Shown piece after piece: positions 1 through 64,000 of a stretch of DNA of 64,000 nucleotides. The stretch lies in the NCBI RefSeq assembly GCF_945957465.1, contig NZ_CAMFLC010000004.1, positions 62,001-126,000 of the forward strand. Direction: 5' to 3'. Origin of the DNA: an uncultured Leifsonia sp. Lineage in GTDB: Bacteria > Actinomycetota > Actinomycetes > Actinomycetales > Microbacteriaceae. Numbering within the stretch: the first letter of the stretch is position 1; each line of letters begins with the position of its first letter. The notes beneath the pieces are model-generated. The model was not told where the DNA came from and did not search any database. It saw nothing but the letters and a program-made list of their open reading frames with translations. The translations under genes were made by a program, and so were the position numbers.

Positions 1-957
<957 letters not shown>

Positions 958-963
958 GCTTAC

Positions 964-979
964 CTTTCGTTTGCGAAAG
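964..979. promoter_or_regulatory. Palindromic operator between galT and the DeoR gene
   Basis: Perfect inverted repeat CTTTCG-TTTG-CGAAAG immediately upstream of the galT start. A position between divergent galT and a DeoR-family gene suggests it is the operator of that regulator. A TTGACA -35-like hexamer lies at 1004-1009. Confidence 0.6.
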
Positions 980-1039
980 TAAATGTACCCAATTGCTTGC
1001 GTATTGACAAGAAAACACAAGCACAGGAGCATTGCGGGT

Positions 1040-1825
1040 ATGACCGAACCCCTGCCTGCAGCGCTGCGCCGCGAGCGGATGCTCGAGCTGATCGGGCGCG
1101 CGGGCTTCGTGCGCGTCGCCGAGTTGAGCGAGGAGTTCCAGGTCTCCGACGTGACGGTGCGCAGCGACCTCGACGCTCTCGACTCGCAGCAGAGCATCCG
1201 CCGCGTCCACGGCGGGGCCGTCCTCCGCAGCGCGGGCACGCGCGAGGTGAGCTTCGAGGAGGCGCTGGAGTCCTCCGCCGACGAGAAGCGGCGGATCGGG
1301 GAGGCCGCCGCCGCCCTGGTCGAGCCCGGCAGCAGCGTGCTGCTCGACGTCGGAACGACCACGGCGGCGATCGCGAGCGCTCTCGCCGACCGCGACGAGC
1401 TGGACGACGTCACGGTCATCACGAACGGGCTCACGATCGCCCTCGAACTGGAGCGTGCCATCCCGCGGTTCCAGGTGGTGGTGACCGGTGGGACGCTGCG
1501 CCCGCTGCAGCACTCCCTCGTCGAGCCGCTCGCGTCCACGCTGCTGGAGCGCGTGCACGCCGACATCGCGTTCATCGGCTGCACCGGCGTGCATCCCACC
1601 GGAGGCATTACCAACGTCAACCTTCCGGAGGCCGACCTGAAGCGCGTGATGGTCTCGACCTCGGGCCGCGCCCTGGTGGTCGCCGACGGGTCCAAACTCG
1701 GCCGCACCCACGTCGGCCGCATCGCCGCGATCGACGAGGTGGCCGGACTGCTCACCGGGGAGTCGGCGGACCCGGACGACGTCGCGGCGCTGCGGGCCGC
1801 GGGCCTGCCCGTGACCATCGCCTGA
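1040..1825 (+). CDS. DeoR/GlpR-family transcriptional regulator
   Basis: Repressor of sugar metabolism, 261 residues, the usual size. The N-terminal winged helix (about 8-60) reads RERMLELIGRAG then a recognition helix around VSDVTVRSDLDAL and the RRVHGGA wing typical of DeoR proteins. The C-terminal sugar-phosphate sensor (about 75-235) carries the isomerase-like motifs DVGTTT, ITNGL, GGTLR and FIGCTG. I chose ATG 1040 because AGGAG at 1025-1029 sits ten bases upstream; an upstream in-frame ATG at 983 would add 19 residues overlapping the promoter. It lies divergent from galT and 16 bp before the aldose epimerase gene, so it probably controls galactose genes with a phosphosugar as inducer; the ligand is inference. 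Confidence 0.9.
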   Translation: MTEPLPAALRRERMLELIGRAGFVRVAELSEEFQVSDVTVRSDLDALDSQQSIRRVHGGAVLRSAGTREVSFEEALESSADEKRRIGEAAAALVEPGSSVLLDVGTTTAAIASALADRDELDDVTVITNGLTIALELERAIPRFQVVVTGGTLRPLQHSLVEPLASTLLERVHADIAFIGCTGVHPTGGITNVNLPEADLKRVMVSTSGRALVVADGSKLGRTHVGRIAAIDEVAGLLTGESADPDDVAALRAAGLPVTIA

Positions 1826-1841
1826 GGCATACGCTGTCTCC

Positions 1842-2777
1842 ATGCGCGCACCGACAGGAGAACAGTACGAACTCGAGTTCGGCGATCTGACCGCCACCAT
1901 CACCCAGGTCGCGGCCGGCATCCGCACCCTCCGCTACGGAGGGGTGGACCTCGTCGAACCGTTCCCCGAGGATTCCACTCCTCCCGCTGCCGACGGCATT
2001 GTGCTCATGCCCTGGCCCAACCGGGTCAAAGACGGCGTGTGGGAGCTGGACGGCGTCCCGCAGCGGCTGGCGATCACGGAGCCGGCGCTCGGCAACGCTT
2101 CGCACGGTCTCCTCCGGTTCCGTCCGTACGAGCTGGTCGAGCGCACCGATTCGGCAGTCACCCAGGCCGCCACGATCTACCCCGAGTCCGGCTTCCCGTT
2201 CGTGCTCGACACGACGGTCACGCATGAGCTCGACACCGAGGGGCTCAGGGTCACCCATCGTGTCACTAATCGCAGCGCCCGCACCGCTCCCGTGGCGATC
2301 GGCGCGCACCCCTACCTCCGCATCGGTGACGTGCCGCCCACGCAGCTGACACTGACCGTTCACGCGGGCACACGGTTCGAGACCGACGACCGGCTGAACG
2401 TCGTCGGCGAGACGCCCGTGGCCGGCACGCCCTTCGACCTCTCCGGAGGCCGGGTCGTCGCCGAGCTCGACCTGAACGACGGGTTCGGCGAACTCGCCTC
2501 GCCGATCGAGCACACGCTGGCTGCTCCCGACGGCCGCCGCGTCACGCTGTGGGGCGATGCGGCGTTCGCGTACGTCCAGCTGTTCACCCATCGGGCGTTC
2601 GCCACCAAGGAGGCGGGTGAGGTCGCGCTCGCCGTCGAGCCGATGACGGCTCCGGCGAACGCGCTCAACACCGGTCGGGGACTGCGCTGGCTGGAGCCCG
2701 ACGAGACCTGGACGGCGGAGTGGGGCATCCGCCCGCAGGGCTTCGCCGGCGACTCCTACCTGGCGAGCTGGGGGTAG
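1842..2777 (+). CDS. galM: Aldose 1-epimerase family protein
   Basis: Interconverts alpha and beta anomers of galactose or related hexoses before GalK/GalT use them. The 311-residue frame has the family landmarks in order: N-terminal beta-sandwich, NRVKDGVW (about 60-67), ASHGLL with the first catalytic His (about 88), GAHPYLR with the second (about 156), and the C-terminal EPMTAPANALNTG block holding the general-base Glu (about 267). Seventeen bases upstream of the start lies the stop of the DeoR gene. A TACGCT -10 hexamer (1830-1835) sits exactly six bases before the ATG, which suggests a leaderless transcript separate from read-through. The last 22 bases overlap the convergent SDR gene. 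Exact sugar specificity is not visible. Confidence 0.88.
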   Translation: MRAPTGEQYELEFGDLTATITQVAAGIRTLRYGGVDLVEPFPEDSTPPAADGIVLMPWPNRVKDGVWELDGVPQRLAITEPALGNASHGLLRFRPYELVERTDSAVTQAATIYPESGFPFVLDTTVTHELDTEGLRVTHRVTNRSARTAPVAIGAHPYLRIGDVPPTQLTLTVHAGTRFETDDRLNVVGETPVAGTPFDLSGGRVVAELDLNDGFGELASPIEHTLAAPDGRRVTLWGDAAFAYVQLFTHRAFATKEAGEVALAVEPMTAPANALNTGRGLRWLEPDETWTAEWGIRPQGFAGDSYLASWG

Positions 2778-3460
2778 AGCGCGCGCACGTCCTCGTGGAG
2801 GACCGACTTGACCCGCTGCGCCGTCTCGCCGACGATCGCTTCGGCTTCCCCGGCGACGACGGCGTCGAGCGCCTCCTGGACCACCTGCGCCGGGGGCACC
2901 TTGTAGCCCTCCGCGTCTGCCGCCATCTCGGTGTCCACGTAGCCGACGTGCACGCCGACGACCTGGATGCCCTGCGGCGCCAGTTCGACGCGGGTCGAGT
3001 TGCTGGCCGACCAGAGCGCCGCCTTGGTGGCACTGTAGGAGCCGATCGCGTACCAGCTGAGCGCGGAGTGCATGTTCACGATCGCGCCTCCACCCTGGGC
3101 GGCGATCGCGGGCGCGAACGCGCGGGTGACCAGCACTGGCCCCCAGAAGTTGGTGTCGAACTCGCGGTGGATCTCGGCGAGGTCGCCGGTCACGAGCGAC
3201 TGGTTCACGCCGATTCCGGCGTTGTTCACCAGCACGGTCACGTCGGGCGCCGCCTCCGCAGCCCGGCGGATGCTGTCGGCGTCGGTCACGTCCAGCGCGA
3301 TCGGCACGACGCGCGGGTCGTCGACGACGACGGAATCGGGGCGGCGCGCCGCCGCGTAGACCTTCGTGGCGCCGCGGGCGAGCAGCTCGGAGACGAAAGC
3401 GGCGCCGAGGCCGCGGTTGGCGCCGGTCACGAGTGCGACACGGCCGGTGAGATCCGTCAT
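2756..3460 (-). CDS. Short-chain dehydrogenase/reductase
   Basis: NAD(P)-dependent oxidoreductase of 234 residues with a complete classical SDR Rossmann fold: TGANRGLG cofactor motif (12-19), NNAG (79-82) and the YSATK active site with Tyr142 and Lys146, and a Ser at about 132. The Ala-Arg-Arg stretch after beta-2 hints at NADP preference. Substrate is unknown. It is divergent from the TetR gene at 3550 and both starts flank a large perfect inverted repeat, so it is almost certainly the regulated target of that TetR protein. The 3' end overlaps the aldose epimerase gene by 22 bases. The start at ATG 3460 is supported by GGAGTCC just upstream. Confidence 0.9.
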   Translation of the reverse strand: MTDLTGRVALVTGANRGLGAAFVSELLARGATKVYAAARRPDSVVVDDPRVVPIALDVTDADSIRRAAEAAPDVTVLVNNAGIGVNQSLVTGDLAEIHREFDTNFWGPVLVTRAFAPAIAAQGGGAIVNMHSALSWYAIGSYSATKAALWSASNSTRVELAPQGIQVVGVHVGYVDTEMAADAEGYKVPPAQVVQEALDAVVAGEAEAIVGETAQRVKSVLHEDVRALYPQLAR

Positions 3461-3472
3461 GGGAGTCCTCCA

Positions 3473-3521
3473 AAAGTAAACCGATCTGTTTCACGTCAAT
3501 GTACACAGATCGGTTTACTTT
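3473..3521. promoter_or_regulatory. Double TetR-type operator between SDR and TetR genes
   Basis: Two 17-base arms form a perfect inverted repeat (AAAGTAAACCGATCTGT at 3473-3489 and its complement at 3505-3521) with a 15-base spacer. Each arm also holds a near-palindrome around GATC (AAACCGATCTGTTT at 3478-3491; related bases 3504-3517), so it may be two separate dimer sites. It covers the promoter space of both divergent genes. Confidence 0.75.
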
Positions 3522-3549
3522 GTGCAAGCGCGCCCCTAGAATCGAAGGC

Positions 3550-4131
3550 ATGACGTCGACATCCCCCGCCCGGCCCCGGCCGCGGGAGCGTGTACTCGAC
3601 GCCGCCGCCCGGCTCTTCATCCGCGAGGGCGTGAACGCGGTCGGCGTCGACCGGCTCGCCCAGGAGGCCCAGGTCTCCAAGCGCTCCATCTACCAGCACT
3701 TCGAGAGCAAGGACGCCATCGTCGCCGACATGCTCCGCGAGTACGGTCCGCGCGTCGTCGCCGGCTACTTCGCCGACGAGGCCGACGAGCGCTCGCCGCG
3801 CGAGCGGGTGCTGCACGTCTACGATGCGCTCCACCGCGCCGCGGAGGCCGGCGACTACTTCGGCTGCCCGTTCGTCAACGTCGCCACCGAACTGCGCGAC
3901 CGCGACCATCCGGCCGCCCTGGTGGCGCAGCACTTCAAGGGGGAGCTGACGGGGTACTTCCAGCGCCAGGCCGAGGCTGCGGGCGCGGCGTCCCCGCACG
4001 TGCTCGCGATTCAGCTCACGCTGCTGTTCGACGGCGCCTCCGCCAGCGCCGCGCTCTGCGGCGGGACGCCGCTCGCGGCCCGGCTCGCTGCCGAGCAGCT
4101 CTGGGACGCAGCCGTCAGCGCCGCCCGGTGA
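3550..4131 (+). CDS. TetR/AcrR-family transcriptional regulator
   Basis: Ligand-responsive repressor of 193 residues. The N-terminal HTH (about 10-55) contains AARLFIREGVNAVGVDRLA followed by VSKRSIYQHFESKD, the standard TetR recognition helix; the C-terminal part is all-alpha and divergent, as usual for the dimer/ligand domain, with FGCPFVN at about 117-123 typical of the TetR subgroup that controls oxidoreductase genes. ATG 3550 was chosen rather than an upstream ATG at 3499, which lies inside the operator; a TAGAAT -10 hexamer at 3537-3542 places the transcript start at or next to the ATG (leaderless). It is divergent from the SDR gene, probably regulating both. The 3' end overlaps the convergent DUF1801 gene by 17 bases. 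Confidence 0.9.
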   Translation: MTSTSPARPRPRERVLDAAARLFIREGVNAVGVDRLAQEAQVSKRSIYQHFESKDAIVADMLREYGPRVVAGYFADEADERSPRERVLHVYDALHRAAEAGDYFGCPFVNVATELRDRDHPAALVAQHFKGELTGYFQRQAEAAGAASPHVLAIQLTLLFDGASASAALCGGTPLAARLAAEQLWDAAVSAAR

Positions 4132-4507
4132 TCGCGCGCCAGCCGCCCGCGCGGTTGTCGGCGATGAGCCGGCGCAGGAACGTCAAAAGCGCCTCGCGAT
4201 CGATCGGGTCGCCCTGCCGGAAGCCGATCGTGCGGGCTGTCGCATTGTCGTGGCCGGCAGTGATGAGCCCGGTCGGATCGGGCACGATCCCGCCGTCGTA
4301 GACGAACAGGTTCACGTGATCCCGTGCGGCGAGGAACGCGGCGACCGTGCCGTCCAGCACGAAGTACGGCTGCACCGACCGCTTGATCGTCTCCTCGATC
4401 GCGGGGTCCGCCTCGTGGAGGATGTCCCGCAGCTCGCCGAACACGTCCTGCTGCCACGTCGGCAGCCCGGCCAGGTAGGCATCCACCCGCGGATCGCGCT
4501 CGCTCAC
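4115..4507 (-). CDS. DUF1801 (YdhG-like) domain protein
   Basis: Small cytoplasmic protein of 130 residues starting at GTG 4507. It shows the DUF1801 pattern: VDAYLAGLP at the start, an amphipathic helix, then DPAIEETIKRSVQPYF and the FLAARDHVNLFVYDGG strand pair, a fold shared with iron-chaperone-like frataxin relatives. Biochemical role is not established for the family; many members sit alone, as here. It is convergent with the TetR gene and overlaps its end by 17 bases, and the antiporter gene upstream on the same strand ends 39 bases before its start, so the two may be co-transcribed. Confidence 0.75.
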   Translation of the reverse strand: MSERDPRVDAYLAGLPTWQQDVFGELRDILHEADPAIEETIKRSVQPYFVLDGTVAAFLAARDHVNLFVYDGGIVPDPTGLITAGHDNATARTIGFRQGDPIDREALLTFLRRLIADNRAGGWRAITGRR

Positions 4508-4546
4508 GCGGTCACCCTACGTCGCCGACGCGGCGGATGGCAGCCC

Positions 4547-5644
4547 TCACGGAGCGATGGACAGGAAGATGAACGCCGCGAAGATGATGAGGTGGATGCC
4601 GCCCTTGATGCGCGCGGCCTGCCCCGGCATGATCGTCAGGATGCTGATCACCACGGTCAGCATCAGCAGCACGATCTGGCTCGAACCGAGGCCGAGGTGC
4701 AGGGGACCGGGCAGCCAGATCGACGCGACCGCGATCGCGGGGATCGTGAGCCCGATGCTCGCGATGGCCGAACCGAGAGCGAGGTTCAGGCTGGTCTGCA
4801 TGCGGTTGCGCCGCGCCGCCTTCGATGCGGCGATACCTTCCGGCAGCAGCACCAGCAGGGCGATGATGACGCCGACGAACGACTGCGGGAGGCCGATCCC
4901 GGTCACCGCGCGCTCGATCGGCGTCGACTCCAGCTTGGCGAGCCCGACCACCGCGACGAGCGCGACGAGCAGCAGGCCGACACTGATGAGCGCCGTGCGG
5001 GTGGAGGGCGCGTCCGCGTGCGTGTCCTCGGGCTGCGGGGTGCCTTTGGGTGACACCGGCAGGAAGAAGTCGCGGTGGGCGAACGTCTGCGTGAACACGA
5101 ACATCGCGTAGAGCGCGACCGAGGCGATGGCTGCGAACGTCAGCTGGCTCGGCGAGAACTCGGGGCCGGGCGTGGCCACGGTGAAGGTCGGGAGCACCAT
5201 CGTCAGCGTGGCCATCGCGGTCACCGTGCCGAGGGCGGCGCCGCTGCCCTGGGCGTTGAACGTCGTCGTCTCGCGGCGGGAGGCGCTCAGCAGCAGGCTC
5301 AGGCCGACGATGCCGTTCATGGTGATCATCACGGCGGAGAAGACGGTGTCGCGAGCGAGCGTCGCGCTGTCTTTGCCGGTCGTCATCAGGGTGACGATCA
5401 GGGCGACCTCGATGACGGTCACGGCCACGGCGAGCACGAGCGATCCGAACGGCTCGCCGACGCGGTGGGCCACCACCTCCGCGTGCTGCACGGCGGCCAG
5501 CACCGTGCCCGCGAGCACGACGGCGATCAGCGCCACGGCGACCGGCTGCAGCTCGACCGTCCAGAAGGACACGAGCACGATGATCCCGACGATCGGGACG
5601 AAGACCGTCCACCACCGGGCGAGCCACTGTCCGAGCGCTTTCAT
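4547..5644 (-). CDS. ChaA-type Ca2+(Na+)/H+ antiporter
   Basis: Integral membrane cation/proton exchanger of the CaCA superfamily, 365 residues with about eleven hydrophobic segments spread over the whole length. The two family repeats are visible: the first with AVTVIEVALIVTLM (about 75-88) and the second with ALLVLLPEGIAASKAARRN (about 260-278), where acidic Glu residues sit in membrane helices as in ChaA. Expected to extrude Ca2+ or Na+ under alkaline or salt stress. Start ATG 5644 gives a normal cytoplasmic N-terminus (MKALGQWLARWW); a longer frame upstream reads through low-complexity sequence. The gene is divergent from the lipoprotein gene at 5726. Ion specificity cannot be read from sequence. 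Confidence 0.82.
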   Translation of the reverse strand: MKALGQWLARWWTVFVPIVGIIVLVSFWTVELQPVAVALIAVVLAGTVLAAVQHAEVVAHRVGEPFGSLVLAVAVTVIEVALIVTLMTTGKDSATLARDTVFSAVMITMNGIVGLSLLLSASRRETTTFNAQGSGAALGTVTAMATLTMVLPTFTVATPGPEFSPSQLTFAAIASVALYAMFVFTQTFAHRDFFLPVSPKGTPQPEDTHADAPSTRTALISVGLLLVALVAVVGLAKLESTPIERAVTGIGLPQSFVGVIIALLVLLPEGIAASKAARRNRMQTSLNLALGSAIASIGLTIPAIAVASIWLPGPLHLGLGSSQIVLLMLTVVISILTIMPGQAARIKGGIHLIIFAAFIFLSIAP

Positions 5645-5725
5645 ACGTCCATCCTGCCAGGGCGACTTCCGAGAGGGCGGCGTGCCTTCGAGCACGGATG
5701 CGGGACGCCGTGCCGACAATAGGGC

Positions 5726-6340
5726 ATGTCGACGAACTCCGGACCCGTGACCGCCCGAACCATCGTCACAGTCGCGCTGGCGGCGGCGCTCGCCGTGGGG
5801 GTCGCCGGCTGCGCTCCAGCGGCGAACCCGTCCCCCTCGCCGACGTCGTCGGGCTCGTCCACCGCCTCCGGCTCGCCGCGGCCGACGGCCACCAGCACCT
5901 CGCAGCCGGTCGACGGGCAGTGCGCGACCTCCCAGCTCAGCGGATCGATCGGCGCAGGCGGCGGCGGTGCCGCCGGCAGCGTCGAGGTCACCCTCGTTCT
6001 CACCAACAATGGATCCGCCCCGTGTTCACTACAGGGGTGGCCGGGCGTGTCGTTCGTCGGCGACGGCAACGGCACACAGCTCGGCAAGCCGGCGGCCTTC
6101 GACAGGAGCACACCGCACGCGACGGTCGTCCTCCAGCCGGGCGGCACCGCGCGGGCGCCGCTGAAGATCGTGCAGGCCATGAACTACCCGGAGGCGGACT
6201 GCAAGCCGCAGAAGGCGGACGGGTTCCGCGTCTACCCGCCGGGATCGACCGAGTCGCTGTTCGTGAAGGACGATTCGGTCACGGCCTGCACCACCACGAC
6301 CGTCGACCTCCTCACCGTCGGCGCGCTGGCGGCGCCGTAG
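5726..6340 (+). CDS. DUF4232 lipoprotein
   Basis: Exported lipoprotein of 204 residues. The N-terminus has a hydrophobic signal ending in a lipobox VAGC with the modified Cys at 29, followed by a Ser/Thr/Pro-rich linker (30-62) and a DUF4232 beta-sandwich domain from about 63 to the end. Paired Cys residues in the domain (near CATSQ, APCSLQGWPGV, EADCKPQ and TACTT) could form two disulfides outside the cell. The GWPGVSFV strand is the most characteristic part of DUF4232. Actinobacteria carry many such surface lipoproteins and no function is established. It is divergent from the antiporter gene and 63 bases upstream of the ClC gene. Confidence 0.85.
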   Translation: MSTNSGPVTARTIVTVALAAALAVGVAGCAPAANPSPSPTSSGSSTASGSPRPTATSTSQPVDGQCATSQLSGSIGAGGGGAAGSVEVTLVLTNNGSAPCSLQGWPGVSFVGDGNGTQLGKPAAFDRSTPHATVVLQPGGTARAPLKIVQAMNYPEADCKPQKADGFRVYPPGSTESLFVKDDSVTACTTTTVDLLTVGALAAP

Positions 6341-6403
6341 CGGCGGGTGCCGGGCGGAGCGGCCGCTGCGACGGCGGACCGCCGCGGACGATAATCTGAT
6401 CCC

Positions 6404-7681
6404 GTGCCCATCGCCCGCCACGTGCCCGGACCGACGACACCCGGCTGGCTGATCCGTCTCGTCGTCGTGACCGCCCTCGTCGGTGTCGGCGCCGGCGTCG
6501 GCGGCGGTCTCGTCTACCTGGGACTCCACAGCATCCAGCACCTGGCCTTCGGATACTCGGAGGGCACCTTCCTCGACGGCCTGCTGGACGCACCCCCGGC
6601 GAACCGCGTGATCGCGCTGGTGGTGGCGGGCGTCGTCGGTGCGGTCGGCTGGTATTTCCTCCGCGCCTGGGGCCGACGGCGAGCCGACCGCGCGGTCGTG
6701 TCGATCGAGTCCGCGGTCGGGGGCAGACGGATGCCCGGAGTCGTGACACTCCTGAACGCCGGTCTCCAGGTCGTGATCGTCGGGTTGGGTGCTTCGATCG
6801 GCCGGGAGGTGGCCCCGCGCGAGATCGCCGCGTGGTGGGCGTCATGGCTGTCGGAACGCGCCGGGGTGAGCGCTCGCGAGCGCCGCATCCTCGTCGCGTG
6901 CGGTGCGGGCGCCGGTCTTGCCGCCGTCTACAACGTGCCTTTCGGCGGGGCCGTGTTCGCGATCGAGATCCTGCTGGCCGAGATCAGCTTCGCCACGGTG
7001 CTCCCTGCATTAGCGACATCGGCGATCGCCGCCTTGGTGGCGCGGCTGGTGGTGCCGGCGAATCCGCTCTACAGCGTGGAGCAGGTGCCGTTGCACCCCC
7101 AGATCGTCATCTGGGCGATCCTCGCCGGCCCGATCATCGGTTTCGCCGCTGTCGGCTTCGTGCGTCTGAGCCGCCTGGCGCAAAGCCATCGCCCCAAGTC
7201 GTGGGGCATCCTGATCGTCATGCCGCTCGTGTTCGCGGCGGTCGGGGTGGCCTCGCTGTGGCTGCCCGCGATCCTGGGCAACGGGCGGTCGCTCGGCCAG
7301 CTCGCGATGTCGGCGTCGTTGCCGGTCGTGATCATCCTCGTGATCACGCTCGTGAAGACGGCGGCGACGGTCGGGACCATCGGCGCCGGCGCGGCGGGCG
7401 GGACGCTCACCCCGTCCCTGGCGATCGGTGCCGGCCTGGGCCTGACCCTCGGCGGCGTCTGGCAGCTGCTCTGGCCGGGCGAGCCCCTGGCCGCGTTCGC
7501 CCTGCTCGGCGCTGCGGCGTTCCTCGCCGTCACGATGCGTGCGCCGCTCACGGCGCTCCTGTTGGTGATGGAGTTCACCAACCAGGGGCCCGACATGCTC
7601 GCACCGATCATGATCTGCGTCGCCGGAGCGGTCGCCGTGGGCTATGTCCTGGAGCGTGGGCGGGTCACAGGGGTGGCATGA
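6404..7681 (+). CDS. ClC-family chloride channel or Cl-/H+ antiporter
   Basis: Membrane protein of 425 residues with about ten hydrophobic segments. It keeps ClC pore landmarks in modified form: GLGASIGREVAPREIA (about 127-142) with the external gating Glu of the GREGP motif, GAGAGLAAVYNVPFGGAVFAIE (about 167-188), and GAAGGTLTPSLAIGAG (about 328-343), where GGTLTP replaces the usual GGIFAP. No CBS domains follow, as in most bacterial short ClCs. Start is GTG 6404; TAATCT at 6392-6397 lies six bases upstream, the leaderless geometry seen elsewhere here. Whether it is a channel or exchanger is not decidable from the motifs I can see. Confidence 0.88.
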   Translation: MPIARHVPGPTTPGWLIRLVVVTALVGVGAGVGGGLVYLGLHSIQHLAFGYSEGTFLDGLLDAPPANRVIALVVAGVVGAVGWYFLRAWGRRRADRAVVSIESAVGGRRMPGVVTLLNAGLQVVIVGLGASIGREVAPREIAAWWASWLSERAGVSARERRILVACGAGAGLAAVYNVPFGGAVFAIEILLAEISFATVLPALATSAIAALVARLVVPANPLYSVEQVPLHPQIVIWAILAGPIIGFAAVGFVRLSRLAQSHRPKSWGILIVMPLVFAAVGVASLWLPAILGNGRSLGQLAMSASLPVVIILVITLVKTAATVGTIGAGAAGGTLTPSLAIGAGLGLTLGGVWQLLWPGEPLAAFALLGAAAFLAVTMRAPLTALLLVMEFTNQGPDMLAPIMICVAGAVAVGYVLERGRVTGVA

Positions 7682-7896
7682 GCCCGTGGTCGCCGGCCGG
7701 GAGCTGACACAGGATCCCACGTCCCACCCGTGCCGGGACCTCTGATGTCGCACCGCGTGATCCCGTCGGGGTGGCACGCAACCCTCACAGCCGACGCTGG
7801 GTTTCTCCCAGATCGCACATAGTTCGTCCATGAGCGCCTCTCACTCGGCTGCGGTGTGCTGTGGCCTTCGGAAGAGGAATCGAGAGGACATGAGCC

Positions 7897-9243
7897 ATGG
7901 ACACCGGAGCTGGGGCGGCCACAGGTAGGGACGACGCGGGTACGACGCCGACGATCGACGCGAAGCAGGGATCGCGACGCGACCGAAGCCGACGCGTGGT
8001 CGCGTTGTCGGCAGCGACCGCGATCGGCGCGGCCACTGCGATCGGCGCGGTGTTCGGGCTGGTGAGCGCTGGTGCCGCGACCGCAGCGACCGCGGCGGCG
8101 TCGGGAACGTCTTCATCGGTCGCCTCTGCCGCGAGCGTGCACCCCGCGATGGGACGGTACGGCTCCGGTTCGGGAGGCTACGGGTACGGCTACGGCGGCT
8201 ACGGCTCGGGCTCTGCCGGCTCGGGCTCGACATCCGGCTCCTCTGCCCCATCCACTCTGGGCAGCGCCACGGCCGCTCAGGAGGTCGGTGTCGTCGACAT
8301 CACGTCCCAGCTGACCTACGACCAGGCCGAGAGCGCCGGCACGGGTCTCGTGCTGACCTCCAGCGGCGAGATCCTCACCAACAACCACGTCGTCGAGGGC
8401 GCGACCAGCATCAGTGTCACGGTCGTCGCCACGGGTGCCCAGTACACGGCGAACGTCGTGGGCACCGACGCCACGGACGACATCGCCGTCCTCCAGCTCA
8501 CTGGCGCTTCGGGGCTCAGCACCGCCCGCCTCGACGCGGCCGGCGACGCGACCGTCGGCGAGAGCGTGACCGGTGTCGGCAACGCCGGCGGCACGGGCGG
8601 CACGCCGTCCGCCTCGCCGGGGACGATCACGGCCCTCGACCAGACCATCACGACACAGGCCGAGCAGACCGCAGCGTCCGAGACGCTGAACGGTCTCATC
8701 CAGACCGACGCCGACATCCAGGCCGGCGACTCCGGCGGCCCGCTCTTCAACGCGGACGACCAGGTGATCGGCATCGACACCGCCGCCGCAGAGGGCGGAA
8801 CGGCCACCGCGGGCTACGCCATCCCGATCGAGACGGCGTTGACCATCGCGGGCCAGATCGAATCGGGCCAGGGATCGGCGAACGTGACCATCGGCTACCC
8901 GGCGTTCCTCGGGGTGGAGGTCGACTCCGCGAGCGCGGCGGCGTCGGGCTCGGGCGGCGGCGACGCCTTCGGTTTCGGCACCTCGAGCGGAAGCACCTCG
9001 GGCGCGGCGGAATCCGGCGCGACCATCGCCGGCGTCATCGACGGAAGCCCCGCCGCTTCCGCCGGACTCGCGGGCGGGGACACCATCACCGCCGTGGACG
9101 GAACCGCGATCGACTCGGCGGCTGCCTTGACGGCCGCACTCGGCACGCACACCCCGGGTGAGAGCGTCGAGGTCACCTGGACCGACCCGTCCGGAGCCTC
9201 CCACACCGCGAACGTCACGCTCGCCCAGGGCCCCGTCGCCTGA
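7897..9243 (+). CDS. S1C (HtrA/DegP-like) serine protease with PDZ domain
   Basis: Membrane-tethered extracytoplasmic protease of 448 residues. Order: short cytoplasmic tail, one membrane segment (about 35-60), a Gly/Ser/Tyr-rich low-complexity linker (about 86-120, repeated GYG/GSG), trypsin-like domain (about 128-310) and a C-terminal PDZ domain (about 330-440). The triad is visible: His164 in TNNHVV, Asp195 in DATDDIAVL, Ser279 in GDSGGPL. These proteins degrade or refold damaged exported proteins. Start ATG 7897 follows GAGAGGAC; an ATG seven bases upstream is out of frame. Upstream 7682-7896 is non-coding and probably holds the promoter. The IS3 element inserted 260 bases downstream. Confidence 0.92.
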   Translation: MDTGAGAATGRDDAGTTPTIDAKQGSRRDRSRRVVALSAATAIGAATAIGAVFGLVSAGAATAATAAASGTSSSVASAASVHPAMGRYGSGSGGYGYGYGGYGSGSAGSGSTSGSSAPSTLGSATAAQEVGVVDITSQLTYDQAESAGTGLVLTSSGEILTNNHVVEGATSISVTVVATGAQYTANVVGTDATDDIAVLQLTGASGLSTARLDAAGDATVGESVTGVGNAGGTGGTPSASPGTITALDQTITTQAEQTAASETLNGLIQTDADIQAGDSGGPLFNADDQVIGIDTAAAEGGTATAGYAIPIETALTIAGQIESGQGSANVTIGYPAFLGVEVDSASAAASGSGGGDAFGFGTSSGSTSGAAESGATIAGVIDGSPAASAGLAGGDTITAVDGTAIDSAAALTAALGTHTPGESVEVTWTDPSGASHTANVTLAQGPVA

Positions 9244-9502
9244 GCGACCGAGTGACACCGCGAGTCGGACATGTGACCTGAATTGTTGGCGCACGTCGCT
9301 TAGGCGCTCGCCTCGACGGCAATCTCCTCAGTTACAGGCGAGTGGATTCAGAAAAATCGACGATCTGGGCGGATCTACGAACGCCAGCTGCGTAACAGAA
9401 CACAACAACAATTGCCGTGCCGCCGGCCAGCAGACAAGCAGCCTGCAGTGGCCATGCAAGGCTAAGGCAGCCGCTGGACACAACAACTGCGTATCCGGTG
9501 GG
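9244..9502. other. Non-coding stretch between protease gene and IS element
   Basis: About 260 bases, visibly AT-richer than the flanks and with no convincing reading frame on either strand. It is the left border of the mobile region. I see no target-site duplication against the right flank of the IS element. Confidence 0.5.
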
Positions 9503-9524
9503 TGAATTGGCCTGACTTTCGTTC

Positions 9525-10450
9525 CTATGGGGAGCTTTGTCCGGCAGGTGCCGGATTGGCTGATTCCAGGTCAGCGTAGTACGCGGTTTCGACCTCGAGC
9601 GGGGTGCGCAGGTCGAGTTCGCCGTGAAGGCGCTGATTGTTCCACCACCACACCCACTCGAGTGTTGCGAGCTCGACCTGCTCGACGGTTCGCCAGGGGC
9701 CTTGCTGGCGGATCAGCTCGGTCTTGTAGAGGTTGTTGACCGCCTCTGCCATCGCGTTGTCAAACGAGTCGCCGACGGTTCCTGTGGAGGGCACCGCGCC
9801 GAGTTCGACGATGCGGTCGGTGTAGACCATCGCCATGTAGTTCGAGCCGTGATCGGAGTGATGGGTCAGCCCGGCCAGGTCTCCGCCCGCGTCCCAGGCG
9901 GCCATGTCCAGCGCTTGCAACGGCAGGATCTCCGCTTTGAGGGTCGCGGCGACGTTCCAGCCCACGATCCGGCGCGAGAAAACGTCAGTGACGAAGGCGA
10001 CGTAGGCGAACCCGGACCAGGTTGCGACATAGGTGATGTCGCAGACCCAGAGCCGCCTGGGGCGTCGGCGCGGAAGCGCCGCTTCACGAGGTCCGCCGGC
10101 AACGACAGGGCCTTGTCGGTCTTCGTGGTGAACACCCGTTTGGACTTCTTCACCCCGCGGACCCCGGCCAGACGCATCAGCCGTTCGGTCTGGTCCCGGC
10201 CGATCTCCCAACCCTGCCGGCGCATCAGGGCGTGCATCTTCCGGCGCCCATAGACGCCGTAGTTCTCGGCATGCAGCCGGGCGACCTCCGGCACCAGCAG
10301 GTCATCACGCAGCTGTCTGGCCGACGGCACCCGACCCACCGCGGCGCGATAACCGCGCGAGGTGAGGAACCCCTGGACCGCCGGTCGGAGGACCCGGCAG
10401 ATGAGCTCGACCCCGAAACGATCCCGGTGCAGGTCAATGAACCGGGTCAT
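9525..10450 (-). pseudogene. IS3 transposase orfB (DDE integrase), frameshifted
   Basis: Catalytic subunit of the IS3 transposase. The first part (from ATG 10450, near MTRFIDLHRDRFG) encodes the HTH_21-type region with ENYGVYGRRKMHALMRRQG. The second part, in another frame, encodes the rve core with DDE residues: Asp in WVCDITYV, Asp in HHSDHGSNYM and Glu in NAMAEAVNNLYK, with Lys seven residues later. The frames meet at a run of four G (10059-10062, plus strand): adding one base would join them into a 308-codon protein, the normal orfB length. This is not the usual site of programmed IS3 frameshifting, which is between orfA and orfB. A sequencing error in a homopolymer is the alternative. 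Confidence 0.88.
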
Positions 10451-10455
10451 CTCGG

Positions 10456-10761
10456 TCAGGGGCGGTCGAGCTCCTTCGCGAAAAACACGCTCGCAGCCTT
10501 GAGGATCTCGTTCGCCTTCCGCAGCTCGGCGTTCTCCTTCTGCAGCCGCTTGATCTCCGCGGCGGCATCGGTGGTGACCCCGGGCTTGACGCCCGCGTCG
10601 ACCTCGTAGCGGCGCTGCCACAGCCTCAGCGTTTCGGGGCTCATCCCGAGCAGTCCGGCGACGTGCCTGATAGCGCTCATCATCGTCGGGTGCTCCGGCC
10701 GTGCCTCCGCGAGCATCCGCAGCGCCCGCTCACGCATCTCCGGCGAATAGGTCCTGTTCAT
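10456..10761 (-). CDS. IS3 transposase orfA (HTH protein)
   Basis: DNA-binding subunit of the IS3 element, 101 residues. The HTH_Tnp_1 region covers about 1-55 (MNRTYSPEMRERALRML, then GLLGMSPETLRLWQRR), followed by a leucine-zipper-like coiled coil (about 66-95, IKRLQKENAELRKANEILK) that normally drives dimerisation, and ends at the typical ASVFFAKELDRP. It overlaps orfB in a different phase, the usual arrangement for an OrfAB fusion by -1 frameshifting; a T-run lies in the overlap (near 10482), but I cannot assign the slippery site with certainty. The gene looks intact. Confidence 0.92.
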   Translation of the reverse strand: MNRTYSPEMRERALRMLAEARPEHPTMMSAIRHVAGLLGMSPETLRLWQRRYEVDAGVKPGVTTDAAAEIKRLQKENAELRKANEILKAASVFFAKELDRP

Positions 10762-10809
10762 CGTGTTCCATCCTTACTAGAAGAACGGAACGAAAGTCAG
10801 GCCAATTCA

Positions 10810-10973
10810 GCATGTCTATCTTCTGACGGCCCCGGCGACGGCGACCTTCGCGGATGCTTCTCCTGCGCAGCTCCAGATTCACGCTTGGCTCACCCTCGAA
10901 CCAGACGAATAGCGCCCGCCGTCGGGCATCGATGGTCGAAACGCCGAGGATTGATCCAGGGCGAGTGTCCGGG
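10810..10973. other. Right flank of the IS element, possible gene tail
   Basis: Mostly non-coding. A plus-strand frame leaves the element and runs to a TAG at 10910-10912, its last residues reading LTAPATATFADASPAQLQIH and on to LTLEPDE. This composition resembles the end of a real protein that the insertion truncated, but I cannot identify it and see no matching N-terminal part on the left flank. Confidence 0.3.
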
Positions 10974-11240
10974 TCAGTAGTGGTAACGAGCCTGCAGGAT
11001 GGTCACATACGCGTCGTCCACCAGGTACACGAGCCGGTTGGCTTCGTCGATCCGTCGCGACCACGCCCCGGCCAGCGCGTGTTTCAGGGGTTCCGGCTTA
11101 CCGACGCCCTCGAACGGGTCGTCGCGCAGGATGTCTTCGATAAGAAGGTTGATCCGCTTGAGCGTTCGCCGATCCTGGCCCTGCCAGTAGAGGTAGTCCT
11201 CCCAGCCGCCGACTGTCCAGGCGAGCTTGTGCTCACTCAC
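10974..11240 (-). CDS. yoeB: YoeB/Txe-family mRNA-interferase toxin
   Basis: Ribosome-dependent RNase toxin of 88 residues, the normal YoeB length. The RelE-like fold is recognisable from [36 protein letters not shown] and [16 protein letters not shown] with the terminal YHY; the catalytic Glu, Arg and terminal His/Tyr of YoeB all have counterparts. Its ATG overlaps the end of the upstream antitoxin gene by eight bases, giving translational coupling. With YefM it forms a type II toxin-antitoxin module, here in a degraded island where it may stabilise the DNA. Confidence 0.9.
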
Positions 11241-11481
11241 TGGTCAGGTCGTGCTCGGTGATGTTTCCCGCGCGGGCGCTCTCGATGGCGTCGATGAGGC
11301 GTCGCGCGTTCTTGGGGGAGCGAAGGAGATAGGTGGTCTCGACCAGCGAGTCGTACTCGTCCTTCGACATCAGCACGGCCGAGCCGCGCTTGGATGTGAT
11401 CTCGACTTCGGTCTGGTCGAGGTTGACGCGTTCGATGAGGCCGAACAGGTCGCTGCGAGCTTCGCTTGCTGTGATGGCCAT
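11233..11481 (-). CDS. yefM: YefM/Phd-family antitoxin
   Basis: Antitoxin of 82 residues that neutralises YoeB and autorepresses the operon. The N-terminal Phd/YefM DNA-binding domain reads [20 protein letters not shown], followed by [24 protein letters not shown], and a C-terminal acidic tail (residues about 55-82) that wraps the toxin. ATG 11481 is chosen because GGAGGAATC precedes it; an upstream in-frame start would include the operator. The gene lies directly before yoeB with an 8-base overlap. Confidence 0.92.
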
Positions 11482-11492
11482 GATTCCTCCAA

Positions 11493-11514
11493 GTGGTACA
11501 AGATATCGTACCAC
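11493..11514. promoter_or_regulatory. Palindromic operator of the yefM-yoeB operon
   Basis: Perfect inverted repeat GTGGTAC-AAGATATC-GTACCAC located 12 bases upstream of the yefM start. YefM proteins bind palindromes with a GTAC-type core in their own promoter, so this is the probable autoregulatory site. Confidence 0.65.
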
Positions 11515-11548
11515 TCCGACTAGTTGGGCCCGAAACCACCAAAGTCAA

Positions 11549-11987
11549 TGCGGCCTAGTCTTTAGTCTCCATTCTCCTTGGCTCCTGTCGTGGCTTGGTT
11601 TCTAGGTCTGGCCTCTCTCGTTGTTAGTTCATTCGTCCTGTCGTCGTGTTCCTTCGCTCAGACCCTTCCAACCCTCTCTGCCGCGCTGCCTACTGGCAGC
11701 GCCGCGCCCCGCCGCCTACTCCGGAGCCAAACATGCGCGGCGTTTTGGGCTATTCATGCGAAGTGCCCAAGACGGCACTCGAATGGAAGTGTCCGAGAGC
11801 GCGGCGCCCACCACACAATGAGGTGCGACGGCGACGGCGCAGGCCCCCGCTAGCGTCGCATCATCGGCAAGCTGACCCTGAAGTCGGTCCATGCGCAATC
11901 TTGCACGGGATGCGCCTGACGAGTCTTCCGGCTGGAAATCCATCGTGCCAGAGCCGCGGTGGGGTGCACTGGCAACGCTCACGCCGG
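11549..11987. other. Non-coding stretch in the island
   Basis: About 440 bases between the antitoxin promoter and the end of the SUKH gene, lower in GC than the core genome. Short frames exist on both strands but none has a ribosome binding site, a recognisable motif or the codon composition of the neighbours. I see no RNA gene in it. Confidence 0.5.
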
Positions 11988-13010
11988 CTAATCGATTGGA
12001 CGTAGCGCTATGACAGTTCCGGGTGCGCCTTGTGGTGTTGAGAAGCGCACTGAGTGTCCGATCTTCTCGGCCGCTTCCGTGAGGGCGGCACGGTACGGCT
12101 CATAGTCGGGGTGATACGGACCGGCTCCCAGTGTGACGTCGACCTCGTACTCTTGTCCGCTGGTTGGACTGAAGATCGTCTGTCGCGGATCGCAGGCAAG
12201 GTGCATCGTGCCCGTACCATCGCTGAACTCGAACGCGTACGTGTCACCGCCCCACAGCGTTCCGACACTTCCACGGATCGTGTCGAAGCCACGGACGCTC
12301 TGGCCGTTCGCGATCAGATCGCGAATGGTGGTTGCTGCCCCTCGGAGTTTCCATCTCTCCGGGCCGACATCGAGGGACGCAAGCCACGCGGCCGGCCATG
12401 ACCTCTCGGGAAAGCGCGGTTGCTCATTGGCCGCTGAAGCCCCGTATTCGGTGAAGGCTGTGGGGGAGTGCCGGAGCCGATACTCCCTCAACGACTGTCC
12501 GCGCAGGCTCGACATATCGGGGGCCAGTAGCGCTCCGAATCGTTCGGCCAGAATGTCTTCCTCGACCAGGTCGGCGCATGTGGCGACCAGCGTCTCCAGG
12601 GAGTCGAAGGCGCGAATGAGACCACCGTCGTGCGTGTCCCCCCACCAGATCGACGGGTCGTAGTCTCCGCGGCCGCGTATCTCGACCTCCGCGACTACGT
12701 AGGTGTACTCCGCCCGGAAGATATGAAGCCAGACCGGCGGTTCGTTGAACGGTGCGCCGAGATAGAACTGCCGCTGCTCTGTCAATGCTTCGAGGCTCTC
12801 CATCGTCCAGCCGGCGAAGACCCCACGTTCGCTGCCGTTGTGCCAGCGGTAGAGAGTTACGAGTTGCTCGGGCAGGTCGAATGGAGCAATTAGGGCGGCG
12901 AGTGACGCGATGCCGTCATCATCGAGACCGGGCTTCATCGCGTGGAGAGCCTCAGGGAACCGCTGGCGAAGCGCGGCTTCGAAGCGCTCAAGTTGATGGA
13001 TCAACGTCAC
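11988..13010 (-). CDS. SMI1/KNR4 (SUKH) domain protein
   Basis: Cytoplasmic protein of about 340 residues. The SUKH fold is suggested by the N-terminal helix pair, FDLPEQLVTLYRWHNGSE (about 50-67), the FYLGAPFNEPPVWLHIF strand region and IWWGDTHDGGLIRAFDSLETLV. SUKH proteins often serve as immunity proteins against contact-dependent or polymorphic toxins, but no toxin gene is visible nearby. The C-terminal 120 residues (from about RSWPAAWLASLDVGPERW) form a second beta-rich domain I do not recognise. The start is uncertain: GTG 13010 is used because the frame upstream to 13214 does not resemble coding sequence. Slightly lower GC and the island setting suggest transfer. Confidence 0.72.
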   Translation of the reverse strand: MTLIHQLERFEAALRQRFPEALHAMKPGLDDDGIASLAALIAPFDLPEQLVTLYRWHNGSERGVFAGWTMESLEALTEQRQFYLGAPFNEPPVWLHIFRAEYTYVVAEVEIRGRGDYDPSIWWGDTHDGGLIRAFDSLETLVATCADLVEEDILAERFGALLAPDMSSLRGQSLREYRLRHSPTAFTEYGASAANEQPRFPERSWPAAWLASLDVGPERWKLRGAATTIRDLIANGQSVRGFDTIRGSVGTLWGGDTYAFEFSDGTGTMHLACDPRQTIFSPTSGQEYEVDVTLGAGPYHPDYEPYRAALTEAAEKIGHSVRFSTPQGAPGTVIALRPID

Positions 13011-13407
13011 GATTTCGACGCTAGTCGCATGCCGGAGCACGTGCGCATCCCTCTTCGGGGGAGTCGAAACCCGACTCCAACGGGTCGTCAGCCAACCGCG
13101 ACCGGTCGAGGATGCCTTCGGTCTGCCCCACCCAAGGCATGCTCGCGCGCTGAGCGACCGGGTCAAGGGTGCAGTTCCGCTGCATCGCGGAGCGACGCGC
13201 AGCGCCCTTGACACGGTCGCTCAACGCGCAACTGTGGGCGTCGGGGCGGACCAAGAAGCTGTGTGATTTCTGCCAACGTCTGATCTGCGCGCCGTTCCCA
13301 GCCCGAAACGACAACGTGTAAGTGAGGGGCACGTTTCCCGAGCTGGCCCCTCCGCGAGCTGTCGAGTGTCGGTGCACGGTTGGAGACTCGAGTCCGGGGT
13401 GAGGTCA
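13011..13407. other. Non-coding stretch with stem-loop repeat
   Basis: About 400 bases between the SUKH gene and the integrase remnant. It contains the long inverted repeat at 13151-13223. Several short frames overlap it on the minus strand but none can be supported as a gene. Confidence 0.5.
13151..13223. repeat. Long imperfect inverted repeat (possible REP/MITE-like element)
   Basis: Two 19-base arms, TGAGCGACCGGGTCAAGGG (13151-13169) and its complement with one mismatch (13205-13223), enclose a 35-base loop that itself holds TGCAG-TTCCG-CTGCA. It lies in non-coding island DNA, not at a gene end, so it is not an obvious terminator. Confidence 0.7.
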
Positions 13408-13725
13408 ATGGGGAGCATCAGCGCATACGAGACGGTAGCCGGGCGGCGCTACCGGGTCCGGTATCGGACGCCGGGAACCAGCAGACCGACAAGCGCGGCT
13501 TCCGCACCAAACGCGACGCCGAGCTGTTCTTAGCATCGCTGGAGCTGGCGAAGGCGCGAGGCGACTATGTGCCGGCCGCCCGCGCGGGCGTGAACTTCGA
13601 GACTTGGAGCGAAAAGTGGATCGACTCGCTCGTTCAGGTGAAACCGAGCACCCTGCAGGGCTACGTCTCCATAACTCGCGGACGCTTGCAGCCCCGGTGG
13701 GGGAGCACGCCCTTGAACGCGGACT
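13408..13725 (+). pseudogene. Tyrosine-recombinase (phage-type integrase) N-terminal remnant
   Basis: Remnant of a site-specific integrase. From ATG 13408, with GTGAGGT just upstream, the frame gives an arm-binding start (GSISAYETVAGRRYRVRYRT); it then changes phase near 13471-13480 and continues as KRGFRTKRDAELFLASLELA, ETWSEKWIDSL and VKPSTLQGY, the typical SAM-like core-binding domain of actinobacterial integrases. Similarity stops at about 13725 in LQPRWG, so the catalytic R-H-R-Y domain is missing. At the break point an IS110-like fragment begins on the other strand. The remnant points toward tRNA-Lys 360 bases downstream, the likely original attachment site. Confidence 0.75.
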
Positions 13726-13777
13726 TACCGACATCGACGCCAAGGAACACATCCACCGATTCGTGGTTCTCGATCAT
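13721..13777 (-). pseudogene. Possible IS110-family transposase N-terminal fragment
   Basis: Nineteen codons from ATG 13777 read MIENHESVDVFLGVDVGKS, which matches the start of IS110-type transposases, where the D of GVDVGK is the first acidic catalytic residue. After that the frame enters sequence belonging to the integrase remnant and similarity ends. The fragment is short, so this is a tentative call; the upstream 13778-13910 may be the rest of the IS end. Confidence 0.4.
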
Positions 13778-14087
13778 GACCGCTCCGTCCTCATCGACAG
13801 TGGCCTCACGGTCGTGGGTCTCGGCAGCCACGTTACGGATGGCCTCAGCGTCAGCCCGGCCGGGTCCTTATCAGCGATCACTCCACGACCACGCCGCGCC
13901 CGGTGACAACACACAAAGGATCATCCACCGACAGGGCAAATACGTCATGCCGGACGCGACAGGCCACTACCCCTCAGAGCCTGCCCCAAGGAGCATCAAC
14001 AACGTAACGGGCAAAGTGTGGGCAAATCCCGAAATCGCCGCTTCCGAATCTGCCGCCGATGGGCTCAGATCCCTTTGATTTACTGGG
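13778..14087. other. Degraded non-coding sequence between integrase remnant and tRNA-Lys
   Basis: About 310 bases with no supportable gene. It is probably the remains of an IS end and of the integrase 3' flank. No second copy of the tRNA 3' end, which would mark an att site, is visible here or on the left side of the island. Confidence 0.45.
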
Positions 14088-14160
14088 TGGGCCCCGTGGG
14101 GCTCGAACCCACGACCCGCGGATTAAAAGTCCGATGCTCTACCGACTGAGCTAGAGGCCC
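14088..14160 (-). tRNA. tRNA-Lys (anticodon TTT)
   Basis: 73-base cloverleaf on the minus strand. Acceptor GGGCCTC pairs with GGGGCCC, the D-arm has AGCTCAGTCGGTAGAGC, the anticodon loop is CTTTTAA (anticodon TTT) and the T-arm reads GTGGG-TTCGAGC-CCCAC. Discriminator A; CCA is not encoded. The 3' end faces the integrase remnant and island, so it is the likely integration site. Confidence 0.97.
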
Positions 14161-14217
14161 TCGCCCTCTAATCTAGCGTGGATTCCGCACCTCCCTGTGC
14201 CGGGGCAGAATGGTGGG

Positions 14218-14847
14218 ATGTCCGATCGCTTTCACAAGCCGACCCTGTTCCCCGGGGGGATGTTCGAGGCATTCCTCGGTGGGGACGATCCGGCGCAGAT
14301 CAGCAGGGTCGCCCACGAGACGGCACAGGCGCTTCTCGCGCGTGTGCGGGAGGATCCCGACCCGGCCATCGTCGATCGGCTGGTCGCGTACACCGACGAG
14401 CACGGGATCGACGCGATCGCCGAGCTGTGGTCGCGGTCCACTGCAAAGAGCCTTCCCGGTGCGCTCTGGCGCATCTACCTGCTGCGGTTGCTCATCCGGC
14501 AGGACTCCGCGGGCACTGCGCTGTTCTACCAGCGCGGCACCGAAGTGATCGTGTCCATCGACCCGGTGGTCGCCGGGACGCCGACGCCGGCCGGGCCGGG
14601 GGAGGTGACCGAGCTCGCCGACCGGATCCTGCGCGGTGTGTTCGAGGGCGACTTCGCCGTCGCGCTCGACCGGGCCGCCGCGTTCTGCCGGGTGACGGCG
14701 GCCGGCTGCCTGTCCGTGGCCGACGACCGCGACCCGCTCGACCCGGAGCGCGCGAGCGAGCTCACCACACGGGCGCTGCGCTTCACGCGCACAGCGGAGG
14801 AACTGACCGCCTGTGCCCGGCTCTGGCGCAGCGACTCGCTCGACTGA
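14218..14847 (+). CDS. Conserved hypothetical protein (actinobacterial)
   Basis: Soluble protein of 209 residues, mostly helical by composition, with no signal peptide or membrane segment. The first half (about 35-105) is a helical repeat-like region (HETAQALLARVRED, VDRLVAYTDEHGIDAIAELW, SLPGALWRIYLLRLLIRQD); the second half (about 135-205) again helical with EVTELADRILRGVFEGDFAVALDRAAAFCRVTAAG. I do not recognise a named domain; the length and composition fit a conserved Microbacteriaceae protein of unknown role. ATG 14218 is chosen; CAGAAT at 14206-14211 lies six bases upstream and GGTGGG could also act as a ribosome site. It lies between tRNA-Lys and the sigK leader. Confidence 0.75.
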   Translation: MSDRFHKPTLFPGGMFEAFLGGDDPAQISRVAHETAQALLARVREDPDPAIVDRLVAYTDEHGIDAIAELWSRSTAKSLPGALWRIYLLRLLIRQDSAGTALFYQRGTEVIVSIDPVVAGTPTPAGPGEVTELADRILRGVFEGDFAVALDRAAAFCRVTAAGCLSVADDRDPLDPERASELTTRALRFTRTAEELTACARLWRSDSLD

Positions 14848-14949
14848 GCCCGCAGGGGCCACCGGCGAGGCGGCGTATTCCGGTTCTGCGTTCTCGGGCC
14901 GCGAACGCCACGCCGTGGACCTCGCCCGCGCCTCCTGTACTATGGACGA

Positions 14950-15030
14950 AGCCGGACCGCAGTAACCCCGGGCTCCAATACTTGCCGCTTCGAGCGGCCT
15001 CGCGCCGAGAGGCGTTTCTGCGGTCCGGCT
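14950..15030 (+). ncRNA. Structured leader RNA or small RNA upstream of sigK
   Basis: A 13-bp perfect stem closes the element: AGCCGGACCGCAG (14950-14962) with CTGCGGTCCGGCT (15018-15030). Inside are two hairpins, GCCGC-TTCGA-GCGGC (14984-14998) and GCGCC-GAGA-GGCGT with a GNRA tetraloop (15002-15015), plus about 21 unpaired bases. CCGGGCTC in that strand (14968-14975) is perfectly complementary to GAGCCCGG at 15050-15057, allowing a pseudoknot. A TACTAT -10 hexamer at 14938-14943 puts the transcript start at the foot of the stem. I do not recognise it as a known RNA family. Confidence 0.6.
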
Positions 15031-15072
15031 CTTTCGTACGTGGAGGGCCGAGCCCGGCGCGACGGAGGACTA

Positions 15073-15088
15073 CTGTCGGTGACGGCAG
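15073..15088 (+). promoter_or_regulatory. GNRA-capped hairpin in the sigK leader
   Basis: CTGTCG-GTGA-CGGCAG, a six-pair stem with a GTGA tetraloop, 40 bases before the sigK start. It follows the larger structure at 14950-15030 and precedes GGAGG at 15111-15115. Confidence 0.45.
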
Positions 15089-15128
15089 CAGCCCACGAGC
15101 ACCCGACCGAGGAGGCGCAGAGCACCGC

Positions 15129-15689
15129 GTGGACGACACCTCCGCCTCCGACCTCGACGAGCTCCTGTCGCGCACCGCTCACGGCGACCAGCGGGCGTTC
15201 TCCGACTTCTACGATCGTGTCGCGCCGCGCGTGCTGGGGCTGGTGCGCCGACTCCTGATCGACGCGGCGCAGTCCGAGGAGGTCGCTCAGGAGGTGTTCC
15301 TCGAGGCGTGGCAATCCGCTGCGCGGTTCGATCCGAATAAAGGTCGAGCGATCACCTGGATCCTCACGATGGCACACCGCAGGGCGGTCGACCGCATCCG
15401 GGCGTCCCAGTCCGCCCACGACCGCGACACGGCCGTCGGCATCCGTGACCTGCCGACCGACTTCGACGTGGTCGCGGAGACGGTCGAGGTTCGGGTGGAG
15501 CACGAGCGAGTGGAGGTGGCGATGGCGAGACTGAGCGAGGCGCAACGCCAAGCCATCGCCCTGGCGTACTACGGCGGCCTGAGTCAGAGCGAGGTCGCGG
15601 CCGAGCTCGGCATCCCCCTCGGCACAGCGAAAACCCGGTTGCGGGATGCGATGATACGGCTGCGAGACGAACTGGGGGTGACCCGATGA
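15129..15689 (+). CDS. sigK: ECF sigma factor SigK
   Basis: RNA polymerase sigma factor of 186 residues. Region 2 (about 22-88) contains FSDFYDRVAPRVLGLVRRLL, EVAQEVFLEAW and ITWILTMAHRRAVDRIR; region 4 (about 128-182) contains LSEAQRQAIALAYYGGLSQSEVAAELGIPLGTAKTRLRDAM, the pattern of actinobacterial SigK. It overlaps the RskA-like anti-sigma gene by four bases (ATGA), the usual sigK-rskA pair, so it is held inactive at the membrane and released on a redox or envelope signal. Start is GTG 15129 after GGAGG at 15111-15115, a long spacing of 13 bases. The highly structured leader upstream suggests post-transcriptional control, which is inference. Confidence 0.93.
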   Translation: MDDTSASDLDELLSRTAHGDQRAFSDFYDRVAPRVLGLVRRLLIDAAQSEEVAQEVFLEAWQSAARFDPNKGRAITWILTMAHRRAVDRIRASQSAHDRDTAVGIRDLPTDFDVVAETVEVRVEHERVEVAMARLSEAQRQAIALAYYGGLSQSEVAAELGIPLGTAKTRLRDAMIRLRDELGVTR

Positions 15690-16489
15690 CCGACGAGGAG
15701 CGAGGAATCGTCGACCCTGAACGCCTCGGTGCGCGCCTGGGGGCGCAGACCGAGCGGGAGGCGCGCGAGTTCGAGGACGTCGCCGCCCAGCTCGCCCTCT
15801 CCGCCGAGCCGGTGCAGCCTTCCGCCGAACTGAAGGCGGCCCTGTTCGCGAAGCTCGCCGAAACGCCGCAGCTGCCGGCGGAGAACCGCAGCGCCGCTCA
15901 GGAGGCCGTTCAGCCGGCCGCAGACCCGCCCGTGCAGGCCGTCGCCCTCCGCCCGGTTCCGTCCGAGTCGTCCTCCGAGGCCGCGCCGCCGCAGCCGACG
16001 CCGGCTGAGGAGCGCGCACGCCGCCGGTGGTTCCAGCGGCCCGGTGCGATCCTCGCGGCTGCTGCCGCCGGCGTCATCCTCTTCGTCGCCGGCGCGTTCG
16101 CCGGCGTCAGCCTGTCCAGTACGAACTCCTACCAGCAGCAGCAGGCCGCGGCCCTGGCGAGCATCAACGCGGCTCCGGACGTCCAGCGCGCCACCTCCCC
16201 CGTCGCCGGCGGCGGCACCGCCACCCTGGTGTGGTCGGCGCAGCTGGGCCGGTCCGCTCTGATCGCCACCGACCTCCCGGAGCTCGCAGGAGGCAAGACC
16301 TATGAGCTCTGGTACATCCGCGACGGCGCCGCCACGCCGGCCGGGACGATGACCGCGACCGGTGCCCCAGCCACCTGGCGGGTGCTCGCCGGCGAGATGA
16401 CCGCAGGCGACACGGTCGGCGTGACCGTCGAACCGAGTGGAGGCTCGAAGCAGCCCACCACGAAACCGATCGTCGCGATCACCTCCTGA
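15686..16489 (+). CDS. rskA: Anti-sigma-K factor RskA
   Basis: Membrane-bound inhibitor of SigK, 267 residues. The cytoplasmic N-terminus (about 1-60) carries the sigma-binding helices with LGAQTEREAREFEDVAAQLAL, then an Ala/Pro/Glu-rich linker (about 62-112), a single membrane helix (about 119-143, GAILAAAAAGVILFVAGAFAG) and an extracytoplasmic RskA domain (about 160-267) with LATDLPELAGGKTYELWYIRDG-like sequence. Proteolysis outside and within the membrane would release SigK. It overlaps sigK by four bases. No zinc-binding HxxxCxxC motif is seen in the N-terminus, in keeping with RskA rather than ZAS-type factors. A strong bidirectional terminator follows. Confidence 0.92.
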   Translation: MTDEERGIVDPERLGARLGAQTEREAREFEDVAAQLALSAEPVQPSAELKAALFAKLAETPQLPAENRSAAQEAVQPAADPPVQAVALRPVPSESSSEAAPPQPTPAEERARRRWFQRPGAILAAAAAGVILFVAGAFAGVSLSSTNSYQQQQAAALASINAAPDVQRATSPVAGGGTATLVWSAQLGRSALIATDLPELAGGKTYELWYIRDGAATPAGTMTATGAPATWRVLAGEMTAGDTVGVTVEPSGGSKQPTTKPIVAITS

Positions 16490-16515
16490 CGCAATCGCGG
16501 TCGGGGAGGCCGCAG

Positions 16516-16557
16516 ACGACGAGAGGCCCACCGGACATCCCGTGGGCCTCTCGTCGT
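16516..16557. terminator. Bidirectional terminator between rskA and pstB
   Basis: Perfect 16-bp stem ACGACGAGAGGCCCAC / GTGGGCCTCTCGTCGT with a ten-base loop between convergent genes. Confidence 0.85.
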
Positions 16558-16570
16558 GCGGGGCGGTCGA

Positions 16571-17350
16571 TCAACCGAAACGGCCGGACACGTAGTCCTC
16601 GGTGGCCTGCACGGTCGGGTTCGAGAAGATCATGTTGGTGTCGTTGTACTCGATGAGCTTGCCCGGCTTGCCGGTGCCGGCGATGTTGAAGAACGCCGTG
16701 CGGTCCGAGACGCGCGAAGCCTGCTGCATGTTGTGCGTGACGATGACGATGGTGTACTCGTTCTTGAGTTCCTCGATGAGGTCCTCGATCGCGAGCGTGG
16801 AGATCGGGTCGAGCGCCGAGCAGGGCTCGTCCATCAGCAGCACATCAGGCGAGACGGCGATCGCCCGCGCGATGCACAGACGCTGCTGCTGGCCGCCCGA
16901 GAGCCCGGAACCGGGGAGGTTGAGGCGGTCCTTCACCTCGTTCCAGAGGTTGGCGCCCTGCAGCGACTTCTCGACGAGCTCGTCGCTCTCGCTCTTCGAC
17001 ATGCGTCGGTTGTTGAGCCTGACTCCGGCGAGCACGTTGTCGCGGATGCTCATCGTGGGGAACGGGTTGGGCCGCTGGAACACCATTCCCACCTGGCGAC
17101 GCACCAGAACGGGGTCGACGCCGGCGCCGTAGAGGTTGTTGCCGTCGATCAGCACTTCGCCCTCCACGTACGCGCCGGGGATCACCTCGTGCATGCGGTT
17201 GAGGGTGCGGAGGAAGGTGGACTTGCCACAGCCGGACGGCCCGATGAACGCCGTCACACTGCGGGGCTCGATCGTGAGCGACACGCCCTCGACGGCACGG
17301 AACTTGCCGTAGTAGACGTTCAGGTCGTTGACTTCGATGCGCTTGGACAC
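16571..17350 (-). CDS. pstB: Phosphate ABC transporter ATPase PstB
   Basis: Cytoplasmic ATPase that powers high-affinity phosphate import through PstA/PstC. The 259-residue protein has Walker [10 protein letters not shown] (37-45), Q-loop in [21 protein letters not shown], the signature [14 protein letters not shown] (about 149-162), Walker [14 protein letters not shown] and the switch His in [10 protein letters not shown], all as in PstB. Start is GTG 17350. It is the last gene of pstS-pstC-pstA-pstB, 43 bases after pstA, and reads toward the shared terminator. PstB also takes part in signalling to PhoU and the SenX3 kinase. Confidence 0.97.
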
Positions 17351-17393
17351 GTTTTTCCTTGTCTGCGTTCTTCGGGTGAGTCGGGAGTCGCGA

Positions 17394-18494
17394 TCAGCGC
17401 CCGTACTTGGGAGCGAATGCCTTGGCGATGATGCGGCCGATCAGGTTCAGCAGCATGACGATGATGATCAGTGTGAGCGCGCCGGTCCAGGCCCGGTCGA
17501 TGGAGGCCTGGGCGTGGAGGCCGGCGGCCTGCGTGTACTGCGTGTACACGAACACCGGGAGCGCCATCATGCGGTCGCTGAACGGGTCGTAGTTCATGCT
17601 GGTGGTGAAACCGGCGACGATCAGCAGCGGAGCGGTCTCTCCGATCACGCGGGCGATGGCCAGCATGACGCCCGTGACCAGGCCGGCCAGCGACGTCGGC
17701 AGGACGACCTTGAGCACGGTCAGCCATTTGGGCACGCCCAGGGCCAGAGAGGCCTCCCGCAGCTCGTTCGGGACGATCCGCAGGATCTCCTCGCTCGAGC
17801 GCACCACGACCGGGATCATCAGCACCGACAGGGCGACGGCGCCCATGAAGCCGTTGCGGATGGCCGGCCCGAAGATCAGGGCGAACAGGGCGTAGGCGAA
17901 CAAGCCGGCGACGATCGACGGGATGCCCGTCATGACATCCACGAAGAAGGTGATGCCGCGAGCGAGCGTTCCGCGTCCGTACTCGACCAGGTAGATCGAG
18001 GTGAGCAGACCGATCGGCACCGAGATGATCGCGGTGAGGGCCGTGATGATCAGCGTGCCGACGATCGCGTGCAGTGCGCCTCCGCCGTCACCGATCACAT
18101 TGCGCATCGACTGCGAGAAGAACGCGACGTCGAAGCGTGCCAGGCCCTGGCTGACGACGGTCCAGCCGAGGGAGATGAGCGGGAGCAGTGCCACGATGAA
18201 CGCCGTCGCCACCAGCGAGGTGACCAGCCGGTCCTTGGCCTTGCGGGTGCCCTCCACGAGCACGGAGGTCGTGTAGATCGCGACGTCGAACAGCACCGTG
18301 CCGAAGAAGACCGCGCCGACGATGTTGAAGCCCTTGGTCGCGCCACTGGCGGCGAGCATCGCGAACACTCCGCCCAGGACGACCCAGGAGACGACGAGCA
18401 TCGTCCAGGGCGCCCAGCGGGGGAGCTTGCCCGCAGTGTACGAGTTGGCGAGCGGTCGGGGAGCCGCGGTCGCGGTCGTTGTGGTGGCAGCCAT
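17394..18494 (-). CDS. pstA: Phosphate ABC transporter permease PstA
   Basis: Inner-membrane permease subunit of 366 residues with six core membrane helices plus an N-terminal extension (about 1-110) holding three extra hydrophobic segments, common in actinobacterial PstA. The permease loop that contacts the ATPase is visible as [26 protein letters not shown] (about 265-290). Start ATG 18494 overlaps the pstC stop by one base (TGATG), which indicates translational coupling. It pairs with PstC to form the phosphate channel. Confidence 0.96.
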
Positions 18495-19441
18495 CAGTTC
18501 GCTCCAGAGAAGGCCGCGCGGCGGCTGACGATGTAACGGGCGAGCATGTTGATCAGGAGGGTCACCACGAACAGCACCAGACCGGAGGCGATCAGGGCGT
18601 TGACGCCGAGACCGGTGGCCTCCGGGAACTGCAGCGCGATGTTCGCGGCGATGGTGTTCGGGCTCTGCGCCTGGAGTACGGCGAGCTTGACGATGAGCGC
18701 GGGCGAAAGGACCATCGCGATCGCCAGCGTCTCGCCGAGCGCGCGGCCGAGGCCGAGCATGATCGCCGACACGATGCCGCTGCGGGCGAACGGGAGGACC
18801 GCCATCCGGACCATCTCCCACTTGGTCGCGCCCAGCGCCAGCGCAGCCTCTTCGTGGAGGCGCGGCGTCTGCAGGAAGATCTCGCGGCAGATCGCGGTCA
18901 TGATGGGGATGACCATGACCGCGAGCACTATCGCCGCGGTCAGGATCGTGCGGCCGGTGCCCGAGACGGGCGGCGCGAAGAAGGGGATCCAGCCGAGGTA
19001 CTGGCCGAGCCAGGCGTAGAAGGGCTGGACGAACGACGAGAGGGTCGCGATGCCCCACAGGCCGAAGACGACCGACGGGACGGCCGCGAGCAGGTCGATG
19101 ATGTACCCGAGGGTCTGCGCGACACGGCGCGGGGCGTAGTGCGAGATGAAGAGCGCGATGCCGATCGACAGCGGCGTGGCGATGATGAGCGCGATGAGCG
19201 CCGCCCAGATGGTGCCGAAGACGAGCGGCCACACCCACGACCAGAAGTTGGTCGCGTTGTTCGGCAGCTGGCCGGCGCCGGCGAACAGGGCCGGGAAGCT
19301 CTGGATGATGAGGAACAGCGCCACCGCGGCGAGGGTGGCGAGGATCAGCGACCCGGCGACGACGGTGCTGGTGGAGAAGACGCGGTCGCCGAGGCGGACT
19401 TTCGCCTTCGGCCTGATGGCTCCTGCGGTTCCGGCGGTCAT
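18494..19441 (-). CDS. pstC: Phosphate ABC transporter permease PstC
   Basis: Inner-membrane permease of 315 residues with six membrane helices, starting with a first helix at about 23-50 (TSTVVAGSLILATLAAVALFLI). The ATPase-contact motif reads HEEAALALGATKWEMVRMAVLP (about 190-211), characteristic of PstC. It works with PstA and PstB. It starts 93 bases after pstS; that gap contains a strong hairpin that probably lowers expression of pstCAB relative to pstS. The stop overlaps the pstA start. Confidence 0.96.
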   Translation of the reverse strand: MTAGTAGAIRPKAKVRLGDRVFSTSTVVAGSLILATLAAVALFLIIQSFPALFAGAGQLPNNATNFWSWVWPLVFGTIWAALIALIIATPLSIGIALFISHYAPRRVAQTLGYIIDLLAAVPSVVFGLWGIATLSSFVQPFYAWLGQYLGWIPFFAPPVSGTGRTILTAAIVLAVMVIPIMTAICREIFLQTPRLHEEAALALGATKWEMVRMAVLPFARSGIVSAIMLGLGRALGETLAIAMVLSPALIVKLAVLQAQSPNTIAANIALQFPEATGLGVNALIASGLVLFVVTLLINMLARYIVSRRAAFSGAN

Positions 19442-19486
19442 TCGTTGCTTTCTCTCATCGGGTTCCCCGGAGGGTGAGTGCGGTGC

Positions 19487-19527
19487 GCCGCTCGGCCCGG
19501 ACCGTGGTGCGGTCCGGGCCGAGCGGC
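19487..19527 (-). terminator. Intercistronic hairpin between pstS and pstC
   Basis: Perfect 17-bp stem (19487-19503 with 19511-19527) and 7-base loop, eight bases after the pstS stop. No long T-run follows in the pstS direction, so it more likely limits read-through or protects the pstS message than ends all transcription. Confidence 0.75.
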
Positions 19528-19534
19528 CGGGGTG

Positions 19535-20629
19535 TTACTTGATGCTGGCGACGGCCTTGCTGACCTTGGAGGACAGGTCGCTCGACAGCGGAGCCGAACC
19601 GGCCTGCTCGGCGGCGGCCTTCTGGGCGTCGCTGCTGATCACGTAGTCGACGTAGCCCTTCACGAGGTCCGCCTTGGCGGCGTCCTTGTACTCCTGGCAG
19701 GCGATCACGTAGGAGACCAGGACGAGCGGCCAGGCGCCCTTCGTGGTGTCCTTGCGGTTGATCTGGATGGCCAGGTCGTTGGCGTCGCGGCCCGAGGCGA
19801 CAGGCGAGGCGGCGACCACGGCGGCCGCGCCGTCGGCGCTGATCTTCTCGTAGTTGTCGCCGACCTTCAGCTGGGCGATCGAGAGGCCGGCGGAGCCGGA
19901 CTCGTCGATGTAGGTGATCGAGTTCTTCGCGTTCTTCACGGCGTCGCCGACACCCGAGGTGCCCTTGGCGGCGTCACCGACCTGGAACGGGAAGGTCTGC
20001 GAGGCGGGAGCGGTCCACACGGTGGGAGCGTTCGCCGCGAGGTACTCGGTGAAGTTCTGGGTGGTGCCCGAGTCGTCGGAGCGGTGCACGACCGTGATCG
20101 GGGCCGACGGGAGCGAGGCGCCCGAGTTCTGGCTCTTGATCTTGGGGTCGTCCCACGTGGTGATCTTGCCCGAGAAGATGCCGGCGATCGTGTCGGCGTC
20201 GAGCTTGAGGTCCTTCACGCCGTCGACGTTGTACGCGATGGCGATCGGGGAGATGTAGACCGGGAGGTCGATGCCCTTGGAGTTTGCGGCGCAGCCCGCG
20301 AACGTGCCGGCGAGCTCCTCGGTCTTCAGTGCGGCGTCCGAGCCGGCGAAGTCGGCGGCGCCCGACATGAAGCTCTTGCGGCCGGCGCCCGAGCCCTGCG
20401 GGTCGTAGTTGACGGTCGCCTTCGGGTTGGCCTGCTGGAAGCCCGCGATCCACACGGTCTGGGCGGCGGCCTGAGCGGACGAGCCGATGCCGTTCAGCGT
20501 GCCCGACAGGTTGGACGGCTTGGCCGTGGTGGTCGCCGGGGTGCTGCCCTCGTTCGACGCGCAAGCGGTGAGGGAGATGGCGGCGGCGGCGAGGAGTGCC
20601 ACGGGAACGCCAAGACGCTTCAGTTTCAC
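19535..20629 (-). CDS. pstS: Phosphate-binding lipoprotein PstS
   Basis: Extracytoplasmic phosphate receptor of the Pst importer, 364 residues. The signal ends in the lipobox LTAC with lipidated Cys23. The mature part has PstS anion-binding segments: GIGSSAQAAAQTVW (about 49-62), DPQGSGAGRKSFMSGAADFAGSDA (about 80-103) and HRSDDSGTTQNFTEYL (about 181-196), where Ser, Asp and Thr side chains hold the phosphate. Start is GTG 20629 behind GGAAGGGAC. It is the first gene of the operon, preceded by a direct-repeat PHO box and followed by a hairpin that favours its high expression. Confidence 0.97.
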   Translation of the reverse strand: MKLKRLGVPVALLAAAAISLTACASNEGSTPATTTAKPSNLSGTLNGIGSSAQAAAQTVWIAGFQQANPKATVNYDPQGSGAGRKSFMSGAADFAGSDAALKTEELAGTFAGCAANSKGIDLPVYISPIAIAYNVDGVKDLKLDADTIAGIFSGKITTWDDPKIKSQNSGASLPSAPITVVHRSDDSGTTQNFTEYLAANAPTVWTAPASQTFPFQVGDAAKGTSGVGDAVKNAKNSITYIDESGSAGLSIAQLKVGDNYEKISADGAAAVVAASPVASGRDANDLAIQINRKDTTKGAWPLVLVSYVIACQEYKDAAKADLVKGYVDYVISSDAQKAAAEQAGSAPLSSDLSSKVSKAVASIK

Positions 20630-20723
20630 AGTTGTCCCTTCCGGGGATCAGTAACAACAGGACGGGGTCGGTGCGACCCGCGTGAGACGCTATTCCCGAT
20701 GTCTGTCCAGAGTCCCCCGCGGT

Positions 20724-20741
20724 GGTAAACGGAAGGTAAAC
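20724..20741 (-). promoter_or_regulatory. PHO box upstream of pstS
   Basis: On the minus strand GTTTACCTTCCGTTTACC: two GTTTACC half-sites with 11-base periodicity, matching the direct-repeat (GTTCACC-like) sites bound by RegX3/PhoP-type regulators. It lies 95 bases before the pstS start. senX3-regX3 is encoded at 30.0-31.8 kb. Confidence 0.75.
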
Positions 20742-20782
20742 AAGGGTTGGCTAGCTGGTGGGCGAGCCCGGCCGTCCCGCGG

Positions 20783-21721
20783 TCAGCTCACCGCAGGTGC
20801 ATACGTCTCGATGGAGACGATGCCCGACGCGGGGTTGGTCGTCGAGAGGTGCACGACCGAGAATCCGCCTGTGTCGAGGTCGGCGGCTTCGTTGAGGTAC
20901 CCGCCGGGCATGGTGCCGGTGGCCAGGGCGATCTCGCGAAGGATCTCGGGGAGCACCGGCCCGTGACTGCAGAGCACGGCGCTCTTGCGTGAGCGGACGC
21001 GCTTGCCGATCACACCGCGGACATCGCCGGTGCCCTCCTCGTAGGCGTCCTGGCTGATGCCGGGCTCCCGCCGCGGCTTGACGCCGGTCGCGGCCGCCAG
21101 GGGAGCGACTGTCGCGACGCAGCGGACGGCGTCGCTCGTGATGATGCGCTTCGGCCGCCACGCGCGCAGGGTGGGCACGTCCCCGGCCGCCTGCTTGACG
21201 CCGCGGTCGGTGAGCGGGCGCGAAGCGTCCGGGCCGTCCCAGCCGCCGCGGGGCTCGGCTTTGCCGTGGCGGAGGGCGATGAGGGCGAACGTGGAGGTGA
21301 TGCCCTGCTTCACGAGCGCCTCGAACGCGTCGAGGATCTCCACGTCGCGGTCGTAGGTGAGGTAACCGCGCGCCTTCTTGAGCGTGACCCACTCGATCGC
21401 CGCGATCTCGGAGTTGGGCACGAACGTGGACTGTTCGATCGCCTGCTCGCTCACCTCGGCAGCCCAGTAGTGCACGATCTTCTCGCGTCCGGAGGCCAGC
21501 GGGTACGCCGATACGCCCAGGGGGACGCCGAGGGTGACGGCGAGACCGGTCTCCTCGCGGATCTCGCGCACCGCGGTCTGCGGAAGCGTCTCGCCCGGAT
21601 CGACCTTGCCCTTGGGGATCGTGACGTCGCCGTATTTGGTGCGGTGCACCACGAGCATGACGAGCTTGTCGTCCACGATGCGCCAGCACAGGGCGCCCGC
21701 GGCGTAGATGGCGAGGCTCAC
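20783..21721 (-). CDS. Nudix hydrolase fused to histidine phosphatase domain (MutT1-like)
   Basis: Two-domain enzyme of 312 residues. The N-terminal Nudix domain (about 1-145) has the full box [20 protein letters not shown], and the C-terminal RHG phosphatase domain (about 155-310) starts [17 protein letters not shown] with catalytic RHG and a second His in SHGPVLPE. This is the architecture of mycobacterial MutT1, which hydrolyses 8-oxo-dGTP, 8-oxo-GTP and diadenosine polyphosphates. Start GTG 21721 overlaps the ppk stop (GTGA), so the two are translationally coupled, a pairing that suggests polyphosphate-linked nucleotide clean-up. Its stop is 153 bases from the pstS start. Confidence 0.9.
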
Positions 21722-23943
21722 CGCCTCGTTCCCGTACGGGTGCTGCGGGGACGGTGGCTGGCCTGCTGCTGGAGCTTGGTCTGGAGGTCGGTGAGCGGCG
21801 CGCCGTTCTCGTCGAGGTGATGACGGGTCCACACGCCGTCCTCGCCGAGTGTCCAGGCGGCGGTGCGCTCGTCGAACGCCAGGTCGAAAAGGCGGCCGAG
21901 CTCTGCGAGGTGGTCGGGGTCGGTCAGCCGAACCAGCGCCTCGACGCGGCGGTCGAGGTTGCGGTGCATCATGTCGGCGCTGCCGATGTACACGTGCGGG
22001 TCGCCGTCGTTCACGAACGAGAAGACACGTGAGTGCTCCAGATAGCGACCCAGCACGGAACGCACGCGGATGTTCTCGGAGAGGCCCTCGCGCCCAGGAA
22101 CGACGCCGCAGATGCCGCGCACCCACAGCTCCACGGGCACACCGGCCTGGCTGGCCCGGTAGAGGGTGTCGATGATGGCCTCGTCGACGATCGAGTTGAG
22201 CTTGATCCGGATGCCGGACGGGCGCCCGGCGGCGGCGTTGGCCGCCTCGGTGTCGATTCGCTTGAGCAGACCCTTGCGCAGGTGGAGGGGCGCGACCAGG
22301 AGGCGCTTGAACTTCTTCTCGATCGCGTAGCCGGACAGCTCGTTGAAGAGCCGGGTGAGGTCTTTCCCGACCTGATCGTCGGCGGTGAGCAGTCCGAGGT
22401 CTTCGTAGATGCGCGATGTCTTCGGGTTGTAGTTGCCCGTGCCGATGTGGCTGTAGTGCTTCAGCACGCCCTTCTCCTCGCGGATGACGAGAGCGAGCTT
22501 GCAGTGCGTCTTGAGTCCCACCAGGCCGTACACGACGTGCACTCCGGCCTTCTCGAGCTTGCGGGCCCACGAGATGTTGTTCTGCTCGTCGAAGCGCGCT
22601 TTGATCTCGACCAGGGCCAGCACCTGCTTGCCGGCTTCCGCCGCGTCGATGAGCGCTTCGACGATCGGGCTGTCGCCGGAGGTGCGGTAGAGGGTCTGCT
22701 TGATGGCGAGGACGTGCGGGTCCGCCGCCGCCTGCTCCAGAAACGCCTGCACGCTCGTCGCGAACGACTCGTACGGGTGGTGCAGCAGGATGTCCTGACG
22801 TGAGACCGCCGCGAAGACGTCGGGCTTGGCGTTCGGCTCGCTCGGCATCAGCTGCGGCGCAGTGGTCGGCACGTGATTGGGGTAGTGCAGGTCGGGACGA
22901 TCGATGCGTGCCAGGTCGAACAGGCCGCCGAGGTCGAGCGGGGCCGGGAGGCGGTAGACCTCCTGCTCGGTCACGTCGAGCTCGCGCACCAGCAGGCCGA
23001 GCGTCACGTCGTCCATATCGTCGGTGACCTCGAGCCGGATCGGCGGCCCGAAGCGGCGGCGGAGCAGTTCGCGCTCCAGCGCCTGGATCAGGTTCTCGGT
23101 CTCGTCCTCGTCGATCTCGACGTCTTCGTTGCGCGTGACGCGGAACACGTGGTGGTCGAGGATCTCCATGCCGGGGAAGAGATCGCCCAGGTGGTTGGCG
23201 ATCAGGTCCTCCAAGCGCAGGAACCGCACCTGCCCGAGCCCCTCGCGCTGATCGATGCGGACGAAACGCGGCAGCATCTGCGGCACCTTGAGACGCGCGA
23301 ACTGCTCCTTGCCTGTACGCGAGTTGCGCACGCGCACCGAGAGGTTGAGCGAGAGCCCCGAGATGTACGGGAAGGGGTGCGCCGGGTCGACGGCGAGCGG
23401 CATCAGCACGGGGAAGATCTGCTGCGAGAAGACCTCGCGCATCTGCACCCGGTCGGCCTCGTCGAGCTCGTCCCACGACGACACCGTGATGCCGACCTGC
23501 TCGAGCGCAGGCAGCACCAGCTCGCGGTAGGCCTTGGCGTGGCGCACCTGGAGCTCGTGCGCCTTCTCGGAGATGTCGGCCAGCACGTCCTGCGGAGCGC
23601 GGCCGACGTTCGTCGGCACGGCGAGCCCCGTGGCGATGCGGCGCTTGAGGCCCGCGACGCGCACCATGAAGAACTCGTCGAGGTTGCTCGCGAAGATCGC
23701 GAGGAAGTTGGCGCGCTCCAGCACCGGCAGGAGCGGATCCTCCGCCAGCTCGAGGACGCGCTGGTTGAAGGCCAGCCAGCTCAGCTCGCGATCGAGGTAG
23801 CGGTCGTCGGGGAGCGTCGGGTCGGGCTCGTAGATGAAGGGGGCGAAGTCGTCGTCGAAGTCGCTGCCCAGGCTGCCGCTCAGCCCGTTGTCGAGTAGGC
23901 CGTTCTCCAGTGTGGTGCGCTCGCCGTCCATGCCTCCCATCAT
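21718..23943 (-). CDS. ppk: Polyphosphate kinase 1
   Basis: Reversibly makes polyphosphate from ATP at the membrane; 741 residues, normal for PPK1. The N-terminal domain begins [20 protein letters not shown], with [18 protein letters not shown] as ATP-contact helix. The catalytic domains carry [25 protein letters not shown] with the phosphorylated His (about 476) and the C-terminal [29 protein letters not shown] with the second conserved His. Start taken as ATG 23943; ATG 23931 (MDGERT) is also possible and the first four residues are uncertain. It overlaps the MutT1-like gene and follows glnR on the same strand, beside the pst operon. Confidence 0.96.
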
Positions 23944-24022
23944 GGCACCGGGCGAGCGCAGAGCGGCACGAGTCTCGATTAACTGTGGACGAACGACCTC
24001 CGGGGCCGATGGTGCAGGAGGA

Positions 24023-24715
24023 TCAGGGGCGCACGGACGAGGGCAGCCGGTCGTTCTCGTCCTCGTAGACGTTGAAGCGGTAGCCGACGTTGCGCACCGT
24101 CCCGATCAGGGACTCCAGGTCTCCGAGCTTTGCTCGCAGGCGTCGCACGTGCACATCCACCGTGCGCGTGCCGCCGAAGTAGTCGTAGCCCCACACCTCG
24201 CTCAGCAGCTGCTCGCGCGTGAAGACCCGCGAGGGATGCGTGGCGAAGAAGCGCAGCAGTTCGAACTCCTTGAAGGTGAGGTCGAGCGCTCGCCCGTGCG
24301 CCTTGGCCGAGTAGCTGGCTTCGTCGATCGTGACGCCCGAGGCCTGGATCTTCGAGTGCGAGTTGTCCTGGCCCTGACGTCCGATCGCGAGCCGGATGCG
24401 TGCGTCGACCTCCGCCGGACCCGCGCTGTCGAGGACCACGTCGTTGATGCCCCAATCGGCGCTCACGGCGGTGAGACCGCCCTCGGTGAGGACGAGCAGG
24501 AGCGGCACCGTGATGCCCGTCGTCGTGAGGATCTTGCACAGGGACTTGGCGCTCGCCAGGTCGCGGCGGGCGTCGACGAAGATCAGGTCGCAGGCGGGAG
24601 CGTTGACCAGCGATGCCGGTTCGGCGGGGATCTGGCGGGTGCGGTGGCTGAGGAGACCGAGGGCGGGGAGCACCTCTGCATCGGGCGCAGACGTGAGGAT
24701 CAACAGCTGCGCCAC
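24023..24715 (-). CDS. glnR: GlnR-type orphan response regulator (nitrogen control)
   Basis: Master regulator of nitrogen assimilation in Actinobacteria, 230 residues. The N-terminal receiver-like domain (about 1-120) resembles GlnR strongly: [51 protein letters not shown]. It lacks the acidic pocket of normal receivers, in keeping with GlnR acting without phosphorylation. The C-terminal winged helix (about 135-225) contains [46 protein letters not shown] and [10 protein letters not shown]. Start is GTG 24715 behind AGGAGG. It lies 79 bases upstream of ppk on the same strand, so nitrogen and phosphate genes are neighbours. Confidence 0.9.
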
Positions 24716-24793
24716 TCAGTTCCTCCTCGCCTCTTCGTGCCGCAATGCTACCGGAAACGCTTGCACCACCGGACCGCAGGGCACAATGGAGGG

Positions 24794-25150
24794 ATGAGCG
24801 ATACGCCTCAGGAGCCGGAACCGCTGGAGCCCGGACCGCTGGGCCCGGCCGCGGCCGCGGGGCCGCCGCCGGAGCCGCTGCCGCGCGCGGCCGTCGCGTG
24901 GAGCGTCGGCGCGGTCTGGGCGCTCGCGCTCGTCCTCGGTGTGCTGATCGCGCTGCTGTCGCATCCTCCGCAGTACGCGTCGTGGCTCTCGCTCGCGCTC
25001 GGCGTCTGCGTGATCGGCGCCTTCGGGGCGCAGCTCGCGACGCAGCGGAAGGACGGCTTCGTCAACCGGCTCGCGACGACCCTCGTCGGCAGCTTCGTCA
25101 TCCTCGGACTCTTCGGTGCGGTCCTCGGCGTCATCACGCTCGGGCACTGA
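24794..25150 (+). CDS. Small three-helix membrane protein
   Basis: 118-residue membrane protein with a Pro/Ala-rich cytoplasmic N-terminus (1-33) and three hydrophobic segments at about 36-56, 61-80 and 94-116, ending LGVITLGH. No named domain is recognised; proteins of this type are common and uncharacterised in Microbacteriaceae. ATG 24794 has GGAGGG directly upstream and also a CACAAT hexamer six bases before it, so either a short leader or leaderless start is possible. It is divergent from glnR and the first of a plus-strand run 24794-26987. Confidence 0.78.
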   Translation: MSDTPQEPEPLEPGPLGPAAAAGPPPEPLPRAAVAWSVGAVWALALVLGVLIALLSHPPQYASWLSLALGVCVIGAFGAQLATQRKDGFVNRLATTLVGSFVILGLFGAVLGVITLGH

Positions 25151-25163
25151 TTAGACTGGCCCT

Positions 25164-25274
25164 ATGCTCGTCGCTCTCGAACTCTTCTTCATCGGCCTGC
25201 TGGGTCTGGCCACCCTCGCCATCCTCGGTGTCTCCGGAGTGGTGGTCTACAACCTCTTCCGCGGCCAGCGCTAG
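25164..25274 (+). CDS. 36-residue single-span membrane protein
   Basis: A very short gene coding MLVALELFFIGLLGLATL and onward through one hydrophobic helix (about 4-31) to the basic end NLFRGQR. It begins 14 bases after the upstream stop. TAGACT at 25152-25157 lies exactly six bases before the ATG, the leaderless promoter geometry repeated in this window, which supports real expression. The next gene starts three bases after its stop. Function unknown; single-span small proteins often modulate a membrane partner. Confidence 0.65.
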   Translation: MLVALELFFIGLLGLATLAILGVSGVVVYNLFRGQR

Positions 25275-25276
25275 GC

Positions 25277-25873
25277 ATGATCGAGCTCCCCACCGACCTT
25301 CCGGCCGAACTCGTCCCGCTGTCCTGGCTGATCGGGATCTGGGAGGGGAGCGGCGTCGTCGACTACGCCGTCGGCGAGGAGCACACCCAGCTCGAGTTCG
25401 GCCAGCGCATCAGCTTCAGCCATGACGGCGAGGCGTACCTCAACTACTCGGCCACGTCATGGGTGCTCGACGAGAACCGCACCCCGCTCGCGGCCGAGAC
25501 CGGCTATTGGCGGCTGAGCCGCACGCTGGTGGAGGGCGCTCCCGGCCCGGCGATGCTGCCCGGTCAGGGCGGCCGTCCGTTCGGCACGGCGCAGGCGGTC
25601 GAGACGCTGCGGGCGTCGAGCGGGGGCTTCGACATCGACGTGGCGATCATCCACCCCGACGGAGTCAGCGAGCTCTACATCGGTCAGGTCAACGGCCCGC
25701 GCATCGACCTGGCCACCGACGCGGTCGTGCGTACCGCTGGAGCCAAGGAGTACAGCGCGGCGACGCGCCTGTACGGTCTTGTGGAGGGCCACCTCCTCTG
25801 GGCGTGGGACATCGCCGCCCTCGGCCAGGACCTCCGCACGCACGCGTCGGCGCGCCTCGCCAAGGTCGACTGA
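25277..25873 (+). CDS. Nitrobindin-like heme-binding beta-barrel protein (FABP/THAP4 family)
   Basis: Soluble 198-residue protein of the DUF1794/nitrobindin family, a ten-stranded barrel that binds ferric heme and, in studied members, isomerises peroxynitrite to nitrate. The diagnostic GxWxGxG motif appears as GIWEGSG (about 21-27), and the C-terminal heme-ligand region is present (GLVEGHLLWAWDIAALG, about 168-184, with a His in EGHLLW). It starts three bases after the small membrane protein and is followed two bases later by the YgfZ gene, so the three are an operon. Redox/iron-sulfur context fits the downstream YgfZ. Confidence 0.86.
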   Translation: MIELPTDLPAELVPLSWLIGIWEGSGVVDYAVGEEHTQLEFGQRISFSHDGEAYLNYSATSWVLDENRTPLAAETGYWRLSRTLVEGAPGPAMLPGQGGRPFGTAQAVETLRASSGGFDIDVAIIHPDGVSELYIGQVNGPRIDLATDAVVRTAGAKEYSAATRLYGLVEGHLLWAWDIAALGQDLRTHASARLAKVD

Positions 25874-25874
25874 C

Positions 25875-26987
25875 GTGTCTTCGTCGCCCTTCCTCGCACT
25901 GCCCGGCGCAGTCGACACCGCGCAGGCCGGGGTTCCCGCGCACTACGGCAACCCGTTGGCCGAGCAGCGCGCGCTGCAGGACCGCTCGGCGATCGTCGAC
26001 CTGTCCGATCGCGCTGTGCTCTCGATCACCGGCCCGGATCGGCTGAGCTGGCTCAACTCCCTGACTAGCCAGTCCCTGCTCGGCCTGCAGCCGGGGGAGT
26101 CGTCCGAGACACTGCTCCTCGACGTCACCGGCCGGGTCGAGCACGCCGTCCGGCTGATCGAGGACGGCACCGCGCTCTGGCTGCTGGTCGACCGTCCCGA
26201 AGCCGCCGGCCTGCTCTCCTGGCTCGACTCGATGCGGTTCATGCTCCGGGTCGAGCTGACCGACCACACGGAGACCCTCGCGACCATCGGAACGCTCGCC
26301 GAGCCGCCGCTTCCGCTCGCTGCGCCCCACGGCGTCCCGCTCGTGTGGCATGACCCGTGGCGCGCGCTGACGCCGGGCGGCCATCAGTACGCCACGGGCG
26401 ACCATCCCGGAGCCGGGTGGACGTGGAGCGAGCGTGTCGTGCCGCGGGAGGCCCTGCCGTCGATCGTGTCGCGCGTCGAGTCGGGCGAGCTCGCCGTCGC
26501 CGGCACCCTCGCGGCAGACGCGCTGCGCGTCGCGGCGTGGCGCCCGCGCTTCGCCACCGAGGTCGACGAGCGGACCATCCCGCACGAACTCGACTGGCTC
26601 CGCACCGCGGTGCATCTGAGCAAGGGCTGCTACCGCGGTCAGGAGACGGTCGCGAAGGTCCACAACCTCGGCCACCCGCCGCGCCGCCTCGTGATGCTGC
26701 ACCTGGACGGTTCGGAAGGCGTGCATCCCGTAGCCGGAGCGGAGGTCACACTCGAAGGCCGCGTGGTCGGGACGGTCACGTCGTCGGCACTGCACTACGA
26801 GCTCGGGCCGATCGCGCTCGCCGTCGTCAAGCGCGGCACCGACCCGGCGGCCACGCTCACGGTCGACGCCGACGGCACGCCCGTCGCTGCGGCGCAGGAG
26901 ATCGTGGTGCCGCCCGAAGCGGGCGCCGAGGCCCACGTGCCGCACCTCCCGCGCCTGGGCGCCGTCACGCGTACCCCGCGCGCCTGA
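25875..26987 (+). CDS. ygfZ: YgfZ/GcvT-family folate-binding protein
   Basis: Tetrahydrofolate-dependent protein that supports repair or assembly of certain Fe-S enzymes, 370 residues. It has the GcvT-like fold and the YgfZ signature KGCYRGQE (about 249-256), whose Cys is essential in the family; GPDRLSWLNSLTSQSL (about 52-67) and LLLDVTGRVEHAVRL (about 76-90) are the usual N-terminal blocks. Start is GTG 25875, two bases after the nitrobindin stop. It ends seven bases from the convergent methyltransferase gene. I rate the family certain and the precise target enzymes unknown. Confidence 0.92.
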   Translation: MSSSPFLALPGAVDTAQAGVPAHYGNPLAEQRALQDRSAIVDLSDRAVLSITGPDRLSWLNSLTSQSLLGLQPGESSETLLLDVTGRVEHAVRLIEDGTALWLLVDRPEAAGLLSWLDSMRFMLRVELTDHTETLATIGTLAEPPLPLAAPHGVPLVWHDPWRALTPGGHQYATGDHPGAGWTWSERVVPREALPSIVSRVESGELAVAGTLAADALRVAAWRPRFATEVDERTIPHELDWLRTAVHLSKGCYRGQETVAKVHNLGHPPRRLVMLHLDGSEGVHPVAGAEVTLEGRVVGTVTSSALHYELGPIALAVVKRGTDPAATLTVDADGTPVAAAQEIVVPPEAGAEAHVPHLPRLGAVTRTPRA

Positions 26988-26994
26988 CCGTTCG

Positions 26995-27822
26995 CTAGAC
27001 CGGCGCGACCGCCTCCCACGAGACCGTGAGTTCGCCCAGCCGCCACCGGTCGCGGCCGCCGACGACCGGCCAGCCGGCATCGCGCATGCCCTGCGCCACG
27101 GCGATCCAGCGCTGCTTCGGGCCGTACGCCGCGAGCGGCGAGTGGACCTGCCACAGGCGATCGAGGTCCGACAGGAAGACGTGCACGCGCTCGCCGGGCA
27201 CGTTCCGGTGGATGAGCGCCTTCGGCAGGCGCTCCGCGACGACGCTCGGCGCATCCAGACCGCGGAGCCGGAGCGAGATCGAGAAGGTCTGCGGACCGGT
27301 CGCGTCGAGCGTGATCCAGCTGGCGATCCGGCCGATCTCGTCGCAGGTGCCCTCGACGAGCGCGCCGCCGAGCTGCAGCCGGCCGAGCATCCGCGTCCAG
27401 GCCGCAGCGACCTCCGATTCGTCGTACTGCCGCAGCACGTTGAAGGCGCGGATCACGGCGGCATGACGGCCCTCGGGCAGGGGAACCTCGAAGCCGCCCA
27501 GGCGGAAATCCACGCGCGCGCCGGGGGCGAAGCCGGTGCTCCCGGCCCGGACCGCCTCCAGCTGGGTGAGCGCCGTGCGCACCCGGCCCGGGTCGATCTC
27601 GAGTCCGAGCATCTCCACGTCGGGCCGCACGCGCGCCAACCGCTGCTGGAGCTCGAAGGCGGTCACCCCGCTCGCTCCGAAACCGAGGTCGACGACCAGC
27701 GGGTCGCCTGTCCTCCGCAGCACCGGCAGGGAGGCGAGCCACCGATCCACTCGGCGCAAGCGGTTGGTGTTGGTCGTGCCGCGGGTCACCGTGCCGACGG
27801 CGCAGGAGGTCGAGGGCGGCAT
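26995..27822 (-). CDS. Predicted class I SAM-dependent methyltransferase
   Basis: Cytoplasmic protein of 275 residues. A Rossmann-like SAM motif I reads [18 protein letters not shown] (about 41-58) and motif [16 protein letters not shown] (about 70-83); a further acidic strand [17 protein letters not shown] (about 121-137) follows. Substrate unknown. It is divergent from gpmA with only 17 bases between the two start codons, so their promoters must overlap each other's coding regions or be leaderless. The conserved pairing with phosphoglycerate mutase in relatives is my expectation rather than something tested. Confidence 0.75.
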
Positions 27823-27839
27823 ATGACAAGATTAATCGC

Positions 27840-28589
27840 ATGCCCGCTCCCTACACTCTGATCCTCCTCCGCCACGGCAACAGCGAGTGGAACCAGCAGA
27901 ACCTGTTCACCGGCTGGGTCGACGTCCGGCTCAGCGAGCAGGGCGTCGCCGAGGCCAAGCGCGCCGGCGAGCTGCTGGCCGAGTCCGGCCTCGAGCCCGA
28001 CATCCTCTACACGTCGGTTCTCACGCGCGCCATCCAGACCGCGAACTACGCGCTCGACGTCGCGGATCGCCTCTGGATCCCGGTCGAGCGGTCGTGGCGT
28101 CTGAACGAGCGCCACTACGGCGCCCTCCAGGGTCTGGACAAGGCGGACACGCTCGAGAAGTACGGGCCGGAGCAGTTCCAGCTGTGGCGTCGCTCGTTCG
28201 ATGTGCCCCCGCCGCCGCTGCCCGACGACAGCCAGTGGTCGCAGGCGCACGACCCGCGCTACGCCGGTCTCGGCGACGACCTGCCGCGCACGGAGTGCCT
28301 CAAGGACGTCATCGCCCGCATGCTGCCCTACTGGGAGTCCGACATCACGACCAGCCTCGCCGAAGGCAAGACGGTGCTCGTCACCGCCCACGGCAACTCG
28401 CTGCGCGCGCTCGTGAAGCACCTCGACGGCATCTCCGACGACGAGATCGCCGAGCTCAACATCCCCACCGGCATCCCGCTGGTCTACAAGCTCGACGAGA
28501 CGTTCGCGCCGATCGAGCCCGCCGTCTACCTCGACCCCGAGGCGGCAGCGGCCGGTGCCGCCGCCGTCGCCGCCCAGGGCAAGAAGTAA
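27840..28589 (+). CDS. gpmA: 2,3-bisphosphoglycerate-dependent phosphoglycerate mutase
   Basis: Glycolytic enzyme interconverting 3- and 2-phosphoglycerate; 249 residues, normal GpmA length. The active site is [18 protein letters not shown] (about 9-26) with phosphorylated His12, the VRLSEQG and LTRAIQTA blocks, ERHYGALQG (about 95-103) with catalytic Glu, and [15 protein letters not shown] (second His about 184). It is divergent from the methyltransferase gene. The frame ends TAA 28587-28589, and a LigT-like reading frame follows directly. Confidence 0.97.
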
Positions 28590-28591
28590 CC

Positions 28592-29068
28592 GTCACGACC
28601 GATCGCTCCTACGTCGTCGTCGCGTTCCTGCCGGAACGCGGCGGTGACGTCGTCGTTCCGGAGGAGTTCGGGGCGGGGGACTGGCCCCTGCACGTCACGA
28701 TCGTGCCCCCGTTCGCGGCGGACCTCGACGCTGAAGCCGTGGCCGCGCTCCTGCCGCGCGGACCGCGCCTCCCGCTCGTCGCGGGTGCGCGAGCGTCGTT
28801 CGGGCACCGCGGCTCCGTACCTGTCACACTGATCCGCCCGTCGCCCGCCCTGCTCGCGCTGCACACGGCGTGCGTCGATGCGCTGGAGGACGGCGGCGCG
28901 CACATCGCCGATCAGCGGCACATCCGCTCCGGCTATCGGCCGCACGCCTCCGATCAGCGGTCGGCCGCGCTCGCCCCCGGCGCCCACGTCTCGCTCTCCG
29001 AGCTCGCGATCGTCGAGGGCACCCCCGGCTCCCGCCGCCGGGTCGCCACCCGCATCCCCCTCAGTTGA
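28592..29068 (+). CDS. 2'-5' RNA ligase (LigT-like) family protein, start codon unclear
   Basis: Predicted 2H phosphoesterase-type protein of about 158 residues. Both catalytic His motifs are present, HVTIVPPF (about 36-43) and RPHAS (about 112-116), with the strand pattern of the family. The frame is continuous with gpmA's end but has no ATG, GTG or TTG before the first motif: from 28592 it reads GTC ACG ACC GAT. A GTG there would be one base different, so the start given is a best guess; gpmA read-through, a rare start codon or a point error are alternatives. It is followed by the hairpin before convergent phoU. Confidence 0.65.
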   Translation, partial: VTTDRSYVVVAFLPERGGDVVVPEEFGAGDWPLHVTIVPPFAADLDAEAVAALLPRGPRLPLVAGARASFGHRGSVPVTLIRPSPALLALHTACVDALEDGGAHIADQRHIRSGYRPHASDQRSAALAPGAHVSLSELAIVEGTPGSRRRVATRIPLS

Positions 29069-29070
29069 CA

Positions 29071-29135
29071 CCGCCGAGTACGCGCGAATTCATGCGAAAA
29101 CCGCCGAGTACGCAGCGAATCTGCGTACTCGGCGG
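29071..29135. terminator. Bidirectional terminator with duplicated arm, LigT gene / phoU
   Basis: Perfect 14-bp stem CCGCCGAGTACGCA (29101-29114) / TGCGTACTCGGCGG (29122-29135) between convergent genes. The left arm is duplicated 30 bases earlier (29071-29083), so two alternative hairpins are possible. Confidence 0.8.
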
Positions 29136-29157
29136 GTGAGGGAGGGCTGGGGTTCGG

Positions 29158-29814
29158 TCAGCCGGCGAGTTCGGGTGCCCAGTCGCCGGTGGCGAGGTAC
29201 TGGACCTTCTTCGCGATCGAGACGGCGTGGTCGGCGAAGCGCTCGTGGTAGCGGCTCGCGAGGGTCGCGTCGACCGTGTCGACGGCCTGACCCTTCCACG
29301 TCTCGCCGAGCACCTTGTCGAACACACTGGCGTGGAGCTCGTCGATGTCGTCGTCGTCGTTGCGGATCTCGTCGGCGAGACGGATGTCCTGGGAGCGCAG
29401 CAGCTCCGCGAGCTTCTCGGCGATCTGGACGTCGAGGCGCCCCATCTCAGCGAACGTGGAGCGGAGGCTCTTCGGGACGACCTTGTCAGGGAAGCGGTAG
29501 CGGGCGAGCTGGGCGATGTGCTCGGCCATGTCGCCCATCCGCTCCAGCGACGCACTGATGCGCAGCGCACTGACGACGATGCGGAGGTCGCGGGCGACGG
29601 GCTGCTGCCGGGCGAGGATCTGGATGGACAGCTCATCGAGCAGCACGGTGAGCTCGTCGATGCGGTGGTCGTTGGCGATCACTTCTTCGGCGAGGGTCAC
29701 ATCGGACTCGTTGAACGCCTGCGTGGCGCTGCGGATCGAACGTACGACCAGCTCGGCGATCTCGACCAGCCGGTCCTGGACCTCGGCCAGCTCCTGCTGG
29801 AAAACTTCGCGCAT
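29158..29814 (-). CDS. phoU: Phosphate signalling protein PhoU
   Basis: Cytoplasmic regulator linking the Pst transporter to the SenX3 kinase. The 218-residue protein has the two three-helix PhoU repeats, each with a metal-binding acidic stretch: VIANDHRIDELTVLL (about 46-60) and EIRNDDDDIDELHASV (about 150-165). ATG 29814 begins the canonical MREVFQQELAEVQDRLV; a longer frame upstream reads through Arg-rich non-coding sequence. It is divergent from senX3, the usual actinobacterial arrangement, and apart from the pst operon by 9 kb. Confidence 0.96.
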   Translation of the reverse strand: MREVFQQELAEVQDRLVEIAELVVRSIRSATQAFNESDVTLAEEVIANDHRIDELTVLLDELSIQILARQQPVARDLRIVVSALRISASLERMGDMAEHIAQLARYRFPDKVVPKSLRSTFAEMGRLDVQIAEKLAELLRSQDIRLADEIRNDDDDIDELHASVFDKVLGETWKGQAVDTVDATLASRYHERFADHAVSIAKKVQYLATGDWAPELAG

Positions 29815-30005
29815 GGGTTGGGTCCTTCCTGGGCGTGCGCGCGCACGCGGAATACGGGGGTCGGACGACCCCGTGAGCATGCTCGCGTCGTGAGGTTAAC
29901 GGTTGGTGCCGTCCACCTGAACACTGTCTAACGTACCCGCGAAAAGACGCGGCGCAGAGCCGGATCGGTCGCTGCCCGCCCGATCCGATCACCTACGCTT
30001 TGAGT

Positions 30006-31157
30006 ATGGACTCCGCCTGGTTGGTGCTGCTCTCGCTCGGGCTGGGGCTGGTCGTCGGCGCAGGGTTCGTCTGGATCCTCCACATCGCCGCTCGCCGCGG
30101 CGACCACGCGGCCGCGGTGTCGAATCCGGCCGTCCCTGACGGCGTCGAGCAGGTGCTCGACGCGATGGAGTCCGCCGGTATCGTCCTCGACCCGTCGAAC
30201 AACGTGATCAAGGCCTCCCCGGGGGCCCACGCGATCGGGCTCGTCTGGAACGGCACGCTCGTGCACGCGCATCTCGTGGAGCTCGTCGACCGTGTGCGGC
30301 GCACGGGCGAGCCGGTCACCGAGGAGTGCGAGCTCGCGCGCGGGCCCTTCGGCGAGGCCAACATCCACCTGAGCGTGCGGGTGGCTCGGCTCGGCTCGCG
30401 TTACATCCTGCTGCTGGCGGAGGATCGCACCGAGTCTTTCCGGCTCGAGTCGGTGCGACGGGACTTCGTCGCCAACATCAGCCACGAACTGAAGACGCCG
30501 ATCGGAGCGGTGGGTCTGCTGGCCGAGGCACTCGACGACGCGTCGGACGACCCGGAGCAGGTGCGCCGGTTCGCGCTGCGACTGAGCGAGGAGGCCTCCC
30601 GCCTGGCCCGCATCACGCAGGACATCATCGAACTGAGCCGCCTCCAGGCCGCCGACGCGCTGGGCGACGCCGCGCAGCTCTCGGCGAAGAAGGTCGTGAA
30701 GGCCGCGATCGACCAGAACCGCGTGGCGGCCGAAGCACGTCAGATCGAGATCGCCATGCGCGGCGAGAAGGACGCGAGCGTCATCGGCAACGAGGCGCTT
30801 CTCGTCACGGCTGTGCACAACCTCATTTCGAATGCGATCCAGTACTCGCCGGAGGACTCCCGTATCGGGATCGGCGTGCGCACGATCGACGGCGTCGTCG
30901 AGATCGCCGTCACCGACCAGGGCGAGGGCATCCCGGAGGACGACCTCGACCGGGTCTTCGAACGCTTCTTCCGCGTCGACCAGGCCCGCTCCCGCAACAC
31001 CGGCGGCACCGGGCTCGGTCTCGCGATCGTCAAGCACGCCGTGCAGAACCACGGCGGCGAGGTCCGGGTCTGGTCGCAGCCCGGGCGCGGCTCCACCTTC
31101 ACCATCCGGCTGCCCGAGGCGGCCACCGTGCGTCCCCCGATTGGAGAGAACCTGTGA
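30006..31157 (+). CDS. senX3: Sensor histidine kinase SenX3 (phosphate)
   Basis: Membrane sensor kinase of 383 residues. Two short hydrophobic stretches at about 3-28 anchor it, a PAS-like region (about 45-140) follows, then the dimerisation box RRDFVANISHELKTPIG with phosphorylated His160, and the HATPase domain with N box HNLISNAIQYSPED, G1 VTDQGEGIP and G2 GGTGLGLAIVKH. It phosphorylates RegX3 when phosphate is low. Start ATG 30006; TACGCT at 29994-29999 lies six bases upstream, indicating a leaderless transcript. The stop overlaps the regX3 start (GTGA). Confidence 0.95.
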   Translation: MDSAWLVLLSLGLGLVVGAGFVWILHIAARRGDHAAAVSNPAVPDGVEQVLDAMESAGIVLDPSNNVIKASPGAHAIGLVWNGTLVHAHLVELVDRVRRTGEPVTEECELARGPFGEANIHLSVRVARLGSRYILLLAEDRTESFRLESVRRDFVANISHELKTPIGAVGLLAEALDDASDDPEQVRRFALRLSEEASRLARITQDIIELSRLQAADALGDAAQLSAKKVVKAAIDQNRVAAEARQIEIAMRGEKDASVIGNEALLVTAVHNLISNAIQYSPEDSRIGIGVRTIDGVVEIAVTDQGEGIPEDDLDRVFERFFRVDQARSRNTGGTGLGLAIVKHAVQNHGGEVRVWSQPGRGSTFTIRLPEAATVRPPIGENL

Positions 31158-31837
31158 CAGCCATCCTGCTCGTCGAGGACGAGGCCGCCCTCAGCGAGCC
31201 CCTCGCGTATCTGCTGAAGCGCGAGGGCTATGACGTGACGGTCGCCGAGGACGGGCCGACCGCGCTCGCCGAGTTCGACCGCGCGGGCGCCGACCTGATC
31301 CTGCTCGACCTCATGCTCCCCGGCATCCCGGGCACCGAGGTGTGCCGCGAGATCCGTACCCGTTCGAACGTGCCGATCATCATGCTGACGGCCAAGGACT
31401 CCGAGGTCGACATCGTCGTGGGCCTGGAGCTCGGCGCGGACGACTACGTGACCAAGCCGTACTCGTCGCGCGAGCTGCTGGCGCGCATCCGCGCCGTGCT
31501 GCGTCGCCGGGTGGACGAGGCCGAGCTGGAGGACGACTCCATCCTGGAGGCCGGGACCGTGCGCATGGACGTCGATCGGCACACCGTCTCCGTGAACGGC
31601 GGCGAGATCTCCATGCCGTTGAAGGAATTCGAACTGCTCGAGCTGTTGCTGCGCAACGCCGGCCGGGTGCTCACCCGCGGTCAGCTGATCGACCGGGTGT
31701 GGGGCAGCGACTACTTCGGGGACACCAAGACGCTCGACGTGCACATCAAGCGCATCCGGTCGCGTATCGAGGAGAGCCCGTCCGACCCGCAGATGCTGGT
31801 GACGGTGCGGGGCCTCGGCTACCGCTTCAACGCCTGA
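31154..31837 (+). CDS. regX3: Response regulator RegX3 (phosphate)
   Basis: OmpR/PhoB-type regulator of 227 residues. The receiver has acidic pocket EDE (8-10), phospho-acceptor Asp52 in LLDLMLPG, Thr in MLTAKDS and Lys in VTKPYSS. The winged helix (about 128-225) has LKEFELLELLLRNAGRVLTRGQLIDRVWG and TLDVHIKRIRSRIE with VRGLGYRF. It binds direct-repeat PHO boxes and would control pstS here. It starts GTG 31154 inside the senX3 stop, so the pair is translationally coupled; a strong terminator follows. Confidence 0.96.
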   Translation: MTAILLVEDEAALSEPLAYLLKREGYDVTVAEDGPTALAEFDRAGADLILLDLMLPGIPGTEVCREIRTRSNVPIIMLTAKDSEVDIVVGLELGADDYVTKPYSSRELLARIRAVLRRRVDEAELEDDSILEAGTVRMDVDRHTVSVNGGEISMPLKEFELLELLLRNAGRVLTRGQLIDRVWGSDYFGDTKTLDVHIKRIRSRIEESPSDPQMLVTVRGLGYRFNA

Positions 31838-31873
31838 CCGTCTCGTCGACACCGGCTTCCGCTCCGACGACGA

Positions 31874-31907
31874 CGAAGCCGCCCTCCTGATCGCGAGGGC
31901 GGCTTCG
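31874..31907. terminator. Bidirectional terminator between regX3 and lipoprotein gene
   Basis: Perfect 13-bp stem CGAAGCCGCCCTC / GAGGGCGGCTTCG with 8-base loop between convergent genes. Confidence 0.85.
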
Positions 31908-31930
31908 ATGTCGTGTCGGGGCGGACGAGC

Positions 31931-32434
31931 TCAGTTCTGGGCCGGCAGGATCGTCGGCGGCACCAGGCTCTTGTAGTCGGGGAGGCCGCCATCGAGGACG
32001 GGGACCTGCAACTTCACGCCGGTCGCGTCGCCGTACTGGAAGTAGACGGGGTAGAGGCCGCCCGGCAGCGCGTCGAACGGGGTGAGGAAGACGTTGCTGG
32101 ACGATGCCTTGTCGGGCTGGGAGCCGACCTTCTTGACCTGGCCCGGCTCCACCGTGATGTAGGCCGCTGCGCCGGAGGAACCGGAGGTGATGGCGACCCG
32201 GTGGCTCTTGCTGTCGGTGTTGACCAGCGAGACGACGAGGTTGCCGACCTTGCCGCCGACGCCGTCGGTGACGATGAAGGCGTTGCGCACGTCGATCGCG
32301 CCGACGCTGCCGCTCACGCCGTCGCTCGCGTCGTAGTGCTTCGTGGTTGCCTGCGGTGCGATGAAACCGCATCCGGCCGTGCCGGCTGCGACCGCCAGGG
32401 CGAGGACGATGGACGCCGCGACGCGAGCTTTCAC
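31931..32434 (-). CDS. Conserved lipoprotein
   Basis: Exported protein of 167 residues starting at GTG 32434. The signal (about 1-21) ends in lipobox TAGC with the modified Cys at 22. The mature part is beta-rich with DVRNAFIVTD (about 48-57), GNLVVSLVNTDSKSHRVAIT and AAYITVEPGQVKKV, a pattern resembling copper-chaperone-like (PCuAC) or DUF461-type surface lipoproteins that sit beside senX3-regX3-carD in related genomes. The Met/His copper motif of PCuAC is not obvious, so I leave the function open. It is divergent from carD with a 179-base shared promoter region. Confidence 0.78.
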   Translation of the reverse strand: MKARVAASIVLALAVAAGTAGCGFIAPQATTKHYDASDGVSGSVGAIDVRNAFIVTDGVGGKVGNLVVSLVNTDSKSHRVAITSGSSGAAAYITVEPGQVKKVGSQPDKASSSNVFLTPFDALPGGLYPVYFQYGDATGVKLQVPVLDGGLPDYKSLVPPTILPAQN

Positions 32435-32577
32435 TGGAATGACCCTCCGAATCGTTCCGCTCGACGGCGCGCTGATGCCCTGTTACGAAGCGGATTCAGC
32501 ACTGAGTTTACCGTATGCCGACGGGCGCTCCCGGCCGCCCGGGAGGCGTGAGGGCGAACCTTAGCATGTGCCTCGTG

Positions 32578-32586
32578 TGGTATCCT
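32578..32586 (+). promoter_or_regulatory. Extended -10 promoter of carD
   Basis: TG-G-TATCCT (extended -10) about 28 bases before the carD start. AAGGGAC at 32598-32604 is the ribosome site. A convincing -35 is not seen, as expected for extended -10 promoters. Confidence 0.45.
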
Positions 32587-32613
32587 ATTCGTTGCTGAAG
32601 GGACAACATATCT

Positions 32614-33096
32614 ATGCTTTTCGAGGTTGGCGAAACCGTCGTTTACCCCCATCACGGTGCTGCAACGATCACCGAGGTCAAGAAACGAATCATCAAGGGT
32701 GAAGAGAAGCTGTACCTCAAGCTCAACGTCACGCAGGGCGATCTGACCATCGAGGTCCCCGCCGAGAACGTCGACCTCGTCGGCGTGCGCGATGTGATCG
32801 GCAAGGAGGGCCTCGACCGCGTGTTCGAGGTGCTGCGCGCTCCCTTCACCGAGGAGCCGACCAACTGGTCCCGCCGGTACAAGGCGAACCTCGAGAAGCT
32901 CGCCTCCGGCGACGTCATCAAGGTCTCCGAGGTCGTTCGCGACCTGTGGCGCCGCGACCAGGACCGCGGCCTCTCCGCAGGCGAGAAGCGCATGCTCGCC
33001 AAGGCGCGGCAGATCCTCATCTCCGAACTCGCCCTGGCAGAGAAGACGGACGACGAGAAGGCGTCGAGCCTCCTCGACGAGGTGCTGGCCTCCTAG
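32614..33096 (+). CDS. carD: CarD-family RNA polymerase-binding protein
   Basis: Essential actinobacterial transcription factor that binds the RNAP beta subunit and stabilises open complexes, above all at rRNA promoters. The 160-residue protein has the N-terminal Tudor-like RNAP-interaction domain (about 1-57: [18 protein letters not shown] ... YLKLNV) and a helical DNA-binding domain (about 65-158) with the conserved [17 protein letters not shown], whose Trp wedges into the upstream edge of the bubble. Its place before ispDF is conserved. A strong terminator at 33115-33149 follows. Confidence 0.97.
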
Positions 33097-33114
33097 CCCG
33101 CGATTCACCCGCTT

Positions 33115-33149
33115 CCGAAGGCCCCGCTGCAGCGCAGCGGGGCCTTCGG
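33115..33149 (+). terminator. Terminator after carD
   Basis: Perfect 16-bp stem CCGAAGGCCCCGCTGC / GCAGCGGGGCCTTCGG with three-base loop, followed by TGTTTG. Confidence 0.88.
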
Positions 33150-33190
33150 TGTTTGCTGGCGCTGCTGTGGCCGGGCAGTAGTCTCGGGGC

Positions 33191-34345
33191 ATGAGCACTG
33201 AGACCGGACCGCGGGTCGCGGTCGTCGTGGTCGCGGCCGGATCGGGCACGCGGCTCGGCGCCGACCTCCCGAAAGCGTTCGTGCGGCTGGACGGCCCGAC
33301 ACTGCTGGAACGCGCCCTGCATTCCGTGCGGGGCATGCGCCATGCGGCCGACCCGATCCTCGTCGTCCCGGCCGACCGCGTCGACGAAGCGGCCGCCATC
33401 GCCGTAGCCGTCTTCGGGCGAGCAGCGCGGGTCGTGCCGGGCGGCGAGACTCGGCAGCGATCGGTGGCGCAGGGGCTGGCCGCGCTCGCGGAGGACGTGG
33501 AGGTGGTGCTCGTCCACGACGCTGCGCGCGCCCTGACCTCCTCCGCGCTGTTCGATGCGGTGGTCGAGGCCGTCGTCGAGACCGGCCACGGCGTGATCCC
33601 CGGCCTCCCGGTCAGCGACACGATCAAGCGCGTCGCCGGCGACGGATCGGTGCACGAGACGGTGGACCGGTCGACGCTTTCGGCCGTCCAGACGCCGCAG
33701 GGCTTCCCCCGCGAGCAGCTTCTGGCCGCCTACGCGGCGGCCACGACCGACGAGACCGACGACGCCGGCCTGGTGGCCGCCGCGGGCTTCGCGGTGACCG
33801 TGCTGCCCGGTGAGGCGCAGGCGTTCAAGATCACGACACCGAGCGACCTCCAGCGTGCGCACGAGATGATCTCCCCGCGTGTGCAGCCGCGCATCGGCCT
33901 CGGCACCGACACGCACGCGTTCGATCCGTCGGCCGAACTCTGGCTGGCGGGACTGCACTGGCCGGACGAACAGGGGCTCTCGGGGCACAGCGACGGCGAC
34001 GCCGCCTGTCATGCCATCGTGGACGCCCTCCTCGGCGCCGCCGGCCTCGGCGACATCGGCGGAGTGTTCGGGACGGGCGATCCCCGGTTCGCCGGTGCGC
34101 ACGGCGAGGTGTTCCTCACCGAGACGCGGCGGCTGGTCGAGGAGGCCGGTTTTCGCATCGGGAACGTCTCGGCGCAGATCATCGGGCAGCGTCCGAAGTT
34201 CGCTCCCCGGCGGCGCGAGGCCGAGGAACTACTCTCGGGCATCCTCGGGGCGCCCGTGTCGATCGCGGCGACCACCACCGACGGCCTCGGCTTCACCGGC
34301 CGCGGCGAGGGGATCGCCGTGTTCGCGACCGCACTGCTGCGCTGA
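33191..34345 (+). CDS. ispDF: Bifunctional IspD/IspF isoprenoid enzyme
   Basis: Fusion of two MEP-pathway enzymes, 384 residues. IspD (about 1-230) transfers CMP to methylerythritol phosphate and shows [17 protein letters not shown] (about 15-31), the HDAARAL motif and the [15 protein letters not shown] block; IspF (about 234-384) cyclises the product and has zinc ligands in GTDTHAFDP and [12 protein letters not shown], with the C-terminal [18 protein letters not shown]. Such fusions occur in several bacterial groups. TAGTCT at 33179-33184 is exactly six bases upstream of the ATG, so the message is probably leaderless. It is followed by an NTF2-like gene and cysS. Confidence 0.96.
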
Positions 34346-34385
34346 GGGCGTCGACTCACTAGCCTGTCGCGTGGAGAGGACCGAA

Positions 34386-34766
34386 ATGAGCGAAACCTCT
34401 GGTGCGGCCATCGCGCGACGCTATATCGAAGCGGTCGGCGCCCACGACCTCGAAACCGTCGGCGGTATCCTCGCCCCCGAGCTGTCCGCGATCTTCGCCG
34501 GGACCACGCTCGGCAGGGACGAGTGGCTGGCCGCCCTCAAGCGGCTCCTGCCGGCGCTGACGCGCAACGAGATCCGCGAGGTCTTCGCGGACGGCGACCG
34601 GGCGTGCGTCGTCTACGACTTCGTCACCGACACGCCCGCCGGGGCGGTGCCCTGCGTCGAGCTCGTCACCGTGGAGGACGAGGCGATCACCCGGATCGAG
34701 CTGATCTTCGACCGGGTGGCGTTCGCGCCGGTCAACGAAGCGCTCGCCGCCCGCGCGGCCCCGTAG
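34386..34766 (+). CDS. NTF2-like (SnoaL-type) domain protein
   Basis: Soluble cone-shaped alpha+beta protein of 126 residues. The first helix (GAAIARRYIEAVGAHDLETVGGILAPEL) and the following strands (AIFAGTTLGRDEWLAAL, RACVVYDFVTDTPAGAVPCVELVTVEDEAITRIELIFDR) fit the NTF2/SnoaL fold used for small-molecule binding, isomerisation or dimer formation. Ligand and reaction unknown. It lies 40 bases after ispDF and nine bases before cysS, so it may be carried in the same transcript, though cysS has its own promoter. Confidence 0.82.
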   Translation: MSETSGAAIARRYIEAVGAHDLETVGGILAPELSAIFAGTTLGRDEWLAALKRLLPALTRNEIREVFADGDRACVVYDFVTDTPAGAVPCVELVTVEDEAITRIELIFDRVAFAPVNEALAARAAP

Positions 34767-34775
34767 GCTTAGGCC

Positions 34776-36205
<1,430 letters not shown>

Positions 36206-36209
<4 letters not shown>

Positions 36210-37225
36210 AGAACTCGGGTGGAAAGTCCCGCGCCGGCGCTGTGAGGAAGAGCAAGAAGGGCGCCCAGGTGGGAACGGGCGGCCACGGCCGCAAGGCTCT
36301 CGAGGGTCGGGGACCGACCCCGAAGGCCGAGGACCGCGAGTACCACGTCGCCTACAAGAACAAGCAGCTGCGCGAGCGCGCCGCGGCCAAGGCGGAGCAG
36401 CGCGGCGCACGCGACGGCGCGCCGCGCGGCGCGTCCGGCGCCGCCCGCCGTGCCAAGAGCGGCGACGAGAGCGAGATCGTCACCGGGCGCAACTCCGTGC
36501 TGGAGGCGCTCCGTGCGGCGATCCCGGCCTCCACGCTCTACATCGCCGCCCGGGTCGAGATGGACGACCGCATGAAGGAGATCCTCTCGATCGCCACCGG
36601 CCGCGCCATCCCCGTGCTCGAAGTGATGCGCCCGGAGCTCGACCGGCTCGCCGGCCGCGACGCCGTGCACCAGGGCGTGGCGCTCAAGGTGCCGCCCTAC
36701 GAGTACGCCCACCCGGGCGAGCTGCTCGACCTGACCGTGCGCACGGGCCAGACCCCGCTGTTCGTGGCGCTCGACGGCATCACCGACCCGCGCAACCTCG
36801 GCGCGATCATCCGCTCGGCCGCCGCGTTCGGCGGGCAGGGCGTGATCATCCCGCAGCGGCGCTCGGTCGGGATGACCGCGGCCGCCTGGAAGACGTCGGC
36901 GGGCGCCGCCGCGCGCACTCCGGTCGCGATGGCCTCCAACCTGACGTCGACCCTCAAGGAGTTCAAGAAGGCGGGCGTCTTCGTGCTGGGCCTCGACGGC
37001 GGCGGCGACACGTCCCTGCCGGGGCTGCCGTTCGCCGACCGCCCCGTCGTGATCGTCGTCGGGAGCGAGGGCAAGGGCCTGTCGCGACTGGTGACCGAGA
37101 CCTGCGACGCCGTGGTGTCCATCCCGATCTCGGCCTCCACCGAGTCGCTGAACGCCGGGATCGCGGCCAGCGTCACGCTGTACGAGATCGCGAAACTGCG
37201 CGCGGAGTCGAAGCCCGCGCGCTGA
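36206..37225 (+). CDS. rlmB: 23S rRNA (guanosine-2'-O-) methyltransferase RlmB
   Basis: SpoU-family enzyme that methylates a 23S rRNA guanosine (G2251 in E. coli), 339 residues. An N-terminal Lys/Arg-rich extension (about 1-85) is longer than in E. coli RlmB and typical of actinobacterial forms. The substrate-binding L30-like domain (about 90-170) is followed by the SPOUT core with motif 1 [17 protein letters not shown] (about 196-212), motif 2 [12 protein letters not shown] and motif 3 [22 protein letters not shown]. It starts at ATG 36206 inside the cysS stop, so it is translationally coupled. The convergent DUF4190 gene ends 11 bases later. Confidence 0.95.
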
Positions 37226-37235
37226 CGGTGGCGGC

Positions 37236-37646
37236 TTAGGCGGACGTTCCCGACACCGCGATGCCGTGGCTCATGATCGCGAAGACGAGTGTGAGCCACA
37301 GGATGATGAACGCGGCCCCGATCGCGATGCCGGCGTAGCCGATGATGAGACCGGCCAGAGCGAGGCCCCGGCCCTTCTCGCCGGTGCGCTTGATCTGCGA
37401 GAGCGCGATGTGCCCCGTGATGATCGCGACGAGGCTGACGAAGAAGGCCGACACCAGCGAGACGATCGCGAGGACGTTCGTGCCCGGTTCCGGCGCATAG
37501 GCGTACGGATAGACGGGCTGGCCCGGATAGACGGGCTGGCCCGGATAGACGGGCTGGCCCGGATAGGGCTGAGCCGGATACGGCTGCGCCGGATACTGCT
37601 GGGCCGGGTACGGCGGCACGCTGCCGGGCTGTTCGGGGTGAGACAT
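37236..37646 (-). CDS. DUF4190 membrane protein with tandem PGQPVY repeats
   Basis: Small membrane protein of 136 residues. The N-terminal 52 residues are Pro/Tyr/Gln-rich with tandem PAQPYP/PGQPVY units, then two membrane helices (about 57-78 and 92-122) with a basic loop IKRTGEKGRGLAL between them, the DUF4190 pattern. Function unknown; such proteins are thought to be envelope or septum-associated in Actinobacteria. The repeat unit is 18 bases long and almost identical three times, so the tract is likely variable between strains. It is convergent with rlmB. Confidence 0.85.
   Translation of the reverse strand: MSHPEQPGSVPPYPAQQYPAQPYPAQPYPGQPVYPGQPVYPGQPVYPYAYAPEPGTNVLAIVSLVSAFFVSLVAIITGHIALSQIKRTGEKGRGLALAGLIIGYAGIAIGAAFIILWLTLVFAIMSHGIAVSGTSA
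37507..37560 (-). repeat. 18-bp tandem repeat, three copies
   Basis: Unit GGATAGACGGGCTGGCCC repeated exactly at 37507, 37525 and 37543, coding for PGQPVY units of the DUF4190 protein, with a partial fourth copy after it. Confidence 0.92.
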
Positions 37647-37705
37647 CGGGCTCCTCGTTCTGGTTACTCAGAGCGTAGCGGAGCCCGCTGGCCCGGCGGA
37701 GCGCG

Positions 37706-39007
37706 TCAGACCTTCGAACGCCAATCGTCCTCGTCCTCGTCGTCATCGAGACCGGCGGCACGCCGGATCACCGGGATGCTCATCGTCTCGGTCGGCGGCC
37801 CGACCACGGTGGCCTCGTCGCGGCGGTGCCGGAGGATGTCGTTGATGTACGAGGTGAGCGCCTCGGCCAGGGGCACGTCGCGGCCTTCGCGCTGCGACAT
37901 GAACCACCGGTGCTCGAGCAGCTGGTGGAAGACCTCCGCAGGCTCGAGCTTGCCCTTCAGATCCGCCGGGATGGCCCGGACGACCGGCTCGAAGACGCGC
38001 AGCAGCCACTCGTGGGCCATGGCCTCCTCGTCGAGTCCCCGCTTGCCGAGCGTCGCCGAATACGAGTCGAGGTCGTTCAGCAGGCGTCGCGCCTGGTTCT
38101 CGCCGGTGTCGAGGCCGGTCAGCCGCAGCAGGCGCCGCTGGTGGTGGCCCGCGTCGACGACTTTCGGCTGGATGCGGACGGTCGTGCCCTCGTCGGAGGT
38201 CTTGATCGCGAGCTCCTCGATGTCGAAACCGAGCTCGTTGAGACGCTCGACCCGCTGGCTGATGCGCCAGCGCTCCGACGACGAGAACGACTCGCTCCCG
38301 GTGAGCTCCTTCCAGAGCGACCGATAGGCGGCGACGATGCCGTTGGACACCTTGATCGGGTCGAGCGCTTCGTCGACGCGGCCGCCGGCCTCCAGATCCA
38401 TCAGCTCCCCGGCGATGTTGACCCGCGCGATCTCGAGGTCGTTCTCGCGCTGCCCGTTGGAGAGTCCGTCATACAACTGGCCGGTCTCGGCATCCACGAG
38501 GTAGGCGGCGAAGGCGCCGGCATCGCGGCGGAACAGCGTGTTCGACAGCGAGACGTCTCCCCAGAAGAACCCGACGATGTGGAGGCGCACCAGCAGGACG
38601 GCGAGGGCGTCGACCAGCCGGGTCGCGGTGTCGGGCCGGAGCGTCTGCGAGAAGAGGGCGCGGTAGGGGAGCGAGAACTTCAGGTGCCGGGTGACGAGCG
38701 CGGCGTTGAGGGCGTCGCCGTTGTCGTCGGTGCGGTTCTTGATGACCGCGACCGGGTCGACGCACGGTACGTCGAGTCGCTGGAGGGTGCGGAGCATCTC
38801 GTACTCGCGCTGCGCCATCTCGGCGGTCGTCTCCTTGATCGCGATCACGTAGCCCGAGAGGTTCGCGAAGCGCACGAGGTGGCGGCTGATGCCCTTCGGC
38901 AGCAGGGCGATGTGCTCGTTCGACCACTGCTCCAACGGGAGGTTCCAGGGGAGATCGAGCAGCGCGGGATCGACGGTCGCCGCGGTGATGTTGACAGAGC
39001 CGGCCAT
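37706..39007 (-). CDS. DUF4032 domain protein (kinase-like)
   Basis: Cytoplasmic protein of 433 residues. The central part resembles lipopolysaccharide/atypical kinases: YVIAIKETTAEMAQREYEMLRTL (about 55-77), a Lys-Glu pair as ATP anchor, VGFFWGDVSLSNTLFR (about 145-160) with the Asp-x4-Asn catalytic loop, and YLVDAETGQLYDG with the DFG-like acid. The C-terminal 200 residues are the DUF4032 part and end in an acidic tail (DDDEDEDDW). No proven substrate. ATG 39007 follows GGAGGCTCTGTC. It lies downstream of msiK on the same strand, separated by a terminator. Confidence 0.8.
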   Translation of the reverse strand: MAGSVNITAATVDPALLDLPWNLPLEQWSNEHIALLPKGISRHLVRFANLSGYVIAIKETTAEMAQREYEMLRTLQRLDVPCVDPVAVIKNRTDDNGDALNAALVTRHLKFSLPYRALFSQTLRPDTATRLVDALAVLLVRLHIVGFFWGDVSLSNTLFRRDAGAFAAYLVDAETGQLYDGLSNGQRENDLEIARVNIAGELMDLEAGGRVDEALDPIKVSNGIVAAYRSLWKELTGSESFSSSERWRISQRVERLNELGFDIEELAIKTSDEGTTVRIQPKVVDAGHHQRRLLRLTGLDTGENQARRLLNDLDSYSATLGKRGLDEEAMAHEWLLRVFEPVVRAIPADLKGKLEPAEVFHQLLEHRWFMSQREGRDVPLAEALTSYINDILRHRRDEATVVGPPTETMSIPVIRRAAGLDDDEDEDDWRSKV

Positions 39008-39042
39008 GACAGAGCCTCCAGGGACGAAAAGGTGCGGAAACC

Positions 39043-39078
39043 ACTCTGCCGCAGCCCGAGACCGGACTGCGGCAGAGT
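39043..39078 (-). terminator. Terminator after msiK
   Basis: Perfect 12-bp stem ACTCTGCCGCAG / CTGCGGCAGAGT with 12-base loop, 21 bases beyond the msiK stop; in the msiK direction GGTTTCC follows. Confidence 0.7.
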
Positions 39079-39098
39079 GTGGATGTTCTCCTGGCGCC

Positions 39099-40193
39099 TT
39101 AGTCGACGACCGCGCCGCCGAGACGCTCGCCCGACTCCGCGTGGAACAGGTGGACGTGGCCCGGCTTCGGCGTGATGTAGACGGTGTCGCCCGCGTTCGG
39201 GTGAACACGTCCGTCGACACGACCGACGATGTCGGTGCGCTTGCCGTCGACCTCCGAGTGGCCGTAGAGGTAGCCGTCGGCGCCGAGCTCCTCGACCAGG
39301 TCGACGGCGACCTTCAGGCCGCCGCTCTCCGAGGTGGAGACGACGACGTCCTCCGGGCGGACACCGATGGTGACGGTGTTGCCGGCGCTGGCGAGCACGT
39401 CGCGCTCGACCGGGACGACCGAGGTGCCGAACCTGATCCCGCCGTCGGTGACCTCGGCCGTGAACAGGTTCATGGCCGGGCTGCCGATGAAGCCGGCGAC
39501 GAAGACGTTCTTGGGCTGGGCGTACAGGTCGCGCGGGGTGCCGACCTGCTGGAGCACGCCGTCCTTCAGCACCGCGATGCGGTCGCCCATGGTGAGCGCC
39601 TCGGTCTGGTCGTGGGTGACGTAGACCGTGGTGACGCCGAGGCGGCGGGTGAGCGAGGCGATCTGGGTGCGGGTCTGCACGCGGAGCTTCGCGTCGAGGT
39701 TCGACAGCGGCTCGTCCATGAGGAACACCTGGGGCGAACGCACGATGGCGCGGCCCATGGCGACACGCTGACGCTGACCACCGGAGAGCGCCTTCGGCTT
39801 GCGGCCGAGGTAGGGCTCCAGGTCGAGCAGCTTGGCGGCCTCGAGCACGCGGGAGGCGCGCTCTTCCTTGCCGACGCCGGCGATCTTGAGCGCGAAGCCC
39901 ATGTTCTCGGCGACGGTCATGTGCGGGTAGAGCGCGTAGTTCTGGAACACCATAGCGATGTCGCGGTCCTTCGGCGGAACGTCGGTGACGTTGCGCTCGC
40001 CGATGAAGATGTTGCCGTCGTTGACCTCTTCGAGGCCCGCGAGCATGCGGAGCGAGGTGGACTTGCCGCAGCCGGAGGGGCCGACCAGGACGAGGAACTC
40101 GCCGTCTGCGATGTCGAGGTCGAGAGCGTCGACCGCGGGGCGGTTGGAACCCGGGTAGAGCCGGGTCGCCTTGTCATAGGTGACAGTCGCCAT
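39099..40193 (-). CDS. msiK: Sugar ABC transporter ATPase, MsiK/UgpC type
   Basis: Shared ATPase that energises several carbohydrate importers in Actinobacteria, 364 residues. Walker [10 protein letters not shown] (39-47), Q-loop VFQNYALYPHMTV, signature LSGGQRQRVAMGRA, Walker B VFLMDEPLSNLD, switch His in VTHDQTEALTMGD; the C-terminal MalK-like regulatory TOBE domain (about 240-364) contains IGVRPEDV and ELGADGYLYGH. Start ATG 40193 has AGGAG about ten bases upstream. No permease or binding-protein genes adjoin it, and the sugar cassette at 48-51 kb lacks an ATPase, so MsiK probably serves it. A long intergenic region follows upstream. Confidence 0.92.
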   Translation of the reverse strand: MATVTYDKATRLYPGSNRPAVDALDLDIADGEFLVLVGPSGCGKSTSLRMLAGLEEVNDGNIFIGERNVTDVPPKDRDIAMVFQNYALYPHMTVAENMGFALKIAGVGKEERASRVLEAAKLLDLEPYLGRKPKALSGGQRQRVAMGRAIVRSPQVFLMDEPLSNLDAKLRVQTRTQIASLTRRLGVTTVYVTHDQTEALTMGDRIAVLKDGVLQQVGTPRDLYAQPKNVFVAGFIGSPAMNLFTAEVTDGGIRFGTSVVPVERDVLASAGNTVTIGVRPEDVVVSTSESGGLKVAVDLVEELGADGYLYGHSEVDGKRTDIVGRVDGRVHPNAGDTVYITPKPGHVHLFHAESGERLGGAVVD

Positions 40194-40521
40194 TTTTCTT
40201 TTGTCTCCTTCACCGGCAGGTACGTGCCGGACGATCCGTTGTGAATGGAATAGACGTGGCGTCGACGTCCAGGGGCGTCGATGCCACGACCCCCATAGTA
40301 AGGCATCGGACGGGGTGGGATTACCACCTGGTTCCTCACCCTCGGCGTCCCGCACTCGGGGGACACGTGGAGGCGGTGTTCGGATCTCGAACGGCGTATC
40401 TCTGGTCTATTCCCAGACTGCCGGAATACGATCGTCCGGTTGCGTCTAGCTCACGCACGTCCCGCTGCGCGTCCCCCCGCGCGCAGCGCCGCCTACCCCG
40501 AGAGCCGATCCCCCTGAAGAT
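40194..40521. promoter_or_regulatory. Divergent promoter region msiK / DsbA-like gene
   Basis: About 330 bases with no gene. On the minus strand TACTAT (40300-40295) is a possible -10 for msiK with a long leader. On the plus strand I can name no certain promoter for the DsbA-like gene. There are several short GC-rich inverted repeats, none convincing as an operator. Confidence 0.4.
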
Positions 40522-41430
40522 ATGAGTTCCATGACCGATCCCGACGAGGGCCGCAGCGGCGACGTCCGTGCGGCAGCACGGGAGAAAGCCCGACAGCTCC
40601 GCACGAGCCAGCAACGCAAGGACCGCAGGAACAAGACGCTGCTGACCGGCGGCATCGTGATCGGCGTCCTCGCCATCGCGGCCATCGTCGCCGTCGTCAT
40701 CACGGGTGCCATCCGCCCGACGGTGCCCGGACCCAAGAACATGGCCAGCGACGGCGTCGTCGTCGGCTCCGGTATGAAGGTCAGAGCCACGCCGGCCCTG
40801 GCCGCCGACGCCAAGCCGATCGCGAGCGCCCCCGACCCGAGCGGCAGCACGGTCGACATCCGCATCTACTCGGATTATCTGTGCAAGCTGTGCGGCCAGT
40901 TCCAGCGCACCAATCTCAAGCAGCTGGCACCCCTGGTGAAGAACGGCGCCGTGACGGTGGAGCTGCACCCCGTCGCCATCTACACCAGTCACTCGGCCGG
41001 CACCCGCTACTCGCTGCGCGCGGCCAACGCCGCGGCCTGCGTCGCCAACTACTCGCCTCAGGCGTTCTGGGCCTTCAACGAGTCGTTGTTCACGAACCAG
41101 CCCGCCGAGGGCGGCCCCGGTCTCACCGATCAGCAGCTCAAGAAGCGCGCGGCGGCGGCCGGTGCCTCCGCATCCGACGTCAACTCGTGCATCGACGACG
41201 GTCGGTTCAAGACGTGGGTCGGCACCGCGAGCGACCGCGCTCTCACCGGCCCGATCCCGAACTCCGACGTCAAGAAGATGACGAACGCCCTGCTCGTGCT
41301 CGTCAACGGCAAGCCCTACACCGGCTCGCTGACGAACGCCGACGACTTCAAAGCATTCGTGCTCCAGGCGCAGGGCGACGAATACTCGTCGACGGCCACG
41401 CCGACACCGTCACCGAGCAGCGGGAGCTGA
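40522..41430 (+). CDS. Membrane-anchored DsbA-like thioredoxin-fold protein
   Basis: Disulfide oxidoreductase facing outside the membrane, 302 residues. A charged cytoplasmic N-terminus (about 1-38, with AREKARQLRTSQQRKDRRNK) precedes one membrane helix (about 41-64), then a Thioredoxin_4/DsbA domain. The active site is CKLC (about 118-121) in IYSDYLCKLCGQFQR, and the cis-Pro region lies in VNGKPYTG. A low-complexity Thr/Pro/Ser tail ends the protein. Members of this group make or keep disulfides in exported proteins. No quinone partner (VKOR) is visible beside it; tRNA-Thr follows. Confidence 0.88.
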   Translation: MSSMTDPDEGRSGDVRAAAREKARQLRTSQQRKDRRNKTLLTGGIVIGVLAIAAIVAVVITGAIRPTVPGPKNMASDGVVVGSGMKVRATPALAADAKPIASAPDPSGSTVDIRIYSDYLCKLCGQFQRTNLKQLAPLVKNGAVTVELHPVAIYTSHSAGTRYSLRAANAAACVANYSPQAFWAFNESLFTNQPAEGGPGLTDQQLKKRAAAAGASASDVNSCIDDGRFKTWVGTASDRALTGPIPNSDVKKMTNALLVLVNGKPYTGSLTNADDFKAFVLQAQGDEYSSTATPTPSPSSGS

Positions 41431-41507
41431 GCCGGCGACCGGTCCCTCCCGCTCCGGGAGGCTCGCCGCACATCCCCTAGGATGGTTCGCGACGGGCTCC
41501 CGTCGTC

Positions 41508-41580
41508 GCCGACTTAGCTCAGCTGGTAGAGCACTCGCCTTGTAAGCGAGCGGTCGCGGGTTCGAACCCCGCAGTCGGCT
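41508..41580 (+). tRNA. tRNA-Thr (anticodon TGT)
   Basis: 73-base cloverleaf. Acceptor GCCGACT pairs with AGTCGGC, D-arm TAGCTCAGCTGGTAGAGC, anticodon loop CTTGTAA (TGT), T-arm GCGGG-TTCGAAC-CCCGC, discriminator T. CCA is not encoded. Confidence 0.97.
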
Positions 41581-41599
41581 CCGTTCTTTCCCCGACGGT

Positions 41600-43609
41600 T
41601 CAGCCGACCGCCGCGACGAACGCGCGCGAGTACGCCCAGCGCGGCTGGTTCGTGCCCGAGCACATGTAGGCGGCGACACCCTGGGCGCAGGGCTGGTCGC
41701 GGGTCAACTCCCACCAGGAGAGGCCGGCCAGGCCGTTGGCGGCGGCGTACCGCCCGACCGTCGTGGCGTCGGTCATCGTGAACAGCTCCCCGGTGTCGTT
41801 CAGCCCGAACATCGGCGTGACGGCGATGAGTGACAGGCGCTGCGCGTCGGTCCACGACGAGTACGCCTGGATGGACTTCAGCTGCGTTGCGGCCGCTGTC
41901 GCCGCCGCGACGGCCGCGGCGCCCATGTCGGTGACGCCCGTTCCATAGTCCATCGTCATCAGGTTCACGGCCGAGAGCTGTACGCCCGCCGCGGTGAACT
42001 CCGAGACCGTACGGAGGCCGCTCGCTACGAGCCCGTACGGCATCACCGGCAGGGTCAGGGTGACCTGGAGCGGGTGCCCGGCCGCAGCGCGCTGCTTCTG
42101 CAGCGCAGCGACGGCCGTCGCCCGACGCAGGTCGGACGTGGCGTCGGAGACGTCCGCCCCCTCGATGTCGAAGTCCACGCGGTCGAGCCCGAACCGTGTC
42201 ACGACCGAGCTGTAGGCGGCGAGCAGCCTGGCGGGATCGGTGCACACCCGGGAGAGCTCGTCGTTGATCGCGCCGCCGAAGGAGGCGATGACGCGGCCTC
42301 CCCGGGCCTGGAACGCCTGGATGTTCGACTGGAAGTCCTGGCTGCCGCCGATCGCGTAAGCGGTGTAGCCCGCCCAGGTGGGGGAGCAGGCGCTGCTGCG
42401 GTCGGCGACGATGAACGCCGCCGTGACCGCGCTGACGCCGGCGGAGGCGGCGAACGTCGTCAGGTCGGCGGTCGGCCACAGGCCCATGTCGACGTAGGGT
42501 GCGACCACCAGCGGGGAGGTCGAGGGGGCCGGCGTCGTGCTGGGTGTGGGGGTCGGCGTGGGTGTGGGGGTCGGCGTGGGTGTGGGGGTCGGCGTGGGAG
42601 TGGGGGTTGGGCTCGGCGTCGGCGTCGGCGTCGGCGTCGTCCCGCCGTTGATCGTGCAGGGCAGGTCGGCACCGAGGACGCGGCATGCGGTCGGCACCAG
42701 CGGTGCACCTGCGGCCTTGGCGGAGGTGAGCCCGAAGGTCGCGGTCGCGCCGGGCGCGAGAACGCTGGCGTAGGAAGGGGCGGTGACGCTGAAGCCGTCG
42801 CTCGTCGTTGCGGCCGTGCCGTCCCAGAGGCTGACGACACCATCGGCAGTGGTGAACGCCAGTTGCCAGGGGCTGAGCGTGCGGGAGGACGAGTTGGCGA
42901 CGGCGACGGACGACTGGAAGCCGGCGGTCCACTCGGAGGTGACGGTCCAGGTGACGGCGAGGCCGGAAGCCGGGGTGGGAGTGGGTGTGCTGGTCGGGGT
43001 CGGGGTCGGGGTCGGAGTCGGGGTCGGGGTCGGAGTCGGCGTGGGCGTCGTGGCCCCGCCGTTCACCGAGCACGGCAGGCTCGACCCGGCCGGCAGTCCG
43101 ACGATGGTGCACGAGGTGGGAACGATCGCGGCGGTCCCCGCGCGTGTTGCGGTGAGCCCGAACTGGGCGGACCCTCCCGGGGCGAGAGTCGTCGCCCACG
43201 AGGGCGCGCCGACCGTGAGCGTGCCGGCCGGCGAGCTGACGGACACGGCAGACCAGATGCTGACGAGCGTGTGCGGAAAGGTGAACCGCACCTGCCAGGG
43301 TTTCAAGGTGGTGCCGGTGCCCGCTCCGTTCGTGATCGTGACCGCGGACTGGAACCCGGTGGTCCAGGCGTTCGCGGTCGTCCAGGTGACGTCGACGCGC
43401 GGCGTCGCCGCGGCGAGGGCTCCGGTGGCGACCACCGCGCCCGACCCGACGAGAACGGCGGTCGTGAGCGCCGCGGCGACAGCCAGGCGTCGCCGGGGAG
43501 CGCCTCCCCCTCGTCGTCGAAGCCGCCCCAGCAGACGGCGGACGGTCTCGGCGGCTCCTCGGCGCGTGGCCTCCCGGTGCCGGGCGGAACGGGGTGCGGA
43601 CTCGGGCAT
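41600..43609 (-). CDS. Secreted GH18-type glycoside hydrolase with two CBM2-like domains
   Basis: Exported enzyme of 669 residues. A long basic N-terminus leads into a signal helix (about 41-65) with AALAA-type cleavage, then two family 2 carbohydrate-binding modules (about 70-175 and 205-310), each followed by a Pro-Thr linker, and a GH18 barrel (about 365-669). The GH18 catalytic pattern is RVDFDIEGADV (about 485-495), DxDxE with the acid Glu. Target is probably chitin or a related polymer. Start ATG 43609 follows AGGAGTTGCC. The linkers come from TP-coding tandem repeats. The unusually long charged N-terminus suggests Tat or a late start, which I cannot settle. Confidence 0.88.
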   Translation of the reverse strand: MPESAPRSARHREATRRGAAETVRRLLGRLRRRGGGAPRRRLAVAAALTTAVLVGSGAVVATGALAAATPRVDVTWTTANAWTTGFQSAVTITNGAGTGTTLKPWQVRFTFPHTLVSIWSAVSVSSPAGTLTVGAPSWATTLAPGGSAQFGLTATRAGTAAIVPTSCTIVGLPAGSSLPCSVNGGATTPTPTPTPTPTPTPTPTPTSTPTPTPASGLAVTWTVTSEWTAGFQSSVAVANSSSRTLSPWQLAFTTADGVVSLWDGTAATTSDGFSVTAPSYASVLAPGATATFGLTSAKAAGAPLVPTACRVLGADLPCTINGGTTPTPTPTPSPTPTPTPTPTPTPTPTPTPTPTPSTTPAPSTSPLVVAPYVDMGLWPTADLTTFAASAGVSAVTAAFIVADRSSACSPTWAGYTAYAIGGSQDFQSNIQAFQARGGRVIASFGGAINDELSRVCTDPARLLAAYSSVVTRFGLDRVDFDIEGADVSDATSDLRRATAVAALQKQRAAAGHPLQVTLTLPVMPYGLVASGLRTVSEFTAAGVQLSAVNLMTMDYGTGVTDMGAAAVAAATAAATQLKSIQAYSSWTDAQRLSLIAVTPMFGLNDTGELFTMTDATTVGRYAAANGLAGLSWWELTRDQPCAQGVAAYMCSGTNQPRWAYSRAFVAAVG
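42530..42640 (-). repeat. Thr-Pro-coding low-complexity repeat (CBM-GH18 linker)
   Basis: Near-tandem 12-18 base units of the type GGTGTGGGGGTCGGCGTG on the plus strand, coding for the TP-rich linker before the GH18 domain. A second shorter tract lies at 42970-43050. Such tracts vary in length between strains. Confidence 0.8.
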
Positions 43610-43712
43610 GGCAACTCCTCACGACTTGCGACGGAAGAACCAAAGGAGGTACGTCAGCCGTCACTATCGACCGCGGGAGCGGATCGGTCAGGCGTCCGTC
43701 GGGACGCGTCCG

Positions 43713-44108
43713 TCACGAAGCGACGGGCAGTGCCTGCACGATGAGGAGCGACGCCAGCGCGAACCCGCCGATGGTGACGGCCACACCGAGGACCGGAACC
43801 CACCAGGTGCGGCGGAGCCTCCCGGGTCGTCGGACGAGGGCGACGGTCACCAGGGCGATCGAGACGAGCGTCGCCGTCGGGGTGATCCAGATCGTCGCAG
43901 CGGCGAGAGTGGGATCGCAGACGGACGGGTCGGGGCCGCACGCGTCGACCCGCATCAGCTCGAGCACGGCGACGAATGACAGGACGACGCCGGCGGCGAC
44001 CAGGACGACCGTGAACGCGATCGTCACGGCGAGGTCCTCAGGCCCGGCAGGCCGGTGAACGGGCGGCGGCGGAACGGGGAAGAGGTCGTCGTCGGGGTCC
44101 ATCAGCAT
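43713..44108 (-). CDS. Small membrane protein (three helices)
   Basis: 131-residue membrane protein of unknown function. A short acidic/Pro-rich cytoplasmic N-terminus (MLMDPDDDLFPVPPPPVHR) precedes hydrophobic segments at about 29-51, 72-91 and 102-124. Two Cys (DACGPDPSVCDP) lie in the first external loop and could form a disulfide. Two ATGs are possible (44108 and 44102). It lies 35 bases downstream of the TPP enzyme gene on the same strand, across a 12-base perfect palindrome CGTAGCGCTACG at 44120-44131. Confidence 0.7.
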   Translation of the reverse strand: MLMDPDDDLFPVPPPPVHRPAGPEDLAVTIAFTVVLVAAGVVLSFVAVLELMRVDACGPDPSVCDPTLAAATIWITPTATLVSIALVTVALVRRPGRLRRTWWVPVLGVAVTIGGFALASLLIVQALPVAS

Positions 44109-44143
44109 GTTGATAGGAGCGTAGCGCTACGTCTCCTCGACCC

Positions 44144-45796
44144 TCACGAGTTCACGCGGATGATCTCCTTCTGGTAGGGCGCGATCACGGCGCCGGAGAT
44201 CCGCAGGTCGAGCATCAGGAACGGTCGTTCGCCCGCCGGGCGCGCCGCCCACTCGGCCAGGACCTCCAAATCGGCCAGCGTGCGCACCACGACACCCTGC
44301 GCGCCGACGGCGCGTCCGAGGGCCGCGAAGTCGACCTCCGGGATGCGCATCGGACCCTGGGCCAGGCCCTTGAGACCGTACAGGTTCACCTCTGCTCCGT
44401 AGGCCGCGTCGTTCCAGACCACGGCCAGGCCACGGCCGCCGGCGACGCGCACGGCGGACTCCAGGTCGGCCAGGGCCATCAGGCCGCCGCCGTCGCCGGT
44501 CGTGAGCACCACCGTCGATTCCGGGTGCGCCAGCGCGGCGCCCGCGACGCTCGGGAAGCCGAGGCCGATCGACTGGTATGCCGTGCCCACCATGATCATG
44601 CGGTCGGGGGAGGCGACCGGCCAGTACATGTTCGCCCAGCCGATGAAGTGGCCGCCGTCGGAGACGACCACACGGTCGGCGGGCAGCAGTTCGCCGATGC
44701 GCGCGGCGGCCGAACGCGGGTCCAGTCGCCCGTCGGCGGCGAGACCGCTCCCGGCCGGCCGAGCGGTCAGGGCACCGACGTCGACCGACTCGCGCCAGCC
44801 CGACGGCTCGGCTCCGAGAGCGCGCAGCTCGTCCAGCAGCGCCTCCGCGACCAGGCGGGCGTCGCCGCGCACGAATGCTCCGACCTGCGGATGGGTCGCG
44901 GCCGGGGAGACGTCCACCTGGATGATCCGGGTGCCCGGCGCGAACAGGTCGCCGAACCGCATCGTGAACTGGTTGAGGGAGGCGCCGAAGAGCACGGCGA
45001 CGTCGGCCCTCCGTACGGCCTCCATCGCCCCTTCCGCACCGAAGCCGCCGGTGACGCCGAGGTCGAAGCGGGTGTCGGGGAACACGCCGCGTCCCAGGGC
45101 GGTGCCGGCCGTCAGGGCGCCCGTCGCGTCGGCGAGACCACCGAGCGCGGCGCCCGCACCCGAGATCCACGCGCCGCGACCGGCGAGCAGGAACGGGCGC
45201 TCGGCGGCGGCCAGCGCCCGAGCGGCGTCCGCGATCGCCCGGGCGGCGAAGGGACCGGCCGGCGCGAGCGGGGCCGGTGCGACAGGTGCGGGCGCGGCCG
45301 GCACAGGCCCGGCCTCGCGCGTGGCGACGTCGTAGGGGATGGCGAGGACGGTGGGCACCCGGTAGGTGAGCGCGTGCTCTACGGCGATGACCGTCGTGGC
45401 CGCGGCGTCGGTGCGGCCGACCGTGTAGGTGCGGGCGCCGACGGCGCTGGCGAGCGCGATCTGGTCGACTCCCCAGGGGCGCGGGCCCGAGGTCGGCTCG
45501 TCTCCCACGACCAGCACGAGCGGGATGTGCGCCTGCCGCGCCTCCGCCAGCGCGGTGAGGGTGTTCGTGAAGCCCGCCCCGTAGGTCGCGGTGGCGGCGG
45601 CCAGCCTCCCCGATGCGCGGTGGTAGGCGTCGGCTGCCACGACGGCGCCCGCCTCGTGCCGCATCGCCGAGTACGCGACGGCGCCGTCGCGCTCGAGCGC
45701 GTCGAGGAAGTGGGCGTTGCCGTTGCCCATGACACCGAAGACCTGGTCGACGTGCTGGGCGAGGGCGGCGGCGACGTGAGCGGACACAGAGGGCAT
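44144..45796 (-). CDS. Thiamine diphosphate-dependent enzyme, acetolactate-synthase-like
   Basis: 550-residue TPP enzyme of the pyruvate oxidase/acetolactate synthase superfamily. The N-terminal pyrimidine-binding domain has FGVMGNGNAHFLDAL with an acidic RHEAGAVVAADAY (Glu about 50), the middle domain is divergent, and the C-terminal domain has the TPP/Mg motif TGDGGGLMALADLESAV with the matching Asn in VVWNDAAYG. Substrate not visible; benzoylformate or oxalyl-type decarboxylases and IlvB paralogues have the same layout. Start ATG 45796; TATACT on this strand (45929-45924) gives a leader of about 120 bases. It is divergent from the YciI gene. Confidence 0.86.
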   Translation of the reverse strand: MPSVSAHVAAALAQHVDQVFGVMGNGNAHFLDALERDGAVAYSAMRHEAGAVVAADAYHRASGRLAAATATYGAGFTNTLTALAEARQAHIPLVLVVGDEPTSGPRPWGVDQIALASAVGARTYTVGRTDAAATTVIAVEHALTYRVPTVLAIPYDVATREAGPVPAAPAPVAPAPLAPAGPFAARAIADAARALAAAERPFLLAGRGAWISGAGAALGGLADATGALTAGTALGRGVFPDTRFDLGVTGGFGAEGAMEAVRRADVAVLFGASLNQFTMRFGDLFAPGTRIIQVDVSPAATHPQVGAFVRGDARLVAEALLDELRALGAEPSGWRESVDVGALTARPAGSGLAADGRLDPRSAAARIGELLPADRVVVSDGGHFIGWANMYWPVASPDRMIMVGTAYQSIGLGFPSVAGAALAHPESTVVLTTGDGGGLMALADLESAVRVAGGRGLAVVWNDAAYGAEVNLYGLKGLAQGPMRIPEVDFAALGRAVGAQGVVVRTLADLEVLAEWAARPAGERPFLMLDLRISGAVIAPYQKEIIRVNS

Positions 45797-45829
45797 GCTG
45801 GTGCCTTTCGAGACGGGAACGGAGGTGCG

Positions 45830-45907
45830 ATGATCCGTATGTGTCTCGCGCGCTGCTGCCGGAGGAGCGCGGCTTCGTGCCCTTTTTTCGAGCACCGGGC
45901 CGGATGA
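45830..45907 (+). CDS. Putative Cys-rich leader peptide
   Basis: A 25-residue frame, MIRMCLARCCRRSAASCPFF and on to EHRAG, with four Cys including a Cys-Cys pair, directly after GGAGGTGCG. It stops 98 bases before the YciI gene. Cys-rich leader ORFs that sense cysteine supply occur in Actinobacteria upstream of sulfur genes, which this resembles. A T6 tract lies inside the frame. No sigma-70-like promoter was found on this strand, and the frame is antisense to the TPP gene leader, so the call is tentative. Confidence 0.35.
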   Translation: MIRMCLARCCRRSAASCPFFEHRAG

Positions 45908-46005
45908 ACGGCCGGACGTCAGCAGTATAGCCGGGCGACGGGCGTCGAAAACGGCCCCGCCCATTCGACGTGAGGGTGTTCAGGACATTCGACGAAGGGG
46001 AAGAC

Positions 46006-46362
46006 ATGACCGAGTACCTGATCCTCATCCACGGTGACGAGAGCCGGTGGGATGCGCTGAGCGCGGACGAGCGCTCGGCGGTGGACGAGGCCCATCGGGC
46101 GTTCAACGAGAAGGCCGCCGGACGGGTGCGTGCGGCGGGGGAGCTGCAGGCGACCTCCACCGGCGCGGCGGTGCGCACGGGAGCGGACGGCGAGCCGCGG
46201 ACGACCGACGGCCCGTTCTCCGAGGCGAAGGAGGTCGTCGGCGGCTTCTACGTGGTCGAGGGCGACGACCGGGACGAGGTGGTGGCGCTCGCGGCCTCCC
46301 TCGCCGAAGCGCGGCAGGGTCACGGCGGCATCGAGGTGCGCCCGCTGGTCGACCGCGGCTGA
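46006..46362 (+). CDS. YciI-family (DGPF) protein
   Basis: Small soluble protein of 118 residues in the YCII family, a ferredoxin-like dimeric fold. The conserved TTDGPFSEAKEVVGGFYVVEG (about 62-82) carries the DGPF signature, and the N-terminus MTEYLILIHGDESRW is the first strand. These proteins often sit beside ECF sigma factor genes and their role is unknown. ATG 46006 follows GAAGGGGAAGAC. It lies 35 bases upstream of the VOC gene, probably one transcript; a possible leader peptide precedes it. Confidence 0.9.
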   Translation: MTEYLILIHGDESRWDALSADERSAVDEAHRAFNEKAAGRVRAAGELQATSTGAAVRTGADGEPRTTDGPFSEAKEVVGGFYVVEGDDRDEVVALAASLAEARQGHGGIEVRPLVDRG

Positions 46363-46397
46363 CGGACCCTCGGCGCAGAGAGGAGGAGGATGCGCGC

Positions 46398-46775
46398 ATG
46401 ACGGATACAGGGATCATCGGGGTGAACACGATCGGCATCCCGGTAGCGGACCAGGATGTCGCGCTGGCGTTCTACCGGGACACGCTCGGGTTCGACGTGC
46501 TGGTGGACGCGCCGCTGCCCACGGGCGGCCGCTGGATCATGCTGGCGCCGCCGGGATCGGCCGTATCGGTCTCGCTCGTCACTGCGAGCGGGGACGTGCC
46601 GGCGGGGGTCGAGACCGGCATCCGGTTCGAGAGTCGGGACGCGGGCGCCACACACCAGGAACTCATCCGGCGCGGGGTCGCGGTGGGGGAGCTGCTGCGC
46701 TGGCTCGGCGTACCGGCGATGTTCCAGGCAACCGACCCCGACGGCAACCGCTTCGAGGTCGTCGAGCGCGCCTGA
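46398..46775 (+). CDS. VOC superfamily (glyoxalase/bleomycin resistance-type) protein
   Basis: Small metal-dependent or binding protein of 125 residues with two beta-alpha-beta-beta-beta modules. The first module reads GVNTIGIPVADQDVALAFYRDTLGFDVL (about 8-35), the second GIRFESRDAGATHQELIRRGVAVGE and QATDPDGNRFEVVER (about 108-122), where the C-terminal Glu is the usual metal ligand. Enzymatic role unknown; relatives include dioxygenases and antibiotic-binding proteins. It starts 35 bases after the YciI gene behind AGAGGAGGAGG. It is convergent with the LacI gene across a palindromic element. Confidence 0.88.
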   Translation: MTDTGIIGVNTIGIPVADQDVALAFYRDTLGFDVLVDAPLPTGGRWIMLAPPGSAVSVSLVTASGDVPAGVETGIRFESRDAGATHQELIRRGVAVGELLRWLGVPAMFQATDPDGNRFEVVERA

Positions 46776-46790
46776 GCGCCCCGAGCGGCG

Positions 46791-46874
46791 CCCGAGGGGC
46801 GAGCAAACGCCCTGAAGCGGGCGTTTTAGGGGCGTTTGGACGCCCCTCGGGAGCCCCTCGGGAGCCCCTCGGGT
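46791..46874. repeat. Palindromic element 1 (left end of sugar cassette)
   Basis: A nested hairpin at a convergent junction. Outer arms CCCGAGGGGCG (46791-46801) and CGCCCCTCGGG (46841-46851); inner stem AAACGCCC (46805-46812) with GGGCGTTT (46819-46826); then three 11-base copies of CCCCTCGGGAG-type sequence. The reverse complement resembles element 2 at 53232-53300 over nearly 60 bases. It also forms the end of the lacI-type reading frame. Confidence 0.8.
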
Positions 46875-47914
46875 GCCGGTCCGCTGCTCGCCCGAACGAT
46901 GAGGCGCGTCGGGAGAACCGACGACCGCACGGGCTCCGGGCGGCCTTCGATCTCGGCGATCAGCAGCTCCACGGCGCGGCGGCCGGTGGTCTCGAACTCC
47001 TGATGGATGGTGGTGAGCGGAGGCCAGAAGGAGTCCGACTCGGCCATGTCGTCGAACCCGACGACGCTGACGTCGTCCGGCACGCGCCGCCCGGCCTCGT
47101 GCAGCGCCCGCAGCACGCCGAGCGCCATCTGGTCGTTCGCGGCGAACACCGCGGTGATCTCCGGCCGCGCCGCGATCTCGCGGCCGAAGCCGTATCCCGC
47201 GCTCGTCGACCAGTCGCCGCGGAAGACCTCGGGAACGGTCGCGCCCGCGGCCTCCAGCGTGTCGCGCCACGCCTGCTCGCGGCGCGCCGCCGAATACGAC
47301 TCGGCCGGACCGGCGATGTGCCACACCGTCTCGTGCCCGAGCGAGAGGAGGTGCTCGGTCGCCTGGCGGGCGCCCTCCGCCTGGTCGGTGTCGACCTGCG
47401 GGTAGTCGGAGCGTTCGGTGGAGTCGATCACGACGACCGAGAGGCCGGGAGGCAGCTCGACGTCGGCGCGGTCGACGATGTGCGCCTCGATGACGATGAT
47501 GATCCCGTCGACCGCCTGTTCGAGCAGCCGTGTGAAGGCGACGCTCACGTCTTGCTGCGTGGGCCGCTCCACCGGCACGACGGTGATCGAATAGCCCGCG
47601 GTCGCCGCCGACACCGCGATCGCATCGAGTGTGCGCATGTTCCCGTACGACGACAGCGTGAACATCACCACGCCGAGATTGCGGAACAGCCCGGAACGCA
47701 GCGCACGGGCAGCGCGGTTGGGCCGGTAGCCCAGAGCCTGCATGGAGGCCAGCACCCGGTCGCGCGTCGCCGCCTCCACGTTGGTGAGGCCGTTCGCGAC
47801 CCGTGAGACGGTCTGCGTGGAGACGCCTGCGTGCGCGGCGACGTCGCCGAGCGAGGGGCCGCGGGTGCGGCCGCCGCGGCGTGCGGGCGCCGGATCGGCG
47901 ATCGACTCGGTCAT
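46826..47914 (-). CDS. LacI-family transcriptional regulator
   Basis: Sugar-responsive repressor of 362 residues. The N-terminal HTH (about 20-70) reads PSLGDVAAHAGVSTQTVSRVANGLTNV with the hinge NRAARALRSGLFRNLGVVMF, and a periplasmic-binding-protein-like ligand domain (about 75-345). It is divergent from the ABC operon and its operator sequences lie in the gap. The last residues (about 348-362, GLPRGSRGASKRP) are encoded by palindromic element 1, so the natural C-terminus was probably near RASSGPAPE. Start ATG 47914. The likely inducer is a beta-galactoside or its product, inferred from the GH35 gene. Confidence 0.93.
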   Translation of the reverse strand: MTESIADPAPARRGGRTRGPSLGDVAAHAGVSTQTVSRVANGLTNVEAATRDRVLASMQALGYRPNRAARALRSGLFRNLGVVMFTLSSYGNMRTLDAIAVSAATAGYSITVVPVERPTQQDVSVAFTRLLEQAVDGIIIVIEAHIVDRADVELPPGLSVVVIDSTERSDYPQVDTDQAEGARQATEHLLSLGHETVWHIAGPAESYSAARREQAWRDTLEAAGATVPEVFRGDWSTSAGYGFGREIAARPEITAVFAANDQMALGVLRALHEAGRRVPDDVSVVGFDDMAESDSFWPPLTTIHQEFETTGRRAVELLIAEIEGRPEPVRSSVLPTRLIVRASSGPAPEGLPRGSRGASKRP

Positions 47915-47970
47915 GGTTCCTCATTCTGGTGATGGCGGCTGTTCCGTCGAGGGTCGACACGGACTTGCGT

Positions 47971-47988
47971 CATGTTGACGTCAACATG
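47971..47988. promoter_or_regulatory. LacI-type operator O1
   Basis: Perfect 18-base palindrome CATGTTGACGTCAACATG with the CG centre typical of LacI-family sites. It lies between a possible -35 TTGCGT (47965-47970) and -10 TATGGT (47990-47995) of the ABC operon promoter, so binding would block polymerase. Confidence 0.8.
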
Positions 47989-48005
47989 CTATGGTAGCGA
48001 ACCAG

Positions 48006-48021
48006 ATGTTGACGTAAACAT
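48006..48021. promoter_or_regulatory. LacI-type operator O2
   Basis: ATGTTGACGTAAACAT, the O1 core with one mismatch to the palindrome, centred 34 bases from O1 and downstream of the putative -10. A second site may allow cooperative or looped binding. Confidence 0.7.
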
Positions 48022-48063
48022 CTCTGCTCCACCGAAATACGCTCCGACCATCCGAGGAAGGCC

Positions 48064-48990
48064 ATGACAACGACGTCCCTCACGCCGACGGCCCCGCCGG
48101 CGTCCCCGCCGCGGCGGCTGCGGCGCCAGCGTCGCGACTGGCGCGGCTGGGCCTTCGTGGCCCCGTTCATGGTGGTGTTCGCCCTCATGATCGTCGCACC
48201 CGTCGTCTACGCGCTCTACCTGAGCCTGTTCCGCCAGCAGCTCATCGGCGGCAACGCATTCGTCGGGCTCGACAATTACGTGGCGGTCCTCCAAGACGGC
48301 AAGTTCTGGGAGTCGTTCGGCCGAGTCGCGCTGTTCCTCGTGGTGCAGGTGCCGATCATGCTCGCCCTCTCGCTGGTCGCCGCACTCGCGCTCGACTCCG
48401 CACGGCTGCACGGCGCGGGCTTCTTCCGGATCGCGCTGTTCCTCCCGTACGCCGTGCCCGGCGTGGTCGCTGCCCTCATCTGGGGCTTCATCTACGGGGA
48501 CCAGTTCGGCCTCACCGCGGGTGTCAACCACCTGCTCGGCACGCAGCTGGCTCCGCTCGCCGGCCAGTGGATCCTCGGCTCGATCGGCAACATCGTCACC
48601 TGGGAGTTCATGGGCTACAACATGCTCATCTTCTATGCGGCGCTGCGCGTCATCCCCGGCGAACTCTACGAAGCCGCCGAGATCGACGGCGCCGGTGCAT
48701 TCCGCACCGTGTTCAGCATCAAGCTGCCCGCGGTGCGCGGCGCGATCGTCATCGCGACGATCTTCTCGATCATCGGCAGCTTCCAGCTCTTCAATGAGCC
48801 GAACCTCCTGAAGCAGCTGGCGCCCAACGCGATCAGCAGCTACTTCACGCCCAACATGTACGCCTACAACCTGTCGTTCGCCGGTCAGCAGTTCAACTAC
48901 GCGGCCACGGTCGCGATCGTGATGGGAGTCGTCACCGCGGTGATCGCCTACGTCGTCCAGCTCCGGGGCTCGCGGAAGGAGCTCAGCTGA
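48064..48990 (+). CDS. Sugar ABC transporter permease (MalF-like)
   Basis: Inner-membrane permease of 308 residues with a basic N-terminus (about 1-30) and six membrane helices. The ATPase-contact loop appears as LYEAAEIDGAGAFRTVFSIKLPAVRGA (about 199-224), the EAA motif of MalF-like permeases. Part of a carbohydrate importer with the next two genes; no ATPase in the cassette, so MsiK is the likely partner. Start ATG 48064 follows GAGGAAGGCC. The stop overlaps the next start (TGATG). Confidence 0.93.
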   Translation: MTTTSLTPTAPPASPPRRLRRQRRDWRGWAFVAPFMVVFALMIVAPVVYALYLSLFRQQLIGGNAFVGLDNYVAVLQDGKFWESFGRVALFLVVQVPIMLALSLVAALALDSARLHGAGFFRIALFLPYAVPGVVAALIWGFIYGDQFGLTAGVNHLLGTQLAPLAGQWILGSIGNIVTWEFMGYNMLIFYAALRVIPGELYEAAEIDGAGAFRTVFSIKLPAVRGAIVIATIFSIIGSFQLFNEPNLLKQLAPNAISSYFTPNMYAYNLSFAGQQFNYAATVAIVMGVVTAVIAYVVQLRGSRKELS

Positions 48991-49937
48991 TGGCTGCTCT
49001 GACTCAGACCGGGAACCCTCGCCGCAAGGCGCCCTCCCGCGCCGCTGCCCGCTCCAACCGCGCAGCGGCGCAAGCGGGAGCGACCTCCGGCCGCCGCATC
49101 CGCAAGTCGACCGTGCTGACCATCGTGATGGTCCTCTTCACGATCTATTCGTTCGTGCCGCTCGTCTGGCTGATCGTGAACGCGACCAAGAGCCAGCCGG
49201 ACCTGTACTCGTCGTTCGGACTCTGGTTCGGCAAGGACTTCAACCTCTTCCAGAACGTCGTCGAGCTGTTCACCTACCGCGGCGGCATCTTCCTGCAGTG
49301 GCTGGGCAACACCCTCCTCTATGTCGTCGTCGGTGCGGGAGGCGCGACCCTGCTCGCAACCGTGGCGGGGTACGGGATGGCGAAATACAACTTCCGCGGA
49401 AAGAAGGCGCTCTTCGCGGTGATCATCGGCGCGATAGCCGTGCCGGGCAACGCCCTCGCCGTGCCGACTTTCTTGATGTTCAGCCAGGTCGGACTGACCA
49501 ATACGCCGTGGGCCGTCATCATCCCGTCGTTGGTGAGCCCCTTCGGCTTCTACCTCATCTGGACGTATGCCAGCGAGGCCGTGCCCACCGAGCTGCTCGA
49601 GGCCGCCCGGATGGACGGCGCGGGGGAGTTCCGCACCTTCTTCACGATCTCGCTCCGCCTGCTCGCGCCCGGCGTGGTCACCGTGGCGCTCTTCGCGATC
49701 GTCGCGACCTGGAACAACTACTTCCTGCCGCTCATCATGCTGAGCGATCCGACCTGGTACCCCCTGACGGTCGGCCTCAGCCAGTGGAGCGCGCAGGCGA
49801 CGGGGGTCGGCGCCCAGCCGATCTTCAACCTCGTGATCACCGGTTCGCTCATCACGATCATCCCGATCGTGGCGGCGTTCCTGGTGCTCCAGCGCTACTG
49901 GCAGTCGGGTCTGGCCGCCGGCAGCGTCAAGCAGTGA
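48990..49937 (+). CDS. Sugar ABC transporter permease (MalG-like)
   Basis: Second permease, 315 residues, with six membrane helices after a 40-residue basic extension. EAA motif: LLEAARMDGAGEFRTFFTISLRLLAPG (about 200-226). It pairs with the MalF-like permease to form the channel. ATG 48990 overlaps the previous stop by one base. It is followed 56 bases later by the binding-protein gene, which has its own ribosome site GAAAGGAAC. Confidence 0.93.
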   Translation: MAALTQTGNPRRKAPSRAAARSNRAAAQAGATSGRRIRKSTVLTIVMVLFTIYSFVPLVWLIVNATKSQPDLYSSFGLWFGKDFNLFQNVVELFTYRGGIFLQWLGNTLLYVVVGAGGATLLATVAGYGMAKYNFRGKKALFAVIIGAIAVPGNALAVPTFLMFSQVGLTNTPWAVIIPSLVSPFGFYLIWTYASEAVPTELLEAARMDGAGEFRTFFTISLRLLAPGVVTVALFAIVATWNNYFLPLIMLSDPTWYPLTVGLSQWSAQATGVGAQPIFNLVITGSLITIIPIVAAFLVLQRYWQSGLAAGSVKQ

Positions 49938-49993
49938 ACCGACCCAGCACCAGCACCTCCCTCCCATTCCACAAGGAAGTGAAAGGAACACCC

Positions 49994-51343
49994 ATGAAGC
50001 GCATCCTGCGATCGCGGACTCTGCGCCGCGTGGCGACAGCCGTCGTGGCCAGTGCCGTCATCGGCGCCTCGCTCGCGGCCTGCTCGTCGGGCTCCGGCTC
50101 GACCGGCGGCGGCAGCTCGTCCGACGTCGAGTCCGCCCTCAAGCAGGGCGGCACGATCACCTACTGGTCGTGGACGCCGTCGGCCGAGGCACAGGTGGCC
50201 GCGTTCGAGAAGGCGTACCCCAAGGTCCACGTCAAGCTCGTCAACGCCGGCACCAACACCACCGAGTACACCAAACTGCAGAACGCGATCAAGGCGGGCT
50301 CGGGCGCGCCGGACGTCGCCCAGGTCGAGTACTACGCCATCCCGCAGTTCGCCCTGTCGGACTCCCTCGTCGACCTGAAGCAGTACGGCTTCGATTCCCT
50401 CAAGAGCGATTACACGCCGGGTCCGTGGGGTTCCGTCAACGTCGGCGGCAAGCTCGTCGGCCTCCCGCAGGACTCCGGCCCCATGGCGATGTTCTACAAC
50501 AAGACGGTCTTCGACAAGTACGGCATCGCCGTGCCGAAGACCTGGGACGAGTACGTCGCCGCCGCGCAGAAGCTGCACGCCGCCGACCCGAACGCCTACA
50601 TCACGAGCGACTCGGGTGACTCCGGGTTCACCACCTCGATGATCTGGCAGGCCGGTGGCCGTCCCTTCCAGACCGACGGCACGAAGGTGTCGATCAACCT
50701 CCAGGACGCGGGCACCAAGAAGTGGACCGCCACCTGGGACAAGCTGGTCGAAGGAAAGCTGCTCTCGACCGTCCCCGGCTGGAGCGACGACTGGTACAAG
50801 GCGCTCGGCAACGGCTCCATCGCCACGCTGGTGACCGGCGCGTGGATGCCCGGCGTGCTCGAGTCCTCGGTGAAGGACGGCTCGGGTCAGTGGCGAGTCG
50901 CCCCGGTCCCCACCTATGACGGCACGCCGGTCAACGCCGAGAACGGCGGAGGCGCGCAGGTCGTGCTCAAGCAGTCGAAGAACCAGGCGCTCGCCGCGGG
51001 CTTCCTCAAGTGGTTGAACAACGACCCGGCGTCGATCAAGGTCTTCCTGAAGTCCGGCGGCTTCCCGTCGACCACCAAGGACCTGAACTCGTCCGACTTC
51101 CTCGCCCAGGCTCCGGAATACTTCGGCGGCCAGAAGATCAACGAGGTGCTCGTCGACGGTGCGAAGAACGTCGCCACCGGCTGGCAGTACCTGCCCTTCC
51201 AGGTGTACGCGAACAGCATCTACGGCGACACCGTCGGCCAGTCGTACACCTCGAACTCCAGCCTCAACCCGGGCCTGCAGGCCTGGCAGAAGGCGCTGGT
51301 GAACTACGGCAACCAGCAGGGCTTCACGGTCAGCGGCAAGTAA
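49994..51343 (+). CDS. Extracellular sugar-binding lipoprotein (family 1)
   Basis: Solute-binding protein of the importer, 449 residues. The signal ends LAAC (lipobox) with the modified Cys at about 30, followed by a Gly/Ser linker. The binding domain is a family 1 SBP with VAQVEYYAIPQF (about 110-121), TWDEYVAAAQKLH (about 181-193), a TGAWMPG loop and NGGGAQVVLKQSKN (about 315-328). Trp and Tyr residues suggest an oligosaccharide ligand. It lies between the MalG permease and GH35 genes, so galacto-oligosaccharide is a reasonable ligand, by inference. Confidence 0.92.
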   Translation: MKRILRSRTLRRVATAVVASAVIGASLAACSSGSGSTGGGSSSDVESALKQGGTITYWSWTPSAEAQVAAFEKAYPKVHVKLVNAGTNTTEYTKLQNAIKAGSGAPDVAQVEYYAIPQFALSDSLVDLKQYGFDSLKSDYTPGPWGSVNVGGKLVGLPQDSGPMAMFYNKTVFDKYGIAVPKTWDEYVAAAQKLHAADPNAYITSDSGDSGFTTSMIWQAGGRPFQTDGTKVSINLQDAGTKKWTATWDKLVEGKLLSTVPGWSDDWYKALGNGSIATLVTGAWMPGVLESSVKDGSGQWRVAPVPTYDGTPVNAENGGGAQVVLKQSKNQALAAGFLKWLNNDPASIKVFLKSGGFPSTTKDLNSSDFLAQAPEYFGGQKINEVLVDGAKNVATGWQYLPFQVYANSIYGDTVGQSYTSNSSLNPGLQAWQKALVNYGNQQGFTVSGK

Positions 51344-51359
51344 CCCGTCCACACCCTCA

Positions 51360-51422
51360 CCCGCCCGTCGGCGGGGTCGCGACACGCCGTTCACCGGCAC
51401 GGATGACGGCGCGTCGCGGCCC
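51360..51422 (+). promoter_or_regulatory. Intergenic hairpins between binding-protein and GH35 genes
   Basis: CCCGCC-CGTC-GGCGGG (51360-51375) and GGGGTCGCGAC (51373-51383) with GTCGCGGCCCC (51412-51422, one G-T pair). They may reduce read-through into the GH35 gene; no T-run follows. Confidence 0.45.
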
Positions 51423-51452
51423 CGCTGCGGGACGCGAGGGAAGAAAGAGCGC

Positions 51453-53225
51453 ATGAGCACCTTCGAGATCGCCGGGGACGACTTCCTCCTCGACGGGCAG
51501 CCCCACCGGATCCTGTCCGGGGCCATCCACTACTTCCGCGTGCACCCGGACGACTGGGCCGACCGCATCCGCAAGGCACGGTTGATGGGGCTCAACACCG
51601 TCGAGACCTACCTGCCCTGGAACGCCCACGAGCCGCGGCCCGGTGAGTGGATCGCCGACGGCGCCCTCGACCTGGAGCGCTTCCTGCGCGCCGTGCAGGC
51701 CGAGGGGATGCACGCGATCGTGCGTCCCGGCCCGTACATCTGTGCGGAGTGGGACAACGGCGGCCTCCCGGCCTGGCTGTTCACCGACCCTTCGGTCGGC
51801 ATCCGCCGGTCCGAGCCGCTGTTCCTGGAGGCGGTCACGGCGTTCATGGAGCGGGTGCTCGCGATCGTCCGCCCGCTCCAGGTCACCGAGGGCGGCCCCG
51901 TCCTGCTGGTGCAGGTCGAGAACGAGTACGGCGCCTACGGCGACGACAAGGACTACCTGCAGCATCTCGTCGAGGTCTTCCGCAACGCGGGCATCACCGT
52001 GCCGCTGACCACGGTCGACCAGCCGGAGCCCTCGATGCTCGAGAACGGTTCGCTGCCGGGTCTGCTCAAGACGGCCTCCTTCGGCTCGCGGTCGCGCGAA
52101 CGCCTCGCGACCCTGCGGGAGCACCAGCAGGCCGGACCGCTGATGTGCTCGGAGTTCTGGGACGGCTGGTTCGACCACTGGGGCGCGCATCATCACACCA
52201 CCTCCGTGGAGCAGTCGGCGGCCGACCTGGATGAGCTGCTGTCGCTCGGGGCTTCGGTCAACATCTACATGTTCCACGGCGGAACCAACTTCGGCTTCAC
52301 CAACGGAGCCAACGACAAAGGCGTGTACCAGCCGATCGTCACGAGCTACGACTACGACGCCCCGCTGGACGAGGCGGGGGAGCCGACGGAGAAGTTCTGG
52401 GCGTTCCGCGACGTGATCGCGAAGTATGCGCCGGTGCCGGCCGAGGAACCGGTCGCGGCGGCGGCGGCTCCGGCGTTCACCGTTCCGTTCGCGGATGCGA
52501 TCCCGCTGTTCTCGCTCGCGCCGAAGCTGGGCGAGTGGCAGCACACCGACGATCTGCCGACCTTCGACGAACTCGGCCACTATGCGGGACTCGGGCTCTA
52601 CCGCACCGAGATCGATACGGCGGAGCCGGCCGTGCTCGAGTTCGGCGAGGTGCGCGACCGCGCCTACGTCTTCGTCGGGTCGACGCGGGTGGGCGTGCTG
52701 GCCCGCGACCACCACGACAGTGCGATCACGCTCTCCCCGAGCCGCGGCACGCTCACCGTGCTCGTGGAGGACCAGGGCCGCGTCGATTACGGTCCCCGCA
52801 TCGGAGAGCCCAAGGGGCTGGTCGGCCCGGTGCTCCTCAACGGCGACGGCCTGCGCCGCTGGAGCGTCCTCCCGCTGCGGCTGCCCGACCTGGAGGCGGT
52901 GCGCGTCGAACTCGACGCCGCCGGCCCCGCGGTTCAGCGCGAACCGGAGCGGCTCGCCGGCCCGGTGTTCGCGCGCGCCGGCTTCGACCTCGAGGAGCCG
53001 GGGACGCTGTTCCTCGACACCACCGGTTGGGGCAAGGGCGTCGCGTGGATCAACGGCTTCAACCTCGGACGGTACTGGACCCGCGGGCCCCAGCAGACGC
53101 TGCACGTGCCCGCGCCGGTCACCCGCGCCGGGCGCAACGAACTGGTCATTCTCGAGCTGGAGTCGGCCGGCGATGCCGTCGCCGCGTTCGTGTCGGAGCC
53201 GCGACTCGGGCACACCGAGTTCTGA
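51453..53225 (+). CDS. GH35 beta-galactosidase
   Basis: Glycoside hydrolase of 590 residues. It starts without a signal peptide (MSTFEIAGDDFLLDG), so it is cytoplasmic and acts on imported galactosides. The GH35 catalytic barrel has GAIHYFRVHPDDW, PWNAHEP, the GGPVLLVQVENEYG motif with acid/base Glu (about 154) and SEFWDGWFDHWG with the nucleophile Glu (about 230). Beta-rich C-terminal domains follow (about 370-590) ending in WINGFNLGRYW and TLHVPAPVTRAG. Last gene of the LacI-controlled cassette; the palindromic element 2 starts seven bases after the stop. Confidence 0.95.
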   Translation: MSTFEIAGDDFLLDGQPHRILSGAIHYFRVHPDDWADRIRKARLMGLNTVETYLPWNAHEPRPGEWIADGALDLERFLRAVQAEGMHAIVRPGPYICAEWDNGGLPAWLFTDPSVGIRRSEPLFLEAVTAFMERVLAIVRPLQVTEGGPVLLVQVENEYGAYGDDKDYLQHLVEVFRNAGITVPLTTVDQPEPSMLENGSLPGLLKTASFGSRSRERLATLREHQQAGPLMCSEFWDGWFDHWGAHHHTTSVEQSAADLDELLSLGASVNIYMFHGGTNFGFTNGANDKGVYQPIVTSYDYDAPLDEAGEPTEKFWAFRDVIAKYAPVPAEEPVAAAAAPAFTVPFADAIPLFSLAPKLGEWQHTDDLPTFDELGHYAGLGLYRTEIDTAEPAVLEFGEVRDRAYVFVGSTRVGVLARDHHDSAITLSPSRGTLTVLVEDQGRVDYGPRIGEPKGLVGPVLLNGDGLRRWSVLPLRLPDLEAVRVELDAAGPAVQREPERLAGPVFARAGFDLEEPGTLFLDTTGWGKGVAWINGFNLGRYWTRGPQQTLHVPAPVTRAGRNELVILELESAGDAVAAFVSEPRLGHTEF

Positions 53226-53231
53226 CCGGTG

Positions 53232-53300
53232 CCGAGGGGCGCCTCAACGCCCCTAAGACGCCCGCTTCGGGGCGTTAAGGCGCCCTTCGGGAGCCCCTCG
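53232..53300. repeat. Palindromic element 2 (right end of sugar cassette)
   Basis: Outer arms CCGAGGGGCGCC (53232-53243) and GGCGCCCTTCGG (53279-53290, one G-T pair); inner stem AACGCCCC (53246-53253) with GGGGCGTT (53269-53276). Sequence and layout match the reverse complement of element 1, so the two stand in inverted orientation about 6.4 kb apart. Probably also acts as terminator between GH35 and carboxylesterase genes. Confidence 0.8.
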
Positions 53301-53308
53301 GTCACCCC

Positions 53309-54826
53309 TCAGCGGAAGGCGAGGACCGTGTCGCCCCACCCGGTGCGCAGCGCGGCGTCGAGGTCGTCGACGACACGGTCCTTCGCGGCGACGACGAGCG
53401 TCGAGCGCGCCGGCGCGTCGTAGGCGGGCCAATCGTCGCCGGGCGGCCTCCCGTTCGCGAACTCGGTCCAGCGCCGCTGCACGCGTTCGGAGATGCGCTG
53501 CGCCGTGCGACGGCCGCCGAGCCGGAAGGCGGGCCCGGAACCGGCGTCGAGCGTCCCCCACACGTAGGCCAGTTCGGCGCCGTGCGCCGCGCCGATCCCG
53601 GCCAGCCTCATCAGGGGCGTCGAGTGGTCGAAGCGGTACAGGTAGGTCTCTGCGGCGGCCGCGTGGCCGGCTGCCAGCCAGACGGTCGGCATCCGGAAGC
53701 CGATGTCGCGAGCGATCCCCAGGCCGAGCGACTTGCGCTTCACGTTCGCGTACGCGGCGAGGACCTGCTCGCGATCGGGTGCGGGAAGCTCCGGCTGCTC
53801 CTCGAGCATCGTGGCGAACATCTGCTCGATCGCGTCGGCGCCGATCGGCATGAGCGGTGAGTTCATGAACCGGAACAGTGTCGCTTCGTCGCGGTTGGTG
53901 CCGATGATGAGCGGCACGCGGAGGCCGCGGCCTTCGCTGAGCACGGTGATCGGGTGCTCCGGCAGCAGTTCGCCGTCGACGACCGGGGCGAACGCGAGCG
54001 TGCCGGGACGCTCCCGCGGCACCGCGTCGTACACCTGCGCCGCCGCCGCGACGATGGCCTCCACCGGGAGGGCGCGCAGCTCGTCGAGGGTGGACGCGCC
54101 GACCTGCTCGGCGAAGCGCCCGGCCACCGTCGCGGCCCGCGTTCCCCCGTACATCGAGCTCGCGGGCGAGCTCTCGGCGATCGCGCGATGGAACAGCCCA
54201 TCGGCGCTCGGCGTCGCCAGCAGCGCCGTGACGAGACCTGCGCCCGCGGACTCGCCGAAGAGCGTCACCCGATCGGGGTCGCCACCGAATGCGCGGATGT
54301 TGTCCTGCACCCACTGCAGGGCGAGCAGAACGTCGCGCAGCGCCGGGTTGGGCTCGGCGTCCTCCCCGCCGTCGAGCGAGCGCAGGTCGAGGAACCCGAG
54401 CGCGCCGAGCCGGTAGTTGACGGTGACCAGCACGACGTCACCGGTCGAGACGAGCGCCGCGCCGTCGTACACGGCCTGGCTCGCCGCACCGAACGTGTAC
54501 GCGCCGCCGTGCAGCCAGACCATGACCGGGCGGCCCTCCGCCGCCGCCGACGGTCGCCACACGTTGAGGAAGAGGCAGTCCTCGTCGGTGCGCACGCCGT
54601 CCCCGAGCGGGATGATCTTGTTGTCGGGCTGCGGCGCGGCGGCGCCGAACGTCGTCGCGTGGATCACACCGCCCGAGTCGCGCGCGGCCACCGGCGCCGC
54701 CCAGCGCAGGACTCCGGTCGGAGGTTCGCCGTAGCGGATCCCCTTCCAGACGGTCACCCGACCGTGGTCCTCGCCGACGATCTCTCCGGTGCGGGTGGAG
54801 GCGACGGGGCCGCTGATGGGTGTCAT
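53309..54826 (-). CDS. Type B carboxylesterase
   Basis: Alpha/beta hydrolase of 505 residues. Signature EDCLFLNVWRP (about 82-92), oxyanion HGGAYTFGAAS, nucleophile in LFGESAGAGLVTALL with Ser about 193, the acid Glu/Asp in the family position and a His near GAAHGAELAYVW. No signal peptide, so intracellular. Substrate unknown; para-nitrobenzyl or carboxylic esters fit the family. Start ATG 54826; a GTG 18 bases further (54844) is possible. It is not under the LacI cassette orientation but faces it convergently. Confidence 0.9.
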   Translation of the reverse strand: MTPISGPVASTRTGEIVGEDHGRVTVWKGIRYGEPPTGVLRWAAPVAARDSGGVIHATTFGAAAPQPDNKIIPLGDGVRTDEDCLFLNVWRPSAAAEGRPVMVWLHGGAYTFGAASQAVYDGAALVSTGDVVLVTVNYRLGALGFLDLRSLDGGEDAEPNPALRDVLLALQWVQDNIRAFGGDPDRVTLFGESAGAGLVTALLATPSADGLFHRAIAESSPASSMYGGTRAATVAGRFAEQVGASTLDELRALPVEAIVAAAAQVYDAVPRERPGTLAFAPVVDGELLPEHPITVLSEGRGLRVPLIIGTNRDEATLFRFMNSPLMPIGADAIEQMFATMLEEQPELPAPDREQVLAAYANVKRKSLGLGIARDIGFRMPTVWLAAGHAAAAETYLYRFDHSTPLMRLAGIGAAHGAELAYVWGTLDAGSGPAFRLGGRRTAQRISERVQRRWTEFANGRPPGDDWPAYDAPARSTLVVAAKDRVVDDLDAALRTGWGDTVLAFR

Positions 54827-54900
54827 GACGCCATCTTCGGGCACCCGCCGCCTCGGGGTCCAGTGATCACGCTTCGCGCAGCGTCAGTCGTCGCGCGGCA

Positions 54901-55230
54901 TCACTCCCAGACCATGAACGGACGCAGCTCGAGCTGGCCGTTGCGCGCCATCGGATGCTGCGAGGCGATCTCGATCGCCTCGTCGAGGTCGTCGACGTCG
55001 AGGATGTCGAAGCCGCAGATGACCTCGGTGGTCTCGGTGTACGGCCCGTCGGTCACGTAGCGCTTGCCGTCGCGCACGCGAACGACGCGGGACTCCGTCT
55101 GCGGCTGCAGCACTTCGCCGATGACGCGCTTGCCCGACGCGTCGAGTTCGTTCACCCAGAGGTCGACGTCGGACTCGTCGCTCTCGGTGTCGGGGTGGGA
55201 GTCGGTGATCACGAACATCATGTACTTCAT
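54901..55230 (-). CDS. YciI-family protein
   Basis: 109-residue YCII-domain protein, MKYMMFVITDSHPDTESDES at the N-terminus and TDGPYTETTEVICGFDILDVD (about 67-87) with the DGP signature. Like the copy at 46.0 kb, it belongs to a group of unknown function often linked to ECF sigma factors. It is followed 74 bases later by the esterase start and preceded by the four-helix membrane gene with 32 bases between, on the same strand. Confidence 0.9.
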   Translation of the reverse strand: MKYMMFVITDSHPDTESDESDVDLWVNELDASGKRVIGEVLQPQTESRVVRVRDGKRYVTDGPYTETTEVICGFDILDVDDLDEAIEIASQHPMARNGQLELRPFMVWE

Positions 55231-55262
55231 CGGTGTGTCGGTCCTTTCGAATCGGTCGCGGT

Positions 55263-55727
55263 TCACTGGGGCGTCGAACGGAGCCGGCGACTCTCGACAT
55301 TTCGTGCGGATCGGATGAGCCCGACGAGCACGATCTCGACCGCAGCGGCCACGAGGAGGGCCCCGAAGGGCTCGCTCAGCCCGCCGAGAGCGGTTGCGGG
55401 CGTCGTGAACCAGAGCACGGTGTAGCCCGCGTACGCCACCGCTAACGCGCTCGCCGTACTGCCGACGTGCCGCCCCCGGAGCGGTGTGCCGGGGCGCGCG
55501 CGAGCGAACCAGACGTAGAGCGCGGCGGCTGCGAGGAAGCCGACGCCCGCCGCGGCGGGGCCGTACAGGAACAGCTGCGGACTGAGCACCTCGCGCCTGG
55601 TGTCCTTGCCCAACTCGTAGTCGATGATGTGCAGGAAGCCGACGCCGGCGCCGGCGAGCACTCCGGTGATCAGGATGATGAGGCGCGCGTCTGCGCCCAG
55701 CAGGGGATGGATCCGCACCGTCGTCAC
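55263..55727 (-). CDS. Four-helix membrane protein of unknown function
   Basis: 154-residue membrane protein starting at GTG 55727, with hydrophobic segments at about 16-36, 55-72, 89-107 and 116-138. LHIIDYELGKDTRREV (about 32-47) is the most distinctive loop. No named domain recognised. It is divergent from the siderophore-interacting protein gene and upstream of the YciI gene on the same strand. Confidence 0.75.
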   Translation of the reverse strand: MTTVRIHPLLGADARLIILITGVLAGAGVGFLHIIDYELGKDTRREVLSPQLFLYGPAAAGVGFLAAAALYVWFARARPGTPLRGRHVGSTASALAVAYAGYTVLWFTTPATALGGLSEPFGALLVAAAVEIVLVGLIRSARNVESRRLRSTPQ

Positions 55728-55828
55728 GCGGGCGACGATACTGCGCAGGTCCTGGCCCGTCCAGCGGCGCCCCGCGCGTCTGTGGCGTCGGCGTGTTCAC
55801 GCTGTGCACCCAGGGACGATGAGGGCGG

Positions 55829-55847
55829 TTAGTGTAGCCTTACCTTA
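55829..55847. promoter_or_regulatory. Iron box (DtxR/IdeR-type)
   Basis: TTAGTGTAGCCTTACCTTA matches the 19-base consensus TTAGGTTAGCCTAACCTAA at 15 positions. It lies 30 bases before the siderophore-interacting protein start, so that gene is probably repressed by iron. Confidence 0.75.
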
Positions 55848-55876
55848 CTCACCCCTCCTGGCCGGAAAGGTTCGAC

Positions 55877-56797
55877 GTGCCCGTCCTCGCACCGCCCCTC
55901 ACGGACCGTCCGGCGTACCGGCCGTACCGTGCGGCGGTCTCGGACCTGCGTCGGCTGAGCCCGGGCTTCCTCCGCGTCAGCCTCACCTGCCCCGAGTTCG
56001 AGACCTTCGGCACCGAGCGTCTCGACCAGCGCATCAAGCTGGTCTTCCCGCTGGCCGACGGGAGCTTCAGCCCGCTGGACGCGGGGGACTGGTACGACCA
56101 GTGGCGTGCGCTGCCCGACCATCGGCGCAACCCGTTCCGGACGTACACGGTCCGCGACGTCTCCCCGGAGGAGTGTCGGGTCGACATCGACTTCGTCGTG
56201 CACGGCGACGGCGGACCGGCCGCGGCCTGGCTGAGCACCGCCGCCGTGGGGGATGAGCTGGTGGTCATCGGCCCCGACGCCCTCAGCCCGCACTCCGGCG
56301 TCGGCATCGACTGGCGGCCGGGCACGGCGACGGACCTGCTGCTCGTCGGCGACGAGACGGCTGCTCCCGCCATCGCGTCCATCCTCGAGGCCCTGCCGCC
56401 GAACCGCCGCGCGCACGCGTTCATCGAGGTGCCCTGCGACGCCGACGCCCTCCCGCTGGCGGTCGGGGCGCACGTGGAGGTCACCTGGCTCGCGCGTGCC
56501 GGCGGCGAGCACGGCAGCCGGTTGATCCCGGCCGTGACCGCGTGGCTGGCCGAGCGCCCGCAACTGGTCGCACGGGCCGCCGCCGACCGGCCCCAGCCGC
56601 TCGACGAGGTCGATGTGGACAGCGAGATCCTCTGGGAGCGCCCCGAGAGCGCCGGCGGCGGCTTCTACGCCTGGATCGCGGGCGAGTCCGGCGTCGTGAA
56701 GACGCTGCGTCGTCTGCTGGTGCGCGGGCACGGCATCGACCGCGGACGGGTCGCCTTCATGGGGTACTGGCGGCTGGGTCGTGCCGAGCGGGGCTGA
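55877..56797 (+). CDS. Siderophore-interacting protein (ferric reductase-like)
   Basis: FAD-dependent cytoplasmic reductase that releases iron from ferri-siderophores, 306 residues. The flavin-binding part has FRTYTVRDVSPEECRVDIDFVVHGDGGPAAAWL (about 96-128), the SIP FAD_binding_9 pattern, and the NAD(P) part (about 150-300) has LLVGDETAAPAIASILEALP and the C-terminal YAWIAGESGVVKTLRRLLV. Start GTG 55877 behind GGAAAGG. An iron box lies upstream. Siderophore transport genes are not in the window. Convergent with lepB, three bases apart. Confidence 0.93.
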   Translation: MPVLAPPLTDRPAYRPYRAAVSDLRRLSPGFLRVSLTCPEFETFGTERLDQRIKLVFPLADGSFSPLDAGDWYDQWRALPDHRRNPFRTYTVRDVSPEECRVDIDFVVHGDGGPAAAWLSTAAVGDELVVIGPDALSPHSGVGIDWRPGTATDLLLVGDETAAPAIASILEALPPNRRAHAFIEVPCDADALPLAVGAHVEVTWLARAGGEHGSRLIPAVTAWLAERPQLVARAAADRPQPLDEVDVDSEILWERPESAGGGFYAWIAGESGVVKTLRRLLVRGHGIDRGRVAFMGYWRLGRAERG

Positions 56798-56800
56798 GCC

Positions 56801-57532
56801 CTACTGATCCTTGCGCTCGGTGCCCTGGAAGGTCTCCGGATAATTGTCGAGCCACGACCAGTGGCTCACCGGCCAGCTGATGACGAAAGCGCGCCCGACG
56901 ACATCGCTCAGGGGGACGAAACCCTTCGTCGGATCGTCCATGTGGTACCGGGAGTCCGCCGAGTTGTAGCGGTTGTCGCCCATGACCCAGATCTTGCCGG
57001 CCGGCACCGTGACGTCGAACGGCTTGCCCGAGACCGCCTGCTGGCCCGGGGGCAGCAGCACGTACGGCTCCTTGAGCGGGACTCCGTTGACGCTCATCTG
57101 GCCCAGCGCGTTGCAGCAGGTCACGTGGTCGCCCGGCAGACCGATCAGCCGCTTGACGAGGTGCTGGTCGCTGTCCGAGGCTCCCAGGCCGACGAAGTCG
57201 AGCACGGCGCCGATGCCCTTCTGGATCGGGTTGCCGGTGCTGGGCGCGGCGGGCGGAAGCCAGCCGCCCGGATCCTTGAACACCACGACATCCCCGCGCT
57301 GCAGTGGGAAGACCTTGGGCTGCAGCTCATTGACGATGATCCGGTCGTTGATCTGGAGCGTGTTCTCCATCGACCCGGACGGGATGTAGAACGACCGGGC
57401 GACGAAGGTCTTGATGAGGAACGAGACCAGAACGGCGACGACGAAGATGATCACGACATCCCGCAGGAGCGCTTTCCATCCGGTCGTGCGAGCGGAGCGG
57501 CGCGGTCGGACGGTCTGGCTGCTGTCGGTCAC
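56801..57532 (-). CDS. lepB: Signal peptidase I
   Basis: Membrane serine protease that cuts signal peptides outside the membrane, 243 residues. One membrane anchor (about 24-44) follows a basic cytoplasmic tail; the catalytic Ser54 lies in [12 protein letters not shown] and the general-base Lys in [12 protein letters not shown] (about 128), and [12 protein letters not shown] is the box E motif. Start is GTG 57532. The protein ends at GTERKDQ, three bases from the convergent siderophore gene. A possible TAGCGT -10 lies eight bases upstream of the start. Confidence 0.96.
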
Positions 57533-57663
57533 AAACGTTCACGCTAGCGTGCCGATGCTGTGAGACGCATCCGATCCCCTGCATGAGGGATTGTCCGCGC
57601 GTCTCGAGGATGACAGGATTCGAAGACGGGCCGTTCCGGTGCCCGCCGGGGGCCCGCGTGATC

Positions 57664-59247
57664 ATGCGGGACGCGTTCAAGCGCTTCAGGATGCAGACAC
57701 GACGCGAACACCCGCGCCGCGGCGATCGAGGTCGTGTCGGCCGCCCTGAGCCGCTTCTTCGCAGTGGGCCATTGCTCGCGCCGGGTTCGTCGGGCGATCG
57801 TCGCCACAGCGCTCCGGCAGGCGGGATCTCGCCTCTGCGCCGCGGACTCGCGTACGCAGCCGCTGCGGCCCTGGCCGTGGGGCTGGCGCTCGCGCCCCTG
57901 CCCGCGACCGCCGCGGACTGCCCCGGAGGCGACTGCAGCACGGCCACTCCGACGCCCACCTCCGGGCCGACCGAATCACCCGCGCCGACACCCTCGCCGA
58001 CGCCCTCGCCGACCTCGACGCCCACGCCGACCCCCACGCCGGCTCCGACCTCCACGCCCACGCCGACGCCCTGCCCCACCGCGACCCCGACTCCGCCGTC
58101 GGCTCAGCCGGAGCCGGGCCCGACGCCGACCCCCGCTCCGACCTCGTGCCCGACGCCGACGCCCACGCCGACACCAACGACGACGCCGACTCCCACGCCG
58201 TCCCCGACCCCCACGCCGACCGACGACGTCCCGATCCTGGTGCCCGACCTCCTCGACACCAGCGTGCAGGTCGACACCGCGGACGCCGAACAGGCCGCGC
58301 AGCTCGCCAGCCGGCTGGCCGAGGCACAGCAGGCCCTGGTGCAGGCGACCGACTCCAGCGTCGCGGCCCAGCGCGAGCAGCAGCAGGCCAAGGCGTCCGC
58401 CGACGCCCTCGCTGCGCAGGCGAAGGCCGCGAAGAAGCGCGCGGAGGCGTCGGCCGCCTTCGCGACCGCCCTGATCCGCGCCGCCGGCTGGAAGGGCGTC
58501 ACGGACGACCCGCTGGCCGCCGTCCTCGGGACGCACGGAGACCTCCTGACCAAGCTCGGCGCGGTGCAGCGGCTGCGCACCCTCAGCACCGACCGGTCGG
58601 CCGCGCTGCGCGACGCTGCGGCCGACGCGGCCACCGCGAAATCGCTGGGCACCCAGGCGAAGCGCGCGGCCGACGCGCTCGCCGGCATCGACGTCGACGC
58701 GAGCCTGCAGGCCGTCTCCGATGCGCAACAGCAGGTCGACACGGCCTCGGCGGCGCTGGCTCAACTGCCGACGGTGCTGACGGCGGGCACCGGCTGGCAG
58801 GCGCTCATCGTCGACCCGGCCGCCATTCCGACCGGCTGGACAGTGCCGGTGCACGGGCCGATGACAGACCCCTTCGGTCCGCGTCCATCGCGCCCCGCCG
58901 GAACCGCGCCCTTCCACCCCGGCGACGACATCGGAGCGGCGTGCGGCACGACGATCGTCGCCGCCTCCGCCGGCGTGGTGGCGCAGGCCGGTCCCAACGG
59001 GTCGTACGGCAACTTCGTCCTCATCGATCACGGCGGAGGCGTCGAGACCGCCTACGGACACATCCGCGACGGCGGGATCGGGGTGGCCGTCGGCGAGCAC
59101 GTGGTGGCGGGCCAGCCGATCGCGCAGGTCGGTTCGACCGGTGCCTCCACCGGTTGCCATCTGCACCTGGAAGTGCGGGTGAACGGCGTGCAAACAGATC
59201 CGTACCCGTTCCTCGCGGCGCGGGGGGTCATCGTCGGAACGCGCTGA
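57664..59247 (+). CDS. M23-family peptidase (murein hydrolase-like) with PT-rich and coiled-coil regions
   Basis: Exported protein of about 527 residues. A basic N-terminus precedes a signal helix ([20 protein letters not shown]) and Cys-containing ADCPGGDC, then a long Pro/Thr repeat region, a coiled-coil stretch ([20 protein letters not shown] and following) and a C-terminal M23 LytM-type domain with [12 protein letters not shown] (zinc His/Asp) and CHLHLEV (His). It is expected to cut peptidoglycan or activate amidases, like EnvC/NlpD proteins. The start is uncertain: ATG 57664 is used, ATG 57691 would also do, and more signal-like N-termini start later. The repeat region is GC-rich with tandem codons. 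Confidence 0.83.
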
Positions 59248-59265
59248 CGGGCGTACGGTTCAGGC

Positions 59266-60627
59266 ATGACGGAACTGACGGAGCTGGTGGGCTCATGGAT
59301 GCGCCGCCAACGCTGGTACTCGACAAAGGCCGTCGAACCGCGGCTGCGACTGCTCGGCTCGTTCGAGCTGGAGCGGGCGCCGGAGACGGCCCAGGACGGT
59401 TCGCGGATCGTCACCTATTTCTTCTGCGACGATGCACCGCGCACACCACGCGTGTACCAGGTGCCCCTCGTCGCGCGGGTGCGGCGCGACGGCGATCCCG
59501 CCGGATTCGTCGGCGAGGCCGGCGGGCGGTACCTGTACGACGGGCCGGTGGAGGAAGCGTACGTCGCCGCATTGGCTGCTCTGATGACGGGGGCGGGAAG
59601 CGCGGACGGGGAGCACGCGCGGGCCTCCGGCCATTCGCTCGGGGGACCGATCCCCGTGCTGTCGTCACGGCGGCTCTCGGCCGAGCAGTCGAACACCTCC
59701 ATCGTCGCCGAGATCGCGGACGGTGTGCTGGCGCTGGTGAAAGTCTTCCGTGTCGTGCAGGACGGCGAGAATCCGGACATCTCCACCTTGGCGGCCCTGA
59801 CGGCCGGGGGATCGGAGCGCACCCCCGCCCTCCTCGGCTGGCTGTCCGGCTCCTGGCCCGGCGCACACGAAGGCCGGTCGGCGGGGGAGCTGGCGCTCAT
59901 GCAGGACTTCGTGCCGGGCGCCGAAGACGGCTGGGAGCTCGCCGTCGGCGCGGCAGAACGCGGTGAGGACTTCACCGAGCGGGCGTTCGCGCTCGGTGCG
60001 GGCACAGCCGAGTTGCATCGATTGATGGCCGGCGTCCTCCCGACGCGTCGGGCGCAGCCGGAGGATGTGCGGGCGGCCCTCGACGGCATGTTCCGCAGGC
60101 TCACGATCACGACGACCGAGGTGCCGGAGGTCGAGGCGCTGCGGCCCGCGATCGCAGCGGTGTACGAGGAGGCGGCCGCCGCACCGCTTCCGGTGCTGCA
60201 GCGCATCCACGGCGACCTCCACCTCGGCCAGGTGCTCTACTCGCCCGAGCGTGGCTGGCAGTTCATCGACTTCGAGGGCGAGCCGCTGCGGCCCCTGGCC
60301 GAGCGTGCGCTGCCGGACGCGACGATGCGCGACGTCGCGGGGATGCTGCGCTCGTTCGACTACGTGGCCGGATCGCTCGCGCAGCGCGAGCCTCCCGTCG
60401 ATGCCCGGGCGTGGGCCGCCGACGCGCGCCGGGCCTACCTCGACGGCTACGAGTCGGTGGCGGGGGACGTGCTTCACGAGTTCGCGGACCTGCTCACCGC
60501 GTTCGAACTCGACAAGGCCGTGTACGAGATCACCTACGAGGCGCGCCACCGGCCGAGCTGGATCCCGATCCCGCGCGCCGCGGTCGAGCGCCTGCTGGAC
60601 GACGCGCACCACTCCGCCCGCCATTAG
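59266..60627 (+). CDS. mak: Maltokinase
   Basis: ATP-dependent kinase that makes maltose-1-phosphate, the donor for GlgE glucan synthesis, 453 residues. A typical N-terminal cap begins SWMRRQRWYSTKA; the kinase core has NTSIVAEIADGVLALVKVFR (about 143-162), the catalytic loop HGDLHLGQVLY (about 315-325) with Asp, and FIDFEGEPLRP (about 333-343) with the metal-binding Asp. The C-terminal HRPSWIPIP is also typical. TACGGT at 59254-59259 sits six bases before the ATG, a leaderless geometry. TreS, GlgE and GlgB partners are not visible here, so the pathway must be encoded elsewhere. Confidence 0.93.
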   Translation: MTELTELVGSWMRRQRWYSTKAVEPRLRLLGSFELERAPETAQDGSRIVTYFFCDDAPRTPRVYQVPLVARVRRDGDPAGFVGEAGGRYLYDGPVEEAYVAALAALMTGAGSADGEHARASGHSLGGPIPVLSSRRLSAEQSNTSIVAEIADGVLALVKVFRVVQDGENPDISTLAALTAGGSERTPALLGWLSGSWPGAHEGRSAGELALMQDFVPGAEDGWELAVGAAERGEDFTERAFALGAGTAELHRLMAGVLPTRRAQPEDVRAALDGMFRRLTITTTEVPEVEALRPAIAAVYEEAAAAPLPVLQRIHGDLHLGQVLYSPERGWQFIDFEGEPLRPLAERALPDATMRDVAGMLRSFDYVAGSLAQREPPVDARAWAADARRAYLDGYESVAGDVLHEFADLLTAFELDKAVYEITYEARHRPSWIPIPRAAVERLLDDAHHSARH

Positions 60628-60713
60628 CCGCGGCGTCCGGCGTGTTACCCGCACGCCGGGCGCCGCGTGGAGCGGACATCTTCGAAGCCCATGCCCGCCC
60701 TGCGCGCATTGTG

Positions 60714-60783
60714 CGGCGTTCTGGCGGCTGCGGGCAGACAGAACGCCGGGTCTACCCCACGTTCTTCGGGTAGCCCGGCGTTC
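60714..60783. terminator. Bidirectional terminator with alternative hairpins after mak
   Basis: GAACGCCGGG-TCTACCC (60741-60757) pairs with GGGTAGCCCGGCGTTC (60768-60783) apart from one bulge. Its left arm also pairs with CGGCGTTCTG at 60714-60723, so two hairpins exclude each other. It lies between convergent mak and monooxygenase genes. Confidence 0.75.
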
Positions 60784-60804
60784 CGCGCTGATTCTGCTTG
60801 TCCG

Positions 60805-62187
60805 TCAGGCCTTCACCGTCGCCCCGACGCGGTATCGCGCGCCGCGGTGGTTCTCGGGGAGGCGGTCGCCGGCGCCGTGCAGCTTGTTCCGCAGCGTGCC
60901 CGGAGCATAGGCCTCCGGGTAGGCGCCGCGTTTGCGCAGCTCGGGGATGACGAACTCGACGATGTCCTCGAACGTACCGGGCGTGATCGCATAGGCGAGG
61001 TTGAAGCCGTCCACGTCGGTCTCCTCGACCCACTCCTGGAGCTGGTCGGCGATGCTGACGGCGCCGCCGACGATGTAGGGGCCGAGGCCGCCGATGACGC
61101 CGTTGCGGCCGATGTCTCGCACGGTCCACTCGCCGCCGTCGGCGTTCGGTCGCTGGAAGTTGGCGACCGCCGACTGGATGGCGTTGCTCTTGACGTTCCC
61201 GATCGGCTCGTCGAGGTCGTACTGCGACAGGTCCACGCCCATCCAGCCCGACATGAACACAAGAGCACCCTCATCGTTCGTGTACTGCAGGAAGTCCTCG
61301 AACTTCGCCTGCGCCTTCTCGTCTGTCTCGTCGGTGACGATCGTGAGCAGGGTGTAGATGCGTGCCGAGTAGCGGTCGCGGCCCGCGGCCTCAAGCGCGT
61401 CGCGGAGCTTGCTCACCGTCTCCTTCAGCCCCTCCTTGGTGGAGGCCGCCACGAAGATCGCCTCGGCGTTCTCTGCGGCGAACGAGATACCACGCTTGGA
61501 GGCGCCCGCCTGGTAGATCACCGGGGTGCGCTGCGGGCTCGGCTCGGAGAGGTGGATGCCGGGCACGGTGAAGTGCTTGCCCCGGTGGCCGATCTCGTGC
61601 ACCTTCGACGGGTCGGTGAAGACGCCGGACTCCCGGTCGCGGATGACGGCGTCGTCCTCCCAGGACCCTTCCCACAGCTTGTAGAGCACCTCCAGGTACT
61701 CGTCGGCGTGGTCGTAGCGGTCGTCGTGCTGGAGCTGGTCGTCGTGACCCATGTTGCGCGCCGCCGACGGCAGGTAGCCGGTGACGACGTTCCAGCCGAC
61801 CCGGCCGTTCGTGAGGTGGTCGAGCGTCGACATGCGGCGTGCGAACGGGTACGGGTGCTCGTAGGCGGTGCCGGCGGTCACGCCGAAGCCGAGGTTCTCG
61901 GTCACGAGCGCCATCGCCGAGACCAGCAGCAGCGGGTCGTTGACCGGCACCTGTGCGCCGTGGCGGATGGCGGCCTCGTTGCTGCCGCCGTACACGTCGT
62001 AGGTGCCGAGCACGTCGGCGATGAAGATGCCGTCGAAGGTGCCGCGCTCGAGGAGCTTGGCGAGCTCGGTCCAGTAGGTGAGGTCCTTGTAGCGCCACGC
62101 CTGGTCCTCGGGGTGCCGCCACATTCCGGACGACTGGTGGGCGACGCAGTTCATGTCGAACGCGTTGAAACGGATCTGCCGGGTCAT
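60805..62187 (-). CDS. FMN-dependent monooxygenase, NtaA/SnaA/DszA type
   Basis: Bacterial luciferase-like flavin monooxygenase of 460 residues. It has the family's N-terminal FNAFDMNCVAHQSSGMWRHP, the WNVVTGYLPSAARNMGHDD segment (about 132-150), the loop RGKHFTVPGIHLSEPSPQRTPVIYQAGASKRG (about 203-235) and VGGAVSIADQLQEW near the C-terminus. Members oxidise nitrilotriacetate, dibenzothiophene sulfone or organosulfur compounds using reduced FMN from a partner reductase; none is adjacent. Start ATG 62187 follows GGAG. It lies downstream of the paaE-paaG pair across a terminator, so it has its own promoter in 62188-62282. Confidence 0.9.
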   Translation of the reverse strand: MTRQIRFNAFDMNCVAHQSSGMWRHPEDQAWRYKDLTYWTELAKLLERGTFDGIFIADVLGTYDVYGGSNEAAIRHGAQVPVNDPLLLVSAMALVTENLGFGVTAGTAYEHPYPFARRMSTLDHLTNGRVGWNVVTGYLPSAARNMGHDDQLQHDDRYDHADEYLEVLYKLWEGSWEDDAVIRDRESGVFTDPSKVHEIGHRGKHFTVPGIHLSEPSPQRTPVIYQAGASKRGISFAAENAEAIFVAASTKEGLKETVSKLRDALEAAGRDRYSARIYTLLTIVTDETDEKAQAKFEDFLQYTNDEGALVFMSGWMGVDLSQYDLDEPIGNVKSNAIQSAVANFQRPNADGGEWTVRDIGRNGVIGGLGPYIVGGAVSIADQLQEWVEETDVDGFNLAYAITPGTFEDIVEFVIPELRKRGAYPEAYAPGTLRNKLHGAGDRLPENHRGARYRVGATVKA

Positions 62188-62282
62188 GCGCTCCAGAATG
62201 CATGCGTTTCGCGGCGCGCTGCACACGTCGCGTCACATCCCGTAACCGACGAGGGCGTCGAGGCGGCGCGAAATGCGATCAA

Positions 62283-62319
62283 AGCCGTCGAGACGGCGGA
62301 GTCCGCCGTCTCGGCGGCT
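62283..62319 (-). terminator. Terminator after the enoyl-CoA hydratase gene
   Basis: Nearly perfect 18-bp stem (62283-62300 with 62302-62319, one T-G pair) directly at the hydratase stop; TTTGATCG follows in the transcribed direction. Confidence 0.75.
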
Positions 62320-63089
62320 CACTCGCCGCGGAAGACGGGCGGGCGCTTCTGCTGGAAGGCGGCGAAGCCCTCGCGGTAGTCCGCGGTGTCGCGGAGAGCG
62401 GCCTGAGCCTGGTTCTCGGCGGCGACCGAGTCCCAGAGGCCGAGGGTGCCGTCGCGGAGGCCCGCCACGATGCGCTTGCTCGCCAGGAACGCGTGCGTCG
62501 CTCCGCGTGCGGCGCTCGCCGCAGCCTCCTCGGCCGCCGCCCCCACTTCGTCCGCGGGAAGGGCCCTGCTGAAGAGTCCGCCGGCAACGGCCTCCGCGCC
62601 GGAGATCAGCCGGCCCGAGTAGATGAGGTCGAGGGCGCGGTGCGGTCCGAGGCGAGAGACGAGCAGCCAGTGGCCTCCCGAGTCGAGGGCGGCCCCCAGC
62701 GCGGCGAACGGCGAGCCCACCTTGGCGTCCTCGGCGACGAACACCACGTCGGTGGCCACGAGGAGGCCGAGACCGACCCCGAGCGCCGCGCCGCGGGCGG
62801 CCGCGAACGTCGGAGCGGGGAACGCGCTCATCCGCCGCAGCAACGGCGTCACGAGTCCGTCGAGGTACCCGGTCACGTCGTCGGTCGCCGCATCCACCCC
62901 GGCGATGTCGCGGCCGGCGCAGAACGAGCGTCCCTCGCCGCGCAGCACGAGCGCGCGCACGCCCGCAGCCTCCGCGTCGGCATAGGCGGCGTCGAGCGCG
63001 CGGAGGTCGTCGGGGCCGAGAGCGTTCAGTCGTTCGGGTGCGTTCAGCGTCACGCGGGCGACATCGTCCTGGATGCTGAGCTCGATCAT
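62319..63089 (-). CDS. paaG: Enoyl-CoA hydratase/isomerase (PaaG-like)
   Basis: Crotonase-fold enzyme of 256 residues. The oxyanion-hole blocks are LVLRGEGRSFCAGRDIAGVD (about 47-66) and FAAARGAALGVGLGLLVATD (about 96-115), and PSFAALGAAL-like (GSPFAALGAALDSGG, about 126-140) is the helix with catalytic acidic residue positions. Adjacent paaE-like gene eight bases upstream suggests phenylacetate degradation, where PaaG isomerises ring-1,2-epoxyphenylacetyl-CoA. A general fatty-acid hydratase is the alternative. Start ATG 63089; terminator at its end. Confidence 0.85.
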   Translation of the reverse strand: MIELSIQDDVARVTLNAPERLNALGPDDLRALDAAYADAEAAGVRALVLRGEGRSFCAGRDIAGVDAATDDVTGYLDGLVTPLLRRMSAFPAPTFAAARGAALGVGLGLLVATDVVFVAEDAKVGSPFAALGAALDSGGHWLLVSRLGPHRALDLIYSGRLISGAEAVAGGLFSRALPADEVGAAAEEAAASAARGATHAFLASKRIVAGLRDGTLGLWDSVAAENQAQAALRDTADYREGFAAFQQKRPPVFRGE

Positions 63090-63097
63090 GCGTCCCC

Positions 63098-64000
63098 CTA
63101 TACGTCGTAGTCCACGGCCACGCGATCCGTCAGCGGATGCGACTGGCAGGTGAGCACGTACCCGGCCTCCAGCTCCTCCGGCTCCAGCGCGTAGTTCTCG
63201 GTCATCCGCACATCCCCCGAGAGCAGGCGCGCGCGGCAGGTGCCGCAGACGCCGCCGGTGCACGCGAACGGCACGTCCGGTCGCACGCGCAGCGCGGCGT
63301 TCAGCACCGACTCGTTGGCATCCACCGGCGTGGTCACCGTGGAGGTCTGCCCGTCGAGCGTGAACTCGATCTCGGCCGTCTTCTCGCCGTCGTGCACGAC
63401 CACCGGGTGGCCGACGTCGCCGCGCACCTCGCCCGGCTCGCCGGTCGTGAACAGTTCGAAGTGGATGCGGGAGCGCGGCACGTCGTAGGTCTCCAGCACA
63501 TCCCGGCAGAGCTGCACGAGCTCGAACGGCCCGCACAGGAACCACTCGTCGACCGTGCTCGGCGGCAGCAGCGCCTCCAAAATCGTGCGCAGCCGCTCCT
63601 CGTCGATGCGGCCGGACAGCAGCGGGGCGGTGCGCTGCTCCCGCGACAGCACGTGATGCAGCGCCAGCCGTGACGGGTAGCGGTCCTTCAGATCGGCCAG
63701 CTCCTCCAGGAACATCACGTCGATCGCCGTGCGGTTCGTGTACACGAGCGTGAACGAACTGGTCGGGGAGGCCGCGAGCACGCTCGAGGCGAGCGCCATC
63801 AGCGGCGTGATGCCCGAGCCGGCGGCGATGCCGGCCACGTGCGCGCCGTCGAGACCGCCCAGGTCGATCGTGAACGTGCCCTGCGGACTCATCACGTCGA
63901 TCCGGTCTCCCGCCCGCAGCTGGCTCGTCGCCCAGGTCGAGAAGGCGCCCCCGAGGTCGCGCTTGATCGCGACGCTGATGCGGCCCGGCGACGGCGGCCG
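63098..64000 (-). CDS. paaE: Phenylacetyl-CoA epoxidase reductase PaaE (N-terminus cut by window edge)
   Basis: Electron-transfer subunit joining an FAD/NAD(P)H ferredoxin-reductase module with a C-terminal plant-type 2Fe-2S domain. The visible 300 residues start in RISVAIKRDLGGAFSTW, pass the FAD/NADP part IDVMSPQGTF, GIAAGSGITPLMALASSVL (NADP/flavin contact) and LCGPFELVQ, and end in the ferredoxin domain CTGGVCGTCRARLLSG, with the fourth Cys in VLTCQSHP. The four Cys ligands and the order are as in PaaE. The rest of the paa operon probably lies beyond the right edge. The hydratase gene follows eight bases after the stop. Confidence 0.9.
   Translation of the reverse strand, partial: RPPSPGRISVAIKRDLGGAFSTWATSQLRAGDRIDVMSPQGTFTIDLGGLDGAHVAGIAAGSGITPLMALASSVLAASPTSSFTLVYTNRTAIDVMFLEELADLKDRYPSRLALHHVLSREQRTAPLLSGRIDEERLRTILEALLPPSTVDEWFLCGPFELVQLCRDVLETYDVPRSRIHFELFTTGEPGEVRGDVGHPVVVHDGEKTAEIEFTLDGQTSTVTTPVDANESVLNAALRVRPDVPFACTGGVCGTCRARLLSGDVRMTENYALEPEELEAGYVLTCQSHPLTDRVAVDYDV

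Follow-up and report, generated by a model that had tools for sequence, protein, structure and literature searches.

Comparative evidence for a small structured RNA gene conserved from Leifsonia to the Mycobacteriaceae

Results

A compact structured locus between a 209-aa gene and sigK

The window analysed here is a 64,000-nucleotide stretch of DNA from an uncultured Leifsonia sp. of the family Microbacteriaceae. Within it, the interval between the gene for a 209-aa protein and a sigK-type sigma-factor gene contains a candidate promoter, an elaborate inverted repeat and a short T/C-rich tail, all read on the + strand. The features of the locus are as follows.

14218 to 14847, + strand: gene for a 209-aa protein without a Pfam or NCBIfam match, the upstream neighbour
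14938 to 14943, + strand: -10 hexamer TACTAT of a candidate sigma-70-type promoter; 69 of 72 loci of the family have a TAnnnT before the stem
14950 to 15038, + strand: small RNA gene, with predicted 5' end and predicted 3' tail; conserved, folding z-score -3.45
14951 to 14962, + strand: 5' strand of the outer stem, with 10 of 12 pairs doubly changed in alignment A3; A14950 adds a 13th pair
14963 to 14983, + strand: C-rich strand UAACCCCGGGCUCCAAUACUU between the stem and the first hairpin; CCCCGG in 169 of 171 distinct cores (selected by pattern, see below)
14984 to 14998, + strand: inner hairpin GCCGCUUCGAGCGGC, whose second pair covaries
15003 to 15014, + strand: inner hairpin CGCC-GAGA-GGCG with a GNRA loop; GNRA in 167 of the same 171 pattern-selected cores
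15018 to 15029, + strand: 3' strand of the outer stem, covarying as the 5' strand does; U15030 pairs with A14950
15030 to 15038, + strand: T/C-rich tail that may act with the outer stem as a terminator; T fraction of 0.43 across the family
15129 to 15689, + strand: sigK-type ECF sigma factor (Sigma70_r2 and Sigma70_r4), a neighbour in the family only
15686 to 16489, + strand: anti-sigma-K factor of the RskA type (RskA_C)

A first-pass annotation, made from the letters of the window, had described a TACTAT hexamer at promoter distance from a 13-bp perfect stem that encloses two hairpins, one of them with a GNRA loop. Each of these elements is present: the hexamer is spaced for a predicted start near 14950, and A14950–G14962 pairs with C15018–U15030 over 13 bp, of which 12 bp belong to the conserved part. 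The RNA core (14950–15030, + strand) thereby consists of a 12–13-bp outer stem, a CCCCGGGYYCC strand and the hairpins GYCGC-UNCGA-GCGRC and CGCC-GNRA-GGCG. The 89 nt from 14950 to 15038 fold with -45.0 kcal/mol (z = -3.45), a value that none of 200 dinucleotide shuffles equals, whereas folding of a longer stretch (184 nt) gives an ordinary value (z = -1.17). Conservation outweighs folding energy as the stronger argument that the structure exceeds chance. A coding sequence at this position is disfavoured by one-base insertions (TT/TTT near 15015–15017) that distinguish close relatives.

Other details of the original description hold in part. The roughly 21 bases said to be unpaired inside the stem do exist, at 14963–14983, but some of the C-rich strand pairs with the second inner hairpin when the window's sequence is folded by itself, and in the consensus fold two G-C pairs lie within the strand, so that calling it unpaired is a reading rather than a result. 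Likewise, CCGGGCTC at 14968–14975 is indeed complementary to GAGCCCGG at 15050–15057, but the pseudoknot proposed from this match is rejected: within 59 nt 3' of the stem, GAGCCCGG is found at the window's own locus and at no other of the 28 genus loci or the 194 distinct loci. An additional hairpin, CTGTCGGTGACGGCAG at 15073–15088, is present as described but lies outside the conserved core. At 15071–15088, TACTGT, itself of the form TAnnnT, overlaps this hairpin (CTGTCG...CGGCAG); within 59 nt past the stem, 10 of 28 loci of the genus have TACTGT, which may belong to a separate sigK promoter.

Distribution across the class

The genome samples for genus, family, order, class and phylum overlap and include the window's own genome. 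By DNA search, the RNA is found in 28 of 28 genus genomes and in 276 of 299 family genomes, representing 82 of 85 genera. A covariance model built from 44 family sequences (R1) detects it in 293 of 297 order genomes (94 of 95 genera) and in 29 of 396 phylum genomes, all 29 of which are within the class. With a wider model built from 56 sequences (R2), 209 of 345 class genomes and 72 of 127 genera give matches, Mycobacteriaceae and probable Streptomyces among them; of 296 phylum genomes, R2 matches 22, of which 21 belong to the class; the one match from elsewhere is weak (28.9 bits). A pattern scan of named genomes returned 47 stretches, which belong to Mycobacterium or Mycolicibacterium with three exceptions: Nocardia carnea, a Rhodococcus MAG and a MAG labelled Rhodobiaceae. 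Because the pattern covers the RNA, these stretches were selected for similar hairpins; the promoters lie outside the pattern. The locus from the Rhodobiaceae-labelled MAG (L186), probably contamination, was counted among the Mycobacteriaceae. Group f22 is Mycobacteriaceae in the GTDB sense, because the Nocardia carnea locus (L152) agrees with L094, and that of M. fortunisiensis (L153) with L108, over the stretches compared. Groups f21 and f1 we take to be Streptomyces and Microbacteriaceae, respectively, probable assignments made partly from gene neighbours.

For the comparison of loci, 228 were assembled; four were dropped for want of a match to a loose core pattern (L030, L031, L111, itself an SRP hit, and L228) and L176 for its nearness to an end. 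The 223 loci that remain include 194 distinct ones (L229–L253 enter no count). The stretches examined extend about 1.5 kb to each side for most loci and less at contig ends, and the 47 pattern-scan loci are placed unevenly within their 8 kb; 'not adjacent' hence means not within the examined stretch.

A single match is found in most of the genomes listed. Separate copies at more than one place are carried by G1147 and G1222 in f24 and by G1041 and G1054 in f115; G1054 has three (L215, L216 and L217), which have diverged from one another. Genomes of f15 give two to four matches each, and antisense echoes of the palindrome may be among these. Laxer filters were applied to 28 genomes that had given no match at first, and four of them then matched: two in g67 clearly, at about 56 bits, and two at 26.6–26.8 bits, near the threshold. 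The RNA was not found with these filters in g11 (5 of 5 genomes), g14 (4 of 4), g81 (3 of 3, 59–84% complete) or g117 (2 of 2), the genomes concerned measuring 0.7–1.7 Mb; it is retained in several genomes of 0.9–1.6 Mb. Within Mycobacterium (the genus of G984), 70 of 148 genomes were matched, at stricter filters. Given its absence from the re-tested small genomes and these mycobacterial counts, the RNA is probably not essential everywhere.

Covariation and the coding strand

Base pairs were counted on A3, a MAFFT alignment of 56 sequences built without reference to structure. Two other alignments were not used for this purpose: A5 (92 sequences), in which the Mycobacteriaceae stems are out of register, and A2, which contained antisense copies. 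In A3, 97.2% of 1216 cells are standard pairs, and double changes are seen in 11 of 22 pairs and 88 cells, as against means of 6.8 pairs and 21.3 cells after shuffling, with none of 500 shuffles as high. The covariation score is 0.293 versus 0.138, and once the partners are slid by 1–3 columns only 30–49% of cells pair. Most of the covariation resides in the outer stem, where 10 of 12 pairs have changed on both sides. One pair covaries in the hairpin 14984–14998, the second, which is C-G in 42, U-A in 13 and G-C in 1 of the 56 sequences. The pairs of the GNRA hairpin vary to G-U only, and the three stem pairs next to the junction are each broken in 5–13 sequences. Compensatory changes in the helices, as a structured RNA gene should display, are thus found across families on A3. 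An alignment restricted to the family (44 sequences) has double changes in 1 of 22 pairs, a figure matched by 441 of 500 shuffles; its 10 double-change cells (4.8 on shuffling) and its 99.9% of paired cells are both above all shuffles. Covariation, which the first-pass annotation had named as a check, is therefore clear across families and thin within the family alone.

The same annotation had allowed that the outer stem alone might be conserved, as in a plain terminator; the inner parts prove to be conserved at least as well as the stem. Among 171 distinct cores, extracted with a pattern that demands most hairpin letters and tolerates few substitutions so that the counts lean to conservation, CCCCGG is found in 169, a GNRA sequence in the third loop in 167 and UNCGA in the second loop in 157, and the second pair of the hairpin 14984–14998 is C-G in 106, U-A in 62, G-C in 1 and unpaired in 2.

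The paired cells of A3 also reveal which strand is the RNA. G-T and T-G combinations occupy 81 cells, compared with 5 for A-C and C-A, and this asymmetry marks the + strand of the window as the RNA; an RNA on the opposite strand is rejected on account of the G-U wobbles. Antisense matches of the covariance models, at 24–40 bits, are taken as an echo of the palindrome. Together, covariation across families, the folding z-score and conservation bear out the initial suggestion of a structured RNA of the small-RNA type.

Neighbouring genes change from family to family

Downstream of the RNA, sigK and its anti-sigma gene are present in 26 of 27 distinct genus loci, and sigK is found on the same strand in 47 of 72 distinct family loci. 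Outside the family, none of 122 distinct loci has sigK downstream within the examined stretch, and even within the genus the interval between stem and sigK is unconserved. The 209-aa gene on the upstream side is a more constant companion of the RNA than the gene downstream. It precedes the RNA on the same strand in 57 of 72 family loci, 11 of 15 other loci of the order, 10 of 11 loci of f24, all 6 of f97, 5 of 8 of f107 and 2 of 6 other loci of the class, and in none of 76 loci from f22 (0/51), f21 (0/13), f115 (0/7) and f106 (0/5). A profile of the 209-aa protein gave matches in 6 of 35 tested genomes, one of them, in f115, away from the RNA copy examined, and gave none in 3 genomes of f21, 7 of f22 and those tested of g11, g14, g81 and g117; on these counts the protein is disfavoured as an obligatory partner. 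Its single-sequence fold is mostly helical and of low confidence (mean pLDDT 49.6), and was not used as evidence.

At the mycobacterial loci, an HTH regulator (Pfam HTH_3) is suggested upstream. Translations suggest a carboxyltransferase downstream of the RNA and perhaps a WhiB-like gene between them, the latter guessed from an out-of-frame reading. In our reading of the translations from f21, the neighbours would be a helicase and a malic enzyme. Since the RNA persists beside different genes in different families, it is a gene of its own, with the independence from adjacent genes that is expected of a trans-acting sRNA. Comparison of sequences shows an RNA family with a defined structure, strand and range, and its independence from sigK.

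Promoter motifs and transcript ends

In the family, 69 of 72 distinct loci have a TAnnnT hexamer 3–14 nt upstream of the stem, compared with a rate of 0.06 in shuffled letters, and in those 69 loci the end of the hexamer lies 4–7 nt from the start of the stem. (All shuffles for promoters and tails are plain letter shuffles.) A different signal prevails in the Mycobacteriaceae: the SigH/SigR-type motif GGAAY-N17..20-GTT ends at most 20 nt upstream of the stem in 48 of 51 distinct loci, and in 16 of 9700 letter-shuffled sequences. It is also present in 11 of 13 loci of f21, 5 of 7 of f115, 4 of 6 other loci of the class and 2 of 5 of f106, and further in 3 of 15 other loci of the order, 17 of 72 of the family and 1 of 11 of f24; it was found in none of 6 loci of f97 and none of 8 of f107, and the window itself has no such motif. 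In 41 of the 48 motif-bearing Mycobacteriaceae loci, the looser GGAAY...GTT motif ends 9 nt upstream of the stem. The M. tuberculosis SigH consensus, as quoted in PMC3489674 and taken here as GGAA[CT]A-N16-[CG]GTT, is matched in 41 of 51 Mycobacteriaceae loci and in 6 of 102000 shuffles. Two strict consensus forms occur in 4 of 72 and 7 of 72 family loci and in 0 of 13 loci of f21.

GGAAY...GTT, just upstream of the stem in nearly all Mycobacteriaceae loci, makes the RNA of that family a candidate member of the SigH/SigR regulon; the window's copy has a sigma-70-type -10 only, and SigH/SigR control is here proposed from motifs. Stress control in the Mycobacteriaceae and in part of some other lineages is accordingly a prediction, as are the start and the end of the transcript. 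Against a general stress promoter, the motif is absent from most loci of the window's family (55 of 72), of the rest of the order (12 of 15) and of f24 (10 of 11). The window's genome encodes a SigH/SigR orthologue above the curated cut-off; so do G037, G040, G118 and G121, four genomes that gave no match to the RNA, and the RNA and SigH/SigR are therefore not tied to each other.

Past the stem, the first 9 nt have a T fraction of 0.43 in the family, compared with 0.14 at +30..58; in the other groups the fraction is 0.13–0.33. A simple scan for promoters and terminators, using its own rules over 14000–16600, returned no site, including none at the T/C-rich tail.

Two further observations concern the 5' flank. 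Upstream of the RNA promoter, at 14889–14914, an inverted repeat (CGTTC-N9-GAACG) is followed by CCACGCC, and similar letters recur in many genus loci; the repeat is possibly a regulator site. In f107 (L197–L201, L213, L223 and L224) and f97 (L190–L193, L210 and L211), inspection by eye suggests an extra short hairpin between the possible -10 and the stem, and the RNA of these two groups may be longer at its 5' end.

Comparison with known RNAs

When the window was compared with the 4227 families of Rfam 15 at gathering score, nothing matched at the RNA locus; the matches elsewhere are two tRNAs, an msiK RNA (40199–40256, - strand, 66.5 bits) and an ALIL pseudoknot (10373–10489, - strand) that, at 51.4 bits with a cut-off of 50, may be due to chance. 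The loci of 13 relatives likewise gave no gathering-score match at the RNA. A permissive scan of 14840–15140 yielded two matches of 13–15 bits, and raising E up to 10 for the window and an f21 locus (L097) yielded matches of 13–18 bits only, all far under the cut-offs. The early judgement that the element matches no recognised family is thereby sustained for Rfam, in the window and in the loci of the 13 relatives. No description of the RNA was found in the literature covered, which includes passages of PMC8388888, PMC3765725, PMC2764107, PMC4046766, PMC4921905, PMC5472188, PMC2422843, PMC3489674, PMC8628891 and PMC2864571, with subscription papers and supplements outside its scope; the RNA may be listed unnamed in some RNA-seq table.

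Three known groups of RNA invite comparison. Like 6C RNA, the present RNA is an actinobacterial small RNA with C-runs. According to PMC8388888, 6C has two stem-loops with six or more C in each, whereas here the C-rich strand belongs to a junction inside one long stem; with a single C-rich junction strand, no C-run in a hairpin loop and no Rfam match, the RNA lacks the 6C architecture. The bacterial small SRP RNA (RF00169, a 97-position model) is similarly a short RNA gene with one match in the window's genome, but this RF00169 match is on another contig (G000 C19, 63.1 bits) and none is in the window, so the RNA is not SRP RNA. Finally, scr2952 and scr3202 are given in PMC8388888 as conserved Streptomyces ncRNAs with Rfam entries. 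The present RNA differs from this series in that three f21 loci of about 3 kb each (L097, L098 and L110) have no Rfam match at gathering score; around the RNA in L097, E up to 10 adds two microRNA chance matches only, and the scr3202 model matches the window on the opposite strand only, at 14.8 bits with a cut-off of 52. The scr2952 gene might sit between neighbours similar to those of this RNA. On the sequences compared, we rate the RNA as a putative new, uncatalogued family of small structured RNA.

Discussion

The feature is almost certainly an RNA gene, and we consider it an even question whether the RNA works in trans by base pairing. Our working proposal, held with the same balance of belief and doubt, is an autonomous gene for a structured sRNA of about 85–90 nt that has its own promoter and acts in trans through its C-rich strand. 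Transcription would start where the outer stem begins, or close to it, from a sigma-70-type promoter in the window's family and from a SigH/SigR-type promoter, responsive to thiol-oxidative stress, in the Mycobacteriaceae and in part of several lineages. The outer stem would close the RNA, and in the window's family may double as a terminator. Thus closed, it would present the nearly invariant C-rich strand together with the two hairpins. CCCCGGGYYCC could then pair with G-rich stretches of mRNA, such as Shine-Dalgarno regions, without Hfq; M. tuberculosis 6C reportedly binds several mRNAs via C-rich loops and without chaperones. The hairpins would stabilize the RNA or bind a protein.

That last function touches a weakness of the base-pairing proposal: conservation of the hairpins equals that of the C-rich strand, which is more than a pure base-pairing sRNA would need. 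For this reason, a protein-binding role is a serious rival. It would then be a housekeeping or stress RNA that binds a protein, or a large machine such as RNA polymerase, the ribosome or a ribonuclease, with the C-rich strand and the loops as protein contacts, in the manner of 6S, Ms1 and SRP RNAs. Near universality in the order, a single match in most genomes, nearly fixed hairpin letters and loops (GNRA in 167 and UNCGA in 157 of the 171 cores, whose selection leans to conservation) and retention in several genomes of 0.9–1.6 Mb would all fit such a role. It accounts less readily for the absence of the RNA from the re-tested g11, g14, g81 and g117 genomes and for its detection in 70 of 148 Mycobacterium genomes. 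Nor is the 209-aa neighbour an obligatory partner, as it has no profile match in the 3 f21 and 7 f22 genomes tested; and the RNA is not SRP RNA, whose gene sits elsewhere in the genome. We regard protein binding as possible, though doubtful.

Two remaining explanations fare much worse. The first-pass annotation had considered a riboswitch-type leader of sigK, which would make the stem a cis-acting riboswitch or attenuator that regulates read-through into sigK within the family. The position of sigK in the genus and in much of the family, as well as the T-rich tail 3' of the stem, would suit a leader, but a leader should keep constant company with the gene that it regulates. Here sigK is downstream in 47 of 72 family loci and, within the examined stretch, at none of the 122 loci outside the family, where sequence and structure are kept; the tail in the family looks like a terminator, the interval to sigK drifts even within the genus, and TACTGT past the stem offers sigK a possible promoter of its own. 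We reject the leader, which we consider very improbable. A DNA element (a palindromic site for a protein or for replication), or simply an intrinsic terminator that serves the upstream gene, is hardly credible. An ORF ends about 100 bp before the long and perfect inverted repeat, which has a T-rich tail in the family and might suggest either; but the G-T wobbles are confined to one strand (81 versus 5), which would not be expected of a site in double-stranded DNA, conservation is high also in the inner parts that do not belong to a terminator, and the promoter motifs point into the element.

Returning to the autonomous small RNA gene, an RNA found in 293 of 297 order genomes, in many mycobacteria and in probable Streptomyces would be expected in RNA catalogues, yet neither the window nor the loci of the 13 relatives gave an Rfam match to it; the alignment and covariance model can be used for annotating further genomes. 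Mycobacteria and Streptomyces have no identifiable Hfq (PMC2764107), so an RNA with a conserved putative contact strand and a partly stress-type promoter would provide a handle on post-transcriptional regulation in these organisms. More speculatively, and at a confidence that we place short of an even chance, the RNA may be a class-wide regulatory or housekeeping RNA with a sealed stem, made under thiol-oxidative stress in mycobacteria and some relatives, and engage a conserved partner (the ribosome, RNA polymerase or a new RNA-binding protein) through the invariant CCCCGG and the two fixed hairpins. If true, such a class-wide, partner-engaging RNA would join 6C and Ms1 as another common class of RNA in actinobacteria.
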